A stretch of DNA of 47,443 nucleotides from a virus. Both the position numbers and the translations under genes were made by a program. The DNA lies in the IMG/VR virus record IMGVR_UViG_3300010430_000083, positions 1-47,443 of that record. One strand, 5' to 3'. The notes under the pieces were generated by a model, which ran no database searches, had not been told where the DNA came from, and was given only the letters and a program-made list of their open reading frames with translations. Below, one piece after another: positions 1 through 47,443 of this stretch (the stretch's first letter is position 1; each line of letters starts with the position of its first letter).

Positions 1-123
1 AGAAATACCTTTTAAATGGCGAGTTCAAAGTGCTAATCAATACGGTGCAAGTTGTGTTGCTTATATTGATAGCCGACAAGTACAAGACTTACTAGACGAG
101 GTTTGTGGTGCTGAAAATTGGCA
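1..123. repeat. Terminal direct repeat, left copy (identical to 47321-47443)
   Basis: The first 123 bases are identical to the last 123. The copies join in frame inside one gene (Rad52-like), so they are the overlap of a circular or circularly permuted genome. An assembly overlap is the simplest explanation; a true short terminal repeat cannot be excluded from sequence alone. Confidence 0.95.
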
Positions 124-445
124 TTGTAAATTTGAAGAGCATAAAGGTAATTTGTTTTGTAGTATAGGAATTAGAGATGAGGAAGAGGCTTATAACAATG
201 AGTGGGTTTGGAAGTCCGATTGTGGAACTGAAAGCAATGTAGAGAAACAAAAAGGTGAGGCTAGTGATGCTTTTAAACGTGCTGCGGTTATGTGGGGAAT
301 AGGTCGTTTCTTATATTCTAAAAAGATAGTCAAACTGCCTGTTAAGCAAAACCAAAGCGGTAAATGGATACCTTACTCAGATAAAACAGGTAAATTTGTT
401 TACGATGCAGATATTATAACTAAATGGTGTAACGCTTTACAATAA
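1..445 (+). CDS. Rad52/Rad22-family single-strand annealing protein (3' part; gene starts at 47298)
   Basis: Read across the circular junction (47298-47320 then 1-445) this is one 155-residue protein. It matches the Rad52/Rad22 annealing core in having the stretch FKRAAVMWGIGRFLY near residues 94-108, preceded by a Lys/Asp/Glu-rich ssDNA-binding region. Phage members anneal ssDNA during recombination and replication, usually with an SSB; an SSB gene lies 565 nt downstream. It is much shorter than eukaryotic Rad52, as is normal for phage versions. Its ATG overlaps the TGA of the upstream 73-residue gene and its TAA overlaps the next ATG, so it sits inside a tightly coupled operon. Family confidence is good; activity is inferred. 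Confidence 0.82.
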   Translation, partial: EIPFKWRVQSANQYGASCVAYIDSRQVQDLLDEVCGAENWHCKFEEHKGNLFCSIGIRDEEEAYNNEWVWKSDCGTESNVEKQKGEASDAFKRAAVMWGIGRFLYSKKIVKLPVKQNQSGKWIPYSDKTGKFVYDADIITKWCNALQ

Positions 446-762
446 TGCAAGAAACACTTAACAAAACAAGTGAGTTAATAGCACGTTATAGAAGCGGTGA
501 ATGGCTAACAGTAGACAAACTAAGAGAACTACTAAGAGAATTATCTATTTGCCACTATGAGTTAACATCTGTTAATATAGACGCTTATAACGATTGGACT
601 GCTATAATCTACAATAGAGATAAAAACGTTAGCGTTGCTTCTGCAAAGGTTAAAGCAGATTTTGAATGCCCAGAGTTAAGGATGAGTAGAAAGCTCTTAG
701 AAAGCGTTAAAAACGTTTTAATGAGCATACAACAAGAGTTATCAATAATAAAGAAAGATTAA
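445..762 (+). CDS. Hypothetical protein of the recombination operon
   Basis: A 105-residue protein with no recognised motif. It is mainly helical, rich in Leu, Glu and Lys, with a likely C-terminal amphipathic helix. It starts on the A of the Rad52-like gene's TAA stop (TAATG), so translation is probably coupled and the product probably acts in recombination or ssDNA handling. No membrane segment or signal peptide is seen. Confidence 0.75.
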   Translation: MQETLNKTSELIARYRSGEWLTVDKLRELLRELSICHYELTSVNIDAYNDWTAIIYNRDKNVSVASAKVKADFECPELRMSRKLLESVKNVLMSIQQELSIIKKD

Positions 763-781
763 TTAAAACAATTTTTATAAC

Positions 782-1006
782 ATGGAAATAAATGTATTAG
801 AATTTTTAACAAAAGAGCATAAAGTTAAAATTGCTAAAAAAATAGATGAAGCTATTGACAAAATCAATACTAATAAATTAGCTAAACAAATTGAAAACGA
901 TTTATCAGAGCATAATTTTGGCGATTATATTTTTGAGGAAATAGATTTATCAAAAATAACAAGTAAATTAGAAGATAAAATAAAAGAATCAATTTTTAAC
1001 AAATAA
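782..1006 (+). CDS. Small charged hypothetical protein
   Basis: A 74-residue protein with many Lys, Ile, Asp and Glu residues and predicted helical character throughout. It lies 19 nt after the previous gene and 3 nt before the SSB gene, so it belongs to the same operon. No family is recognised. Confidence 0.65.
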   Translation: MEINVLEFLTKEHKVKIAKKIDEAIDKINTNKLAKQIENDLSEHNFGDYIFEEIDLSKITSKLEDKIKESIFNK

Positions 1007-1009
1007 AAC

Positions 1010-1411
1010 ATGAGTACATTTAACGGAAAGATTACAGAAATTTCAGAAATTAGAACAGGCGAAAGCAACGGAAAAGAATGGGCGTCGCTAGAATTCGAGG
1101 TTACAGAATTAAATCCTCAAAATCCTAACTATCCTCAAATTGGTTTGTTCGGGTATTTTAAAAACGGTGAATACGCAAAATACGCTAAAGAGTTTAACAA
1201 CAATTTTAAAGTAGGTGACGAAGTAACAGTTGACTATAATTTAAAGTGTATTGAATACGACAAGAAAGACGGAAGCGGAAAAGGTAAGTTTTATAAGACC
1301 GAAGCGTGGAAAGTTCAGAAACTAGAAAGCGCACCTTCTGAAATACCGCAACCACCATTTGAGCCAGTTACTGATTTGAATGATGCAGAAGAAGACGACC
1401 TTCCATTCTGA
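1010..1411 (+). CDS. ssb: Single-stranded DNA-binding protein
   Basis: A 133-residue OB-fold-type SSB. The N-terminal ~105 residues form the DNA-binding region (GKITEISEIRTGESNGKEW start, then alternating strands with aromatic residues). A short Pro-rich linker follows, and the protein ends in an acidic tip, AEEDDLPF, the classic SSB tail that recruits replication and repair proteins. It probably coats ssDNA for the Rad52-like protein and the primase-helicase. The helicase at 4459-6228 ends in a very similar tail (DEEIPF), an unusual feature discussed in the findings. Confidence 0.85.
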   Translation: MSTFNGKITEISEIRTGESNGKEWASLEFEVTELNPQNPNYPQIGLFGYFKNGEYAKYAKEFNNNFKVGDEVTVDYNLKCIEYDKKDGSGKGKFYKTEAWKVQKLESAPSEIPQPPFEPVTDLNDAEEDDLPF

Positions 1412-1424
1412 TAATCAATAAGTT

Positions 1425-1724
1425 ATGAAACCAACTTACAGCACATCCACAGGTGAACGTTACACAACGCAACAAATAGAGCAGAAAATGCGTAAAACTA
1501 AGGCTCTTAAATTAGAATTACAGTTTATCGAACACGGCTATAATTTTTGCGAACAATGTAAACGTAACGATTGCAAACCTTTAGACTGCTCTCACGATAT
1601 TAGTGTAAAAGAAGCTAAAGAAAGTGGACGTGCTGAACTTTGTTGGGATTTAGATAACCTTACTATACTCGGTCGCAAACATCATCAAATAAAAGATGGT
1701 TTAAATTTGCAATTCAATAAATAA
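1425..1724 (+). CDS. Small HNH-like nuclease / zinc-binding recombination protein
   Basis: A 99-residue basic protein. CEQCKRNDC around residues 42-50 is a likely zinc knuckle. DCSHDIS around 54-60 and ELCWDLDNLTILGRKHH around 72-88 match the His, Asn and His positions of a compact HNH fold. Such small HNH proteins in phage recombination modules process branched or nicked DNA. The position between SSB and a RusA-like resolvase supports that role. The precise family is not certain. Confidence 0.6.
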   Translation: MKPTYSTSTGERYTTQQIEQKMRKTKALKLELQFIEHGYNFCEQCKRNDCKPLDCSHDISVKEAKESGRAELCWDLDNLTILGRKHHQIKDGLNLQFNK

Positions 1725-1737
1725 TTTAATAACTTTG
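1706..1737 (+). promoter_or_regulatory. Bacteroidota-type promoter for the homing endonuclease gene
   Basis: TTTG at 1706-1709, a 20-nt spacer, then TAACTTTG at 1730-1737, a full match to TTTG-N19/21-TAnnTTTG. It overlaps the end of the HNH gene and lies 18 nt before the ATG at 1756. The mobile gene therefore seems to carry its own promoter inside an operon. Confidence 0.7.
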
Positions 1738-1755
1738 GTATTTAAATGACATATT

Positions 1756-2400
1756 ATGAAAATAATAAAAGATTTAGGTATTGAAGAAACAAAATCTGGA
1801 CACAGAAAAAGATTTGTAATAGCCGAATGTGGTTGTGGTAAAAATTTTAAAGTAGCTCTAAATGCTATAAAAACAAAAAACACTAAAAGTTGTGGTTGTG
1901 GGATACATAGACCTAAACCAATGACGTCTTATAGTCAATATTGGGTTTTTAACGACATGAAAAGACGTTGTTATGACACTAAAAGAGAATATTTTCATCT
2001 TTACGGTGGAAGAGGTATTAAGGTTTGTGAAGAGTGGTTAAAAAACCCTATGTCTTTTATTGAATGGAGTGAAGAAAACGGATATAAAAAAGGTTTATAT
2101 ATTGATAGAATTAATCCAGACGGCAATTATGAACCTAAGAACTGTAGATTTGTTGATTCAAGAATTAACGCTACAAACACTAGATTATTAAGCTTTAACA
2201 ATAAAAGTGGATATAGAGGTGTTTCTAAACATATTAAAAGAAACGGTGATATTAAATGGCGTTCTAGAATATCTGTTAATAATAAGTTGCTAAGCTTAGG
2301 TATTTACAACACTAGAAAAGAAGCTGCTATCGCTTATGATACATATGTTATATCTAATAATCTAGAACATCCTACTAATATATTAAGAAAGACAAATTAA
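1756..2400 (+). CDS. Free-standing homing endonuclease with HNH and AP2 domains
   Basis: A 214-residue protein in three parts. Residues ~20-55 carry paired Cys motifs (CGCGK, then SCGCG) that may bind zinc. Residues ~62-145 carry a phage HNH-type core: RRCYD, YGGRGIKVCEEW, then DRINPDGNYEPKNCRF. Residues ~152-205 form an AP2 DNA-binding domain (SGYRGVSKHI...KWRSRISV...LGIYNTRKEAAIAYD). This order is typical of phage homing endonucleases that cut cassette-free alleles and copy themselves in by recombination. It has its own promoter and sits between genes that would otherwise be adjacent. Confidence 0.85.
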   Translation: MKIIKDLGIEETKSGHRKRFVIAECGCGKNFKVALNAIKTKNTKSCGCGIHRPKPMTSYSQYWVFNDMKRRCYDTKREYFHLYGGRGIKVCEEWLKNPMSFIEWSEENGYKKGLYIDRINPDGNYEPKNCRFVDSRINATNTRLLSFNNKSGYRGVSKHIKRNGDIKWRSRISVNNKLLSLGIYNTRKEAAIAYDTYVISNNLEHPTNILRKTN

Positions 2401-2407
2401 ATATCCA

Positions 2408-2731
2408 ATGGAAATAAAACTAGACGTTAAACCGCTTTCAGTTAATCAATGTTGGCAAGGTCGACGTTACAAAACAAAGGCTTATAAGCAATATGAAAAG
2501 GCTTTACTTATATTGTTACCAGAAAACGATTTAAGTCACTTAGAAAGCATTAAAATAGATATTGAGTTTGGTTTTAGCAATAAGACTAGCGACATTGACA
2601 ATCCTTTGAAGCCTATATTAGATATTATGCAAAAAAAGTACGGTTTTAATGATAGGGATGTTTACGAATTAAACGTTAAAAAAAGCCTAACTAAGAAAAA
2701 AGAAGAATTTATAAAAATAAACATTACATGA
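2408..2731 (+). CDS. rusA: RusA-family Holliday junction resolvase
   Basis: A 107-residue protein of the usual RusA length. The hallmark lies at about residues 58-90: the acidic cluster TSDIDNPLKPILDIM, then a conserved Asp in FNDRDVYEL. In RusA the Asp residues bind metal and cut four-way junctions. It would resolve recombination intermediates made by the Rad52-like protein before packaging. It starts 7 nt after the homing endonuclease, and its last bases overlap the next start (ATGATAA). Confidence 0.82.
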   Translation: MEIKLDVKPLSVNQCWQGRRYKTKAYKQYEKALLILLPENDLSHLESIKIDIEFGFSNKTSDIDNPLKPILDIMQKKYGFNDRDVYELNVKKSLTKKKEEFIKINIT

Positions 2732-2994
2732 TAACAAAAGAAGACCAAATAAAAGTTGGTAAGATATTCTGTTTAACTTCATTATTAATTGAAGAGATAG
2801 ACGATCCAGTAAGAACACCGACAAAAGAAACTAAAGCTATACAAGATAAAGCAAGGGAACTTCAACAGATGTTAGAGCCTGTTTTAGAGCGTTTTTACGA
2901 CAACGAGAACGTAACTAAAAGCACTTTCTTTACAGACTTACAGAATAGAATTAATTTTATTTTTAACAAATGTTATAGTAAATTGAAGTTATGA
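2728..2994 (+). CDS. Hypothetical protein
   Basis: An 88-residue, probably all-helical protein without recognised motifs. It overlaps the RusA-like gene by 4 nt and the next gene by 4 nt, so it is translationally coupled within the replication operon. Confidence 0.65.
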   Translation: MITKEDQIKVGKIFCLTSLLIEEIDDPVRTPTKETKAIQDKARELQQMLEPVLERFYDNENVTKSTFFTDLQNRINFIFNKCYSKLKL

Positions 2995-3182
2995 TATTAA
3001 AAGAAAAAGAGGTTGAAATACTTAACGTTATGTGTAATGACATAAGGATAAAAGACATAGGTTACATAGTTAATTTATCCACTTCAAGCGTTGAGAAGAT
3101 ACTAAATAAACTAAGAGAAGAAAACGACATTAACACTAATCATGGGCTTGTAGCTCAGTATTTAATGGATAAAAATGAGTAA
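2991..3182 (+). CDS. Small helix-turn-helix DNA-binding protein
   Basis: A 63-residue protein. IKDIGYIVNLSTSSVEKILNKLREE (residues 20-44) has the pattern of a LuxR/sigma region-4-type helix-turn-helix: two short helices, then a Ser-rich recognition helix. It overlaps its neighbours by 4 and 8 nt. It could regulate this operon or the promoter just downstream at 3403-3432; that is inference. Confidence 0.55.
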   Translation: MILKEKEVEILNVMCNDIRIKDIGYIVNLSTSSVEKILNKLREENDINTNHGLVAQYLMDKNE

Positions 3183-3420
3183 CCAAACAAGAATATGCGA
3201 TTGCGAAAAGAATATAGGACAATGTAATTGCGACACAATAGTAGAAAGCGTTATAAACCAGTATAAACAACGCTCAGAAGTAGGAATAAAGAAATACGGT
3301 GTAACACTAGATAGAACTGATTTAAGTTTGTTAGATTGGGTACAACATCTTCAAGAAGAACTATTTGATGCTACTTTATATTTAGAAAAAATTAAAAAAG
3401 AGTTGCGAGATTTAAAATAG
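3175..3420 (+). CDS. MazG-like / nucleotide pyrophosphohydrolase-like small protein
   Basis: An 81-residue protein. The N-terminal CDCEKNIGQCNCD is Cys-rich. RSEVGIKKYGVTLDR and then LDWVQHLQEELFDATLYLEKI (residues ~34-74) match a common phage family whose EELxDA helix resembles the metal-binding helix of MazG-type all-alpha NTP pyrophosphatases. Whether catalytic residues are complete is unclear, as the family is usually annotated as hypothetical. It is the last gene before a promoter and structured-RNA region. Confidence 0.55.
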   Translation: MSNQTRICDCEKNIGQCNCDTIVESVINQYKQRSEVGIKKYGVTLDRTDLSLLDWVQHLQEELFDATLYLEKIKKELRDLK

Positions 3421-3432
3421 TTTCTTATCTTG
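3403..3432 (+). promoter_or_regulatory. Promoter of the candidate small RNA
   Basis: TTG at 3403-3405, a 20-nt spacer, then TATCTTG at 3426-3432. The same TATCTTGC or TATATTGC -7 form recurs at 40501, 12558 and 42994. It overlaps the end of the upstream gene and predicts a start near 3439, exactly where the structured RNA begins. Confidence 0.55.
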
Positions 3433-3438
3433 CGGTCA

Positions 3439-3530
3439 CGATAGTGGTGCATCGTATAACATAAAGACATTAATATAAAAGGTTTTACTTAGTAGGCGCA
3501 CCACTATAGCTGAACGGTAAAACCTTTTTT
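3439..3530 (+). ncRNA. Candidate small RNA with interlocked stems (pseudoknot) and terminator
   Basis: Two perfect inverted repeats interleave. Stem A is atagtggtgc (3441-3450) with gcaccactat (3498-3507), 10 bp. Stem B is aaaaggttttac (3477-3488) with gtaaaacctttt (3517-3528), 12 bp, followed by T residues to 3530. The order A-B-A'-B' makes a pseudoknot, and stem B with its T-run is a Rho-independent terminator. No reading frame of useful length lies here. It could be a stand-alone RNA or an attenuator controlling read-through into the replication genes at 3550 onward, which have no clear promoter of their own. Confidence 0.55.
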
Positions 3531-3549
3531 AATTTAATTTATTTACATT

Positions 3550-3762
3550 ATGAAAATAGAATTTGAAAGTTACGACGACGACGTTAACATGCAAACAATT
3601 AGTTTTAATGTTAGAGAGAATAACTCTATGTATATTGAAATTAATAACTATAATGATGAGCATAGCATAGTTAAATTATCTTGGTTTGAATTAAAGCCTA
3701 AGCAACTAACTCAAATAATAGGTTCTTTGCTTCATCTACAATCTAAAATTAAAAATAAGTAG
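3550..3762 (+). CDS. Hypothetical protein
   Basis: A 70-residue protein of mainly beta character (EFESYDDDVNMQTISFNV...), then a helical end. No family is recognised. It is the first gene after the terminator-like element and 4 nt before the replisome organiser gene, so it probably shares that transcript. Confidence 0.6.
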   Translation: MKIEFESYDDDVNMQTISFNVRENNSMYIEINNYNDEHSIVKLSWFELKPKQLTQIIGSLLHLQSKIKNK

Positions 3763-3766
3763 ATTA

Positions 3767-4456
3767 ATGGCTAAAAGGTTTACAGATACAGATAAATATA
3801 AAAAGCCTTTTATAAGAGGCTTAAATGGGGCTTATAAACTTCTTTGGGATTATTTATATCACGATTGCAATCATGCAGGTATTTGGATAGTGGATTTTGA
3901 TATAGCTCAAATATATCTAGGTAGTGATATGCTAGTAAATAAAGAAGATGCTTTAAAGTATTTTAACAAAGATGAAGAACGTGTTATCGAGTTTGAAAAA
4001 GGCAAGTGGTTTATACCTTCTTTTATAGATTTTCAATACGGCGAATTGAATCAAAAAAACAGAGCGCATAACTCAGTTATTAACATTTTATCTAAAAATA
4101 ATTTAATCAGTAATAAGGGGCTTATAAGGGGCTTATATGACCCTAAGGATAAAGATAAGGTTAAAGATAAAGATAAAGACAAATTATTTAACTCTGAAAA
4201 AGCATTTGATTTGTTGGTTGAAAATAACACAACAGAGTTTGAAGCCTTTTTAATGCAAAATAAAAAATCAGTTAACGATTGGGATAAAATGGTTAATTCA
4301 TTTAATGATAAAATGGATTTAGAAATAGCTCAAAATAAAATAGAATTTAAGGTTGAGCAACTATTACCAAGATTAAGTAATTTTTGCAGAAATTGGATAA
4401 GTAACCAAACAACGGTTAAAAAAGCATCAGGACCAACTTCAAATATGGCATTTTAA
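3767..4456 (+). CDS. Replisome organiser / helicase-loader-like protein
   Basis: A 229-residue protein. Residues ~1-115 (FTDTDKYKKPFIRGLNGAYKLLWDYLYHDCNHAGIW) match the winged-helix N-domain of Bacteroidetes phage replication proteins that play the lambda-O/DnaD role. A low-complexity KDKDKVKDKDKDK linker, encoded by near-repeats of gataaa, follows. The C-terminal part has a long helical segment ending in NFCRNWISN. It sits directly upstream (2 nt) of the primase-helicase, as expected for an origin-binding loader. The origin is not identified. Confidence 0.65.
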   Translation: MAKRFTDTDKYKKPFIRGLNGAYKLLWDYLYHDCNHAGIWIVDFDIAQIYLGSDMLVNKEDALKYFNKDEERVIEFEKGKWFIPSFIDFQYGELNQKNRAHNSVINILSKNNLISNKGLIRGLYDPKDKDKVKDKDKDKLFNSEKAFDLLVENNTTEFEAFLMQNKKSVNDWDKMVNSFNDKMDLEIAQNKIEFKVEQLLPRLSNFCRNWISNQTTVKKASGPTSNMAF

Positions 4457-4458
4457 TT

Positions 4459-6228
4459 ATGAATAAATTTATCGACTGGAATATATTAGAATTTAAAAAG
4501 ACAAAAGGCAAAGAAAAAGTTTCTTGCCCTACTTGCCAAGCTGATAAATTTCGTAAAGGTGATAAATCTATTCAGGTTAATCATAATGAAGGATATGGTA
4601 AATGTTTTAGATGCGAAAGTCTTACTTTTCGTAAAGATGAAGATGATACTTTAGAATACAAAGAAGTTAATCAAAAAGACTTTAAACAAATAAAAGATAA
4701 TACTAAATGGTTAGAGTATGTTAAATCTCGTGGTATATCTGAAAGCACGTTAAGTAAGTTATATGTTACTTTTGACGAATACTGGCAACCTGCAATAGGT
4801 AAGAAAGTAGATAACATAGTTTTTAATTACTATGAAGGCTCTAAACTTGTAAATAAGAAATTCAGAAGTAGTAATAAGAAATTTACGCAAACAGTAGAAA
4901 GCAAACCTATATTTTATAATATTAATTCTGTTATAGGTCAAGATACTGTTTACATAGTTGAAGGCGAATTTGATGTTTTAGCAATGGTAGAGGCTGGATT
5001 TAATAATACTATTTCAGTTCCGAATGGTGCAAACGACAATGACAACTACTGGAAGAATAGCGAAAAGTATCTAAAAGACGTTAAGCAATTTATTATAGCA
5101 ACAGATAACGATGAAAAAGGCGAAATATTAAAAGATAAAATTGCACAGCGTTTAGGTCGTTACAGATGTAAATATGTAGAGTTTAAAGGTAAAGATGCAA
5201 ACGACGATTTAATTAGTGGCGACTTAGAAAAGTCTATTAAAAACGCTTATTCATTTCCTGTTAGTGGAACTTTTACAGCTAAAGACCTTAGAGCTGGTGT
5301 AAATAATCTTTATCATAACGGTTTACCAGATACAATTTACCCTAAACACGAATGCTTTGGTAATTTAAAAAACATCTTTAGCGTAATGCGTGGTCAGGTT
5401 GTTTTGCCTACTGGTATTCCTTCACATGGTAAATCTACTTTTACAGATTGGTATGTTCTTAATTTAATAAAAGATTATGACATGAAGGCTAGTTGGTACA
5501 CACCAGAGCATACACCAATGGATTTATACGAAACCGAACTAATACAAAAGGTTTTAGGACGTAATTTTTGGAAGGACAAAGAAGGTCAAAAAAGATTAAC
5601 ACAAGAAGAAATAGACACTTACGACGAATGGGCTAATGAAAGAATATATTTAACTGATTGTGGTGAAAATGAAGTACCAACATGGACTTGGCTATTAGAT
5701 AAATTTAAAGAGCAAATGTATAGTTTTGGTGTGGATATATTTGTTATTGATGCTTTTAACAAAGTTATACTTCCAAAAGGTAATAAGATTGAAGAAATAA
5801 ACACAGTATTAACTAAATTAACTCATTTCGCACGTGCTAACAATGTAATTATATTTTTAATTGCTCACCCTACTAAGATGAAGAAAACAGAGTCAGGTGT
5901 TTACGAAGCACCAACGTTATACGATGTTTCTGGTAGTTCTGATTTTAGAAATCAAGTACATTGCGGTTATACTATTTATAGATACTTTGATGATAATCCA
6001 AGAACTGAATTTATTAATCTAAAAACAAAATATTCATTTCAAGGTGAAATAGGCGCAAGAGAAGATTTTTACTATTGTGGTGTTAACGGTAGATTAGTAA
6101 GTCAAGATACTATAAACCCTTGCTTTAATCTAATAACTGGTGACGAGCCTAAAAAAGAAGAAATAAAAGTACCATTAATAACCCCAGATGATGCGTTCGG
6201 CGCACCAGATGAAGAAATTCCTTTCTGA
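4459..6228 (+). CDS. Bifunctional primase-helicase (T7 gp4 / Twinkle-like)
   Basis: A 589-residue protein with a complete set of parts. A zinc-binding domain has Cys23, Cys26, Cys49 and Cys52. A TOPRIM domain has VEGEFDV near residue 166 and ATDNDEKG near 213. A RecA/DnaB-type helicase has Walker A GIPSHGKST near 318-326, Walker B VDIFVIDAF near 426 and LIAHP near 468. It would unwind the phage fork and synthesise primers. The last residues, DEEIPF, copy the acidic tip of the SSB (DDLPF) and are not expected in this family. It follows the replisome organiser and precedes two small coupled genes. Confidence 0.9.
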   Translation: MNKFIDWNILEFKKTKGKEKVSCPTCQADKFRKGDKSIQVNHNEGYGKCFRCESLTFRKDEDDTLEYKEVNQKDFKQIKDNTKWLEYVKSRGISESTLSKLYVTFDEYWQPAIGKKVDNIVFNYYEGSKLVNKKFRSSNKKFTQTVESKPIFYNINSVIGQDTVYIVEGEFDVLAMVEAGFNNTISVPNGANDNDNYWKNSEKYLKDVKQFIIATDNDEKGEILKDKIAQRLGRYRCKYVEFKGKDANDDLISGDLEKSIKNAYSFPVSGTFTAKDLRAGVNNLYHNGLPDTIYPKHECFGNLKNIFSVMRGQVVLPTGIPSHGKSTFTDWYVLNLIKDYDMKASWYTPEHTPMDLYETELIQKVLGRNFWKDKEGQKRLTQEEIDTYDEWANERIYLTDCGENEVPTWTWLLDKFKEQMYSFGVDIFVIDAFNKVILPKGNKIEEINTVLTKLTHFARANNVIIFLIAHPTKMKKTESGVYEAPTLYDVSGSSDFRNQVHCGYTIYRYFDDNPRTEFINLKTKYSFQGEIGAREDFYYCGVNGRLVSQDTINPCFNLITGDEPKKEEIKVPLITPDDAFGAPDEEIPF

Positions 6229-6229
6229 T

Positions 6230-6442
6230 ATGAAACTAGCATCACTAATAGAAGTTAACAGATACCTAGAAGAAAAAGGATATGAGTTAACCGCAGATAA
6301 AAATAAAAACGGTATGTATAGATGTGATATTTACAAAGACGGACAATTTGTAAGAGAAGCAAAAAATGAATACCTTACATGGGAAGAAGCGCAAGAACAA
6401 ACTGCAATAGATATGTTTAACTGGTTTATAAAACAACAATAA
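6230..6442 (+). CDS. Hypothetical protein
   Basis: A 70-residue acidic/basic mixed protein (MKLASLIEVNRYLEEKGYEL...), rich in Tyr and Glu, probably an alpha-beta fold. The ATG at 6230, one base after the helicase stop, is preferred over an upstream in-frame ATG at 6188 that would overlap the helicase by 41 nt. Function unknown. Confidence 0.65.
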   Translation: MKLASLIEVNRYLEEKGYELTADKNKNGMYRCDIYKDGQFVREAKNEYLTWEEAQEQTAIDMFNWFIKQQ

Positions 6443-6443
6443 A

Positions 6444-6863
6444 ATGACAATAGAAGAAATATTTAAATTAGTAGAAGAAAAAACAGACGTTAAAATTAAC
6501 GATAAAACAAGAAAAAGAAAAGAAACAGAAATCAGGTACATGGCTTTTTATTTAGCTTATGTATATGCTGACGGTTATAATACAGACTTTGTAATAGCAG
6601 ATAAAACAATCTTCGACAGATGTACTATTTATAGAGCTATAAATGTTTTTCCAGATTATTTAATGCAGAATGAGAAATTAAAAACAATTTATTATGAATT
6701 AAAAGTTATATGTTCAGATAATCAAAAAAAAATAAACAAGGAATTAATAGAACTTGATAAGGATATGATTAAAAGGAAGTATTTAAATCTAAAACAAAAG
6801 TATTTAAACCTTAATAACAAATATGTTAACTTAAGTAATAAATTAAAAACGCTTGGTAATTAG
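6444..6863 (+). CDS. DnaA domain IV-like DNA-binding protein with C-terminal coiled coil
   Basis: A 139-residue protein. Residues ~1-90 resemble the DNA-binding domain IV of DnaA: a first helix, a basic KTRKRKETEIRYMAFYLA helix, then a helix-turn-helix-like DKTIFDRCTIYRAINVFPDYL, in the place of the DnaA HTTV box. The C-terminal ~45 residues repeat K(Y)LNL/KYVNL units and should form a coiled coil for oligomerisation. No AAA+ domain is present. It could recognise the phage origin. Similarity is by eye and moderate. Confidence 0.5.
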   Translation: MTIEEIFKLVEEKTDVKINDKTRKRKETEIRYMAFYLAYVYADGYNTDFVIADKTIFDRCTIYRAINVFPDYLMQNEKLKTIYYELKVICSDNQKKINKELIELDKDMIKRKYLNLKQKYLNLNNKYVNLSNKLKTLGN

Positions 6864-6879
6864 ATGTAATAGCTGTATA

Positions 6880-6961
6880 TTTATTTACGGTTTAAAAAGT
6901 GATTTACGTCACTTGCAAAATGACCTTCAACGTATCGCAGATATGAGTAGTTTATTTACGG
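6880..6961 (+). repeat. Direct repeat pair and small hairpin at the left edge of the cassette array
   Basis: tttatttacgg occurs at 6880-6890 and again at 6951-6961. Between them is a 6-bp hairpin, aagtga (6897-6902) with tcactt (6909-6914). No gene is seen in 6864-6981. The segment also holds the first left core of the attC-like array (6919-6931). Confidence 0.5.
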
Positions 6962-7131
6962 ATTAATAAAAACTTAAAATAATGACAAGAGAAGAAATTA
7001 AAAAACAATGGGAATTAGAATTTGGTGTTAAATATGAAGATTACCAAAGAGCGAACGTTTATACAGCAGTAGATATATTGGACTTTGCAGAAAGTATAGT
7101 GAATAAATTACTTATATCTGGTGTTAGCAAT
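6919..7131 (+). repeat. attC-like site A1 (loop contains the start of the next gene)
   Basis: The left core AATGACCTTCAAC (6919-6931) is followed by left stem 6938-6951 (CAGATATGAGTAGT). It pairs with right stem 7107-7120 (ATTACTTATATCTG): 14 bp, of which two are G-T. The right core GTTAGCAAT is at 7123-7131 and is complementary to the next left core at 7236-7244. The loop holds the ATG at 6982; the right arm is inside that gene, with GTT as an in-frame codon. The left core has no partner upstream, so this is the left edge of the array. Confidence 0.72.
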
Positions 7132-7236
7132 AACGAAGTGGCGTTAAAGGCTTTTATTGAGGAATATGTAGAAGCGTTTGAAGATGGGCAAGGAAGCGAC
7201 ACAGCACTTTATAGACAAGCTAAAAGCCTTTTATGA
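6982..7236 (+). CDS. Hypothetical protein crossed by an attC-like right core
   Basis: An 84-residue acidic helical protein (MTREEIKKQWELEFGVKYED...). The first 47 residues are encoded in the loop and right arm of site A1. From codon 48 (GTT, 7123) the sequence belongs to the following 122-bp cassette-like unit, which closes at 7244. The frame is open across the junction in phase 0. Function unknown. Either the gene is a natural fusion of an N-terminal and a C-terminal module, or the hairpin lies in the gene for another reason. Confidence 0.65.
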   Translation: MTREEIKKQWELEFGVKYEDYQRANVYTAVDILDFAESIVNKLLISGVSNNEVALKAFIEEYVEAFEDGQGSDTALYRQAKSLL

Positions 7237-7370
7237 TTGCTAACTTTACTTGTATATGAATAGTACGTATAAATAAATAGTAAATTTGGATTAATAATTA
7301 AATATAATAAAAATGGAAAAAGTAAGGACAAAAAAAGTAAGTAAGTATTTTTTATATACGTTGTTATGTG
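7236..7370 (+). repeat. attC-like site A2
   Basis: The left core ATTGCTAAC (7236-7244) overlaps the stop of the upstream gene. The left stem GTATATGAA (7252-7260) pairs with TTTATATAC (7351-7359), 9 bp with one G-T. The right core GTTATGTG (7363-7370) is complementary to CACATAAC at 7549-7556. The ~90-nt loop contains a -7-like TAAATTTG (7281-7288) and the ATG at 7313. This is one of the shorter stems of the set. Confidence 0.6.
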
Positions 7371-7537
7371 TATGTTGTTTTGTGGTGGTTTATGCTATCG
7401 GTTGGCTTATAAGCTTAGACCCTTTGTGGTTTGTTGAAATGACAACAAATGCTACAGGTCGTGGCGCATTGCTAATGGTTGGGGTGTTAACAATTGTTTT
7501 ATGTTATGTAACAAGTTTGCTATTTGAAATTGAATAG
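7313..7537 (+). CDS. Small membrane protein, two transmembrane segments
   Basis: A 74-residue protein. A basic N-terminus (KVRTKKVSK) is followed by a transmembrane segment at ~12-34 and a second at ~53-70. The short loop DPLWFVEMTTNATGRG lies between. It is an inner-membrane protein of unknown role. Its start lies in the loop of site A2 and its first membrane segment is encoded across the right arm. Here the GTT core (7363) is out of codon phase, unlike the other crossing genes. Confidence 0.65.
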   Translation: MEKVRTKKVSKYFLYTLLCVCCFVVVYAIGWLISLDPLWFVEMTTNATGRGALLMVGVLTIVLCYVTSLLFEIE

Positions 7538-7548
7538 CAAAATAATTA

Positions 7549-7729
7549 CACATAACTCGCAACGTATATGCCTCGTGGATGCGTAGCATACACAGTAGAG
7601 GCTATGGCTACGTATCTATTAGGTATATACATTGTTGGTGGTGCGTTTTGTAAGCGTACTCGTTTAACTTAATAAATAATAAATGACCTTAGTTGATGTG
7701 TAGACATACGTTGCGAGTTGAAGGTCATT
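7549..7729 (+). repeat. attC-like site A3 with a second right arm
   Basis: The left core CACATAAC (7549-7556) is complementary to the right core of A2. The left stem 7564-7587 pairs with 7607-7630: 24 positions, one true mismatch and four G-T pairs. The right core GTTGGTG is at 7634-7640. About 75 nt later a second right arm, ATACGTTGCGAGTT (7706-7719), is an exact complement of AACTCGCAACGTAT (7554-7567). Its core GTTGAAGGTCATT (7717-7729) is the one that matches the next left core. The region 7538-7740 holds no gene. Confidence 0.8.
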
Positions 7730-7740
7730 GAGCAAAAAAA

Positions 7741-7842
7741 GTGAAATATTTAAAAATTATGTGTTGTACAATAATATTATTAATAGTATTTATTATTTGG
7801 ATAAAACCTATAATAGATGATTGGGAAGATAGAAATTTTTAA
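7741..7842 (+). CDS. Small single-span membrane peptide (GTG start)
   Basis: A 33-residue peptide read from GTG at 7741, just after an A-rich stretch that suits Bacteroidota translation. One hydrophobic segment (CCTIILLIVFIIWI) is followed by a charged tail (DDWEDRNF). It is the only reading frame in the cassette-like unit 7717-7880, which supports it being the cargo. An ATG at 7759 is an alternative start. Confidence 0.45.
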   Translation: MKYLKIMCCTIILLIVFIIWIKPIIDDWEDRNF

Positions 7843-7867
7843 TTGTTTCTTTTTGCGTTGCTTGCAC

Positions 7868-7936
7868 AATGACCTTCAACGGGATGCAGCTATGAGCAGT
7901 ATCCCGAAGGGTATTGCTTATAGGTGCTGTTGTGTG
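7868..7936 (+). repeat. attC-like site A4
   Basis: The left core AATGACCTTCAAC (7868-7880) is an exact complement of 7717-7729 and identical to the left core of A1. The stem 7886-7905 pairs with 7909-7927 (TATGAGCAGTA against TATTGCTTATA), nearly continuous with a 3-nt loop. The right core GTTGTGTG (7929-7936) is complementary to the left core of A5. This is the most compact site of the set. Confidence 0.75.
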
Positions 7937-8044
7937 TCTGTGGGCGGTGATTTAGCACTAAACTTCATTTGGAATACTGAACCAAAAAAGAAAAAAGGGA
8001 AGGGGAAAACTTTACAGAGTACCCAATCAAATAAATCTAATACA

Positions 8045-8353
8045 ATGAAAGTATTAACGGAAGGTCATAAGTACCAATTAAGCGGATTTGAGAACGCTGA
8101 AAACACTCAAGAAATTCAATTCATTGAGAAAACGCCAATTGAAGGCACAACCGAATTGAAAACGGTAAATGATGGAACAACCAACGAGGAACTTCTTGAA
8201 GTCTTAATTGACCGAATGAACTACTTACAAGGAAAATTCCCTTGCCGTGAAAACGCAATTGTAATTACCAAACTTCAAGAATCTTTGATGTGGCTCGAAA
8301 AGAGAACCGCAGATAGAAAGAAACGAAATGTTGAGGGGAAGCAATTAGCTTAA
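8045..8353 (+). CDS. Acb2/Tad1-like hairpin-domain protein, candidate anti-CBASS/anti-Thoeris sponge
   Basis: A 102-residue protein from ATG 8045; an open frame continues upstream to 7817 through site A4 but looks non-coding. The N-terminal ~60 residues are soluble and Thr/Glu-rich. The C-terminal part (LIDRMNYLQGKFPCREN, then AIVITKLQESLMWLEKRTADRKKRNVEG) matches a family common in Bacteroidota, often misannotated as ABC transporter ATPase. Its REnAxxxTKLqEsxMWL helix fits the Acb2/Tad1 hairpin domain. Known members bind cyclic nucleotide signals and blunt CBASS or Thoeris defence. It is the sole gene in the cassette 7929-8438. Family fit is good; activity is inferred. Confidence 0.68.
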   Translation: MKVLTEGHKYQLSGFENAENTQEIQFIEKTPIEGTTELKTVNDGTTNEELLEVLIDRMNYLQGKFPCRENAIVITKLQESLMWLEKRTADRKKRNVEGKQLA

Positions 8354-8430
8354 TGGTTATGTGAGCGTGGGCTTTTTCTTTTTTGATTATTAGCAGAAAT
8401 GTTGATTTGAAAAACGGAATTAGCCCATTG

Positions 8431-8610
8431 CACACAACGCAACCTGTGTATGGCGACGGATGGCGCAGCCATACGAGAGAGCCATAAATGCGCCATCTGC
8501 GCTATACACATTGTTATGTCTACGTTGACTAGCGGTAAGAACAAAATAAAATAAATATTAACAAACCACTGCCAGATGGTCGTATCTACAGGTTGCGTTA
8601 TGGCTAATTG
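8431..8610 (+). repeat. attC-like site A5 with a second right arm
   Basis: The left core is CACACAAC (8431-8438). The left stem 8445-8466 (TGTGTATGGCG..) pairs with 8490-8510 over 21 bp, with two G-T pairs and one unpaired A, like an extrahelical base in attC sites. The right core GTTATGT is at 8513-8519. A second right arm, ACAGGTTGCGTT (8588-8599), is an exact complement of AACGCAACCTGT (8436-8447). Its core GTTATGGCTAATTG (8597-8610) matches the next left core. No gene is seen in 8354-8632. Confidence 0.8.
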
Positions 8611-8632
8611 AGCAGACAAAGGAATAATTAAA

Positions 8633-8794
8633 ATGGAAAAATTAACAAACTACGTCGTAGACCATTTTGGTCAATTACATTATAAAAGCTCTGTACTTGA
8701 TAATAAGATATATCCTGTGTATGGCATAGGTCGTTATGGTCTACTTCACGGAAAAAAAGCTGATAAAAACAAAGTTGATTATTATGAACTATGA
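8633..8794 (+). CDS. Small hypothetical protein
   Basis: A 53-residue protein (MEKLTNYVVDHFGQLHY...) with several Gly and Tyr residues (YPVYGIGRYGLLHGKK), ending in EL. Probably a small beta-rich fold. An A-rich stretch precedes its ATG. It is cargo of the cassette between cores 8597-8610 and 8823-8837. No family is recognised. Confidence 0.55.
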   Translation: MEKLTNYVVDHFGQLHYKSSVLDNKIYPVYGIGRYGLLHGKKADKNKVDYYEL

Positions 8795-8870
8795 TTTTAA
8801 TTATTTGGATGCGTCCGATAGGCAATTAGCCTACAACGGTGTGGGTATGGTTAGAAAATTTAACGATTAA
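8784..8870 (+). CDS. Possible 28-residue peptide overlapping the previous gene
   Basis: An ATG at 8784, inside the end of the preceding gene, opens MNYDFNYLDASDRQLAYNG... and stops at 8870. It runs through the left core of site A6. The composition looks protein-like (AsxAspArg-Gln-Leu-Ala), but length and overlap make it uncertain. Confidence 0.3.
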   Translation: MNYDFNYLDASDRQLAYNGVGMVRKFND

Positions 8871-9039
8871 ATAAAAGAAAATGATTAAAGTAAAAAAGTT
8901 ATCAGAAGATTTAAAGATTAACTATCCAAATATGGATTATCAAATAATACTTAATGGTGAAAAACGATATTTTACAGAAAAAGCTATAATTGAACTACGG
9001 ACTAAGTTAAATTTATTAACTATACCCGATGTTGTAGAG
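8823..9039 (+). repeat. attC-like site A6 (loop contains the start of the next gene)
   Basis: The left core CAATTAGCCTACAAC (8823-8837) is complementary to 8597-8610, with one base offset. The left stem 8843-8860 (GGGTATGGTTAG..) pairs with 9010-9027 (..TTAACTATACCC): 18 positions with two G-T pairs and one mismatch. Three bases later the right core GTTGTAGAG (9031-9039) is complementary to 9150-9158. The right arm lies inside the gene 8881-9147 and GTT is an in-frame codon. Confidence 0.78.
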
Positions 9040-9147
9040 CCGAAGGGAAAGTTAGTTTGTGATAGATGTGGTTCTGATAAGTTAGAGGATTGTTGTAATA
9101 ATGAATATGCTTGTGAAGATTGCGGACATTTCCCCATCACAAACTAA
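8881..9147 (+). CDS. Small zinc-ribbon protein crossed by an attC-like right core
   Basis: An 88-residue protein. Residues 1-50 are an unrecognised alpha-beta module encoded in the loop of site A6. From codon 51 (GTT, 9031) the C-terminal module carries a zinc ribbon, CDRCGSDKLEDCC...YACEDCG. The module boundary coincides with the hairpin's GTT core in codon phase 0. The zinc-ribbon half is therefore exactly the cargo of the cassette 9031-9158. Function unknown; nucleic-acid binding is plausible. Confidence 0.68.
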   Translation: MIKVKKLSEDLKINYPNMDYQIILNGEKRYFTEKAIIELRTKLNLLTIPDVVEPKGKLVCDRCGSDKLEDCCNNEYACEDCGHFPITN

Positions 9148-9149
9148 TT

Positions 9150-9280
9150 CTCTACAACTGACACGTATATGAGCCGTTGGATATGTCTAAAACTTAATAA
9201 ATTAGACAAAGTTAGACATTATTTAGACGAACTTTTAGACGAACAATGACCTAAAATGGCTTATATACATTGTTAACTAC
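9150..9280 (+). repeat. attC-like site A7 with TTAGAC repeats in its loop
   Basis: The left core CTCTACAAC (9150-9158) is followed by left stem GTATATGAGCCGTT (9165-9178). It pairs with AATGGCTTATATAC (9255-9268): 14 bp, two G-T. The right core GTTAACTAC (9272-9280) is complementary to 10456-10464. The 76-nt loop has four TTAGAC units (9202, 9212, 9223, 9235) at 10-12-nt spacing, and an 8-bp inverted repeat ATGTCTAA/TTAGACAT. The region 9148-9414 holds no gene. Confidence 0.75.
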
Positions 9281-9351
9281 TGTTATTTTGAGCGTTGGCA
9301 AATGGCGATAGCCAAATATTTACAAAGTTTTTGAATTATTTTACTTTTTTA

Positions 9352-9383
9352 TTTGTGTATATCGTATATATGTTATATATTTG
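9352..9383 (+). promoter_or_regulatory. Strong-consensus promoter inside a cassette
   Basis: TTTG at 9352-9355, a 20-nt spacer, then TATATTTG at 9376-9383, a full match to the Bacteroidota consensus. It lies 31 nt before the ATG at 9415 and would drive the five small genes of the cassette 9272-10464. Confidence 0.75.
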
Positions 9384-9414
9384 TATCAGTTAAGAACAAC
9401 AAAAAACAAATATT

Positions 9415-9582
9415 ATGGAAACTGTAAAAAACATTTTAAGAAGCGGATTAGCAAACAAAGGAAACGGATTTAAAATTACTTTATCTGAATTAGTTGAAAA
9501 ATCTAAAATGGATGAAGTTGAAGTTATTATAGCTCTAAATACAATAACACAATGGAACGCATGGGATATGATAAAAGACTAA
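9415..9582 (+). CDS. Small hypothetical protein
   Basis: A 55-residue protein (METVKNILRSGLANKGNGFKITLSELVEKS..) with a Gly-rich turn, then two helices and a conserved-looking NTITQWNAWDMI end. It is the first gene after the consensus promoter at 9352-9383. No family is recognised. Confidence 0.6.
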   Translation: METVKNILRSGLANKGNGFKITLSELVEKSKMDEVEVIIALNTITQWNAWDMIKD

Positions 9583-9755
9583 AAAATTGGAATGATGCAA
9601 AAACAAAAAAACCTGATACAGAAAAAAAGTATCGGGTTTTAATTGACTGCGATGGAATTATTAAAGAGTCAGAATGTACTTATTTTATAAATAAAAAAAG
9701 ATTTCATTTTGATATGAATCATATAAATTGGAAAGTAATAAAATGGAAAAAATAA
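9561..9755 (+). CDS. Small DUF551-like protein
   Basis: About 64 residues from ATG 9561; an ATG at 9552 is also possible and both overlap the previous gene. The pattern NWNDAKTKKPDTEKKYRVLIDCDGIIKES...FHFDMNHINWKVIKWKK follows the DUF551 layout: opening Trp, P-x-x-x-x-x-V-L strand, closing W-K-V-x-x-W. DUF551 proteins are small phage cargo of unknown function. Confidence 0.5.
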   Translation: MGYDKRLKNWNDAKTKKPDTEKKYRVLIDCDGIIKESECTYFINKKRFHFDMNHINWKVIKWKK

Positions 9756-9922
9756 ATTACACTATATTAAACATAAAATATAATTACTCTGATTTTGAAG
9801 GTGATTATGTTGCAATTACTACACAATTAGGTAGTAAGACTAATATAATAAAAATAAGTTACGAATTAGCAGTTAGTTCAGGTTTTATAAATCCTAACGC
9901 ATTAAAACAATATAACATATAA
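9743..9922 (+). CDS. Hypothetical protein
   Basis: A 59-residue protein from ATG 9743; an ATG at 9728 in the same frame would overlap the previous gene further. Beta-rich (INYTILNIKYNYSDFEGDYVAITTQLGSK), acidic to neutral. It overlaps the previous gene by 13 nt, suggesting coupling. No family is recognised. Confidence 0.55.
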   Translation: MEKINYTILNIKYNYSDFEGDYVAITTQLGSKTNIIKISYELAVSSGFINPNALKQYNI

Positions 9923-9937
9923 TAAAAACACGAAATA

Positions 9938-10315
9938 ATGGATGATAATATAAAATATATGCTAGAACAATTAGGTAAGCAAAAAACTGAAAGAGATAGA
10001 CAACTATGTTTATTTAATTGGATTAAGTGCGGAACAATAGGATTTAAAGAACATCAAGAGTTAATTAAGTATTTGGTTATACCTAATGATAAAGCACTTA
10101 CATTTAGATTTAGTGATTGGATAAAAATAAAAGAAGAGTTACCGCCTTTTGATGTTCAAGTACTAACATGGAATGAAGTTGATGGTATTGAGCCAGCAAA
10201 AACAGACATGCTAAAGGCTGTGGTTAAAAACAGTAAAGGCATTACCTATGAATGGTACGGAAACAGCTATCCTACACATTGGATGAAACTACCTGAAACA
10301 CCTTTAGATAATTAA
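9938..10315 (+). CDS. DUF551-domain phage protein
   Basis: A 125-residue protein. Residues 1-60 form a helical N-domain. Residues ~63-122 are a DUF551 domain: DWIKIKEELPPFDVQVLTWNE opens it and THWMKLPETPLDN closes it. The family is common in tailed phages and prophages and has no established biochemical role. It sits in a multi-gene cassette with a consensus promoter. Confidence 0.7.
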   Translation: MDDNIKYMLEQLGKQKTERDRQLCLFNWIKCGTIGFKEHQELIKYLVIPNDKALTFRFSDWIKIKEELPPFDVQVLTWNEVDGIEPAKTDMLKAVVKNSKGITYEWYGNSYPTHWMKLPETPLDN

Positions 10316-10321
10316 ATTAAC

Positions 10322-10453
10322 ATGAGAAAATTAATTGATATAAAAGAAGAGGACGTGCAACCATTAAAGATATTAGCGGTTAAAGCAAACAAAGACTTAA
10401 AAAACTACATACAGGACGTATTGAGTGAGCACGTGTTGAAGGCAAAAAAATAA
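10322..10453 (+). CDS. Small ribbon-helix-helix-like protein
   Basis: A 43-residue protein. One strand (KLIDI) is followed by EEDVQPLKILAVKANKDLKNYIQDVLSEHV, the strand-helix-helix pattern of RHH regulators and antitoxins. No toxin partner is visible next to it. It would bind DNA as a dimer, perhaps regulating the promoter at 9352-9383; that is inference. It ends 2 nt before the left core of site A8. Confidence 0.5.
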   Translation: MRKLIDIKEEDVQPLKILAVKANKDLKNYIQDVLSEHVLKAKK

Positions 10454-10455
10454 TT

Positions 10456-10693
10456 GTAGTTAACGGATTTGTATATGATTAGATTTTAACGGGTTAAAAA
10501 ACAGAAATTATGAATGGTAAAGTAAAAGAATTAATAGAATTGTACGAAGCAATTTTACACGGTACAAATAAAAGCATTGGATTATTTGACTGCTATGACA
10601 CTTATTACTCTGGGTGTTGGGATGAGGAACTAAAGAAAGTGGAAAATTTGAAACAAGAATTAGTTAAAAATTAATTATATACATAGTTGTGTG
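10456..10693 (+). repeat. attC-like site A8 (a complete gene lies in the loop)
   Basis: The left core GTAGTTAAC (10456-10464) is an exact complement of 9272-9280. The left stem TGTATATGATTA (10470-10481) pairs with TAATTATATACA (10672-10683): 12 bp, one G-T. The right core is GTTGTGTG (10686-10693). The ~190-nt loop contains the whole gene 10510-10674, whose stop codon is the first triplet of the right stem. Confidence 0.7.
10510..10674 (+). CDS. Small hypothetical protein enclosed by a hairpin
   Basis: A 54-residue protein: helix KELIELYEAILHG, central DCYDTYYSGCWDEELKK, helix end. It lies between the arms of site A8 and its TAA is part of the right stem. Function unknown. A gene fully inside an attC-like loop is rare; the minus-strand gene 30288-30470 has the same arrangement. 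Confidence 0.55.
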   Translation: MNGKVKELIELYEAILHGTNKSIGLFDCYDTYYSGCWDEELKKVENLKQELVKN

Positions 10694-10801
10694 CCGAAAG
10701 GCTTGTAGTATTGTTGGTAGCAACGCAATTACGCTTTAAATAAGGAACTGGCTTAAGACAGATATTTAATTGTAAACAAATAGACTTAGCCAACAATATT
10801 A
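10694..10801 (+). other. Gene-free cassette with internal inverted repeats
   Basis: Between right core 10686-10693 and left core 10802-10809 no convincing reading frame is present. TAGTATTGTTGG (10706-10717) pairs with CCAACAATATTA (10790-10801) over 12 bp with one G-T. A small GCC-GAAA-GGC hairpin lies at 10693-10702. It may be an RNA-coding or empty cassette. Confidence 0.45.
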
Positions 10802-10871
10802 CACACAACGAATGGTAATATGGTTAAGCGATAGCGACCCGATAGGGTTAACTATATTACGTGTTGTACAC
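10802..10871 (+). repeat. attC-like site A9
   Basis: The left core CACACAAC (10802-10809) is complementary to 10686-10693. The left stem GTAATATGGTTAA (10815-10827) pairs with TTAACTATATTAC (10848-10860): 13 bp, one G-T. The right core GTTGTACAC (10863-10871) is an exact complement of 11760-11768. The loop is 20 nt. The 99 nt after it (10872-10970) hold no gene. Confidence 0.77.
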
Positions 10872-10970
10872 TGTATGGCGACTTAACAGAACGAAACTTA
10901 GACCGAAGCACAGAACTTAGTATTTATTTTTTTGTGCGGTGGCAAATATTAATTTGAAAAATTAAAACTT

Positions 10971-11681
10971 ATGAAATACTTAGGAAGTAAAAACAGAATT
11001 GCAAAGCATATACTACCAATAATGCTTGAATACAGAACACCTGAAATGACTTGGGTTGAGCCTTTTGTTGGTGGGGCTAATATGATTGATAAGGTTGAAG
11101 GTAAAAGAATAGGTGCAGACCTAAATGAATACCTGATTGAAGCACTAATATTGATTAGGGATAACCCCGAAAAAATACCTGACTTAATAACAGAGGATGA
11201 CTACCAAAAACTAAAGCAAGAAATGAAAGTTGATGGACTTACAGGATTTACTGGATTTGCAATGAGTTTTGGTGGTAAATTTTTTGGTGGATACAGAAGA
11301 GATGTAGCTGGAACAAAAGGCTGCATTGAAAATATGAAAACGCAGACCCGAAGAAGTAAACAAAACGCCATTAAACAAAGTAAGAACTTAAAAGGTGTGA
11401 AACTTATTAATTGTAGCTATGATGAACTGCCACTGAATAGTGATAACTGTTTGATTTATTGTGACCCACCATACGAAGGAACTACAAGCTACCGAGATGG
11501 GTTTGACCACACTAAATTCTGGAACTGGTGCAGAGAAATGAGTGATAGAGGACACATTGTTTTTATTAGTGAATACAACGCACCTAATGACTTTAAATGT
11601 GTATGGCAAAAAGAGGTAGCTACCACAATAAGTAAACAGAAAGGAAAGAAGGATATTGAAAAACTTTTTATTGCCCCATAA
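10971..11681 (+). CDS. dam: D12-class DNA adenine-N6 methyltransferase
   Basis: A 236-residue Dam-like methylase of nearly full family length. The N-terminal MKYLGSKNRIAKHIL opens the AdoMet fold. Motif I is VEPFVGGANM at 29-38 and the catalytic DPPY lies near residue 165 in LIYCDPPYEGTTSY. A target-recognition insert lies between. Phage orphan methylases usually protect phage DNA from host restriction, or mimic host Dam marks. No restriction enzyme partner is visible. It is the sole gene of the cassette bounded by cores 10863-10871 and 11760-11768. Specificity (GATC or other) cannot be read from sequence. Confidence 0.85.
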   Translation: MKYLGSKNRIAKHILPIMLEYRTPEMTWVEPFVGGANMIDKVEGKRIGADLNEYLIEALILIRDNPEKIPDLITEDDYQKLKQEMKVDGLTGFTGFAMSFGGKFFGGYRRDVAGTKGCIENMKTQTRRSKQNAIKQSKNLKGVKLINCSYDELPLNSDNCLIYCDPPYEGTTSYRDGFDHTKFWNWCREMSDRGHIVFISEYNAPNDFKCVWQKEVATTISKQKGKKDIEKLFIAP

Positions 11682-11759
11682 GGGCAAAAGAGGGAAGGAA
11701 AAAATAAATACGGTATGATTAGCACTAACCTTGATACGAGGACGGAGCTAAGCCATATT

Positions 11760-11898
11760 GTGTACAACGCTAACGTGTATGGTGACGTTGCGACAAATGA
11801 ATTATTATGAAACAATTTAAATATTTAGGAATTAACGATATGGGAAAAACGACCACAAGTACAAAAGAGCAATGCGCTATACACAATGTTGTTGATAG
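11760..11898 (+). repeat. attC-like site A10 (loop contains the start of the next gene)
   Basis: The left core is GTGTACAAC (11760-11768). The left stem GTGTATGGTG (11775-11784) pairs with CGCTATACAC (11875-11884): 10 bp including two G-T. The right core GTTGTTGATAG (11888-11898) pairs 9 of 11 with 12086-12096. The loop holds the ATG at 11807; GTT at 11888 is an in-frame codon of that gene. It is shorter and less certain than the other sites. The region 11682-11806 holds no other gene. Confidence 0.62.
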
Positions 11899-12082
11899 TG
11901 CTTTATGGAAAGACGAAAAGCACAGCCATTTTTGGGTTGAAGATGGCGAACTATACGAAAGTTATAATACTATTAGAGGTTTACGTTATAGACACAGACT
12001 TTCTGTAAATGGCGTAGCGGATTGTGATAACTGCCCTTTGGATATGTTACTGTATATAGTAAAAGAGTACATAGAAGATTAA
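11807..12082 (+). CDS. Hypothetical protein crossed by an attC-like right core
   Basis: A 91-residue protein. Residues 1-27 come from the loop and right arm of site A10 and contain STKEQCAIHNVV. From codon 28 (GTT) the C-terminal module (LWKDEKHSHFWVEDGELYESYNT..., CDNCP) is the cargo of the cassette 11888-12096. The N-terminal motif recurs in the minus-strand gene 29794-30018 as STKKQCDIHVV, with an unrelated C-terminal part. Function unknown. Confidence 0.62.
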   Translation: MKQFKYLGINDMGKTTTSTKEQCAIHNVVDSALWKDEKHSHFWVEDGELYESYNTIRGLRYRHRLSVNGVADCDNCPLDMLLYIVKEYIED

Positions 12083-12085
12083 GCA

Positions 12086-12222
12086 TTATCTACAACGGAA
12101 TTGTGTATGGTATGTTGCGTATAAGTACACGGAAATTATCGGATTAAAAACTAAAAAAATTAATAATAACAAGCCTTTAAAATAGCAATAAGTAGCAATA
12201 GATTATACACGTTGTTATATAC
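12086..12222 (+). repeat. attC-like site A11
   Basis: The left core is TTATCTACAAC (12086-12096). The left stem GTGTATGGTATGTTGC (12103-12118) pairs with GCAATAGATTATACAC (12195-12210): 16 positions with three G-T and one mismatch. The right core GTTATATAC (12214-12222) is an exact complement of 12446-12454. The 76-nt loop has no gene. Confidence 0.78.
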
Positions 12223-12248
12223 TGTGGCGGTTTTAAAACAAAAACATT

Positions 12249-12440
12249 ATGAAAATTGAAATACCTAAAAAATACGAAAACGTTGAAATAAATAGCGAAA
12301 ATTGGTTTATAGCCAAGAGTTCTACTGACTTAATAAAAGTACAATTACCTAAGCCTAAAAAAATATGGTGGGTAGATGGATATACCGTTTATGACACTTA
12401 TTTTGAAGTAACACTTGTTGATGGTAAACAAAAACGTTAG
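12249..12440 (+). CDS. Small hypothetical protein
   Basis: A 63-residue, beta-rich basic protein (MKIEIPKKYENVEINSENWF...KPKKIWWVDGYTVYDTYFEVTLV). No known family. It is the only gene in the last cassette, between cores 12214-12222 and 12446-12454. Confidence 0.6.
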   Translation: MKIEIPKKYENVEINSENWFIAKSSTDLIKVQLPKPKKIWWVDGYTVYDTYFEVTLVDGKQKR

Positions 12441-12445
12441 CCATT

Positions 12446-12454
12446 GTATATAAC
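12446..12454 (+). repeat. Right end of the cassette array (left core without a partner hairpin)
   Basis: GTATATAAC is an exact complement of the right core 12214-12222 and so closes the last cassette. The following AAC-TAGGA-TTATG resembles a left arm, but no matching right arm is seen before the packaging genes. The array seems truncated here. The region 12455-12578 holds only the promoter at 12536-12565. Confidence 0.6.
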
Positions 12455-12535
12455 TAGGATTATGTCAAATTAAACTGTTCAAAATACTGTGAATTAGATA
12501 GTTATGTAATTAATAAAACTAGATGAAATTAGTGT

Positions 12536-12565
12536 TTTGTAATTAAAATAATTTTTGTATATTGC
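12536..12565 (+). promoter_or_regulatory. Promoter of the packaging operon
   Basis: TTTG at 12536-12539, an 18-nt spacer, then TATATTGC at 12558-12565. The 14-mer TTTTTGTATATTGC (12552-12565) recurs exactly at 42988-43001 before another operon. It lies 13 nt before the ATG at 12579, the first gene of the terminase operon. Confidence 0.55.
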
Positions 12566-12578
12566 AGATAATTTTTAT

Positions 12579-12728
12579 ATGGTAGGAATTTTAGAAAAAA
12601 TAGCGTTAGTACAGTGTTACATGCATCACAAAAAAGATGTTGAAGTGGATATACAACCACCGTCTAATCTCAGACAAATGTTATTGTTAAACAATGCTTA
12701 TAAAGTAGCTTACGAATATTTTAAGTAA
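12579..12728 (+). CDS. Small hypothetical protein preceding terminase
   Basis: A 49-residue protein (MVGILEKIALVQCYMHHKKD...). Its TAA overlaps the ATG of TerS (TAATG), so the two are coupled. Possibly a packaging accessory; no family is recognised. Confidence 0.6.
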   Translation: MVGILEKIALVQCYMHHKKDVEVDIQPPSNLRQMLLLNNAYKVAYEYFK

Positions 12729-13120
12729 TGGCAGGTGCACCAAAAGAAAATAAGAACGCTGAGAAATGGACTTTGGAAGAGTCTATGAACTTTTTAAATA
12801 AAGCTATCCAAACAGCTAAAAAGAAAAGGTTTGATTTTATAGGTGAAGTAGCTCAAGAGTTAGATACTTACAGAGATATATTCACTTATTTAAAAGATAA
12901 ATTCAATGAGTGTAAACCACTGTATAAGAGGTTAGAGCAAGAGTGTGAGGCAAATTGTTTTGCGCACGGAAAAAACGGCGACATAATACCAAGCCTTGCA
13001 ATTGTTAACTTAAAGAGCAATCACGGTTGGACTGATAGAGTTGATAACACTTCTAAAGGCGAGGAACTAAAACAAACTACAAATATAATAAATCTAGGCG
13101 GTGGTGTAAATCCAGATTAA
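12728..13120 (+). CDS. terS: Terminase small subunit
   Basis: A 130-residue protein opening with MAGAPKENKNAEKW, typical of many phage TerS proteins. A helix-turn-helix-containing N-domain, a long central helix and NLKSNHGWTDRVDNTS near the end follow, as in Bacteroidetes phage DNA-packaging proteins. It would recognise the packaging site and hand DNA to TerL, 14 nt downstream. Confidence 0.8.
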   Translation: MAGAPKENKNAEKWTLEESMNFLNKAIQTAKKKRFDFIGEVAQELDTYRDIFTYLKDKFNECKPLYKRLEQECEANCFAHGKNGDIIPSLAIVNLKSNHGWTDRVDNTSKGEELKQTTNIINLGGGVNPD

Positions 13121-13134
13121 GTTACTGATTAAAT

Positions 13135-14463
13135 ATGTCAGAGTTTAAGTTACTTATAAAACAAGAACATGCGACCTATTACTTAAAGGATGAAACAACA
13201 ACCGAGGTTCTTTATGGTGGTGCAGCTGGTGGTGGTAAAACTTCTTACGGTTGTTTGTGGTTAATTGAACAATCTCAAAAATACCCAGAGTCTAGGTGGT
13301 TAATGGGTAGGTCTAAACTAAAGACATTAAAAGAAACTACTCTTAACACCTTTTTTGATGAGGCAAAGAAACTAGGATTAACCGATCAATTCACATTTAA
13401 CTCACAGTCTAACATTATTTATTGGAATAACGGAAGTCAAATAATACTTAAAGATTTATTTTTATACCCTAGTGACCCCGAATTTGATAGTTTAGGTTCT
13501 TTAGAAATTACTGGTGCTTTTATTGATGAGTGTAATCAGATAACTTACAAGGCGTGGCAGATAGTTAAATCTAGGATAAGATATAAATTAAAAGACTTTG
13601 GATTAATACCTAAACAGCTAGGAACTTGTAACCCTGCTAAGAATTGGACGTATAGAGAGTTTTACAAACCTAATAAGGAAGGAACTATAAAAGAATATAG
13701 AAAGTTCTTTCAAGCCTTACCAACTGATAACCCTTTTTTACCTCAATCTTACTTAGACTCGTTGTTAGAATTAGACAATAGTAGTAAACAAAGACTTTAT
13801 TATGGTAATTGGGATTACGACGACAATCCTTATGCATTATTTGATTACAGCGATATATTAAACATATTTACTAACGAATTTGTAGAGCCAACTAATCAAA
13901 TGTATTTAACAGCAGATATTGCTTACGAGGGTTCAGATTTGTTTGTTATAGGTATTTGGGACGGTTTAATACTTAGAAAGATAGTAGCTATTGATAAAAT
14001 AGACGAAACAATGGTATCTAAAAAGATACATGATTTAAGGATTGAAAACAGCGTACCTTTAAGCAATGTAGTTTATGATGCAGACGGATTGAAAAGATTT
14101 GTAAGACATAGTGCAGAAAGTGGTTATCTTTACGGTGCTAATGAGTTTCATAATAACGGACGACCTATAAAAATCGAGGGTAAATTAGAAAACTTCTTTA
14201 ACTTAAAAGCTCAATGTTACTATGAGTTAGCTGAGCAAGTAAAGAATAATAAGATATACATACAAGATAAGAAGTACAGAGAGCAAATAATTGAGGAATT
14301 AGAGCAGATATGTAAGCTACCTTTAACTGACGACGGAAAGATAAGACTAGAAAAAAAAGACGACTTAAAAGAGCGTTTAAGACGTTCACCAGACTTTGCC
14401 GACATGATGATGATGAGAATGTTTTTTGAACTTAAACAAGATAATTACGATATAATTTGGTAA
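13135..14463 (+). CDS. terL: Terminase large subunit
   Basis: A 442-residue packaging motor of normal length. The N-terminal ATPase has Walker A GGAAGGGKT (28-36) and Walker B with catalytic acid in ITGAFIDECN near 125-134. The C-terminal RNase H-like nuclease has acidic residues in TADIAYEGSD (~257), VVYDADG (~313) and PDFADMMMM (~420). It cuts concatemers and pumps DNA through the portal. The circular contig fits headful packaging, but the mode cannot be proved here. Confidence 0.92.
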   Translation: MSEFKLLIKQEHATYYLKDETTTEVLYGGAAGGGKTSYGCLWLIEQSQKYPESRWLMGRSKLKTLKETTLNTFFDEAKKLGLTDQFTFNSQSNIIYWNNGSQIILKDLFLYPSDPEFDSLGSLEITGAFIDECNQITYKAWQIVKSRIRYKLKDFGLIPKQLGTCNPAKNWTYREFYKPNKEGTIKEYRKFFQALPTDNPFLPQSYLDSLLELDNSSKQRLYYGNWDYDDNPYALFDYSDILNIFTNEFVEPTNQMYLTADIAYEGSDLFVIGIWDGLILRKIVAIDKIDETMVSKKIHDLRIENSVPLSNVVYDADGLKRFVRHSAESGYLYGANEFHNNGRPIKIEGKLENFFNLKAQCYYELAEQVKNNKIYIQDKKYREQIIEELEQICKLPLTDDGKIRLEKKDDLKERLRRSPDFADMMMMRMFFELKQDNYDIIW

Positions 14464-14489
14464 TTATTTCAAAATTTTGTATAAATTTG
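14456..14489 (+). promoter_or_regulatory. Possible promoter before the portal gene
   Basis: TTTG at 14456-14459 and TAAATTTG at 14482-14489, with a 22-nt spacer that is slightly long. It lies 15 nt before the portal ATG. Confidence 0.4.
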
Positions 14490-14504
14490 TAAAAATTAGG
14501 CTTA

Positions 14505-15173
14505 ATGACTTATAAAGAGAAAGATATAATTGCTTTACTTAAACAACACTCAGAAGATACTGAACAGTGGATTAAGAACGCAAGAAAAGAACATAAGACA
14601 CTTAACGCTCTTGTAACAGGTAAAGACTTCCACGAAGAGTTAATAGAGCGCATTGAACATTTAGAGAGTGCCGACCGTGCAAAAGTAAGAGAGAAATATT
14701 CTAAAGATATTAGAGATTTATTCGATAGAGTAATGAAGAAGCGACAAAATGTATTTGATGCTTCGGGTGGTTCAGAGAGTTACGATATATCAAGCGATAA
14801 AATAAAAGAAGAGTTTGAAGAATATCTATCAAGTTTTAAGTCTAACAAATCACTTTATAAATATCTTTCCGAGGCTTATTTTCAACTAACAGATATTGAC
14901 CCTAACGGAATTATAATGTTAGAGTATCAAACAGAACCAGACGTTAAGTTATATCCTGTTTATAAATGCATTGATGATATAAGATACTACAAGTCTAACG
15001 GTCAATTAGTAGATTACATAGTTTTTGAACCAGAGATACACGAAGATACTTTAGTGAAAAAGTGGCGTTTTATTGATGACGCTAAGGATTACACATTTAT
15101 AGAGGTTGCAGGGGAATTTACATTAGATACTGATAACACGTTTGAACATCCGTTTGGAAAGTCCCTGTATTAA
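14505..15173 (+). CDS. Portal protein, N-terminal part (gene interrupted by a frameshift)
   Basis: 222 residues, ending early in EHPFGKSLY. The sequence continues sensibly in the -1 frame: one extra A in the run 15158-15160 would give HPFGKVPVLILSERVKIGSEERYSPIDKV and a portal of about 551 residues. The N-terminal part is helical and acidic and lies directly after TerL, the standard portal position. Because a portal is essential, the break is most likely a homopolymer base-call error, but a real mutation or a programmed slip at GGA-AAG cannot be excluded. Confidence 0.72.
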   Translation: MTYKEKDIIALLKQHSEDTEQWIKNARKEHKTLNALVTGKDFHEELIERIEHLESADRAKVREKYSKDIRDLFDRVMKKRQNVFDASGGSESYDISSDKIKEEFEEYLSSFKSNKSLYKYLSEAYFQLTDIDPNGIIMLEYQTEPDVKLYPVYKCIDDIRYYKSNGQLVDYIVFEPEIHEDTLVKKWRFIDDAKDYTFIEVAGEFTLDTDNTFEHPFGKSLY

Positions 15174-16159
15174 TTCTTTCAGAGCGTGTTAAAATAGGCT
15201 CAGAAGAACGTTATAGTCCTATCGATAAAGTTACACAGTTAGCAAAAGATTACGCAAGAGATAAGAGTGTGCTAACTATTTACAAATTTCAAAAGGGTGC
15301 GCCTCTACATTGGCGTTATGGTTCTGTTAAGTGTAAAGACTGTAACGGACTAGGTAAGACAGGTAATAATACCTGTACTACTTGCGACGGAAAAGGACAA
15401 CCAAGGAAAGTAGATGTTTCAGATGTAAATTACATTCCTGTACCAAAAGAGGGGCAACCATTTATAGGCGACAAAATAGGTGGTTTTATTAGTCCAGATT
15501 TAGACACTTGGAAGCAATACAAAGAAGATTTAAGGGATGCAGAAATATTAATCGATGATACGATTTGGGGAACTGATAAAACGCATTACGACAATAAATC
15601 AAACGAAACTGCAACAGGTCGTTATATAGATGTTCAACCAATAATGAACACTTTAAACGCTTATAGTGACGTTGTTGAGTATGTATATAACACTTTAGCT
15701 AATTGGACGCTAAATTTTATCGACCAAACAAAAAACAAAGACGAAGTGGAATATACACGCTCTTTTGGTCGTAACTATATTATTGAAAGTCCAGACGTAT
15801 TAACCGAAAGATACAACAAGTCTAAAGCAGGTGGGGATAACAATACAATATTAGACAAGCAATTAGAAGAGATTATATTATCTAAGTATAAATCAGACCC
15901 TATAATGCAATCTAAGATGCTTAAAAAAGCTAAAGTAGAGCCTTATGTGCATTTATCAACAAAAGAGGTGTATGATTTTTTTGGTGCTATTGAAGCTAAT
16001 AAAAAAGTATTGTTTCAGAAGTTCTGGCAAGAAGCGGACAAAGACAAAAAAGTAGAACAGTTAGATAAGGAATTTAACGAGTATTTTAATAGTAATAATT
16101 TAATAACAAATGAAAGCAGCACAAAAGAGAAGGCTACTGACGAAGAACAGGGACAATGA
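15161..16159 (+). CDS. Portal protein, C-terminal part, with DnaJ-like zinc motif
   Basis: Continuation of the portal in the -1 frame, with no start codon needed if one base is missing upstream (GTG 15269 is the first candidate start). It contains a double CxxCxGxG zinc motif (CKDCNGLGK and CTTCDGKG, about 15332-15400), as in the DnaJ cysteine-rich domain; this is unusual in a portal. Downstream come the clip/stem-like helical region and a charged C-terminus. It overlaps the next gene by 50 nt. Confidence 0.72.
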   Translation, partial: VPVLILSERVKIGSEERYSPIDKVTQLAKDYARDKSVLTIYKFQKGAPLHWRYGSVKCKDCNGLGKTGNNTCTTCDGKGQPRKVDVSDVNYIPVPKEGQPFIGDKIGGFISPDLDTWKQYKEDLRDAEILIDDTIWGTDKTHYDNKSNETATGRYIDVQPIMNTLNAYSDVVEYVYNTLANWTLNFIDQTKNKDEVEYTRSFGRNYIIESPDVLTERYNKSKAGGDNNTILDKQLEEIILSKYKSDPIMQSKMLKKAKVEPYVHLSTKEVYDFFGAIEANKKVLFQKFWQEADKDKKVEQLDKEFNEYFNSNNLITNESSTKEKATDEEQGQ

Positions 16160-16469
16160 GTTTATCAATAATGATAACTACGAGGTTCTAAGAAATCGCT
16201 CTATTATACAAGAGCAAGTAATTGAAGAGTCTGAAATGACTTATAAGGAAACAGGTATTATTTGGGTTGTAGATCAAGAAGCTACACTTGAATGGTTAGA
16301 AGCAAAGGAAGGTAAGAAACCATCTAAAAAAGAGGTTTTAGAGTATGACGGTTTAGAAATCACAGAAGATAATATCGACCAGTTTATTGAGGACAACGAA
16401 ATTAGCTTAGGACGTGCAAAGTCTGTAGAAGCTAAGTTAAAGAAAGTTAAAGAATTTATTAATAAGTAA
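16110..16469 (+). CDS. Hypothetical head-assembly-region protein
   Basis: A 119-residue very acidic and Lys-rich protein. It starts inside the end of the portal gene and ends 1 nt before the scaffold gene. LEWLEAKEGKKPSKKEVLEYDGLEI resembles a small folded repeat. Position suggests a head or scaffold accessory role; no family is recognised. Confidence 0.6.
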   Translation: MKAAQKRRLLTKNRDNEFINNDNYEVLRNRSIIQEQVIEESEMTYKETGIIWVVDQEATLEWLEAKEGKKPSKKEVLEYDGLEITEDNIDQFIEDNEISLGRAKSVEAKLKKVKEFINK

Positions 16470-16470
16470 T

Positions 16471-17265
16471 ATGAAAATTAGAATTGGGAACAAAACTTTT
16501 GAGGTATCAAAAGAAGAGTTGGATGGCAATCCAGAAGAAATCACTTTAGAATTTGAAGGAACTTTAAGAACGCAAGAAGAGGAAGCAACTTTTATCGAAA
16601 ACCATAAAAAGGATGCTAGGACTGAAGGTGCTGAAAAGGCAATTAGAACAAAGGCAGACGAATTAGGCTTAGAAATAGACGGAAGTAAACGAAACATCGA
16701 TGATGTATTTAAAGCCTATGAAAGAAAGATTTTAGCAGATGCTAAGATTGAGCCAGAGGAAAAGTTAAAAAAGATAACCGCTACATTAGAGGAAAAGGAA
16801 ACCGCTCTACAAAATGCTTTAGGTAAGATTAACGAAAAGGACAACGAGTTCAAAACATTTAAGCGTGGAATGAAGTTAGATAAGTTCTTAGAAGGCGCAA
16901 TACCTGAAAAAACTTTACTACCTAGGGAAGATATGAAATTAATAATTAAAAATAAATTAAGTTTTGATTTTGATGATAATGATAATATCGTGCCTTTAGA
17001 TAAAGACGGTAACGTATTAAAAGACCCTACAACAGCGAACGCACGTAACCCAAAAGATGTAGTAGATTTATTCTTTAAGGATAACCAAAACTACTTAAAA
17101 GGTGTTGAAGGTGGTGCAGGTGGCTCAGATAGCTCGAGAAAAGGAAGTAAGAAAACTTTAGATGAGTTTATTGAAGAGCAGAAAGCAAAAGATATATCTG
17201 TTAACTCAGCAGAGTTTAATACTAATCTTAACGAGCAAATTAAACAAGGATTAGTAGAGGTATGA
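16471..17265 (+). CDS. Scaffolding protein
   Basis: 264 residues with the composition of phage scaffolds: very high Glu/Lys, a long coiled coil (~residues 75-130, EKLKKITATLEEKETALQNALGKINEKDNEFK), a flexible Gly/Ser stretch (GVEGGAGGSDSSRKGS) and a C-terminal helix that could bind capsid. It lies between portal and capsid genes, the expected position. Confidence 0.75.
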   Translation: MKIRIGNKTFEVSKEELDGNPEEITLEFEGTLRTQEEEATFIENHKKDARTEGAEKAIRTKADELGLEIDGSKRNIDDVFKAYERKILADAKIEPEEKLKKITATLEEKETALQNALGKINEKDNEFKTFKRGMKLDKFLEGAIPEKTLLPREDMKLIIKNKLSFDFDDNDNIVPLDKDGNVLKDPTTANARNPKDVVDLFFKDNQNYLKGVEGGAGGSDSSRKGSKKTLDEFIEEQKAKDISVNSAEFNTNLNEQIKQGLVEV

Positions 17266-17660
17266 AAATAGGTGATATAACTGTAAAAGATTTAGGTGAT
17301 TTCTGTGGTAGTGAGTGTGGTGATTATAAGCCAGATTATTGTAAAACAAATCAATGTAAATCATGTGGAAATAAAGAGTTTAGACGCACTTTTTTATACA
17401 GAATATTTAATAAGAAAGAAATAAGTTATCTATCTAAGGATGGTAAATTTATAATACCTGCAATTCAGTATTCTTTATTTAATAAGGTGTTTTTTAGTCA
17501 CAAATACAATAAAATATTTAGTAATTGGTTAGTATATTTTAAATCTAAATATAAAAAACACCCAATTAACACTAAGATTTATTACAAAGAGTCTGATATG
17601 ATTAATAAATATGGTACTAAGTGGCAAATACCAACAAATAAGGATTGGGTAATACAATGA
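17262..17660 (+). CDS. Cys-rich hypothetical protein
   Basis: A 132-residue basic protein. The first 45 residues carry Cys pairs (FCGSECGDY, CKTNQCKSCGNKEF) that suggest a zinc site. The rest is aromatic and Lys-rich. Start and stop overlap both neighbours by 4 nt (ATGA). Function unknown. Confidence 0.6.
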   Translation: MKIGDITVKDLGDFCGSECGDYKPDYCKTNQCKSCGNKEFRRTFLYRIFNKKEISYLSKDGKFIIPAIQYSLFNKVFFSHKYNKIFSNWLVYFKSKYKKHPINTKIYYKESDMINKYGTKWQIPTNKDWVIQ

Positions 17661-18025
17661 TAGAACAATTAAAAAAATGGGGCTTTAAAACAGCCCCTAC
17701 TTTAAATCAGTTTGTTAAATCAAATAAAAGCAAAACAGATATACTTAATTATACGTTGTTTTTAGATAAGATACCTAAAAGGACTGACTTTATTAACTTT
17801 GATGATGAAGGCTTTGCGTTAAACGACAATGTACCTTTGTTTAAAGGGTGGTATGCTTGCGGTGAAGCGTCAAATGATAAGATAAAAGTTGCTAGGAACG
17901 GCGATAATTTAGTATATTTCGATACGAAAGACGGTGTTATAGTTGTTAATCATACAAATATGAGCGACCAAACAACGTATAACGATTTATTTATATTTTT
18001 TGAGGGTAAGTTAGAACTTGAGTAA
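17657..18025 (+). CDS. Hypothetical protein
   Basis: A 122-residue protein from ATG 17657, which overlaps the previous stop; an upstream TTG at 17645 is less likely. MIEQLKKWGFKTAPTLNQFV then an alpha-beta domain ending FIFFEGKLELE. No family is recognised. Confidence 0.6.
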   Translation: MIEQLKKWGFKTAPTLNQFVKSNKSKTDILNYTLFLDKIPKRTDFINFDDEGFALNDNVPLFKGWYACGEASNDKIKVARNGDNLVYFDTKDGVIVVNHTNMSDQTTYNDLFIFFEGKLELE

Positions 18026-18108
18026 TGATAGGATACTACACAACAGATATAACTTACGATGTAGATGTTTACTACATTTATAAATTTAAACCTAGTGACT
18101 TTTTATGA
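18025..18108 (+). CDS. Small 27-residue peptide gene
   Basis: MIGYYTTDITYDVDVYYIYK... begins at TAATG of the previous gene and ends in an ATGA overlap with the next. The double stop-start coupling argues that it is translated although very short. Tyr-rich; function unknown. Confidence 0.45.
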   Translation: MIGYYTTDITYDVDVYYIYKFKPSDFL

Positions 18109-18338
18109 TTTATAAACTGCAATTATACGTATACAACACTAAAGAAGAGGTTTTCGAGTATAGAGATTTCTATTGTGATGTTACAACGATATCGGGTTTT
18201 TATATTCCAAACGTTGAAGAAGATAACGAATTAACTATAAACATCTTTATAGGTAGTGAGTTAATCAATATAAAGCAAGAGAAACATATAACAGATTATT
18301 TGTACAATGAGTTCGTAAATAAGGCAATTGAAAAATAA
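18105..18338 (+). CDS. Hypothetical protein
   Basis: A 77-residue protein with a beta-rich N-terminal half (KLQLYVYNTKEEVFEYRDFYCDVTTI) and a helical C-terminus. Last gene before the capsid promoter. No family is recognised. Confidence 0.6.
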   Translation: MIYKLQLYVYNTKEEVFEYRDFYCDVTTISGFYIPNVEEDNELTINIFIGSELINIKQEKHITDYLYNEFVNKAIEK

Positions 18339-18350
18339 ATCTTAAATTTC

Positions 18351-18383
18351 TTGCATATATTAAATATTTTTTTATTACTTTTG
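18351..18383 (+). promoter_or_regulatory. Promoter of the capsid transcript
   Basis: TACTTTTG at 18376-18383 matches TAnnTTTG. TTG at 18351-18353 is the nearest -33 element, with a 22-nt spacer. The predicted start, near 18390, falls at the shared leader motif (18394-18413). Confidence 0.6.
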
Positions 18384-18393
18384 TAATTATTAG

Positions 18394-18413
18394 ACAATGT
18401 TGTGAAACATCGT
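18394..18413 (+). promoter_or_regulatory. Shared 20-nt leader motif, copy 1
   Basis: acaatgttgtgaaacatcgt is identical to 31035-31054. It contains a 5-bp hairpin, ATGTT-gtga-AACAT, and begins about 10 nt after the -7 element in both places, near the transcription start. Candidate operator or RNA regulatory site. Confidence 0.6.
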
Positions 18414-18434
18414 AACAAAATTAACATACATTAT

Positions 18435-18536
18435 AAGCGTATAAGCCTATATTAATTTATAGACTCATACGCTTGTTTTGTTGTTGGAACTTTCCGAAGT
18501 AGGACTACTTCAAGAATTGACCGAGCAGGTTCGCTC
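18435..18536 (+). promoter_or_regulatory. Structured 5' leader of the capsid mRNA
   Basis: A long hairpin: 18435-18451 pairs with 18458-18474 at 15 of 17 positions, with a 6-nt loop. Two smaller hairpins follow: gaagta/tacttc at 18496-18511 and gagc/gctc at 18523-18536. The region between promoter and capsid ATG (18384-18571) has no gene, so this is a ~180-nt leader, possibly for mRNA stability or control. Confidence 0.55.
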
Positions 18537-18571
18537 AAATTTAATCATTTTTTTAATTAATACTTTTAACA

Positions 18572-19612
18572 ATGGCAAATTACACATTGGCGAATCTCGT
18601 TAAGGCTCAAATAAAAATGCAAGGCGAGTTCGCAGCAAACGACCAAAGGTTTAGAATACCAGAAGTCTTTAAATTATTCTTAATAGGTGCGGAACAGTTT
18701 TTTCCTTCCTATAAACAACTTAAAACGTCAGATACTAGAGCAGTTGAGGCTAACTATTTCGAGAGAACAGCACAAACTCTTTTAACTTCTGGACGTTCAC
18801 ACAACCATACTGGCGCAGGTGGCGATAGTGGGGTATTGGCTCTTAACTGGCAAACTTACTCTACTACGTTCTCTATGACATTGAAACAAGCAGACACTTC
18901 TGTTTACTCATGGCAAGAAGAGTTCGACAACGAAATTAGAAATAAAATCATTGATTTTGCAGACGGTTTAGACTCTGTAGCTTCAACGTATTTATTCTCT
19001 AATCGTTCGGGTGCTTCTGACGGTGCAGTAGCTTCTAAAGTTACTTTTAACGCTACTAACGATGTTTATGTTGTTGGTGGTGCTTACAAAGATGAAATCG
19101 GGACACTTATTAAAGTTGTTGCTGATATTAACAAGTATCAAGGGCAAGTAGTTGACGTAGTATGTGATTCTTTATTATATACTAATATGTTAAAGTTAGC
19201 TAACCAAGGCGCAGGTAACGCAACTAACACATCTTTCCAATTTGCAGGAACTAGATTTATTCACGACCCATCACTAGGTGCTAAGGCTTCTGCTTTAGAT
19301 GCTACTTATGTAGAAGGATTTGCAATTGCAGTACCTAGAGGTCATGTAGCTTGTGCGGATTGGATTCCAAGACAAAACAGACAAGGCTTAGATACTAAAG
19401 AGCAAATGTACGGTGCTTTACTTAATCCAGTTGACGGATTACAGTATGCGGTACACTCTTATAGCGAGAGAGCAGACGGAACATCTGTAAACGGACAAAA
19501 GCAGGATGAGTTAACTCAAACTGAGTTAAGTATTGATTTATCATTAAATCACGCGCCTAGTTCAGTTACTGACGAAACACCTATAATGGCATTCGCAATT
19601 GTAACACCGTAA
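18572..19612 (+). CDS. Major capsid protein (HK97-fold)
   Basis: 346 residues, following the scaffold. An N-terminal helical arm, an E-loop-like SGRSHNHTGAGGDSG segment, a P-domain and an A-domain fit the HK97-fold pattern. The frequent CxD/ADWIPRQNRQG and ERADGTSVNG segments resemble Bacteroidetes phage capsids. A dedicated promoter and a long structured leader suggest high expression. No N-terminal protease domain is seen, in line with a separate scaffold. Confidence 0.8.
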   Translation: MANYTLANLVKAQIKMQGEFAANDQRFRIPEVFKLFLIGAEQFFPSYKQLKTSDTRAVEANYFERTAQTLLTSGRSHNHTGAGGDSGVLALNWQTYSTTFSMTLKQADTSVYSWQEEFDNEIRNKIIDFADGLDSVASTYLFSNRSGASDGAVASKVTFNATNDVYVVGGAYKDEIGTLIKVVADINKYQGQVVDVVCDSLLYTNMLKLANQGAGNATNTSFQFAGTRFIHDPSLGAKASALDATYVEGFAIAVPRGHVACADWIPRQNRQGLDTKEQMYGALLNPVDGLQYAVHSYSERADGTSVNGQKQDELTQTELSIDLSLNHAPSSVTDETPIMAFAIVTP

Positions 19613-19617
19613 TTTAG

Positions 19618-20694
19618 ATGTTTAACGTTTCTAAAATACAAGATAGTTTATCAGGGTTAGTTGGTTTCAGTCAACCTTTTAACCCTGAATACGCTATTGT
19701 TAATGCTGAAAATCTAGCAAGTGAAAGCGGTTACTTTGTTAACTCTAACCCATTTGCTAAAATAGAGTATATAAAAGATTGTCAAGATTACGCAGGTATA
19801 AGCAACGATAATTTTAACACAGTTCTAAGTGATATTATTAAAAATAGCGCAATGAACGTTGTTAATCAAGTCTTTTCTAAGCCTAGTTATATTGATAGAC
19901 AATTATTATACAAGTACGCATTAAACAAAACGGAAACGGACGTTTTACCGAACGGATTTATCGGTTATAGGTTAGAGATTGACGATACAAAAAGTGTTGC
20001 GTTTAAAATTACAAGGATATTACTAGACTTTGACGGTACTGGTGACATTGAATTAATGCTATTTAATTCATCTAAGAAAGAGCCTTTATTTACGGAAACG
20101 GTTACAATTAGCACAGACCACCAAGAAGTAGTATTAGATTGGGAATTAAACGACACAAACACTATTTATAAGGGCGAGTATTATGTAGGCTACATTAAAA
20201 GTGCTTCAACTACAGTTCAGCCATTCAAAAGAGATTTTGAGAACGCTGAGATAATGAGTTATGTAACGCATTTAAATATAGAGCGTATAAGTGTACCAAA
20301 TCATACAACTAACACGATATTTGATTTAAACGATGTAGCTTCTTTAGATGATGCAACAGGTTTAAACTTAGATATAACGGTTTACGATGATTTTACGGAC
20401 TTAATAATACAAAACCGTTTCTTATTTGCTAGAGCAATCCATATAAGCGCAGTTATTAACTGTTTGCAGATATATTTAGCAAGTCTAAGAAGTAACAGGA
20501 ACGAACGACAAGCCGAACAACTCTATAATAAAGTACTTTTAGAAGTAGAAGGAACTAGAGGCGGTGACAGCGTTATTTCTGTTAAGGGTTTAAGACCTCA
20601 ATTACTTAGTGAAATATCGGAAATCAAAAAAGAGATAACCAAATTAAAAGAAGGTTACTTAGGTAACGGTTGGGAAGTAATAACAGAACTTTGA
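19618..20694 (+). CDS. Virion structural protein, head-tail connector region
   Basis: A 358-residue protein 5 nt after the capsid gene. Central residues (~110-205) are beta-rich, jelly-roll-like (YRLEIDDTKSVAFKITRILLDFDGTGDIELMLFN...), and the end is helical (ISEIKKEITKLKEG). Position and length suggest a connector or head-decoration role; the family name is unknown to me. Confidence 0.6.
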   Translation: MFNVSKIQDSLSGLVGFSQPFNPEYAIVNAENLASESGYFVNSNPFAKIEYIKDCQDYAGISNDNFNTVLSDIIKNSAMNVVNQVFSKPSYIDRQLLYKYALNKTETDVLPNGFIGYRLEIDDTKSVAFKITRILLDFDGTGDIELMLFNSSKKEPLFTETVTISTDHQEVVLDWELNDTNTIYKGEYYVGYIKSASTTVQPFKRDFENAEIMSYVTHLNIERISVPNHTTNTIFDLNDVASLDDATGLNLDITVYDDFTDLIIQNRFLFARAIHISAVINCLQIYLASLRSNRNERQAEQLYNKVLLEVEGTRGGDSVISVKGLRPQLLSEISEIKKEITKLKEGYLGNGWEVITEL

Positions 20695-21221
20695 ATTATC
20701 TAAAAGAAAATACAACAGGTATCGACACACCTATAAAAGGGTTGCAAACTTACTTATACGATAGTTTAGTTTGTGATTGGTCTTTAGATCGGTTTGACGC
20801 TTACGGACGAGTTTATAAGAATAAGCGAGATAGTAAGATTGTACCAGAGTATTATGAAAATAACAGAGAATACAAAGAAGTTTTACTAGATGATACTAGA
20901 GACGGTATTATGTTTTTCAGTCCTAGTGACATTACTAATGCTTACGGCGATTTATTGATACAAGAGTGTGATATAATATTCACATTCAATCTAAAAAGCC
21001 TAAGTTACAGCAATGAAAGAGAGGACGAAGAAGTAAGACAAAGAGTACTGTTTTTGCTTAACAGTTACCCACGTAAACAAGAAGTAAAACAAATAATAAC
21101 GGGTTTAAAAAACGTTTATAGCGACTATAATGGTGTGCAAGAGTATTTTTATGATATGCAAGATTTTCACCATTTTAAAATAACATTAGAATTAAGATTT
21201 AATAATAATAATTGCAAATAA
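20691..21221 (+). CDS. Tail completion / terminator-like protein
   Basis: About 176 residues from TTG 20691, which overlaps the TGA of the previous gene (TTGA); no better start exists. An alpha-beta protein (NYLKENTTGIDTPIKGLQTYLYDSLVCDW..., ITLELRF). Its place between connector and tail tube suggests a tail-terminator or neck role. It ends 1 nt before the tube gene. Confidence 0.55.
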   Translation: MNYLKENTTGIDTPIKGLQTYLYDSLVCDWSLDRFDAYGRVYKNKRDSKIVPEYYENNREYKEVLLDDTRDGIMFFSPSDITNAYGDLLIQECDIIFTFNLKSLSYSNEREDEEVRQRVLFLLNSYPRKQEVKQIITGLKNVYSDYNGVQEYFYDMQDFHHFKITLELRFNNNNCK

Positions 21222-21222
21222 T

Positions 21223-22161
21223 ATGGCAGTAGATTTAAACGCATTTGGTAACTGTACTTCTGATAACACAGGTAGTGCGCAAGGTCAATGCGACATAGTA
21301 AAGTTCGGTGACTTAATAGGATTCACACCGTATAAAAAAGGAACTTCCTACGATATTACAGACGGTAACGCTGCATTTGGTGAGAGTGAATACAAAAACT
21401 CTGTAAAGGCTTTAAATGCTTTTCCTTATGTAAGTGATTTATATGATTTCACTCAAGACACACCAGAGAACGAAAAAAACACATCTTCAACAGGTGTATT
21501 AACTGAAATTAGAGCAGGTAAGCCACAATTTAGTTTCATGTATAGAGGTGGTTCTTGTCAATCTAAATCGTTATTTAACAAAAGAGGTGACTCTATTTGG
21601 GATTACGCTTTAGTATTTGAGCAAGGGATTTTAATGTGTACTAATGCAGCAGGTGACAAATTAAAGCCATTTGATGGTGGTATGTTATCGGTTGAGACTA
21701 TGAAGTTAGTACAAGGTACAGACCCACAAATGACAACCGCTATAATTCAGTTGTTAGATGCTATTGAATTTAACGAAAGACACGTTTTCTTACCATTCTC
21801 TAAGGTTGGTGATATTGACGAGATTAAAGGTGTAATCGAAACATCTATTACAGTAGATGCAATTGCAGACGCAGCTACAGAATTTAGTTTCTCAGTTGTT
21901 TCTAATTGTAACAAAGATAGTGTTATATTAGATTTAGAAGATGAGACAAACTATGTATTGCTAGGTACACAAGCAAGTGCAACAACTATTTCAGCGGTTG
22001 CATATAACGCAAGTACAGGTAAATACACAGCGACGGTAAGCCCTGCATTAGCGAGTGGCGACACAGTACAGATTAAGTTATCAGACGGTACTTATGACGT
22101 AATTGAAGACACGGTTGGAAACCTTTACAAAGGTATTTCTAACACGGTAACGGTAAGTTAA
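21223..22161 (+). CDS. Major tail tube protein with C-terminal Ig-like domain
   Basis: 312 residues. Residues ~1-225 are a tube-type beta fold, with FMYRGGSCQSKS and KLVQGTDPQMTTAIIQLLDAIEFN. Residues ~228-312 form an extra beta domain with repeated strands (VLLGTQASATTISAVAYNASTGKYTATVSPAL), an Ig-like decoration common on tail tubes. It is followed by a Rho-independent terminator, as for a highly expressed structural gene. Confidence 0.72.
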   Translation: MAVDLNAFGNCTSDNTGSAQGQCDIVKFGDLIGFTPYKKGTSYDITDGNAAFGESEYKNSVKALNAFPYVSDLYDFTQDTPENEKNTSSTGVLTEIRAGKPQFSFMYRGGSCQSKSLFNKRGDSIWDYALVFEQGILMCTNAAGDKLKPFDGGMLSVETMKLVQGTDPQMTTAIIQLLDAIEFNERHVFLPFSKVGDIDEIKGVIETSITVDAIADAATEFSFSVVSNCNKDSVILDLEDETNYVLLGTQASATTISAVAYNASTGKYTATVSPALASGDTVQIKLSDGTYDVIEDTVGNLYKGISNTVTVS

Positions 22162-22186
22162 TCCTTCCTAATTCCTTAATAGCGAG

Positions 22187-22216
22187 ACCCTGCCCTAGTT
22201 AGGGTGGGGTTTTTTA
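22187..22216 (+). terminator. Rho-independent terminator after the tail tube gene
   Basis: accctgccct (about 22187-22196) pairs with agggtggggt (22201-22210) over 10 bp with two wobble pairs and a 4-nt loop. T residues continue to ~22216. The next ATG (22219) begins 3 nt later, so downstream tail genes depend on read-through or another promoter. Confidence 0.75.
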
Positions 22217-22218
22217 AT

Positions 22219-22671
22219 ATGAATTACATCGCACCAATAGAGAAGAAAGCAAAGTCACGTTTAAGCGAGATACAGATATTAGTCGGTATAGCGTTAAAAG
22301 AGCGTGAGGATTGGGTGCGTAATAAGATTAGAGCAAGGTGGAAATTAGGAAAGAAACCAGACGGTACGTTTATAGGAACTTATAGCACGTCTTCAATGGG
22401 TGCTGAATATGCGTTCTTTAAAAACCAAATTAATCCAAGTGCAGGATTGGGACAAGTAGATTTAACGTTAACAGGTGCGTTAGGAAAAGGGATAAAGATA
22501 AGTAGTTTTAACGACAAAGCCGAAATATACTCAACGGATGAAAAATATGATGATATTGTAAGCAAATACGGCGATTACAACTTCAATATAACCGAAGAAG
22601 AAGAAAACGAACTGTTTACTTATATCTACGACGATATTAACACGAAATTATTAAATTACATTTATGGATAG
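22219..22671 (+). CDS. Tail-module hypothetical protein
   Basis: A 150-residue basic protein; ATG 22219 is chosen over an upstream non-ATG frame inside the terminator. MGAEYAFFKNQINPSAGLGQVDLTLTGALGKGI in the middle recurs in Bacteroidetes phage structural clusters. Probably a neck or tail accessory protein. It overlaps the next gene by 8 nt. Confidence 0.55.
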   Translation: MNYIAPIEKKAKSRLSEIQILVGIALKEREDWVRNKIRARWKLGKKPDGTFIGTYSTSSMGAEYAFFKNQINPSAGLGQVDLTLTGALGKGIKISSFNDKAEIYSTDEKYDDIVSKYGDYNFNITEEEENELFTYIYDDINTKLLNYIYG

Positions 22672-22921
22672 CAGTAGATACAAAGAATTAGAAAAGGAAT
22701 ATATAGATATAAGACATAGATTAAAAAAGTTTTATGAAAACAAGGAAATGAATATTAATAAGTTATGCATGGAAGTGCCTAAATTTGTTCAAGATAGTAT
22801 TGAAAAAGATATTCATAGACTAAAAAAGATAGATAAGTTATTAAAAAGAGCTGATGAAGCATTATGCATATATACGAGACCTATAGGTAACTATAAATCT
22901 TCTATAAATAATTTTGATTAA
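22664..22921 (+). CDS. Hypothetical helical protein
   Basis: An 85-residue, strongly helical, Lys/Glu-rich protein (KELEKEYIDIRHRLKKFYENKEMNINK...). No family is recognised. It overlaps the previous gene and ends just before the zinc-finger gene. Confidence 0.6.
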   Translation: MDSSRYKELEKEYIDIRHRLKKFYENKEMNINKLCMEVPKFVQDSIEKDIHRLKKIDKLLKRADEALCIYTRPIGNYKSSINNFD

Positions 22922-22922
22922 T

Positions 22923-23171
22923 ATGGCTAAGAAAAAACAATGTTTTAGTTGCGGTAAGTCTTTCAACGGAAGCACAAAAGAAGTATTACAACTATTTAAA
23001 AAAGAATATGTAGAAAATGGCGTTGAGCGTTATTTCTACAGGAAAGAGAAGGACGGCGATATCTTTGTGATTAAGAAGATCCAGTTTAAAAAGGTATTTA
23101 AGGAAATAATTAAACCAAACTTTAAAAAAGGTGCTGAATATGCGCATATTTCGGAATATAAAAACGCTTAA
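22923..23171 (+). CDS. Small zinc-finger protein of the tail module
   Basis: An 82-residue protein from ATG 22923. CFSCGKSF at residues 6-13 is half of a zinc site; the partner Cys/His residues are not obvious. Basic, ending EYAHISEYKNA. It overlaps the next gene by 32 nt, in a position where tail chaperones often sit before the tape measure. Confidence 0.55.
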   Translation: MAKKKQCFSCGKSFNGSTKEVLQLFKKEYVENGVERYFYRKEKDGDIFVIKKIQFKKVFKEIIKPNFKKGAEYAHISEYKNA

Positions 23172-23814
23172 TTTATATAAAAGTTTAGATACTTTAAAGA
23201 TATTAACGTTCTGGAAGATAATTCAAGATAAAAATATCCTTTTGTTAGATAAAGACTATAAAGAAGGTAAAAAGTATTCAAAAAAGGATTTAAAGCAATT
23301 TAACGATGTTTGGGAACGATTATATGACGAGTATTACGAATTAAAAAACGACTCTAAAAGTAAATCTAAACTATCTAAATCATTCAAGGAATTAGAGATA
23401 AGAAGTAAGATAAAAGAAATTAAAGACTACATAGATTTCTTAATAAGTTTAGCAAAAGGAAGTAATGTAGTAGGGCAAGAAATTATAACAGAATACGAGC
23501 AACAAGTTTACGCTAATTTAAAACTGTTAGATAAACGCATTAAACCTAAACTATTTGATGGAATAGAAGCAAATGTAAAGTACCTAAACAAGTTTTTAAA
23601 CGCTTTAATAAACACTTATAATCGAGATAATGAAGATGCTAAAAGAGAAGTTGAAAAACAAATAAATAATGTTTACGAGGTTGTGGCAAATGCTGAAAGT
23701 TGGTTAGCGCCGCAACCAATACACATAAACGAAATGGTTGTTTCTCATTGGATAGCAATTGAGAAAATGATTGAAAAGAAACAAAAAGCACAGCAAAAAG
23801 ATGGCAAACGATAA
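23140..23814 (+). CDS. Hypothetical protein upstream of tape measure (possible tail chaperone)
   Basis: A 224-residue helical, Lys-rich protein from ATG 23140. TFWKIIQDKNILLLDKDYKEGKKYSKKDLKQFNDVWERLYDEYYELK near the start; NAESWLAPQPIHINEMVVSHWIAIEKMI near the end. Position directly before the tape measure suggests a chaperone-like or tail assembly role. It overlaps the tape measure start by 14 nt. Confidence 0.55.
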   Translation: MRIFRNIKTLNLYKSLDTLKILTFWKIIQDKNILLLDKDYKEGKKYSKKDLKQFNDVWERLYDEYYELKNDSKSKSKLSKSFKELEIRSKIKEIKDYIDFLISLAKGSNVVGQEIITEYEQQVYANLKLLDKRIKPKLFDGIEANVKYLNKFLNALINTYNRDNEDAKREVEKQINNVYEVVANAESWLAPQPIHINEMVVSHWIAIEKMIEKKQKAQQKDGKR

Positions 23815-26800
23815 TATTTTAAACGCTAAAAAGGTTGTTGATGATTTAACAAGTGCTTGGGATAAGCATATAGCAACATTAACTAAATCTACAGAAACTT
23901 TATCTAAATTAAATAAGGAATATGGTAAAGTACCAAGCGAATATATTAAAAGCGTAAAAGCATTAGAAGCTGCCGAAAGAGAGCGTGTTAAAACCCAAAG
24001 AGAGGTAATAAAAAACGACAAAAAGTTAGAGAAACTTGAAAGAGAACGCTTAAAAACCACACAAGCTAATACAAGAGCGCAAAAAGAAAATGATAACTCT
24101 ATAAAATCTAAGATACCAACACTTAGGCAATTAGCTAATTTGAATAAAAAAAATGCTGAAAGCACTTTTCAAATAAAAAACGCTTATGATAGATTAAGAC
24201 AAAGCCTTTTAAACGCTGAAAAAAAATATAAAGATTTAGCAGCTTCACAAGGATTATCTAATAAAGAAACCGTAAGAGCGCAAAAAGAAGTAAATAAACT
24301 ACGAAAAAGAGTTGACTCAATAAATCAGCCTATAGGTAGATTTAACGACCAAGTTGGAAATTATGCAAAAGGATTAAAAGGTTTAGGTGCTTCTTTTAGA
24401 AGTTTAATTGGTGCTTTTGGATTAACAAGCGGTGTTTACTTATTTGCTAACGCTATACGAAACACATTCAACAGACTTAGAGAATTTGATAAAGCTATGC
24501 AAAATATAGCGGGTATTATGAGGGTTTCAAGGTCTGAGATTAAGGACTTAGAAAAAGAGATAAGATTTGTAGCTTCAACAAGTATAAAAACCTCTAGGGA
24601 AGTAGCTGAATTAGCGGAAAACTTAGTGACATTAGGTAAAACAAAAAAAGAAATAAAGTTTCTATTAAAACCAGTTAACGATTTAGCTATAGGTTTGGAA
24701 ACATCTAGCGCAGAAGCTGCTGAATTTTTAATACAAACCTTAAATGCGTTCGGTGCTTCATCTGATGAAGCGGGTAGGTATGCAGATATAATAGCAGGAA
24801 TAAGAACTTCAACGAGTCTTGATTTTCAGAAAATGAGAGATTCATTCCAATACATATTGCCTGTATCTAGGTTATTAAATAAAGACTTAGAGTACACAGG
24901 TGCTTTACTTGGTGTTGTGGCTGATTCAGGTATAAAAGCAGAGCAAGCTGGTAGATTATTAGCATCTGCACAAATGAGATTATCTCAGTCTGGTAAAACA
25001 CTTCAAGACGGTTTAGACGATATAAATAATTTAATAAAAAACGGTGCTTCTGAGACTGAGGTGTTAGCGGAAGCAACAAGAGTATTTGGTGTTAATGCTG
25101 CAAAAGTCGGCGCTACCTTGGCGGTTGCTTCTCAGAAAGTTGCTCAATACGAAGAAAGAATAAGAAGTTCTAATGGTGCATTGAAAGACTTAACAGAAAC
25201 ACAATTAGAAAGTTTAGATGCTAAACTAAAAATATTAGATTCTACTTGGGAGAACTTTATACTAGGCATAGAAAGTGGTGACGGTGTTATTAGTAATTTC
25301 ATAAAAGGAAGTTTAACAACTTTAACTAATATGATTAACGCATTAAATGTAGCTACAAGAGGGATTTCAGAAACACAAAGAGACGCATCTTTTACAGATA
25401 TGTTTGATAAGCTAAAGAAAAGTAGTGTTACAGTTGAGGAAGCTGAAAAACAACTTCTTAATTATAGAAAAGCCATAAAGGCAACCGAAAAAGATGTAAA
25501 AGAAGTTGAAGAAAGTTTATTCTCAACGCATTGGGATAGAGCTGAGGCTAAAAGAAATTTAGGGTTTCTTAGAGGTCAAGCTGATGCATATAGAGAATAT
25601 ATAAAAGTATTGAAAGAATCTAAAAAAGAAGAAGACGAAGACAATGAGATTATAGAAGAACAAACAGATAATAGAAGAACATTAGCTGTTGTAATGAAAG
25701 AGTTATCAGACGAAAGAAAAAGATTAAAGGATTCAACTAAAGAAGAAGCACCAGAAATATTAAAAAATATAAGAGCTTTAGAGGCGGAAGCTAAGGCGTG
25801 GCAAAACGTAACGGCTAAAACTAAAAAGCAAAGAAGAGAGTTAAAGTGGCTTACAAATGTAAGTAAAGGATATACCGAAGAGTGGCGCAAGATGTTTGAG
25901 TTAGATTTCGATAAATTCAACGAAGATTTAAACGAGCAAGTAAAAGCAACTGAGCGTTGGGCTGCTGTAATGCGTAAACTACGTAAAGAAACAGAAACCT
26001 TTTTATCTGGCTTTACAGATGATTTTGTTAAAAACAGTCCTTTAAGTGGGTTAATGGTATTTGCCGACGGTACTTTTGAAACTTTAATGAAAGGTGCAGA
26101 CACAAGCTCTGAGCGTTTCGCGGTAGCATTTAACACAATAGCAGAAAGCGCACAACAAGCGTTTAGTTTTATTGATAGTTTATCACAAGCTAATTTTGAA
26201 GCGCAATATAGTAGATTAGAGCAACAAAAAAACATTGCTATACAGTTTGCAGGTGATAGCACAACGGCACAAGCGGAAATTGAAAGGCAATACGAAGAAA
26301 GACGTAAACAAATACAAATAAAACAAGCTAAAGCACAAAAAGACCAAGCGATATTTAATATCGGTGTAGATACGGCACAGGCTATAATTGCAACGTTAGC
26401 ACAAACACCACCACCTGCGGGATTACCTTTAGCAGCGTTAGTTGGTTCAATAGGATTAGCGCAATTAGTAGCTGTGCAATCTCAACAGATACCACAATTC
26501 TGGCAAGGTGGTGAAGTAGGTGGAATGCAGGATATAATTGTTAACGACGACCCATTTGGTTTAAAAGGCTCTAATTACAAAGAAGTAATAGAAGAGCCAA
26601 ACGGCAAACTTAATTTTCCACAAGGTAAAAATGTAAAAATGCGAGTTCCTAAAGGTAGTTATGTGCATCCAACTTACGACGCTTTCATTAACAGTTTAGA
26701 CAACGAGTTAATTAACAACAACATAATGCCAATAGGACAGTCTAATATAATGCCTATGATTATAAATGATGGATTAACCAAAGCGGACGTTATGGAAGTA

Positions 26801-26959
26801 ATGAGCGCACATGGTAAAGGTGTAGTTAGAGCGATTAACAACAAAGAGTCGTTTAAGTTTAACATAGACGAAAGAGGGATTAATAAGTACGTTGTAAAGA
26901 ACGGACAAACTCGTAAAATAATGAACGCTAGATATAGCGGAAAAGGAATAGGTGTATAA
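23801..26959 (+). CDS. Tail tape measure protein
   Basis: 1052 residues from ATG 23801. Long coiled-coil N-terminus (KVVDDLTSAWDKHIATLTKSTETL...), then a TP901-type core (AMQNIAGIMRVSRSEIKDLEKEIR..., LAENLVTLGKTKKEIK, ASSDEAGRYADIIAGIRTSTSLDF). Hydrophobic segments lie near residues 195-220 (LGASFRSLIGAFGLTSGVYL) and near 890 (GLPLAALVGSIGLAQLVAV). By the usual rule of about 0.15 nm per residue it would set a tail near 160 nm. It ends in TAATG with the next gene. Confidence 0.88.
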   Translation: MANDNILNAKKVVDDLTSAWDKHIATLTKSTETLSKLNKEYGKVPSEYIKSVKALEAAERERVKTQREVIKNDKKLEKLERERLKTTQANTRAQKENDNSIKSKIPTLRQLANLNKKNAESTFQIKNAYDRLRQSLLNAEKKYKDLAASQGLSNKETVRAQKEVNKLRKRVDSINQPIGRFNDQVGNYAKGLKGLGASFRSLIGAFGLTSGVYLFANAIRNTFNRLREFDKAMQNIAGIMRVSRSEIKDLEKEIRFVASTSIKTSREVAELAENLVTLGKTKKEIKFLLKPVNDLAIGLETSSAEAAEFLIQTLNAFGASSDEAGRYADIIAGIRTSTSLDFQKMRDSFQYILPVSRLLNKDLEYTGALLGVVADSGIKAEQAGRLLASAQMRLSQSGKTLQDGLDDINNLIKNGASETEVLAEATRVFGVNAAKVGATLAVASQKVAQYEERIRSSNGALKDLTETQLESLDAKLKILDSTWENFILGIESGDGVISNFIKGSLTTLTNMINALNVATRGISETQRDASFTDMFDKLKKSSVTVEEAEKQLLNYRKAIKATEKDVKEVEESLFSTHWDRAEAKRNLGFLRGQADAYREYIKVLKESKKEEDEDNEIIEEQTDNRRTLAVVMKELSDERKRLKDSTKEEAPEILKNIRALEAEAKAWQNVTAKTKKQRRELKWLTNVSKGYTEEWRKMFELDFDKFNEDLNEQVKATERWAAVMRKLRKETETFLSGFTDDFVKNSPLSGLMVFADGTFETLMKGADTSSERFAVAFNTIAESAQQAFSFIDSLSQANFEAQYSRLEQQKNIAIQFAGDSTTAQAEIERQYEERRKQIQIKQAKAQKDQAIFNIGVDTAQAIIATLAQTPPPAGLPLAALVGSIGLAQLVAVQSQQIPQFWQGGEVGGMQDIIVNDDPFGLKGSNYKEVIEEPNGKLNFPQGKNVKMRVPKGSYVHPTYDAFINSLDNELINNNIMPIGQSNIMPMIINDGLTKADVMEVMSAHGKGVVRAINNKESFKFNIDERGINKYVVKNGQTRKIMNARYSGKGIGV

Positions 26960-29625
26960 TGGAAGACTTTTTAGACTTTAAATTTTATCTAAACTTCAAG
27001 AACGAAGATAGTTTTGGACGTATAGAAATTACTGAATCGGTAGGTTGGGATGGTTCTAGTTTTGTTATAGAGCAAGAAAGCAAACGATACGGGCGTGATG
27101 CATATAAGATAAATGAAGAAATAAATTTAAAGTTCTATAAAGGTAATTTCGAGCCTTCAGAAATGCAAGTTATACCAAACGGAACTGTTATATTTCATCT
27201 AACACAGGGATATGATTGGTTAAGAGAAACTATCGATAAATGGGGTTTTGAAGCTAATATTGATTTTGAAGTAGAGTTGAATGGAATTTTGTTTATTCCT
27301 GCTAATTTAGATATACAAACAAGTGAAAGCGATGATTTAACATATTTAAGCTGTAAAGCCTTACAACAACAATCTAAGCAACTAATAAAAAGACGTGAAG
27401 GTATTGAAACCGATATATTCAGCGATGAAGATTTGGACGGAAACCCAGTAGCACCTGTAACGACTGAAAACATATTGGTTAAAGCAAAGCCAGTGGTTCA
27501 AAATAGTAAGTGGAATACACCTAAATCAATAGACCAAGATTTAACAATAAACCCATTACCAGACTTCTTCTATGCATTTAATTTTATAAATGGTGTTGAA
27601 AAAAGCAATATACAAAATACATTATCATACATACAAGGTGTAAAGAATATTTACAACGATTCAGATTACCCACAAATAGATGATTTTGTTTATATAGATG
27701 CGTTAAATAATTTAACAGACGGAAGTTTCACAATATCTAATGTAGATATAACAATAAGTTCGATAGGTTTTAGCTCTAATTTAAACAACTCTAGTTTTAA
27801 ATTCTATTATTACATAGGTAGTTCTTTTTCTTATGATGATAAAGTGTTAATATATTCAGAGTCTTTTAACTCATCGCAAACAACATTTAATTACAGTCCT
27901 TCTGATATAGTTATAAATGATGACATACCTTCGGGTAACAAGTTATATTTATGGTTTGAGTTTAAGCCTAATTCGGCAATATACACACAATATAACTTAA
28001 TATTTAACAACCTATCTGAAATAAATGCGACTTATACATCCACAGCAATAGACACAGTTGTAAAAGGTGTACGTTATATCGATGTTATAAAGGCTAATTT
28101 AGAACGTGTTAACGGTTATGAAGTGTTTGCACCTCGTTACGATGTAGGTGGCGAGTATTACGACCAATTTGCATTTACAGGTAATCTAATAAAACAGCGT
28201 GATGATGTAGCTTTTTCTGTTAAGTTTAAAGACTTAATGGAAGATTTAAGCGAACTTAACGCCGATTATCAAATTACGGATAAATTGTATATCGGTCAAT
28301 ATGTAGATTATTACCCTAATAAAGAAATAGGTGTATTTTTAACCTATCCAGATGATAGCTTTAAATTTACGTTTAATCAACGTTATGCTATTAATGAGTT
28401 TACTTTTAAATATCAAACTTATGAGCAGGACGATAGCGAGGAAAACACAACCGACGCAATACACACAGACACGCAATGGTTAACTTCTAATTTACAAGTT
28501 GAGAATACAAAAGAAGTTAATATTAAGTATATTCGTGACGCTTTTAAACTAGAGAAAACACGCAAAGACGCTTCAAAAGATACTACATCTACAACGGACG
28601 ATGATAAGATGTTCTTACTTGACGTTGTACCATTAGCACCAAGCGCAAGAGGCGGTTTTAGTGCTTTAATGACACATAACGTTAACGACGACGGACAAGT
28701 ACAATTATTAAAAGACGCTAATTTACCAAGTTGGGCGGTTTTAGGTTTTGGTGTTGATGGTAGTTTCTTTATTAACTCAGATGATAACAACGGCGAGTAC
28801 ACAGTCGCAGAGATTGAAAATACTATTATAACACTAAACCCAGTTGATCCAATTTCTCAAACGTTTACAGGCGAAAGTTACACCGAAGTAGAATATCCAT
28901 TTACCAATGTAGCATGGGTTAATAGAACAAATGAATGGTTAGTATTTAGCGAGAACCTACTTAATGCAGATAATTACGCTAATTTAAAATACAGTATAAA
29001 ACGTAACTTAGAAACTTGGAAGCCTTATATTGACACGGCTTTAATGTATAAGCCTAACGGAACGTTTAAGAATACTTATTTTAAGGATAATGGCGACGCA
29101 ATTACACGATTTGCATGGGAAGCTGAAAACGTACAAGAAAACGCAACCATAACCAAAGACGAGTTAACTGGTAAGGTTATAACGGCAAGACTTTATGAAA
29201 CTAGATTAGTAGCACCTTATGAAGATATGGTTAATGTTATTAATGCAATCGATACTATTAACGCTGATAATACGATAGGTGGTTTTTTAAGGTGTATCGA
29301 CAATAACGGTAAAGTAATAAAATTATATCCTCAGAAATTAGACTATGTACCAAGCACTAACGAATTAACGTTAACAGGTGAGGAAAGATTTGAGGGTAGT
29401 GGTGTAGATATAGTTGTAAGCGGTGACACGGTAACTATTAATGAAGTAGGTTATGATGTTAGCGTGTTAAGCAGTCCTTTTTACGAGTACGACGGTGACT
29501 ACTTTAAAATCTATGATATAAATAAACTACCAATAATTAATCCTACTAAATACGATGAAATAACCGTAAACGGATTAACTTTTGATAGTTCGGAAGATTT
29601 ATTGGATTATTTGGTTAATCTTTAA
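26959..29625 (+). CDS. Tail tip / baseplate-like structural protein
   Basis: 888 residues following the tape measure with a TAATG overlap. Beta-rich and acidic: N-terminal ~150 residues (GRIEITESVGWDGSSFVIEQESKRYGRDAYKINEEINL) resemble a distal tail protein. A long central beta region follows, and the C-terminus ends DLLDYLVNL. In this position such proteins form the tail tip to which receptor-binding proteins attach. No lysozyme or peptidase motif is seen. Confidence 0.62.
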   Translation: MEDFLDFKFYLNFKNEDSFGRIEITESVGWDGSSFVIEQESKRYGRDAYKINEEINLKFYKGNFEPSEMQVIPNGTVIFHLTQGYDWLRETIDKWGFEANIDFEVELNGILFIPANLDIQTSESDDLTYLSCKALQQQSKQLIKRREGIETDIFSDEDLDGNPVAPVTTENILVKAKPVVQNSKWNTPKSIDQDLTINPLPDFFYAFNFINGVEKSNIQNTLSYIQGVKNIYNDSDYPQIDDFVYIDALNNLTDGSFTISNVDITISSIGFSSNLNNSSFKFYYYIGSSFSYDDKVLIYSESFNSSQTTFNYSPSDIVINDDIPSGNKLYLWFEFKPNSAIYTQYNLIFNNLSEINATYTSTAIDTVVKGVRYIDVIKANLERVNGYEVFAPRYDVGGEYYDQFAFTGNLIKQRDDVAFSVKFKDLMEDLSELNADYQITDKLYIGQYVDYYPNKEIGVFLTYPDDSFKFTFNQRYAINEFTFKYQTYEQDDSEENTTDAIHTDTQWLTSNLQVENTKEVNIKYIRDAFKLEKTRKDASKDTTSTTDDDKMFLLDVVPLAPSARGGFSALMTHNVNDDGQVQLLKDANLPSWAVLGFGVDGSFFINSDDNNGEYTVAEIENTIITLNPVDPISQTFTGESYTEVEYPFTNVAWVNRTNEWLVFSENLLNADNYANLKYSIKRNLETWKPYIDTALMYKPNGTFKNTYFKDNGDAITRFAWEAENVQENATITKDELTGKVITARLYETRLVAPYEDMVNVINAIDTINADNTIGGFLRCIDNNGKVIKLYPQKLDYVPSTNELTLTGEERFEGSGVDIVVSGDTVTINEVGYDVSVLSSPFYEYDGDYFKIYDINKLPIINPTKYDEITVNGLTFDSSEDLLDYLVNL

Positions 29626-29642
29626 TTATTAAAAAAACCTAT

Positions 29643-29717
29643 CTATTTGTTTTTGCTAACATAAGCACCTACACCAAAACCTACTAAAAAACCTGCAACC
29701 CATATTAATATATCCAT
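29643..29717 (-). CDS. 24-residue single-span membrane peptide
   Basis: MDILIWVAGFLVGFGVGAYV followed by SKNK: one glycine-rich transmembrane helix with a short basic tail. Similar very short peptides recur in Bacteroidetes phages. It is the last gene of the minus-strand island, converges on the tail tip gene and follows attC-like site B4. Confidence 0.5.
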   Translation of the reverse strand: MDILIWVAGFLVGFGVGAYVSKNK

Positions 29718-29723
29718 AATAAT

Positions 29724-29751
29724 CAAATTATTTTTTATTTAAAATTTACAA
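29724..29751 (-). promoter_or_regulatory. Possible minus-strand promoter for the 24-residue peptide
   Basis: On the minus strand, TTG (29751-29749), an 18-nt spacer, then TAATTTG (29730-29724). The -33 element is part of the right core of site B4. A partial match only. Confidence 0.35.
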
Positions 29752-29801
29752 CTCAGTATATACGCCATACAAGTACAGGCGAATATACGGTAGTTAGCAA
29801 A
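29744..29801 (-). repeat. attC-like site B4 (minus strand)
   Basis: On the minus strand, the left core TTTGCTAAC (29801-29793) includes the stop of the gene 29794-30018 and is an exact complement of the right core 29967-29959. The stem 29788-29778 pairs with 29766-29756: 10 of 11 positions, 11-nt loop. The right core is GTTGTAAAT (29752-29744). No closing core is seen further on, so this is the end of the island. Confidence 0.62.
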
Positions 29802-30018
29802 CATTTAAAGCGTCACACATCGATTGTGCTTGTTTTCTAACTCTGTCTAAATCCACATTATCCATTGTGTACATATGACATACTACATATTTTTCATTCT
29901 CATTTACAATGGTTATTTGCGTGTAATCGAATAAGTCTATGTCTACAACTTTAAACGATTTGCTAACAACGTGTATATCACATTGCTTTTTTGTGCTTAA
30001 TTCTTTGTTATTTTCCAT
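29794..30018 (-). CDS. Hypothetical protein crossed by an attC-like right core
   Basis: A 74-residue protein. The N-terminal MENNKELSTKKQCDIHV comes from the loop of site B3. From codon 18 (GTT, G at 29967) the C-terminal module (SKSFKVVDIDLFDYTQITIVNENEKYVVCHMY...) is cassette cargo closing at 29793. STKKQCDIHVV parallels STKEQCAIHNVV of 11807-12082. The C-terminal part is beta-rich; function unknown. Confidence 0.65.
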   Translation of the reverse strand: MENNKELSTKKQCDIHVVSKSFKVVDIDLFDYTQITIVNENEKYVVCHMYTMDNVDLDRVRKQAQSMCDALNVC

Positions 30019-30101
30019 TTTTTATTTGTTTAATTATTAAAATTTTCTGTTTATTTACTCGCAACGTGGCATACACAACAACGTTATATAAAATAAAAGT
30101 T
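29959..30101 (-). repeat. attC-like site B3 (minus strand; loop contains the start of the next gene)
   Basis: On the minus strand, the left core AACTTTTATTTTATATAAC (30101-30083) pairs 17 of 19 with the right core of B2. The left stem GTGTATGCCACGTTG (30076-30062) pairs with CAATGTGATATACAC (29985-29971): 15 positions, two G-T and one mismatch. Three bases later the right core GTTAGCAAA (29967-29959) is complementary to B4. The loop contains the ATG at 30018, and the second GTT (29967) is in codon phase. Confidence 0.75.
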
Positions 30102-30244
30102 CAAAGGGTTTGGTAGGCTCGTCAGCCCACCCTTACCTTTAAGTCATATCTCAGTCTGCAAACTTTGATTCACTATAAAAGACCTTAAATGAGCGCACTT
30201 GGTTATTGCAGATTCAGAGGTGTTTAAGGTACTGTTTGCTTTTA
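30102..30244. ncRNA. Gene-free cassette, candidate structured RNA
   Basis: This 143-bp interior has no credible reading frame but many interlocked inverted repeats. TTTAAGGT (30223-30230) pairs with ACCTTAAA (30182-30189). TGCAGATTCAGA (30207-30218) pairs with TCTCAGTCTGCA (30149-30160) at 10 of 12. A stable hairpin, GGTAGGCT-cgtc-AGCCCACC, lies near 30111-30130. It is bounded by complementary 19-nt cores like other cassettes. It could encode an RNA on either strand; no clear promoter inside. Confidence 0.4.
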
Positions 30245-30528
30245 AACTTTTACTTTAAATAACAATGTATAAAAAAAATTACTACTATTAGCTTTTTTGC
30301 AAAGTAAAGTGTTTTTTTAATTCTTTTTTATAAACGTCTTTGCAATCCCAAGGGTTATCAATATTGTACATTTCTATTTTATTCCAAAATCCACCGCCTA
30401 AAACTATGTAAGTTATATCAGCGTAATTACTTTTCCATTTTTGCCCAATTAGTATTTCTTGTTCTATCATTTTTATTAATTTTATTTGTAAATATACGTA
30501 ACTTTTTTTATACGTCAACGTTGGTTGC
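30245..30528 (-). repeat. attC-like site B2 (minus strand; a complete gene lies in the loop)
   Basis: On the minus strand, the left core GCAACCAAC (30528-30520) is an exact complement of 30704-30696. The left stem GTATAAAAAAAGTTAC (30513-30498) pairs with GTAATTTTTTTTATAC (30282-30267), 16 bp with one G-T. The right core GTTATTTAAAGTAAAAGTT (30263-30245) follows after 3 nt. The gene 30288-30470 lies wholly in the loop, as in site A8. Confidence 0.7.
30288..30470 (-). CDS. Small hypothetical protein enclosed by a hairpin
   Basis: 60 residues from ATG at 30470 (minus strand). An open frame reaches back to 30530, but those codons fall in the left arm of site B2. MIEQEILIGQKWKSNYADITYIVLGGGFWNKIEMYN... 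looks like a small beta-barrel-type fold (GQKWKS...YIVLG). Function unknown. Confidence 0.6.
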   Translation of the reverse strand: MIEQEILIGQKWKSNYADITYIVLGGGFWNKIEMYNIDNPWDCKDVYKKELKKHFTLQKS

Positions 30529-30530
30529 AA

Positions 30531-30836
30531 TTAAAAACTATGATAGTATTCTTCATACATTTCTAAAACTTCATTTAACGTTATGTATTCATCGCCTATT
30601 TTATAAATTTGGTTATTTGGTTTTTGTATTTTTAAATGTTTCTTCCATTCATCATAAGGTAAAGGTTCTTTTGTAGTTTTTAACTGTTCCCTTTGGCAAC
30701 CAACATCACCTATAAGTAATTGCTTTTTATGGTATTCTTTTGCGAATTCAGTTATTAATATTTTACCATATTTTAAAATATCTTCATTATCTAATTCGCT
30801 ATTTTTTATTTTTAAAACTATTTTATCTAAGTCCAT
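30531..30836 (-). CDS. Hypothetical protein crossed by an attC-like right core
   Basis: A 101-residue protein. Residues 1-44 (MDLDKIVLKIKNSELDNED...EYHKKQLLIGD) come from the loop of site B1. From codon 45 (GTT, 30704) the C-terminal module (GCQREQLKTTKEPLPYDEWKKHLK...EVLEMYEEYYHSF) is cassette cargo. The part YHKKQLLIGDVG parallels LHEKQLRICGVV of 41976-42257. Function unknown. Confidence 0.65.
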   Translation of the reverse strand: MDLDKIVLKIKNSELDNEDILKYGKILITEFAKEYHKKQLLIGDVGCQREQLKTTKEPLPYDEWKKHLKIQKPNNQIYKIGDEYITLNEVLEMYEEYYHSF

Positions 30837-30892
30837 TTTTGTTAAGTTTAATTATTAATCCAAGCAACTACGCATAGCTGTAAACCGTTGTA
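30696..30892 (-). repeat. attC-like site B1 (minus strand; loop contains the start of the next gene)
   Basis: On the minus strand, the left core TACAAC ends at 30887. The left stem TATGCGTAGTTGCTT (30876-30862) pairs with AAGCAATTACTTATA (30725-30711): 15 positions, two G-T and one mismatch. The right core GTTGGTTGC (30704-30696) is an exact complement of 30528-30520, in codon phase inside the gene 30531-30836. The 16-mer gcaactacgcatagct (30864-30879) recurs at 42293-42308 in site C1. Confidence 0.7.
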
Positions 30893-30970
30893 AAATAAAA
30901 CCCACTTATCAAAGGTTGAGGACTTATCAAAGTGGGTATTTATTAAGTTTTATAAGTAGCCTCAACTCTA
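30891..30970 (-). ncRNA. Candidate small RNA with pseudoknot (minus strand)
   Basis: On the minus strand: stem A GTTGAGGctACTTAT (30966-30952) pairs with ATAAGTCCTCAAC (30927-30915), 13 bp with a 2-nt bulge. Stem B ACCCACTT (30937-30930) pairs with AAGTGGGT (30907-30900), 8 bp. TTTTATTTT follows to 30891. The order A-B-A'-B' and the T-rich end are the same as in 3439-3530. A consensus promoter lies just upstream. No reading frame is present. Confidence 0.58.
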
Positions 30971-30976
30971 CATAAA

Positions 30977-31008
30977 CAAATTTAGTTATATTAAATGTAA
31001 TAATCAAA
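30977..31008 (-). promoter_or_regulatory. Minus-strand consensus promoter of the small RNA
   Basis: On the minus strand, TTTG (31008-31005), a 20-nt spacer, then TAAATTTG (30984-30977), a full consensus match. The predicted start (~30970) is where stem A of the RNA begins. It is divergent to, and close to, the plus-strand promoter at 31019-31026. Confidence 0.7.
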
Positions 31009-31018
31009 TATTTTTTAT

Positions 31019-31026
31019 TAAATTTG
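31019..31026 (+). promoter_or_regulatory. Promoter (-7 element) of the receptor-binding gene cluster
   Basis: TAAATTTG with no clear -33 TTG 20 nt upstream (AATG at 30994-30997). A weak -33 may mean that an activator is needed. The start would fall just before the shared 20-nt motif. Confidence 0.5.
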
Positions 31027-31034
31027 CTAAAAGT

Positions 31035-31054
31035 ACAATGTTGTGAAACATCGT
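31035..31054 (+). promoter_or_regulatory. Shared 20-nt leader motif, copy 2
   Basis: Identical to 18394-18413. Here it ends 3 nt before the ATG at 31058, so its small hairpin (ATGTT-gtga-AACAT) covers the translation start region. It could act at DNA or RNA level. Confidence 0.6.
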
Positions 31055-31057
31055 TAA

Positions 31058-32662
31058 ATGATAGATTATTCTTTTCTTAAATTAAGTGACAGTATTGCAG
31101 ACGCTCAAAAAATGGGCGACTCGCCTATTGTTACACACTATAATTTAAGCTCTATACAATTATTACCCGATAGAGCGTATTTACAAATAACTAATTTTAA
31201 CGGTGGTATATCACTAGATAGTGACTGCGAGGTGTTTGTAGTTGATTGCAATGACAATGTTTTAGCAGACATTACCGATAATGTGTTTATAGAAGAGTTC
31301 ACGGACAGCAACGGTAACAATCAATGTAAAATTGAGTACATTAATCTAGGCGTAGACTTTTACAGGCAAACGGTACAAATTAAGTTTGATATGTTAGCGA
31401 GTGATGCGGTGTTTTATACAAATCCAATTAACATAACGGCTTACCAAGCCAATGAAACGGTATATTTTGAGTATAGAAATTACGACGACTTTAAAGGAAT
31501 AGGATATACAAACGCAAACGTTTATCAATCTATTTCTTTACGAATGTGGTTTGATATACCTATTGATAAGACAGAGGTTCAGGATAATTTATTAATAAGT
31601 AGAGGGTATACGATTAGTACAAGGGCATTAATGAAACTGTTTGAGCGTTACCAAGTGGACTATATTAATCGATTTACTTTCGATAGGCTTAATGTATTAT
31701 TAAAACATGAGCTAATCTATTTAGACGGTGTAAGAGTTACTAACAAGCCTGTTGTTAGCTCAGAAGATAGAGAGGGCGATAGTAATTTCTTTGTTACTAA
31801 TTTTGAGGTTGCTAAAAACTACAACGACACTAAATTATATAGTTACCAAATTTACGAAGGTTTTGGGTATATTTCATTCATTCCTAGCGGTTACAATGTT
31901 AACTGTAACGGTATTTCACAATTAAGAGTTTCATTTAACGGAAACATTGAGTTAAAAACAGGATTTATAAGAGTATATGATAGTAGTGATACTTTAATTG
32001 ATACGTTTACACAGGATGATATGTATGTTGCTGGTGGTGGTTTGTATGTTGACACTATTGGTAGTGCTTTTGAAAATCCTGCAAACGGTGATTATTATTT
32101 CTATGTTAGCGGTGGTTTAGTAGAGTCTATATTTAACGAGCCTAACGAGTCAATATACGATAACACAACGTGGACGTTAACGATTAGTGAGGGTGACTAT
32201 TCAAGTGACGACTATTCAGATGATTATTTGGTTGGTTGTTCTGGTGAAAGTTTAGGGGCTGAGTTGATTACTAACGGTGACTTCTCTTCAAGTGGTACGC
32301 CAGTGGCTAACTCATGGGCTTTAGGTTGGGGTTCTGGAAACACGGGTAAGATTATAGAAGATGGTGTATTGAAAATGACTAGAATAACATCGGATTGCAC
32401 GGTTTCGCCGACAAACGGTGTTGATTCTTATAACGTAATAGAATTAGGTAAAGATTATAAGCTTGTTTATGAGGTAGTTTCAAATGATGATTCCGCGGAC
32501 ATAAGAATATATTATAATTCTACATTTAATTCGGTAAATAACACGGTAGGGACGCATACTATTTATTTCACTAACACAGGCGACACATTTTTAGTGTTTG
32601 AAAATAACACAGACGGAACGTTAATAGAGTTAGACAATATTAGTTTAAAAGAAGTATTATAA
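31058..32662 (+). CDS. Tail appendage protein with C-terminal carbohydrate-binding-like domain
   Basis: 534 residues. The N-terminal ~360 residues are beta-rich virion-type sequence (HYNLSSIQLLPDRAYLQITNFNGGI...). An acidic Ser/Asp linker (YSSDDYSDDYLVGCSGES) leads to a C-terminal jelly roll (residues ~397-534) of the CBM4/9-like type: LGAELITNGDFSSSGTP...YNVIELGKDYKLVYEV...LDNISLKEV. It probably links the tail tip to fibres and binds surface glycans. First gene of the adsorption cluster. Confidence 0.68.
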   Translation: MIDYSFLKLSDSIADAQKMGDSPIVTHYNLSSIQLLPDRAYLQITNFNGGISLDSDCEVFVVDCNDNVLADITDNVFIEEFTDSNGNNQCKIEYINLGVDFYRQTVQIKFDMLASDAVFYTNPINITAYQANETVYFEYRNYDDFKGIGYTNANVYQSISLRMWFDIPIDKTEVQDNLLISRGYTISTRALMKLFERYQVDYINRFTFDRLNVLLKHELIYLDGVRVTNKPVVSSEDREGDSNFFVTNFEVAKNYNDTKLYSYQIYEGFGYISFIPSGYNVNCNGISQLRVSFNGNIELKTGFIRVYDSSDTLIDTFTQDDMYVAGGGLYVDTIGSAFENPANGDYYFYVSGGLVESIFNEPNESIYDNTTWTLTISEGDYSSDDYSDDYLVGCSGESLGAELITNGDFSSSGTPVANSWALGWGSGNTGKIIEDGVLKMTRITSDCTVSPTNGVDSYNVIELGKDYKLVYEVVSNDDSADIRIYYNSTFNSVNNTVGTHTIYFTNTGDTFLVFENNTDGTLIELDNISLKEVL

Positions 32663-33126
32663 TGACAAATAAAACAGATTATACAGCATTAGTTGACTTG
32701 AATTTACCAAGTGGTGCTAATATACCTGCTTCAGACCATAGGGCAACAATGCACACAGAAACCGATAGTATTGGGGAAGTTGTGTTTGGCGCAGGTGTTA
32801 CAGATAAAGACACGGACGAAAATTACACAACGTCTAACGCTAATTTTAACTATACAATATTTTTTAGAAAAGTTGGCAGTCAAGTAACTTTAACAGGTAG
32901 ATTTCAATCAGAAGCAGATTTAAGCAATAGCAGTTTTGAGATTTTTGAGGTGACAGATAGTAATTTACTACAAGAAAGTAGCGTTACTGCTTTTTGCAAT
33001 GCTATAAAACCAAACAACTCAGACACATTACCTGTTTACTTTTTAGGCAGTAAATTACTAACAAGCTCATCCATATTAGACGGTGAGTCTTACAGATTTA
33101 CAATAACATATAACACAGCGGATTAA
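32662..33126 (+). CDS. Tail appendage-associated beta protein
   Basis: 154 residues. TDYTALVDLNLPSGANIPASDHRATMHTETDS start, then a beta-rich domain (FNYTIFFRKVGSQVTLTGRFQSE) resembling phage fibre head or trimer domains. It starts on the TAATG of the previous gene. Probably part of the adsorption apparatus. Confidence 0.58.
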   Translation: MTNKTDYTALVDLNLPSGANIPASDHRATMHTETDSIGEVVFGAGVTDKDTDENYTTSNANFNYTIFFRKVGSQVTLTGRFQSEADLSNSSFEIFEVTDSNLLQESSVTAFCNAIKPNNSDTLPVYFLGSKLLTSSSILDGESYRFTITYNTAD

Positions 33127-34169
33127 TGGCAATTAAGATAGATAGACAAAACGGACAGAATTACGCTGAAAACATAGCTAACAGTGCACTTAGTTTTAAT
33201 AGTGGAACGTGGACGGTTGCAAGCGGAACAGGAACTTCAACGATAAGCGCAAGTACATACTTTGAGGGTATTAGCTCTCTAAGGCTACAAAATAACGTTC
33301 CTGCAAGTGATTTAACGGTAACTAATAGTAACCATACGACGGTTATCGATTTAGACGGTAATTATCAAATATCTTTACATTTAAGAAAAAATGTAGCATT
33401 AGAGCAAAGACAATTAGATGTATTAGTTTATCAAAATGCGGTTCTTTTAGATACTCAAAGCTGTTTAGTAGGTAGTACAGACGCAGAATTAGATGATAAC
33501 GATGAATGGGTAAGGTATCAATTAGGCTCGGGTTATGCTCTTAATAAACTTGATGAAATAACATTTCAATTTGTGTTAAAAGGAACTACAACAGCAGAGC
33601 CTACAACTATAATGTTTATTGATGCGTTAATGATTAACCCAGCGGAAAGGGGTAATACGATAGTGCCTTTTTATACTAAACCAGAGCAAAGTAAACAAGT
33701 TTTTGGCTCTTACAACTACCAAGACGACGGAACAAGTAGTGTAACCGTTGCTAGTGGTGGTAGTTGGTACACTGTAGAAAATAACGGTTTAGGCGCATTA
33801 ACTACAAGTGCAGGTGGTTTTACAGGTGTTGAGCCTTATGATATATCTACTAATGAATTTGATTTATCTGATTTGGATTTGTACGACGAAGTAGAGTTAA
33901 GACTAGATTTAAAGGCGACAACGTCCACTTCTAATGATACAATATTATTTAGGTTAAATATCGCTAGTGGTGCTGCGTATTTGAATTTATACTCTAAAGA
34001 ATATGACGTAGCGACAACAGATGACCAAATTATTATATATGTACCTGTTGGTGTTTTAACATCATTAGCAAAAACAGATGGATTTACTTTAGAGTGTAGT
34101 TCTAATGCTAGTGGTACAGTTGTAACAACTAACGGTTATTATATTAAAGTAAATAAAAGATTTGTTTAA
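33126..34169 (+). CDS. Tail appendage protein with two carbohydrate-binding-like domains
   Basis: 347 residues. Two similar jelly-roll-like halves: residues ~8-175 (NSALSFNSGTWTVASGTGTSTISAS...IMFIDALMINPAER) and ~190-347. Both carry the aromatic/beta pattern of CBM-like modules. Coupled by TAATG to both neighbours. Likely glycan recognition on the host capsule. Confidence 0.58.
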   Translation: MAIKIDRQNGQNYAENIANSALSFNSGTWTVASGTGTSTISASTYFEGISSLRLQNNVPASDLTVTNSNHTTVIDLDGNYQISLHLRKNVALEQRQLDVLVYQNAVLLDTQSCLVGSTDAELDDNDEWVRYQLGSGYALNKLDEITFQFVLKGTTTAEPTTIMFIDALMINPAERGNTIVPFYTKPEQSKQVFGSYNYQDDGTSSVTVASGGSWYTVENNGLGALTTSAGGFTGVEPYDISTNEFDLSDLDLYDEVELRLDLKATTSTSNDTILFRLNIASGAAYLNLYSKEYDVATTDDQIIIYVPVGVLTSLAKTDGFTLECSSNASGTVVTTNGYYIKVNKRFV

Positions 34170-34564
34170 TGTTAAATATAATTAAATACGGAAATAAGAA
34201 CTTTCAGCACGAGGCGACAGACTATGAAAAGGCTTACGGTGCTAACGATATCACTATTATATTTGACGGTAACTACGTTAAGTTGCGCTCTTTTAGCGGA
34301 CGTATAGTGTTTGACAAGGAAGGGTATTTATTTAGCGATGTTAGAGTATTTGACGGAAGCGGTGCGAGTGCGGAAAGTTTCCCGAACGTAGTATCGTTAA
34401 AAGCTAGACTAATTGCTTTAGGTTACCCTTTTGCAGGTGGTGTAACAACAGATATTTTAAATGAGGTTGAGTGGGTTAATATAACAGGCGACCCTACAAC
34501 AAACTCAGCGTTGGTTAGTTATGTGGAAAGTGAAACAAGTGAAATAGACGGCGGAACAGCATGA
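34169..34564 (+). CDS. Adsorption-cluster hypothetical protein
   Basis: 131 residues, alpha-beta (LNIIKYGNKNFQHEATDYEKAYGANDITIIFDGNYVKL...). It ends in EIDGGTA, nearly the same C-terminal tail as the 44-residue protein at 34896-35030. A shared tail may be a docking peptide. Confidence 0.58.
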   Translation: MLNIIKYGNKNFQHEATDYEKAYGANDITIIFDGNYVKLRSFSGRIVFDKEGYLFSDVRVFDGSGASAESFPNVVSLKARLIALGYPFAGGVTTDILNEVEWVNITGDPTTNSALVSYVESETSEIDGGTA

Positions 34565-34899
34565 GCATAGATATATTAAAAATACCATTTCAAGGGGAAT
34601 ACATAGTACAAGGCGACACAATAGCTAAGACGTTGTTCACTTTTACGGATGAAGATATAGACCTAACAACTGCAACAATTAAAATGCAGATATACAACGG
34701 TAATACAAGAATAATAGACGTTAGTAATGGAAGCGGTATTACGGTTATTGATAGTGAAAACTTTGAGATTGACGAGGTTTTAGAAAACGATTTGCCAGTA
34801 GGTAAGCATTTAGGAGATTTAGAAATAACCGATGAAGATGGTAAAAGGTTTACATATTTTAGGGTTCAATATGAAGTACTTAAACAATACACGGTATGA
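34561..34899 (+). CDS. BppU-like baseplate protein N-domain
   Basis: 112 residues. YIVQGDTIAKTLFTFTDEDIDLTTATIKMQIYNG... then GKHLGDLEITDEDGKRFTYFRVQYEV fits the small beta fold of phage baseplate upper proteins and related fibre N-domains. It overlaps both neighbours by 4 nt. Confidence 0.55.
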   Translation: MSIDILKIPFQGEYIVQGDTIAKTLFTFTDEDIDLTTATIKMQIYNGNTRIIDVSNGSGITVIDSENFEIDEVLENDLPVGKHLGDLEITDEDGKRFTYFRVQYEVLKQYTV

Positions 34900-35030
34900 T
34901 AGAGATAGCTAGAAATATAACGCCTGTAACCATAACGGTAACTAGAGAAGGAAAAGAAGTAATATTACAACCAATAATAAGCAAAAATAACGGTGGTTTT
35001 GACGGTATAGTTGACGGTGGAACTGCTTAA
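34896..35030 (+). CDS. 44-residue adsorption-cluster peptide
   Basis: MIEIARNITPVTITVTREGKEVI, then ISKNNGGFDGIVDGGTA. Overlaps the previous gene by ATGA. Its DGGTA tail repeats that of 34169-34564. Confidence 0.5.
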   Translation: MIEIARNITPVTITVTREGKEVILQPIISKNNGGFDGIVDGGTA

Positions 35031-35041
35031 TAAGAAATAAT

Positions 35042-37432
35042 ATGCCTAGAATAGATACGATAAAAATAAGAAGAGACTTAGCATCTAATTGGACGAGTGT
35101 TAATCCTGTGTTGGCTATTGGCGAAATGGGTTACGAAACCGATACTTTAAGACATAAGTTTGGTAACGGCACAGACGCTTGGAATGATTTGCAATACGCA
35201 AACCCATTAGAAGAAGCACCAGACGACGGGAACCAGTACGCTAGACAAGATGGTGCTTGGGCTGTTATTGCACCAGAATCAAACCAAACAGACGACTGCG
35301 GAACGGTTATTCCTTTAACTAGCATATACGGTCATTTCTGCAATCAACAAAGCGCAAATAATAGCACATCTTACACTATTAATGATGATGATGTAGTAGG
35401 GTCTTATACATTAGTTTTAATCAACGCAAGTACAGAGCCAACAATAACAGGCGCAACACAGCAAGGCGGTGTAGATTTTATCGCTAACACTGATTTACAG
35501 CTATTAGTACAAAATAGAGGTGACGCAGGTATTGTTTATTCTTTTATGTCAGTTGCAGTTGGTGGTGGTGGCTCTAGTTCTTCAAATTACTTAAACATAA
35601 AAGACTACAACGTTAACGGTGACGGATCAGACGAAACAACAGATATTGCAGCAGCAATAACCGCAATACCCGAAGGCTCAACGGTTTATTTTCCTAGTGG
35701 TACTTATGCAACTGATAATCCTATTATCATAAACAAAAGGCTTCGAGTTATAGGTAACGGTGTTGATACTGTTTTCAAAACTTTCACAGCAGAGAACGAA
35801 ATGGGTGTAGATACAGGTGTTATAAAAGTAACATCGGATAATGTTACAATACAAAACATAGCGATTGACGGAAATTACACGATTTCTTCGGGTGGTGGTG
35901 CAGATAGGAACGCAGGACTATATGTTGATGCAGGTGTTAACTATACTATCGTTAAAAATCTTACAGCTTATAACACACCAAGACAAGGACTTTGCGTTGT
36001 TGGCGAGAATGGCACTTATGAAAATATTACTATTTACGATACAGCAAGGCATAATATAAGTGTAGGCGACGGAAATAATACTATTAATGCCGCTAAAAAC
36101 AACTACTTTAAAAACATAACTTGTTTAGGTGGTGAGGATGCAGCGTTTGAAGTTAATGACGGTTGTGAGGATATTTATGTTGACGGTTTTAATTTTAGCG
36201 GAACTTTCTCAGCAGCACCATTAAGAGTAATTACACATGACAGAGTCGGCGAAACTAACAAAAATATAACTTTTATTAATGGCAAAATAAACAGTAATAC
36301 GAACGGCGCTCAAATAGACTCAGACTCTTTAACAGAATCAAACGATAATATTAAACTTATAAACGTTGACATCGTAGCAGGTAACCACGGAATAGTAATA
36401 GCAAACTATACTAATAATTTCTATTGCGAGAATGTTACTATTGATGCAACTGCAATAGGTGTGCAAGTTAGAGGTAACGCTAATAACATATTTTTTAAAG
36501 ATGTAAATATTAAGGATTATGTCAGTGGCTCTTTGCTAGATATAAGGGGTACGGTTAGCAATGATTTAGTTAATATTTCTATTGATAATTTAACAGTTGT
36601 TGGTGAGTGGGATGGTGGCAATGCGCAGAATATATTGCAATATATAGACGGTTTAACGATTAAAAACACATCATTAAAACCAACTACAAGCACAGCAGGG
36701 GATTGTTTCCAAATACAATACTGTAATAACGTGTTAATACAAGCTAATCAAGTGCGTAATTATACATCTAGAATAGTATTTTTAGGTGAATGTAATGATG
36801 TTTTAATTGACGGTTGTTTTTTTGAAGATAACGGAAGTCACTCTATAGCATCTAACTTAACAACTAATTTAACGGTAAGAAAAACTAAAATTAGCGGTGC
36901 AAGTAGTAACGGCGTTAACACAACATCATGTACAAATGTAACTATTGATAACTGTGATTTAACAGATAATGATTACGGTGTTTTTTCAAGTGGTGACACT
37001 ACTTATAAAATAGTTAACGGAACGACTGTTTATGAAAACAACGACATTAGTGGTATTGAGTTTGACGGAACAAACAATATAACAATAGCTAATTCAACGA
37101 TAAGAGAAAATTACAGGCACGGTATGAGGATATTAGGTGGTAGTTTTGTTAATGTAAATAATAACCAAATCTATAATAACAACACATCGACAATTGGCGG
37201 AAGTGGTTTGCAATTAAGAACAGATAACGTTGCGATAGAAAATATACAGATAACTAATAATAACATCTACGACGACCAAGGCACGACAACGCAAGACTAT
37301 GCAATTGATTATCGTGTAGATGCAGGAAGTTTAACAAACATAATCATAACAGGTAACATGTTAAAGGATGCGTTTAATGCGACTTTTACACCGTCGGCGA
37401 CTGTAATTGTTGACAATAACGTCGAATATTAA
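35042..37432 (+). CDS. Tailspike with tropism-determinant-like N-domain and beta-helix
   Basis: 796 residues. Residues ~5-75 match the fibre N-domain of major-tropism-determinant type (IKIRRDLASNWTSVNPVLAIGEMGYETDTLRHKFGNGTDAWNDLQY). A linker and ~100-residue domain follow. Residues ~180-796 form a right-handed parallel beta-helix with many Asn-ladder turns (NYLNIKDYNVNGDGSDETTDIAAAITAIPEGSTVYFPSGTY start). Such tailspikes bind and often depolymerise capsule or LPS. Catalytic residues cannot be placed by eye. Confidence 0.78.
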   Translation: MPRIDTIKIRRDLASNWTSVNPVLAIGEMGYETDTLRHKFGNGTDAWNDLQYANPLEEAPDDGNQYARQDGAWAVIAPESNQTDDCGTVIPLTSIYGHFCNQQSANNSTSYTINDDDVVGSYTLVLINASTEPTITGATQQGGVDFIANTDLQLLVQNRGDAGIVYSFMSVAVGGGGSSSSNYLNIKDYNVNGDGSDETTDIAAAITAIPEGSTVYFPSGTYATDNPIIINKRLRVIGNGVDTVFKTFTAENEMGVDTGVIKVTSDNVTIQNIAIDGNYTISSGGGADRNAGLYVDAGVNYTIVKNLTAYNTPRQGLCVVGENGTYENITIYDTARHNISVGDGNNTINAAKNNYFKNITCLGGEDAAFEVNDGCEDIYVDGFNFSGTFSAAPLRVITHDRVGETNKNITFINGKINSNTNGAQIDSDSLTESNDNIKLINVDIVAGNHGIVIANYTNNFYCENVTIDATAIGVQVRGNANNIFFKDVNIKDYVSGSLLDIRGTVSNDLVNISIDNLTVVGEWDGGNAQNILQYIDGLTIKNTSLKPTTSTAGDCFQIQYCNNVLIQANQVRNYTSRIVFLGECNDVLIDGCFFEDNGSHSIASNLTTNLTVRKTKISGASSNGVNTTSCTNVTIDNCDLTDNDYGVFSSGDTTYKIVNGTTVYENNDISGIEFDGTNNITIANSTIRENYRHGMRILGGSFVNVNNNQIYNNNTSTIGGSGLQLRTDNVAIENIQITNNNIYDDQGTTTQDYAIDYRVDAGSLTNIIITGNMLKDAFNATFTPSATVIVDNNVEY

Positions 37433-39384
37433 TGAATATTAATGAAACATATAAACAACTTAAAGAGGTTTATAATTCTATTAAAGAACTTGAAAAAGAG
37501 TTAAATAGCAAGGATGAAGAAATAACCAAATTAAAAGAAGAAAAGAAGATGTTATTAGCACAATTAACGAGGTTACAAAATAGTGGTGGAAGTAATGGCG
37601 GAACGGTTGAAGAGCCTGTAGAGACTGTAACCGTTATATCTAATAACAAAATAGTTAATGGCACTAACGAGAACTCAAACAATATAGAGTATGCAGAAGA
37701 TTATAAATTAAACAAAGGTATTGTTAAGTACACACACAGTGACGGAAACTCTTTTTTTACGTGGGATTTGACAGAAACATTACAATCGGGAACAGCTTAT
37801 AAATTACTTTTAGATATAAGCAACATAGGTGGTAACGCAAGGTTTAGGTTATTCGCTAATAACGACGGTGCGTTAACGCAATTAATAGGCAACACAACAT
37901 ATAACAACGGAACAAATACTTTAAATTTTACACCAGAGGTTAATGTAAGTAAGTTATCTTTAAGTACTTCAAGTGCTTCAACTTCTTTTGATTTTGACAA
38001 CGCTATTCTTTTATTAGAGAATGAAGATATAGAATATGAAGAAGTACCGAGCGAGGGCGGTTCAGAAACACCAGTTGAAGAGGGTGTGTTTGCTTTTCCT
38101 AGTGCTTATGGTGCAGGTGCAGATGCAGTAGGTGGTAGAGGTGGGATAGTTGTTCATATAACTAATAGAAACGATAGCGGTGAGGGAAGTCTTAGAAGTG
38201 CGTTAGTAGATTATCAAGACAAAGACCGTACAATAGTTTCAGATGTTAGCGGTGTTATAGAATTACAATCGGATATAGTTTTAAGCAGTCCAGAGCAAGG
38301 TGGAACTGCAACAGGCAAAATAACATTTGCAGGACAAACAGCACCTTTGGGTGGTTTAACGATTACAGGTGGTAAGATTAGAATGTTTGGTGTAGATGAT
38401 GTTATTTGGCGTTATACAAAGTTTAGAGAAACAACAGCAACAGACGGTTGTTTAAGTAACACGGATGGTAATAATGTTATTTTTGACCATTTGAGCGCAA
38501 GTCATACGCCAGATATTTGTTTTGCTTTAACTTCTAATTCTGAAATATCGGATAATAAAACGATACAGCATTGCTTAATGGGGCAATCTAAAAACGCTTT
38601 AATAGTTGGGGACACTACACCTTCATCTAGTACAGACTATTACGAGCAGTGTTCTATATTAAGAAATGCATATTATAACATAAGCCACAGAATACCATTA
38701 AAAGGTGGTGCTAGAATTAGAGTTGATGCAATCAATAACATCGCTCACAATTGGTCAGCTCGTTTGATTAGAATGGACGGTTACGCTTATGAATTAAACC
38801 ACATAGGAAATTACTACCAAGGTGGTTATAACACTACAAACGTGTTAAAGCATTGTAGTTATTTAAGCTCAACAGGAAGTCCTAAAATATACAACGAGGA
38901 TAATTATATGGATCCAGCCGAAACAACATCGGAATACTCAACAGATGAAAGTGTAGTTTGGACGGAATACCAAAATAATTTTGTTGATTTACCAAGTAGT
39001 TACTTTACAAACGAACGAAACACAATAAGAGGTAGAGCAATAGAAATATTAAAAAGCTCAGAATTAAAATCGGTTGTTTTGGCGGACGTAGGATGCAACA
39101 AGTATTTAGACGATAACGGACAAGTGCAATCGTATATAGATACTTACGATACATCGTTTATAAATGGGATTAACACGGATGATAACGAAACAAGAAGTAC
39201 GGTGCTTAGTGAAATAGAAACTTTATCTAATTCACGACCTAATGACTTCTATGTAAGTAACCCTCACATACCAGAAGCCTATTTAATAAGACGAGGAATA
39301 ACAGGAAATTCAACTATACACAACCAAGTTCAATCTAGCGGTTACACGTTGTTAGAAGAGTATATAAATCAAGTAGATGCATGA
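37432..39384 (+). CDS. Tailspike with pectate-lyase-like (PL1/PL10-type) domain
   Basis: 650 residues. An N-terminal coiled coil (~8-48, KQLKEVYNSIKELEKELNSKDEEITKLKEEK) for trimerisation, a CBM-like beta module (~75-200), then a lyase domain from ~218: AFPSAYGAGADAVGGRGG, VVHITNRNDSGEGSLRSAL and ITFAGQTAPLGGLTI are hallmarks of the pectate-lyase family. It would cleave acidic polysaccharide during adsorption. TAATG overlap with the first tailspike. Confidence 0.78.
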   Translation: MNINETYKQLKEVYNSIKELEKELNSKDEEITKLKEEKKMLLAQLTRLQNSGGSNGGTVEEPVETVTVISNNKIVNGTNENSNNIEYAEDYKLNKGIVKYTHSDGNSFFTWDLTETLQSGTAYKLLLDISNIGGNARFRLFANNDGALTQLIGNTTYNNGTNTLNFTPEVNVSKLSLSTSSASTSFDFDNAILLLENEDIEYEEVPSEGGSETPVEEGVFAFPSAYGAGADAVGGRGGIVVHITNRNDSGEGSLRSALVDYQDKDRTIVSDVSGVIELQSDIVLSSPEQGGTATGKITFAGQTAPLGGLTITGGKIRMFGVDDVIWRYTKFRETTATDGCLSNTDGNNVIFDHLSASHTPDICFALTSNSEISDNKTIQHCLMGQSKNALIVGDTTPSSSTDYYEQCSILRNAYYNISHRIPLKGGARIRVDAINNIAHNWSARLIRMDGYAYELNHIGNYYQGGYNTTNVLKHCSYLSSTGSPKIYNEDNYMDPAETTSEYSTDESVVWTEYQNNFVDLPSSYFTNERNTIRGRAIEILKSSELKSVVLADVGCNKYLDDNGQVQSYIDTYDTSFINGINTDDNETRSTVLSEIETLSNSRPNDFYVSNPHIPEAYLIRRGITGNSTIHNQVQSSGYTLLEEYINQVDA

Positions 39385-39821
39385 AAACAATAAAAATAGT
39401 TAGGGATTGGCAAGACGAAAACCAAACTTTAGGTAAGTGTACCGTTTACGACGAGAATAACAAACCTATATTTAGTGCAATTAGTTTAGAGCGTGGTTGG
39501 CAGAATAATAAAAACAATGTTAGTTGCGTTCCGTTAGGTCGTTATCCTTTAATTTTAGAATATTCACCGAGATTTAAGCAAGATTTATGGGAACTTAAAA
39601 ATGTACCGAACAGAGCAGAGTGTAAATTTCATAGCGCTAATTATTGGTATCAATTAAACGGTTGTATAGCTTTAGGGCTTGAATTAAAGGATTTAAACAG
39701 CGACGGTTACAATGATGTAACTAATAGTAAAAAAACTATGAAAGCGTTTCACAATGCTTTAAAAGGCGAAAGTAGAGCGGAAATATTAATAATGCAGAAT
39801 AAAAACTGTGATTGTATGTAA
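39381..39821 (+). CDS. DUF5675-family protein
   Basis: 146 residues. VSCVPLGRYPLILEYSPRFKQDLWELKNVPNRAECKFHSANYWYQLNGCIALG matches the DUF5675 core, which has conserved His and Cys resembling an L,D-transpeptidase-like active site. Found in Bacteroidota phages near lysis genes; cell-wall activity is suspected but not established. Followed by a terminator and the holin-like genes. Confidence 0.68.
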   Translation: MKTIKIVRDWQDENQTLGKCTVYDENNKPIFSAISLERGWQNNKNNVSCVPLGRYPLILEYSPRFKQDLWELKNVPNRAECKFHSANYWYQLNGCIALGLELKDLNSDGYNDVTNSKKTMKAFHNALKGESRAEILIMQNKNCDCM

Positions 39822-39823
39822 TA

Positions 39824-39859
39824 AAAAAAGAGTAGCATCCCTCAATACCACTCTTTTTT
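39824..39859 (+). terminator. Rho-independent terminator
   Basis: AAAAAAGAGT (39824-39833) pairs with ACTCTTTTTT (39850-39859), a perfect 10-bp stem with a 16-nt loop and T-run. It ends the adsorption operon. The stretch 39860-39940 has no gene. Confidence 0.75.
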
Positions 39860-39940
39860 GCATAAATTAATCAACTAAAAAATAAAAAAATTTAAAACTC
39901 ACAACCAAATATAATCCATTAATTTCAAATAACCAAAGAA

Positions 39941-40123
39941 ATGAAACATTTTTTTACATCAGAAGCAATTTTTTTAACAGTAGGTGTGTTATTGACTATT
40001 ACGTTAGGTAAGTGGTTTGCATTGTTAACGCCTTTATTATACATGATTTCACGTTGCGATAACGTTAATGAGTTTATGGCAAAGCATGTAGGTACAAGAC
40101 CAACAAAACCACCTAGAGGATAA
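39941..40123 (+). CDS. Small membrane protein (lysis module)
   Basis: 60 residues with a hydrophobic segment ~8-37 (AIFLTVGVLLTITLGKWFALLTPLLY) able to form one or two spans, and a soluble tail ending RPTKPPRG. TAATG overlap with the holin gene. Possible holin partner or antiholin. Confidence 0.58.
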   Translation: MKHFFTSEAIFLTVGVLLTITLGKWFALLTPLLYMISRCDNVNEFMAKHVGTRPTKPPRG

Positions 40124-40476
40124 TGGAAGACATGTTGTTAAAATATGGTATAAAAGCAGGACATTTAATAACTGGATTAGTAGCGGGTGTAATGGGGTTA
40201 CTTTTTAACAAACGTCCTCAGACATTAAGAGCAAAGATAAGAAGTTATTTTGTTGTGCTTAGTGGTGCATTGCTAACAGGTTATATAACACCTTTAATCC
40301 TTCTTAAATGGAAGTGGTTGTTAGGTGCTGAGTATTCCGTTGCTTTTGTTGTTGGTTTGTTTGGTATGGGGATAGTTGAAACAGGTTTTATAATCGTAAA
40401 GAAGTTAAAAGAAAACCCATTAGAGGTTATTAATAATATAATAGACAAGATTAATAAGTTAAGACGTGGTGAATAA
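40123..40476 (+). CDS. Holin-like membrane protein
   Basis: 117 residues with three predicted spans: ~14-28 (AGHLITGLVAGVMGLLF), ~42-62 (YFVVLSGALLTGYITPLILL) and ~70-93 (EYSVAFVVGLFGMGIVETGFIIV), and a charged tail (KKLKENP...KLRRGE). This is the layout of small phage holins. It follows the DUF5675 gene. Confidence 0.65.
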   Translation: MEDMLLKYGIKAGHLITGLVAGVMGLLFNKRPQTLRAKIRSYFVVLSGALLTGYITPLILLKWKWLLGAEYSVAFVVGLFGMGIVETGFIIVKKLKENPLEVINNIIDKINKLRRGE

Positions 40477-40500
40477 TTAGGTTATTAAATTAGTATTTAG

Positions 40501-40508
40501 TATCTTGC
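40501..40508 (+). promoter_or_regulatory. Possible promoter (-7 element) before 40526
   Basis: TATCTTGC, the same -7 variant as at 3426. TTAG lies 20 nt upstream (40477-40480). 17 nt before the ATG. Confidence 0.4.
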
Positions 40509-40525
40509 ATAATAAATATTAAATT

Positions 40526-40939
40526 ATGGAAGCTAAAGAATTAAGGATAGGTAATGTTGTTTTTGTTGAAAACGAAAAACACAGACCAAATTCTAAAAAC
40601 ACAGACCACATTGTTATAAATGTTGGATTAATTGATTGTAGAGTAAAAAACACATTAACAGGTGAAGAATTTGGTCAATACTATAAATTCATAAAACCAA
40701 TACCAATAACAGAAGATTGGTTGTTAAAGTTTGGGTTTGAATTATCTTTGAATAATTGGTATGGTGGGAAAGGAATACATGTAAATGGACGTGTTATTTG
40801 GCTTATGAAAGTTGATTATGATAAAAAATACAGAGTACATTTAACAGATACTTCTATATGTCATGTTAAACATGTACACGAATTACAAAACCTATACTTT
40901 GCGTTAACAGGTAAAGAATTACAAATAAGTGATAACTAA
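40526..40939 (+). CDS. Conserved Bacteroidetes phage protein (KELRIGNVV family)
   Basis: 137 residues. The opening KELRIGNVVFVE, the middle PIPITEDWLLKFGFE and the closing VHELQNLYFALTGKEL recur in many Bacteroidetes phages and prophages. Function is unknown. Placed after a small promoter-like element. Confidence 0.7.
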   Translation: MEAKELRIGNVVFVENEKHRPNSKNTDHIVINVGLIDCRVKNTLTGEEFGQYYKFIKPIPITEDWLLKFGFELSLNNWYGGKGIHVNGRVIWLMKVDYDKKYRVHLTDTSICHVKHVHELQNLYFALTGKELQISDN

Positions 40940-41318
40940 GATTTTTAAGAACAACCTAGACAACAAACTCTATCTATTAGGGTTTGTTTTTGCGTATGTT
41001 GGTTATTCTCATTGGCAACAAGCCGAAAAGGTCTTAGATATACCCGAAAGTAAAAGCGGTGTTATTTGGGGGTTGTGTATTGCTTTATCTTTTTTATGCT
41101 ACACTTCAGCTTATTTATTTACTAAATGGAACAAGTGGCGGTGGTTTCCGATGTTTGTGGTGCTAATTTGTATCAGTAGAGTAATAACCGATACTTTGTT
41201 TTTAGTGGATAGCAAACCAGACCCGAAAGTATATGATATTTACGATTACATTTCTTTCTTAGTTACTGTGTTTATAGTTATTAATTACTATGTAAAACAT
41301 AGGTTTAAGAAAAAGTAA
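40929..41318 (+). CDS. Integral membrane protein, four spans
   Basis: 129 residues from GTG 40929, which overlaps the previous gene; no ATG is available at the N-terminus. Hydrophobic segments at ~13-28, ~44-65, ~72-90 and ~105-122. Aromatic-rich; no enzyme motif. Perhaps a superinfection-exclusion or lysis-associated protein, without direct evidence. It converges on the minus-strand gene 41330-41560. Confidence 0.55.
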   Translation: MITKIFKNNLDNKLYLLGFVFAYVGYSHWQQAEKVLDIPESKSGVIWGLCIALSFLCYTSAYLFTKWNKWRWFPMFVVLICISRVITDTLFLVDSKPDPKVYDIYDYISFLVTVFIVINYYVKHRFKKK

Positions 41319-41329
41319 TAAGTTAAAAA

Positions 41330-41560
41330 TTAAAGAGTGTGTTTAATTCTATTGTATTGCATTAACAAGTCTTCTCTATTGTAATAAATTCTGTCTATTT
41401 TATATATTGATTCATCATCTGTTTTCTCATAATGGAAGTCTAGCCAATCATCGAAAGATATAGTTTCTTTATTATTACAGCAACAAGTACATTTATTTTT
41501 ATCTTTTGAACCCATAATCCATTCAAAAAACATTGATGTTAATTTTCCTATTATTTTCAT
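41330..41560 (-). CDS. Small Cys-rich protein with hydrophobic N-terminus
   Basis: 76 residues. KLTSMFFEWIMG start, then KCTCCCNN, a compact Cys cluster that could bind metal, then an acidic tail with DYRED-like aromatic repeats. First (3'-most) gene of the second minus-strand island. Function unknown. Confidence 0.55.
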   Translation of the reverse strand: MKIIGKLTSMFFEWIMGSKDKNKCTCCCNNKETISFDDWLDFHYEKTDDESIYKIDRIYYNREDLLMQYNRIKHTL

Positions 41561-41592
41561 AATTCCTTATTTACGGCATAAACGTAAATATG

Positions 41593-41841
41593 CCTTAATT
41601 ACGTAGTTTAATCAGTTGTCTTAGCTATTTTAATAGAGCCTTGTATAGTTCCAAATGCACAACCAACAAATAATACCCAATGCCATCCGTGTTCAAATGT
41701 TCCGTTTACAAGGTCTATAATGTGTAAAGCTAATCCAGTTCCACATATAAAAAGTAGTATTATTCCCCAAATAAAAGTTCTTGTTTCTTTATTCATTTTT
41801 TATATATTTAATTATTAATATTCCTTAATTACGTAGTTTAA
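41593..41841 (-). repeat. 19-bp direct repeats flanking the two-span membrane gene
   Basis: ccttaattacgtagtttaa occurs exactly at 41593-41611 and 41823-41841, 230 bp apart. The first copy contains the stop codon of the gene 41608-41796 and the second is the right core of site C2. Such direct repeats could come from duplication on insertion, or allow loss of the gene by recombination. Confidence 0.6.
41608..41796 (-). CDS. Small membrane protein, two spans
   Basis: 62 residues. Spans at ~7-27 (TFIWGIILLFICGTGLALHII) and ~40-55 (WVLFVGCAFGTIQGSI), with a His/Trp-rich loop between. Cargo bounded by the 19-bp direct repeats. Function unknown. Confidence 0.6.
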   Translation of the reverse strand: MNKETRTFIWGIILLFICGTGLALHIIDLVNGTFEHGWHWVLFVGCAFGTIQGSIKIAKTTD

Positions 41842-41969
41842 CATCGTGTATAAAAAATAGCTTGTTAGGGCTTTATTAAAGGTTATTATTAATTTGTTGT
41901 TTATTATCTACAATTCTGTTGTTTTTGTTGTTTATACGCTACTTTTCATATACAATTACGTTGTAAGTA
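41833..41969 (-). repeat. attC-like site C2 (minus strand)
   Basis: On the minus strand, the left core TACTTACAAC (41969-41960) is an exact complement of 42137-42128. The left stem GTATATGAAAAGTAG (41953-41939) pairs with CTATTTTTTATACAC (41860-41846): 15 positions, two G-T and one mismatch. The right core is GTTAAACTAC (41842-41833). The ~78-nt loop has no gene; nor does 41797-41975 in general. Confidence 0.7.
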
Positions 41970-41975
41970 ATAAAA

Positions 41976-42257
41976 TTACTTCAATATTTTAACATCTTTT
42001 AAATTTTCGTACAATTCATTTAATTCTGTAAGTTTTTTTACTTCAACAACTTCTGTTTTTGTTGTTTTCATTTCTGTATGTCTAATGCTTACATATTTTA
42101 CATAAGTAACTAAGACAGTAATTTTACTACTTACAACACCACATATACGTAATTGCTTTTCGTGCAATTCTAAAATGTGTAGTAATTCATTTCTGTTCCA
42201 TTTACTTTGTTCTGTATGGTTTGGGCATACGTCTTTTAAAAATTCTTCGTTTGTCAT
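41976..42257 (-). CDS. Hypothetical protein crossed by an attC-like right core
   Basis: 93 residues. Residues 1-40 (MTNEEFLKDVCPNHTEQSKWNRNELLHILELHEKQLRICG) come from the loop of site C1. From codon 41 (GTT, 42137) the C-terminal module (SSKITVLVTYVKYVSIRHTEMK...) is cassette cargo closing at 41960. Function unknown. Confidence 0.62.
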   Translation of the reverse strand: MTNEEFLKDVCPNHTEQSKWNRNELLHILELHEKQLRICGVVSSKITVLVTYVKYVSIRHTEMKTTKTEVVEVKKLTELNELYENLKDVKILK

Positions 42258-42305
42258 TATTTCTTATTTATTAAGTTATTTTATAATTTAACGCAACTAC
42301 GCATA
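42128..42305 (-). repeat. attC-like site C1 (minus strand; loop contains the start of the next gene)
   Basis: On the minus strand, the left stem TATGCGTAGTTGC (42305-42293) pairs with GCAATTACGTATA (42156-42144), 13 bp with two G-T. The right core GTTGTAAGTA (42137-42128) is in codon phase and complementary to the left core of C2. The left core is poor: the stem is preceded by TTGAC rather than AAC, so the 5' edge is damaged. The stretch 42258-42396 has no other gene. Confidence 0.68.
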
Positions 42306-42396
42306 GCTAAGTCCGTCAAAACAAACTTACAAAAATACAATAACATAAAAAAATTAGTTTTAAATAGATTTTGCATTGGTGTGTGTGTGTTTTGTT

Positions 42397-42430
42397 AAAA
42401 AAACAACGGTTAGCAAATGCCCCTACCGTT
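42397..42430 (-). terminator. Rho-independent terminator (minus strand)
   Basis: On the minus strand, AACGGT (42430-42425) pairs with ACCGTT (42410-42405), with possible extension and a bulge, then TTG and seven T (to 42397). It ends the two-gene unit 42443-42879. Confidence 0.6.
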
Positions 42431-42442
42431 TGCTCTTGGTGT

Positions 42443-42688
42443 TTATTCGGCTGTTCTCTCAGCTTGGTTAGGTCTATCAAGTCCGTTGTTTAGTTTATAT
42501 ATTATTATTTCTTTTATGTTTTTCCAATAATCTATTGTACTTAAACTTATTCTTATACCTCTTTTATGGTTGTCTTGCTTTGCATATTTAAGTTTAGTTT
42601 CCCAAATACTTATAGTTTCATCTAATATATTTAATGATTCGCTACCGAACTTTTTAATTAAGTCGGTAGCGTTTTCTTGTGGCTTCAT
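42443..42688 (-). CDS. Hypothetical helical protein
   Basis: 81 residues, two long helices (ATDLIKKFGSESLNILDETISIWETKLKYA; STIDYWKNIKEIIIYKLNNG). Resembles small regulatory or antitoxin-sized phage proteins but no family is recognised. Five nt after the gene 42694-42879, same transcript. Confidence 0.6.
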   Translation of the reverse strand: MKPQENATDLIKKFGSESLNILDETISIWETKLKYAKQDNHKRGIRISLSTIDYWKNIKEIIIYKLNNGLDRPNQAERTAE

Positions 42689-42693
42689 CTTTA

Positions 42694-42879
42694 TTAATTA
42701 AAAGGATTAATTCCTTTTTCCTGTAATTCTCTATAAAGTTTTTGAGAATATTCTAATGCTTTGGTGTATTCTTCTGTCACTTCATATCTGTCGGTTTCAG
42801 GGTTATAAGCCTCATAATTTCTTTCTTCTACTTCTGTTACTTTTTTGTCTGCTTGTAAAAATAATTCTAAAGTTGTCAT
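42694..42879 (-). CDS. Hypothetical acidic protein
   Basis: 61 residues from ATG at 42879; an in-frame start at 42915 would fall on the promoter -7 element, so it is rejected. TTLELFLQADKKVTEVEERNYEAYNPETDRYEVTEEYTKALEY.. is acidic with Tyr-rich repeats. First gene of its operon. Confidence 0.6.
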   Translation of the reverse strand: MTTLELFLQADKKVTEVEERNYEAYNPETDRYEVTEEYTKALEYSQKLYRELQEKGINPFN

Positions 42880-42903
42880 AATTTCTAGTTGTTTGTTATA
42901 ATA

Positions 42904-42934
42904 CAAATATAACAATAAACTTTATTATACACAA
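42904..42934 (-). promoter_or_regulatory. Minus-strand consensus promoter
   Basis: On the minus strand, TTG (42934-42932), a 20-nt spacer, then TATATTTG (42911-42904). It lies 24 nt before the ATG at 42879 and serves the two-gene unit ended by the terminator at 42397-42430. Confidence 0.7.
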
Positions 42935-42970
42935 GTAAAACTTTACATATTTTATATATGTATTAAAAAA

Positions 42971-43001
42971 TTAGTTTTAAACTTTTATTTTTGTATATTG
43001 C
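42971..43001 (+). promoter_or_regulatory. Promoter before 43018
   Basis: TATATTGC at 42994-43001 within TTTTTGTATATTGC, identical to 12552-12565. TTAG lies 19 nt upstream (42971-42974). 16 nt before the ATG. Divergent from the minus-strand promoter at 42904-42934. Confidence 0.5.
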
Positions 43002-43017
43002 GTAATATTAAGGTGTT

Positions 43018-43581
43018 ATGAAAACAATTAAAAAACGTTGGTTTGAAATATTTTTTATTTCTGTTTGCTTGTTTGCTTTACTTAAACAATGTAACTCTAA
43101 GCCAGAAGTAAAAATTGAAACAATAGAAGTTGTTAAATGGAAAACAGATACGGTAACCGAAACTATTATACAAGAAGTTCCTAAGCATGTATATATCGAG
43201 AAACTTAAAACGGTTAAAGGAAAAGACTCTATTGTCTACAAAGACAAACCAACTGAAACAACAATAACTGCCAACCAATACGATACAGAAATAAAGTCAG
43301 ACAGTGCAACCGCTAGACTTAAAATAACCACTACAGGCGAACTTTTAGACGTACAAGGCACAATTAACTACCCAAGAATAGAACGTACAACCACTATAAC
43401 AAAAAAAAAGGATGCTAGTGGTTTTTTTATTTACGCTTCAATGCCTGTTAATGGGAATGTAAGTCCTGAATTAGGTGGTATGATACAGATTAAAAATAAG
43501 ATTATACTAGGTGCTGGCGCACAATATAACAACTTCACTAAACAAATAGACGCTAAAGTTACACTAGCGGTTAAATTATAA
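43018..43581 (+). CDS. Membrane-anchored periplasmic protein, spanin- or DUF6808-like
   Basis: 187 residues. A basic N-terminus and one hydrophobic segment (FFISVCLFALLKQCNS) anchor it; the Cys may or may not be lipidated. A Lys/Thr/Glu-rich periplasmic region (residues ~30-130) follows. The C-terminus is outer-membrane-like (GAGAQYNNFTKQIDAKVTLAVKL). Similar Bacteroidetes phage proteins are listed as DUF6808. A spanin-like role in lysis is possible. Confidence 0.5.
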   Translation: MKTIKKRWFEIFFISVCLFALLKQCNSKPEVKIETIEVVKWKTDTVTETIIQEVPKHVYIEKLKTVKGKDSIVYKDKPTETTITANQYDTEIKSDSATARLKITTTGELLDVQGTINYPRIERTTTITKKKDASGFFIYASMPVNGNVSPELGGMIQIKNKIILGAGAQYNNFTKQIDAKVTLAVKL

Positions 43582-43584
43582 TAT

Positions 43585-44496
43585 ATGTCTAAAAGAGGGA
43601 AAAGCAAACATAATCGTTATAGAATGAATGATTATACTGCAAAAAAAATAGGATTAGAACCTAATAAAAGCGGTCGTTATAGACTTAAAGATAATCCTAA
43701 AGCATTTAAAAAGTTTCAAGAGTTAGATATGGCTCAACCTATTAAAAGGTTATTTTTTGATATTGAAACAAGCCCTATGATAGTTTACAGTTGGCGAACT
43801 GGATGGAAGTTAAACATACCGACTGATAATATTATAGAAGATTGGAAGATTATTTGTATTAGTTATAAATGGGAACACGAAAGCAAGGTTAAAAATCTAA
43901 CTTGGGATAAAGACCAATGCGATAAACAAATGCTTATTGACTTTATTAAAATAATGAATGAAGCCGACGAGTGTATAGCTCATAATGGCGATAGGTTTGA
44001 TATTAAAAAGATACGTACACGCTGTATTTACCACCGAATACCAATGTTTCCAAAGTACAGAACGTTAGACACGCTTAAAAAGGCTAAAAGTGGCTTTAAT
44101 TTTAATTCTAATAGGTTAGATTATATTGCTAAGTTTTTAGGAGTTGGTGCTAAATTAGAGCATGAAGGATTTGATATGTGGGTTAAATGTTTGCAAGGCG
44201 ACAAACAAGCATTAAAAGATATGGTTAAATACTGCGACATGGATATTATCGTTCTTGAAGATGTATATTTAACTCTACAAAACTACATATTAAATAACAC
44301 GCATACAGGCGTACATGACAGAAGATTGAAAGCTAGTTGCCCTAATTGTGGTAGTGAAGATGTATCATTGCTTAAAAACGCTGTAACAGCTAAAGGAACT
44401 ATCAAGAGAGTAATGGAATGCAACAGTTGCGGTTACAACTATGAAATAAGCAATAGAGCTTGGCGTAACTTCCTAGAGATAAAACAAAACTTTTAA
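43585..44496 (+). CDS. DNA polymerase B-type 3'-5' exonuclease with zinc ribbon
   Basis: 303 residues, RNase H-fold exonuclease. Exo I FFDIETSP (Asp59, Glu61), Exo II AHNGDRFDIKKI near 132-143, Exo III YCDMDIIVLEDVY near 217-229. A C-terminal zinc ribbon has CPNCGSED (~251) and CNSCG (~282). No polymerase domain follows, so it is a stand-alone exonuclease, perhaps feeding the Rad52-like protein with ssDNA. Confidence 0.8.
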   Translation: MSKRGKSKHNRYRMNDYTAKKIGLEPNKSGRYRLKDNPKAFKKFQELDMAQPIKRLFFDIETSPMIVYSWRTGWKLNIPTDNIIEDWKIICISYKWEHESKVKNLTWDKDQCDKQMLIDFIKIMNEADECIAHNGDRFDIKKIRTRCIYHRIPMFPKYRTLDTLKKAKSGFNFNSNRLDYIAKFLGVGAKLEHEGFDMWVKCLQGDKQALKDMVKYCDMDIIVLEDVYLTLQNYILNNTHTGVHDRRLKASCPNCGSEDVSLLKNAVTAKGTIKRVMECNSCGYNYEISNRAWRNFLEIKQNF

Positions 44497-44512
44497 TTTT
44501 AACATTTAATAA

Positions 44513-44543
44513 TTTGGTAGATTAAAAATAAAGTATATCTTTG
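44513..44543 (+). promoter_or_regulatory. Consensus promoter of the early small-gene operon
   Basis: TTTG at 44513-44516, a 19-nt spacer, then TATCTTTG at 44536-44543. 30 nt before the ATG at 44574. Confidence 0.75.
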
Positions 44544-44573
44544 TTACATCATTAACATACTAAATTATAAATT

Positions 44574-44846
44574 ATGGAATTTAAAGGAACAAAAGGAGAA
44601 TGGCGTGTAGTCCACGAAATTAATGTTATGAGTGACAATAATAGACCTATTTGCGCTTGTGGCAGCATGAGAAGTCAAGAAGATAGAAATGGAATGACAC
44701 AAAATGAAGCCAACGCAAAGTTAATAGCAGCAGCACCAGATTTGTTAGAAGCGTTGAAAGATTTTTTATCAGACTACAAAAACGATTCAATTTCAATGGG
44801 TACTGTAGGAAATGCTGAACTAGCAATAAACAAAGCACTAAAATAA
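44574..44846 (+). CDS. Ead/Ea22-like phage protein
   Basis: 90 residues. GEWRVVHE...NEANAKLIAAAPDLLEALKDFL...NAELAINKALK is the conserved pattern of a very common small phage protein found in early operons; function unknown. First gene after a consensus promoter. Confidence 0.7.
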   Translation: MEFKGTKGEWRVVHEINVMSDNNRPICACGSMRSQEDRNGMTQNEANAKLIAAAPDLLEALKDFLSDYKNDSISMGTVGNAELAINKALK

Positions 44847-45124
44847 TGGATTACTACAACAAAATTGACGCAATAGGCGAAAGCAATACAGCTTTTGATA
44901 TTAACAACAAGGACATAGAACACGATTTAATCTGTGGTTTAGACAACGATATTAAAACAATTCGTAACGACTTAAACGAGTTAAGCGATTTAATAGAAGG
45001 CTACGAGACTTACACACCTAACAAAATGATGTTAAACCAATTAAAAGTGTTACACAGTAAGTTAACTAACGGAATTAACGCTATAGACTCGGGTTACAAC
45101 GCTTATAAAGATTTACACGAATAA
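44846..45124 (+). CDS. Hypothetical early protein
   Basis: 92 residues, all-helical, Asp/Asn-rich (DIKTIRNDLNELSDLIEGYETYTP). Starts on the TAATG of the previous gene. No family is recognised. Confidence 0.62.
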   Translation: MDYYNKIDAIGESNTAFDINNKDIEHDLICGLDNDIKTIRNDLNELSDLIEGYETYTPNKMMLNQLKVLHSKLTNGINAIDSGYNAYKDLHE

Positions 45125-45136
45125 AAATTAAACACT

Positions 45137-45325
45137 ATGAAATTTAGCAGGAATTACGACGACGCAACAGAAGAGCAGAAACTAGATAATGAAATGGTTG
45201 ACGAGATAGACGAGCAATTATCTCAATTAAAAAGATACGACTATAATATTATTAGTTTACTTGGCAAAGAGAGAGCTAAGGAAGTTAAAAAAGCTATGAT
45301 TAACTATTTATTGGAAACATTATGA
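45137..45325 (+). CDS. Hypothetical early protein
   Basis: 62 residues, acidic helical (EQKLDNEMVDEIDEQLSQLKRYDYN...). Ends in an ATGA overlap with the next small gene. Confidence 0.6.
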   Translation: MKFSRNYDDATEEQKLDNEMVDEIDEQLSQLKRYDYNIISLLGKERAKEVKKAMINYLLETL

Positions 45326-45450
45326 CACACAGAATAGTTAACAAACTTCACTACATAGAAGTAAAAGGACGAGTTAACGTCTATACAGAAACAGAGTACC
45401 AAAAATTAGAATCATGGGATTTAATTAAGATGAAATATAATTTAAGATGA
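45322..45450 (+). CDS. Small early protein
   Basis: 42 residues (MTHRIVNKLHYIEVKGRVNVYT...). Joined to both neighbours by ATGA overlaps, which argues for real translation. Basic, beta-rich; function unknown. Confidence 0.5.
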   Translation: MTHRIVNKLHYIEVKGRVNVYTETEYQKLESWDLIKMKYNLR

Positions 45451-45872
45451 AAACAACAAAAAGATTTGAAAGAGCAGTAAGTAAATTGTATAACGCTTTC
45501 CATAACGGAACGTTAGACGCAGGGGATTGTAAACATTGTGCAGTAGGTAACATATTAGGTCATGATAAATGGACATGTTCTTCCCCATCGTCGTATTTAT
45601 GGGAAAACTCAAACCCTAAAGATGAAGTTTTTTCTTTTTTTGACGGTTCTGAAAATAACTCTGAATATTCTTCTGAAGAACTAAAAATGATTGAGTATTG
45701 GTTTATAATTGGGCACGAAGAATATGAATTAGATGATAAAAATTGTCAATTCAAAGGATTATGCGCTGTGATAGAGTACCTTTGTGAATTAGACAACATT
45801 CCAAATATAATGGATTACACGTCCTTATTTGAAACGGAAAACAACAAACCTATTAAAGAACTTACATTTTAA
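45447..45872 (+). CDS. Conserved Bacteroidetes phage early protein
   Basis: 141 residues. NAFHNGTLDAGDCKHCAVGNIL at 16-37 has a CxxC-like metal site and recurs in Bacteroidetes phage early regions. The C-terminal half is acidic and helical. Function unknown. Confidence 0.65.
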   Translation: MKTTKRFERAVSKLYNAFHNGTLDAGDCKHCAVGNILGHDKWTCSSPSSYLWENSNPKDEVFSFFDGSENNSEYSSEELKMIEYWFIIGHEEYELDDKNCQFKGLCAVIEYLCELDNIPNIMDYTSLFETENNKPIKELTF

Positions 45873-45876
45873 AAAT

Positions 45877-46104
45877 ATGACATTACACGATAGATTAGTA
45901 AACAAATGGAACAACTGCAAGTTAGGACTTAAACAACGAGTTTATAACGACGAAATGCCACAAGCATCGGTTCAGTATATTATAAAAGAGCCTAACTACA
46001 GCGACGAGGTAAAAATGCAATGGTTAATAGATACTATTGACAAGCACGCTGAGAGGTTTGAAAAAGAAGTAAAAGAAATGAGTAATAAAATTAAATCGAT
46101 TTAA
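45877..46104 (+). CDS. Hypothetical early protein
   Basis: 75 residues from ATG 45877; an upstream in-frame ATG at 45829 overlaps the previous gene and is less likely. Helical, Lys/Glu-rich (DRLVNKWNNCKLGLKQRV...). Function unknown. Confidence 0.6.
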   Translation: MTLHDRLVNKWNNCKLGLKQRVYNDEMPQASVQYIIKEPNYSDEVKMQWLIDTIDKHAERFEKEVKEMSNKIKSI

Positions 46105-46105
46105 A

Positions 46106-46633
46106 ATGAATAAGCACAAGAAATTTATTAAAAAAGCTTACAACGGTGAACTAGGTTTAACGATGTGTAGCGAATGGAAAGAAGCAATAGAGAAACAATA
46201 CCCAGAGTTTAAAAATCAATCAAAAGTTGGTGAGTGGCATAAGGGCATTGGTAAAACGTTAGTTTGTATTACCAACAATGATAATGGTAATATTTACGGA
46301 TATGGTTTTGATAAAGATGGAAAATATTGGGAAGATGATTCTTATGATTGGTTAGATGTTTATAATGATTTAGCCACAAAAGAAGAGGTAGAGAAAGCAC
46401 TTATAAATGAAGCTAAGAGAAGAGGTTATCATAAAAAACATTTTATATGTCTTAACGGAAACGAAGAAGATAAAGACTATAAATCGTTACAAGTAGAACA
46501 TGATTTATGGGATGAAGGTTCTGCTATACATGTAAAAAATAAATGGTGTTTTATAGGTGGTAAATGGGCTGAAATTATCGAAACAATAACAAAAGAGGAA
46601 GCAGAAAAACAACTAGGTAAAAAAATAGTATAA
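46106..46633 (+). CDS. Hypothetical early protein
   Basis: 175 residues. A central strand-rich segment with aromatic repeats (GEWHKGIGKTLVCITNNDNGNIYGYGFDKDGKYWEDDSYDW) and a helical C-terminus. Similar sequences occur in Bacteroidetes phages; no function is assigned. TAATG overlap with the next gene. Confidence 0.65.
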   Translation: MNKHKKFIKKAYNGELGLTMCSEWKEAIEKQYPEFKNQSKVGEWHKGIGKTLVCITNNDNGNIYGYGFDKDGKYWEDDSYDWLDVYNDLATKEEVEKALINEAKRRGYHKKHFICLNGNEEDKDYKSLQVEHDLWDEGSAIHVKNKWCFIGGKWAEIIETITKEEAEKQLGKKIV

Positions 46634-46722
46634 TGAAAAAAGAAAGCACATACAAAATAGCGTTTTATTGCTTAGCAATTCTAATACCATTAACTTTATT
46701 AATAGCGTTTAGGATAATATGA
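46633..46722 (+). CDS. 29-residue single-span membrane peptide
   Basis: Basic start (KKESTYK) and one hydrophobic helix (IAFYCLAILIPLTLLIAF). TAATG overlap upstream and ATGA overlap downstream support translation. Confidence 0.5.
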   Translation: MKKESTYKIAFYCLAILIPLTLLIAFRII

Positions 46723-46826
46723 ATTTAACGATAACACTTCCAAATAAATGGAAACCAAACGACAAAAAAGCCTTCCTTAAATGGATGATGAAGATTAAAA
46801 GCGTTCATTATAGTAAAGTAGGTTAA
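46719..46826 (+). CDS. 35-residue basic peptide
   Basis: MNLTITLPNKWKPNDKKAFL then KWMMKIKSVHYSKVG. Strongly basic with aromatic residues; could bind nucleic acid. Overlaps the membrane peptide gene by 4 nt. Confidence 0.45.
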   Translation: MNLTITLPNKWKPNDKKAFLKWMMKIKSVHYSKVG

Positions 46827-46827
46827 A

Positions 46828-47031
46828 ATGATTATAAAATACAAATTTAAACACTATCCTCATGTAGTTGCAACTGATAAAAAAGAGTTATGGCAGTTGT
46901 CACACTTCAAAAGACGTAGAACTTGCCCGACTAAGAAACTAACATACAACTCAGAGAGAAAAGCATTTCGTATTAACTCACAGTGGGTAAGTAGAAAAAG
47001 ATTACTTAAATTAAAATATGAAGTTGCATAA
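46828..47031 (+). CDS. Small basic protein
   Basis: 67 residues, very Lys/Arg-rich (HFKRRRTCPTKKLTYNSERKAFRINSQWVSRKRLLKLKYEV). The pattern resembles small phage proteins with a NUMOD-like basic strand-helix core. Possible DNA binding. Confidence 0.55.
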   Translation: MIIKYKFKHYPHVVATDKKELWQLSHFKRRRTCPTKKLTYNSERKAFRINSQWVSRKRLLKLKYEVA

Positions 47032-47054
47032 TTAGATTTAATTTAGTATTTTTG
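47024..47054 (+). promoter_or_regulatory. Consensus promoter of the recombination operon
   Basis: TTG at 47024-47026, a 20-nt spacer, then TATTTTTG at 47047-47054. It lies 25 nt before the ATG at 47080 and drives the gene leading into the Rad52-like and SSB genes across the circular join. Confidence 0.65.
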
Positions 47055-47079
47055 ATATAACAATAACATAACAATTGAA

Positions 47080-47301
47080 ATGAGAACGATAATAGCTACA
47101 TTTGAAATCGAGGACAACGATTTAATAGAGCATAAACTATTTACAATGTTAGATAGTTTAGGGTGTAAGGACTTTCAGAAGTTACCAGACACTAAAGAAC
47201 TTTACGAAAACGATTCTAACTTTAGAGAACTTTGTAAGAAAGTTAAAGAAGCAAAGTATCAAAGAGATACGTACATTAACAAACAAAAACTAAAAAAATG
47301 A
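47080..47301 (+). CDS. Hypothetical protein leading the recombination operon
   Basis: 73 residues (MRTIIATFEIEDNDLIEHKLFTMLDSLG...), alpha-beta start and helical end. Its TGA overlaps the Rad52-like ATG (ATGA), so the two are coupled. Confidence 0.6.
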   Translation: MRTIIATFEIEDNDLIEHKLFTMLDSLGCKDFQKLPDTKELYENDSNFRELCKKVKEAKYQRDTYINKQKLKK

Positions 47302-47443
47302 ATTTAGAAGATTTAAAAAAAGAAATACCTTTTAAATGGCGAGTTCAAAGTGCTAATCAATACGGTGCAAGTTGTGTTGCTTATATTGATAGCCGACAAG
47401 TACAAGACTTACTAGACGAGGTTTGTGGTGCTGAAAATTGGCA
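47298..47443 (+). CDS. Rad52/Rad22-family annealing protein (5' part; continues at base 1)
   Basis: Start of the gene described at 1-445: MNLEDLKKEIPFKWRVQSAN... The reading frame continues without change into the left end of the window, confirming circular closure. Confidence 0.82.
   Translation, partial: MNLEDLKKEIPFKWRVQSANQYGASCVAYIDSRQVQDLLDEVCGAENW
47321..47443. repeat. Terminal direct repeat, right copy (identical to 1-123)
   Basis: Exact copy of bases 1-123; see the left copy. Confidence 0.95.

Follow-up and report, generated by a model that had tools for sequence, protein, structure and literature searches.

The genome of a virus of a marine bacterium carries, at positions 6929 to 12454, a run of hairpins separated by small genes, and raises the question of whether these genes are mobile cassettes and, if so, whose recombinase moves them. 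The window, the whole 47,443-nucleotide stretch analysed, was searched for a tyrosine recombinase and none was found. A CALIN is recognized by at least two sites within 4 kb and no integrase, and the array has 11 sites. Judged from its sequence, region 6929-12454 therefore appears to be an integrase-less, integron-like gene cassette array, as an earlier note on this DNA had proposed.

Sites and cassettes of the phage array

All eleven hairpins described in the earlier note are present, as are its eleven R'/R'' pairs; its positions are off by a few bases because it listed the start of each core. The features of the array, all on the plus strand, are as follows.

6929..12454, +: main array, 11 units delimited by AA^C, based on the R'/R'' pairing test and on AAC boundaries in relatives
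6929..7125, +: site 1, AAC 6929, GTT 7123; long loop with the start of ORF 6982-7236
6982..7236, +: cassette 1 ORF, 84 aa, starting in the hairpin loop and crossing R'; no family matched
7242..7365, +: site 2, AAC 7242, GTT 7363; covariance-model match 7234-7373
7313..7537, +: cassette 2 ORF, 74 aa, starting in the loop
7554..7719, +: site 3, composite, AAC 7554, inner GTT 7634, outer R' GTT 7717
7878..7931, +: site 4, short hairpin, AAC 7878, GTT 7929
8045..8353, +: cassette 4 gene, Tad1-like, 102 aa from M at 8045
8436..8599, +: site 5, composite, AAC 8436, inner GTT 8513, outer R' GTT 8597
8633..8794, +: cassette 5 ORF, 53 aa (sequence)
8835..9033, +: site 6, AAC 8835, GTT 9031; long loop with the start of ORF 8881-9147
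8881..9147, +: cassette 6 ORF, 88 aa, with cysteine pairs, weakly zinc ribbon-like
9156..9274, +: site 7, AAC 9156, GTT 9272
9417..10452, +: cassette 7 genes, several ORFs including a DUF551 protein at 9938-10315
10462..10688, +: site 8, AAC 10462, GTT 10686; ORF 10510-10674 within the loop
10807..10865, +: site 9, short hairpin, AAC 10807, GTT 10863
10971..11681, +: cassette 9 gene, D12-class (Dam-like) adenine methyltransferase (PF02086, E=2e-17)
11766..11890, +: site 10, AAC 11766, GTT 11888
11807..12082, +: cassette 10 ORF, 91 aa, starting in the loop and crossing R' in phase
12094..12216, +: site 11, AAC 12094, GTT 12214
12249..12440, +: cassette 11 ORF, 63 aa
12452..12480, +: right end, with the last R'' AAC (12452) lacking a hairpin, then phage flank (AAC TAGGATTATG); tentatively, possibly a degenerate attI-like acceptor

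Pairing of each R' with the R'' of its own cassette gives 103 matched bases in the window. Shuffled pairings average 74.6 (sd 4.9), and 0 of 20,000 scored as high; pairing within the same site gives only 70. Outside the window, a complementary run of at least 8 joins 114 of 172 consecutive site pairs (shuffled mean 11, maximum 21). The region thus combines tandem cassettes, imperfect inverted-repeat sites and R'-R'' pairing within one cassette, as integrons do. The right arm follows a stricter rule than the earlier note gave: exactly 10 nt separate the conserved T of TATA from GTT in nine sites, and in the composite sites at 7554 and 8436 it is the inner GTT (7634, 8513) that satisfies this spacing. 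The R' that pairs with its own R'' there is the outer GTT, at 7717 and 8597. The idea that these two R' had been misassigned owing to the inner GTT was dropped, as chromosomal relatives have the same composite site. The pair 8597/8835 is imperfect, with a run of 3 from GTT and then an offset match; this pair and the composite sites fall outside the account that our best explanation gives. The short sites 4 and 9 fold as single-stranded DNA with z = -4.8 and z = -3.4.

Parts of the array recur elsewhere. Site 2 with its ORF start is 74% identical to a chromosomal locus (L263), site 3 is 82% identical over ~170 bp to a Flavobacteriaceae chromosome, and site 11 is 73-80% identical to sites in several chromosomes, with matches that stop at R'' and R'. 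The R' leader and last gene of cassette 7 are found together in locus L262, and in Polaribacter phage P12002L a cassette with a different methyltransferase has the same 5' leader as cassette 9. The best host matches to window cassettes are partial, at 70-82%, and no window cassette identical to a host cassette was found. The array is absent from the same locus in two relatives (L007, L008), at a divergence too high for exact junctions. Megablast of the structural genes against phages gave no match, nor did a comparison of the array DNA with plasmids.

The earlier note missed two further groups of sites, both in minus orientation, one at ~30.9-29.7 kb and the other at ~42.3-41.8 kb.

30704..30889, -: site, AAC ~30889, GTT 30704; R' pairs with R'' at 30522 (run of 9); ORF 30836-30531 (-) starts in its loop
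29965..30085, -: site, AAC 30085, GTT 29967, model E=1.5e-16; R' pairs with R'' at 29795 (run of 10); ORF 30018-29794 (-) starts in its loop
29750..29795, -: short site, AAC 29795, GTT 29752
42135..42305, -: probable site, GTT 42137, weak model match E=0.027; R' pairs with R'' at 41962 (run of 16); precedes ORF 42257-41976
41840..41964, -: site, AAC 41962, GTT 41842, E=9e-14

Those window sites that were kept out of model training were matched down to E=1.5e-16.

Cassette boundaries and stem structure

Junctions had been expected at G/TT, but related phages, host cassettes and host attI all break at the AAC core. A cassette of 369 bp (366/369 identical) occupies one place in the array of Cellulophaga phage phi19:3 and another in that of phi13:2, and at either end it stops precisely at AAC. 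Across four such phages, the common right flank begins exactly after AAC and follows four different left neighbours; these AAC breakpoints are exact between phages that are 95-98% identical. A 783-bp cassette is 99% identical in Mangrovimonas and Echinicola, and an internal duplication was also found. In the compared loci the site core moves with the downstream gene. For the window phage, the AAC boundary would follow from these relatives and from locus L272, which has a homologous trailer without a homologous site. The crossover, as read from these comparisons, appears to lie at AA^C (G^TT on the opposite strand), as the definition of an integron demands. Because the boundary is at AAC, the site of a phage gene lies at its 5' end, often with the start codon, rather than at its 3' end. 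We had considered whether genes that cross R' might be in-frame chimeras, their N-terminus coming from the cassette before; this was dropped, since the AAC-to-AAC unit keeps genes whole.

Hairpins in 5' regions that often enclose start codons could also be RNA elements that small early genes use as terminators, leaders or regulators; they would have spread, with no site-specific recombination, by homologous recombination wherever leader and trailer modules are in common. Leader or trailer sequences are indeed common to cassettes with different genes (L272, P12002L). Such a reading has very little to recommend it, however, given own-cassette R'/R'' pairing that spans the whole gene, the exactness of the AAC breakpoints, the position of chromosomal sites at gene 3' ends beside an integrase and attI, and an Rfam scan that gave no match.

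The stem covariation described in the earlier note is correct. Over 60 related sites, 97.3% of stem cells are paired, 11 of 16 stem pairs are changed on both sides, and the covariation score is 0.540 against 0.132 for shuffled alignments. The note had not recorded two invariant G.T (G.U) pairs, kept in 59 of the 60 sites. There is no conserved bulge; the two G.T pairs provide strand asymmetry where extrahelical bases would be expected. The top-strand stem is the more stable in 194 of 200 sites, an asymmetry that is partly built in because the motif scanner favoured the first G.T pair; the second was not favoured.

These features bear on whether the array is an ordinary CALIN, that is, a set of classical integron cassettes with standard attC, a G/TT boundary and the order gene then attC, taken from bacterial integrons. 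Qi et al. (2023, PMC9892861) reported seventeen CALINs in phages; P12002L is among these phages, and its P12002L_attC2 is reported to recombine with IntI1. The present model has four sites in P12002L, of which P12002L_attC2 may or may not be one. Both sets thus include P12002L, and the published lytic phages likewise combine integrase-less site arrays with methyltransferase-rich cargo. The present array differs in that its genes, viewed from the crossover, run against the classical sense, its sites are those of a Bacteroidota model, and its cargo includes Tad1. The gene sense and the side of the AAC boundary already contradict an ordinary CALIN. Although R'/R'' pairing is the same as in integrons, as the earlier note held in calling it the defining property of attC, the R boxes do not conform: among 302 sites RYYYAAC occurs in 7% and GTTRRRY in 5%, with only YAAC and GTTR general (98%). 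Two conserved G.T pairs stand where extrahelical bases would be expected, and the partner integrases lack the IntI-specific insertion, I2. We regard an ordinary CALIN as quite improbable.

Sites, integrase and attI in Bacteroidota chromosomes

A custom covariance model, a search the earlier note had suggested, identified related sites in Flavobacteriaceae genomes and in phages. With at most 27 candidates per genome scored, it matched at least 108 of 121 Flavobacteriaceae genomes (89%) and at least 58 of 118 in a Bacteroidota sample; among 81 control genomes it matched none. The system belongs natively to Bacteroidota chromosomes. There, arrays adjoin an attI-like sequence and a gene for a 370-400-aa tyrosine recombinase, of a family present in most Flavobacteriaceae. 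The integrase occurs in 85 of 108 genomes with sites against 1 of 13 without (Fisher p=7e-7), a co-occurrence that is partly phylogenetic; 23 genomes have sites but no recognised integrase. Most of 16 hosts have the attI, a conserved AAC, then nnGTTATAT, beside the stop of the integrase gene, and the R'' of the last cassette pairs 14/14 with the attI R' in 11 of the 16. Host chromosomes therefore possess the adjacent tyrosine recombinase gene and attI that characterize an integron.

In the final tree, which includes Xer sequences, the array-linked recombinase groups with IntI and not with flavobacterial Xers (100/99 support). Its I2 region has 10 residues against ~55 in IntI4, and I2 is absent in 19 of 19 examined; none of 15 genomes passed the TIGR02249 cut-off. 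The best-scoring model is NCBIfam NF040815, "XerA/integron integrase". Archaeal XerA and Xer recombinases resemble the array-linked recombinase in having an integrase core without the I2 insertion, but the present enzyme is array-linked, groups with IntI, and carries an extra N-terminal domain of ~75 aa. IS200/IS605- and REP-type single-strand elements are marked by a TnpA-type HUH transposase and its guide tetranucleotides; the enzyme linked to the present arrays is a tyrosine recombinase. Pfam found nothing significant in this domain; a HARP/XPB-like fold is weakly suggested (E ~0.4, probability 0.85). The system is integron-like, has so far been overlooked, and has a recombinase without a part thought essential for integrons. 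With sedentary chromosomal integrons (IntI/attI/attC) it shares tandem cassettes, variable-loop hairpin sites, intra-cassette R'/R'' pairing, the YAAC/GTTR core, attI beside a tyrosine recombinase, and strand asymmetry. Beyond the enzyme, the G.T pairs and the R box, it differs in having attI at the 3' end of the integrase gene, with array and integrase in the same direction.

A phage-encoded or unknown recombinase or transposase might instead mobilize the phage arrays, since Cellulophaga phages have a tyrosine recombinase beside the array end, and the cassettes of phages are oriented opposite to those of hosts. The Cellulophaga enzyme shows only weak similarity to the array-linked family (17-40 bits) and looks like an ordinary phage integrase; its candidacy as a family member was dropped on these scores. 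The window itself has no such gene, a single model describes the sites of phages and hosts alike, down to their asymmetry, and the putative phage acceptor is similar to the host attI. We consider this alternative unlikely.

Orientation contrast and proposed mechanism

Of 18 verified viral cassettes, 17 have the ORF in the direction of the site; of 107 chromosomal ones, whose sites lie at the 3' ends of genes, 102 have it in the opposite direction. The phage form mirrors the host form, and as a result phage genes often start inside the hairpin loop. Phage cassettes look like a pool separate from the chromosomal one. The earlier note held that host cassettes had been captured and are exchanged by a host recombinase; the opposite orientation makes the host origin doubtful, while the recombinase part probably stands, given the array-adjacent family in most Flavobacteriaceae. 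We think it likely that the array consists of site-specifically mobile cassettes of an integron-like system native to Bacteroidota, exchanged in trans by a host recombinase.

In the mechanism we propose, a cassette would run from one AA^C to the next and comprise the recombination hairpin, R' (GTT...), the gene and its own R'' (...AA), the hairpin often containing the ribosome-binding site and start codon of the phage gene. In the circular cassette R'' would come to lie beside the hairpin, and its pairing with R' would restore the folded site in full. The strand carrying AA^C would fold best, by virtue of the two conserved G.T pairs, and would be equivalent to the recombinogenic "bottom strand" of attC. 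As the phage lacks a recombinase, exchange would be catalysed by the host's array-linked tyrosine recombinase, the IntI relative without I2, presumably on single strands; in the host, this integrase would insert cassettes at the attI overlapping or just past its own 3' end. Because phage cassettes carry their own translation start, they would be expressible wherever they insert. The cassette 4 protein matches PDB 8kbb (E=2e-12), PF24729 (E=2.8e-5) and phrog_2428 (E=1e-24), and is probably a member of the Tad1-like anti-Thoeris cyclic-nucleotide sponge family, a decoy against bacterial immunity. A cargo of small genes that includes this putative sponge and a methyltransferase suggests an exchangeable counter-defence kit.

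Acquisition of the I2 helix is held to underlie the shift of integron integrases from double- to single-strand recombination, although direct causal proof is stated to be missing (PMC7790495). CTX-type phages (IMEX) fold single-stranded DNA into dif-like hairpins used by a tyrosine recombinase without I2, but there the whole genome integrates at the chromosomal dif, with no cassette array (PMC7790495). An array-linked relative that lacks I2 and apparently acts on folded sites makes the question of causality testable. More speculatively, and with slightly less than even confidence, most Flavobacteriaceae may carry a second integron lineage, in which the integrase needs no I2 helix to recombine single-stranded hairpins. 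The added N-terminal domain, with a predicted fold weakly like XPB damage recognition, may recognise structure, and phages may exploit the system through mirror-image cassettes with their own start signals in the loop, trading counter-defence genes.

Integrons have been thought rare in Bacteroidota: IntegronFinder 2.0 found In0 elements and one complete integron, in Salinibacter (PMC9024848), and a published scan of Tenacibaculum larymnensis with the same program found no integrons (PMC10013915). The present model places sites in at least 89% of sampled Flavobacteriaceae genomes. For phages, the system could provide a concrete route by which small counter-defence genes are swapped, one at a time, between unrelated phages.

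A paired-core cassette array in the phage genome

The IMG/VR virus record, 47,443 bases in length, encodes virion proteins, a portal, a tape measure, a primase/helicase and a terminase that shares 55% identity with its counterpart in Flavobacterium phage 11b. The cassette array lies between the early genes and the packaging genes. Three observations concern genes outside the array:

1756-2400: ORF of 214 aa with an AP2 domain match (E=5.5e-6) below the curated cut-off; AP2 domains are frequent in homing endonucleases.
14505-16159: portal gene, present as two ORFs in different frames, each matching phrog_7376; the same region of L007, a related contig, has a single open frame of 556 aa, and the split is a frameshift or an assembly error.
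42694-42502, minus strand: small gene, 91% identical to one immediately upstream of the packaging genes in L008, another relative, and differently located here; judged from this comparison, moving small genes occur outside the array too.

A motif scan of the window recovered all eleven hairpins (11/11) described in the earlier note. The right arm of a site reads TATA-N6-GTT with fixed spacing, and in the left arm AAC and ATG are 9 to 11 bases apart. The note had further claimed that the GTT core opening a cassette (R') is complementary to the AAC core closing that same cassette (R''), and had named a shuffled control. Own-cassette cores match at 103 bases in total, against 74.6 (sd 4.9) for re-dealt cores, which never scored as high in 20,000 trials; pairing the two cores within one site instead gives 70. 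These counts demonstrate the array and its R'/R'' pairing. At loci outside the window, runs of at least 8 occur in 114 of 172 consecutive site pairs (shuffled mean 11), and 71 of these 172 pairs match at 14 of 14 positions. In the two composite sites, 7554 and 8436, the GTT at the standard spacing is an inner one, and R'' pairs with a second GTT farther out; this form is also present in chromosomes. Left of the first AAC (6898-6931) stands ACTTGCAAAATGACCTTCAAC, identical at 19 of 21 positions to the R'' of cassette 3 and, by this resemblance, probably the leftover of a lost cassette.

The covariation noticed in the stems holds in a structure alignment of 60 chromosomal and phage sites, where 97.3% of stem cells are paired and 11 of 16 stem pairs show both-sided changes. 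The covariation score is 0.540, compared with 0.132 for shuffles, and sliding the partner by 1-3 columns leaves fewer than 48% of cells paired. Two stem pairs are G.U in 59 of the 60 sequences, the first favoured by the motif scanner and the second not. Because these two conserved pairs are G.T on the AAC-carrying strand and A.C mismatches on the opposite one, the AAC strand folds better (194 of 200 sites).

The exact one-arm pattern matched at least 118 genome stretches, at least 50 of them with two or more sites; among the matches listed, nearly all were from Flavobacteriaceae or other Bacteroidota. The custom-model search of Bacteroidota and phages that had been proposed found matches in 108 of 121 Flavobacteriaceae genomes, and 58 of 118 genomes sampled across the phylum; 81 small genomes from a different phylum gave no match. 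Within the window, the covariance model has ten hits with E up to about 0.001, three of which (9148, 11758, 12086) were in its training set; training-independent matches include 30093-29957 on the minus strand (E=1.5e-16) and 41970-41832 (E=9e-14). The three window sites with the longest loops escape the model, since it spans loops of about 90 bases. Other phage records carry 36 sites (G012, a 71-kb contig encoding a phage-type DNA transfer protein), 12, 8, 3, and 4 (Polaribacter phage P12002L).

Cassette boundaries and a candidate attI

The integron-like array stands, but the proposed junction at G/TT does not: cassette ends in relatives fall at AAC instead. A 783-bp cassette shared by Mangrovimonas and Echinicola contigs is 99.2% identical from one AAC to the next, and the same limits apply to a third relative and to a duplicated cassette inside the Mangrovimonas array. 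Among related phages, a comparison the note had called for, a 369-bp cassette (366/369 identical) is common to phi19:3 and phi13:2 of Cellulophaga, where it occupies different array positions with AAC at both junctions; these two phages, phi18:3 and phi46:3 have a common right flank that starts exactly after AAC, next to four different left neighbours. Where downstream genes are homologous, the hairpin core is shared too in 13 of 17 site pairs, generally at similar identity; where upstream sequence is homologous, the core is mostly diverged or unrelated. Sequence comparison thereby demonstrates AAC boundaries for relatives of the window array.

Sixteen hosts with an array beside the integrase were compared. 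In most of them, 30 to 50 bases separate the R'' of the last cassette from the stop codon of the integrase, and in 11 this R'' matches its R' at 14 of 14 positions. A candidate attI, AAC-nn-GTTATAT-n6-AATATA or a variant of it, stands on the 3' side of this R'', and the flank in the phage, AAC-AAT-GTTATATAAC, is similar. A small ORF conserved in Cellulophaga phages (L294 4384-4656) has the attI-like acceptor on one side and, on the other, a tyrosine recombinase of the phage that is outside the integron-like family.

A host tyrosine recombinase and the relation to integrons

Array-bearing genomes encode a tyrosine recombinase of 370-400 aa, separate from XerC and XerD: in the same 121 Flavobacteriaceae genomes, a profile scores the family at no less than 265 bits and the Xers at no more than 211. 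Of the 108 genomes with sites, 85 encode the family, as does 1 of the 13 that lack sites. Relative to the site orientation adopted here, its gene is on the other strand, and its 3' end points towards the array. Of the catalytic residues, R, K, H, R and H never vary and the tyrosine hardly does. Only 10 residues separate the halves of the catalytic domain, compared with about 55 in IntI4, so the I2 segment is missing. In a small tree, 19 array-linked proteins form one group (support 92/88), with which IntI1 and a Vibrio IntIA are placed against flavobacterial Xers (100/99). The predicted core resembles XerA and IntI4. For the N-terminal 75 residues a small alpha/beta domain is predicted; the structures closest to it, archaeal XPB damage-recognition domains (E about 0.4), are only a lead. 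We infer that this recombinase would be the enzyme of the system, which may act by a single-strand mechanism. Dispersed over the chromosome of one Flavobacteriaceae genome (G134:C1) are eight or more nearly identical tyrosine recombinases of 304 aa (about 207 bits), possibly a mobile element.

Qi and colleagues described CALINs in phages including P12002L, one site of which recombined with IntI1 (PMC9892861). According to IntegronFinder 2.0, Bacteroidota have almost no integrons (PMC9024848); the same program was run on a Tenacibaculum genome, which was reported integron-free (PMC10013915). Ghaly and colleagues provide attC taxon models, none of them for Bacteroidota (PMC8352920). Our literature search found no account of this system, with most subscription papers and preprints outside its coverage, so that novelty is provisional. 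The architecture and way of working are those of an integron, but the system departs from the usual definition in two features, the I2-bearing integrase and the RYYYAAC boxes, and we therefore name it an integron-like system.

Orientation and cargo of the phage cassettes

Orientation was counted for the longest ORF in units from AAC to AAC, confirmed by R'/R'' pairing. This ORF runs against the site orientation, the classical integron arrangement, in 102 of 107 chromosomal cassettes. In the window, all 7 cassettes have it running with the site, as do 10 of 11 cassettes on other viral contigs (one of these being counted twice where two loci overlap). Phage cassettes, which are short as well, are mirror images of chromosomal ones. 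Since phage ORFs run with the site, many begin within the loop of the hairpin and extend across R', at 13 of 41 viral sites compared with 18 of 261 chromosomal ones. With its own start signal, a cassette would be expressible wherever it is placed. A leader-like stretch, GGATTAATAATTAAATATAATAAAAATGG, is repeated just 5' of cassette ORFs on both strands (7270-7320, 30057-30011, 30863-30832 and 41819-41784) and is probably a common translation start or promoter module.

With methionine 8045 as its start, the cassette 4 ORF matches structures of Tad1 (8kbb, E=2e-12) and the Acb2/Tad1 hairpin domain. Cassette 9 encodes a D12-class adenine methyltransferase and cassette 7 includes a DUF551 protein; no family match was found for the remaining cassette ORFs of the window. 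The leader and trailer of the Tad1 cassette recur in a Flavobacteriaceae contig (L272, G219:C66), flanking a methyltransferase-like ORF, and the leader of the cassette 9 methyltransferase recurs in P12002L, 5' of a different methyltransferase. From this reuse around other ORFs, genes appear to be exchanged inside conserved cassette ends too. The cargo may serve in counter-defence.
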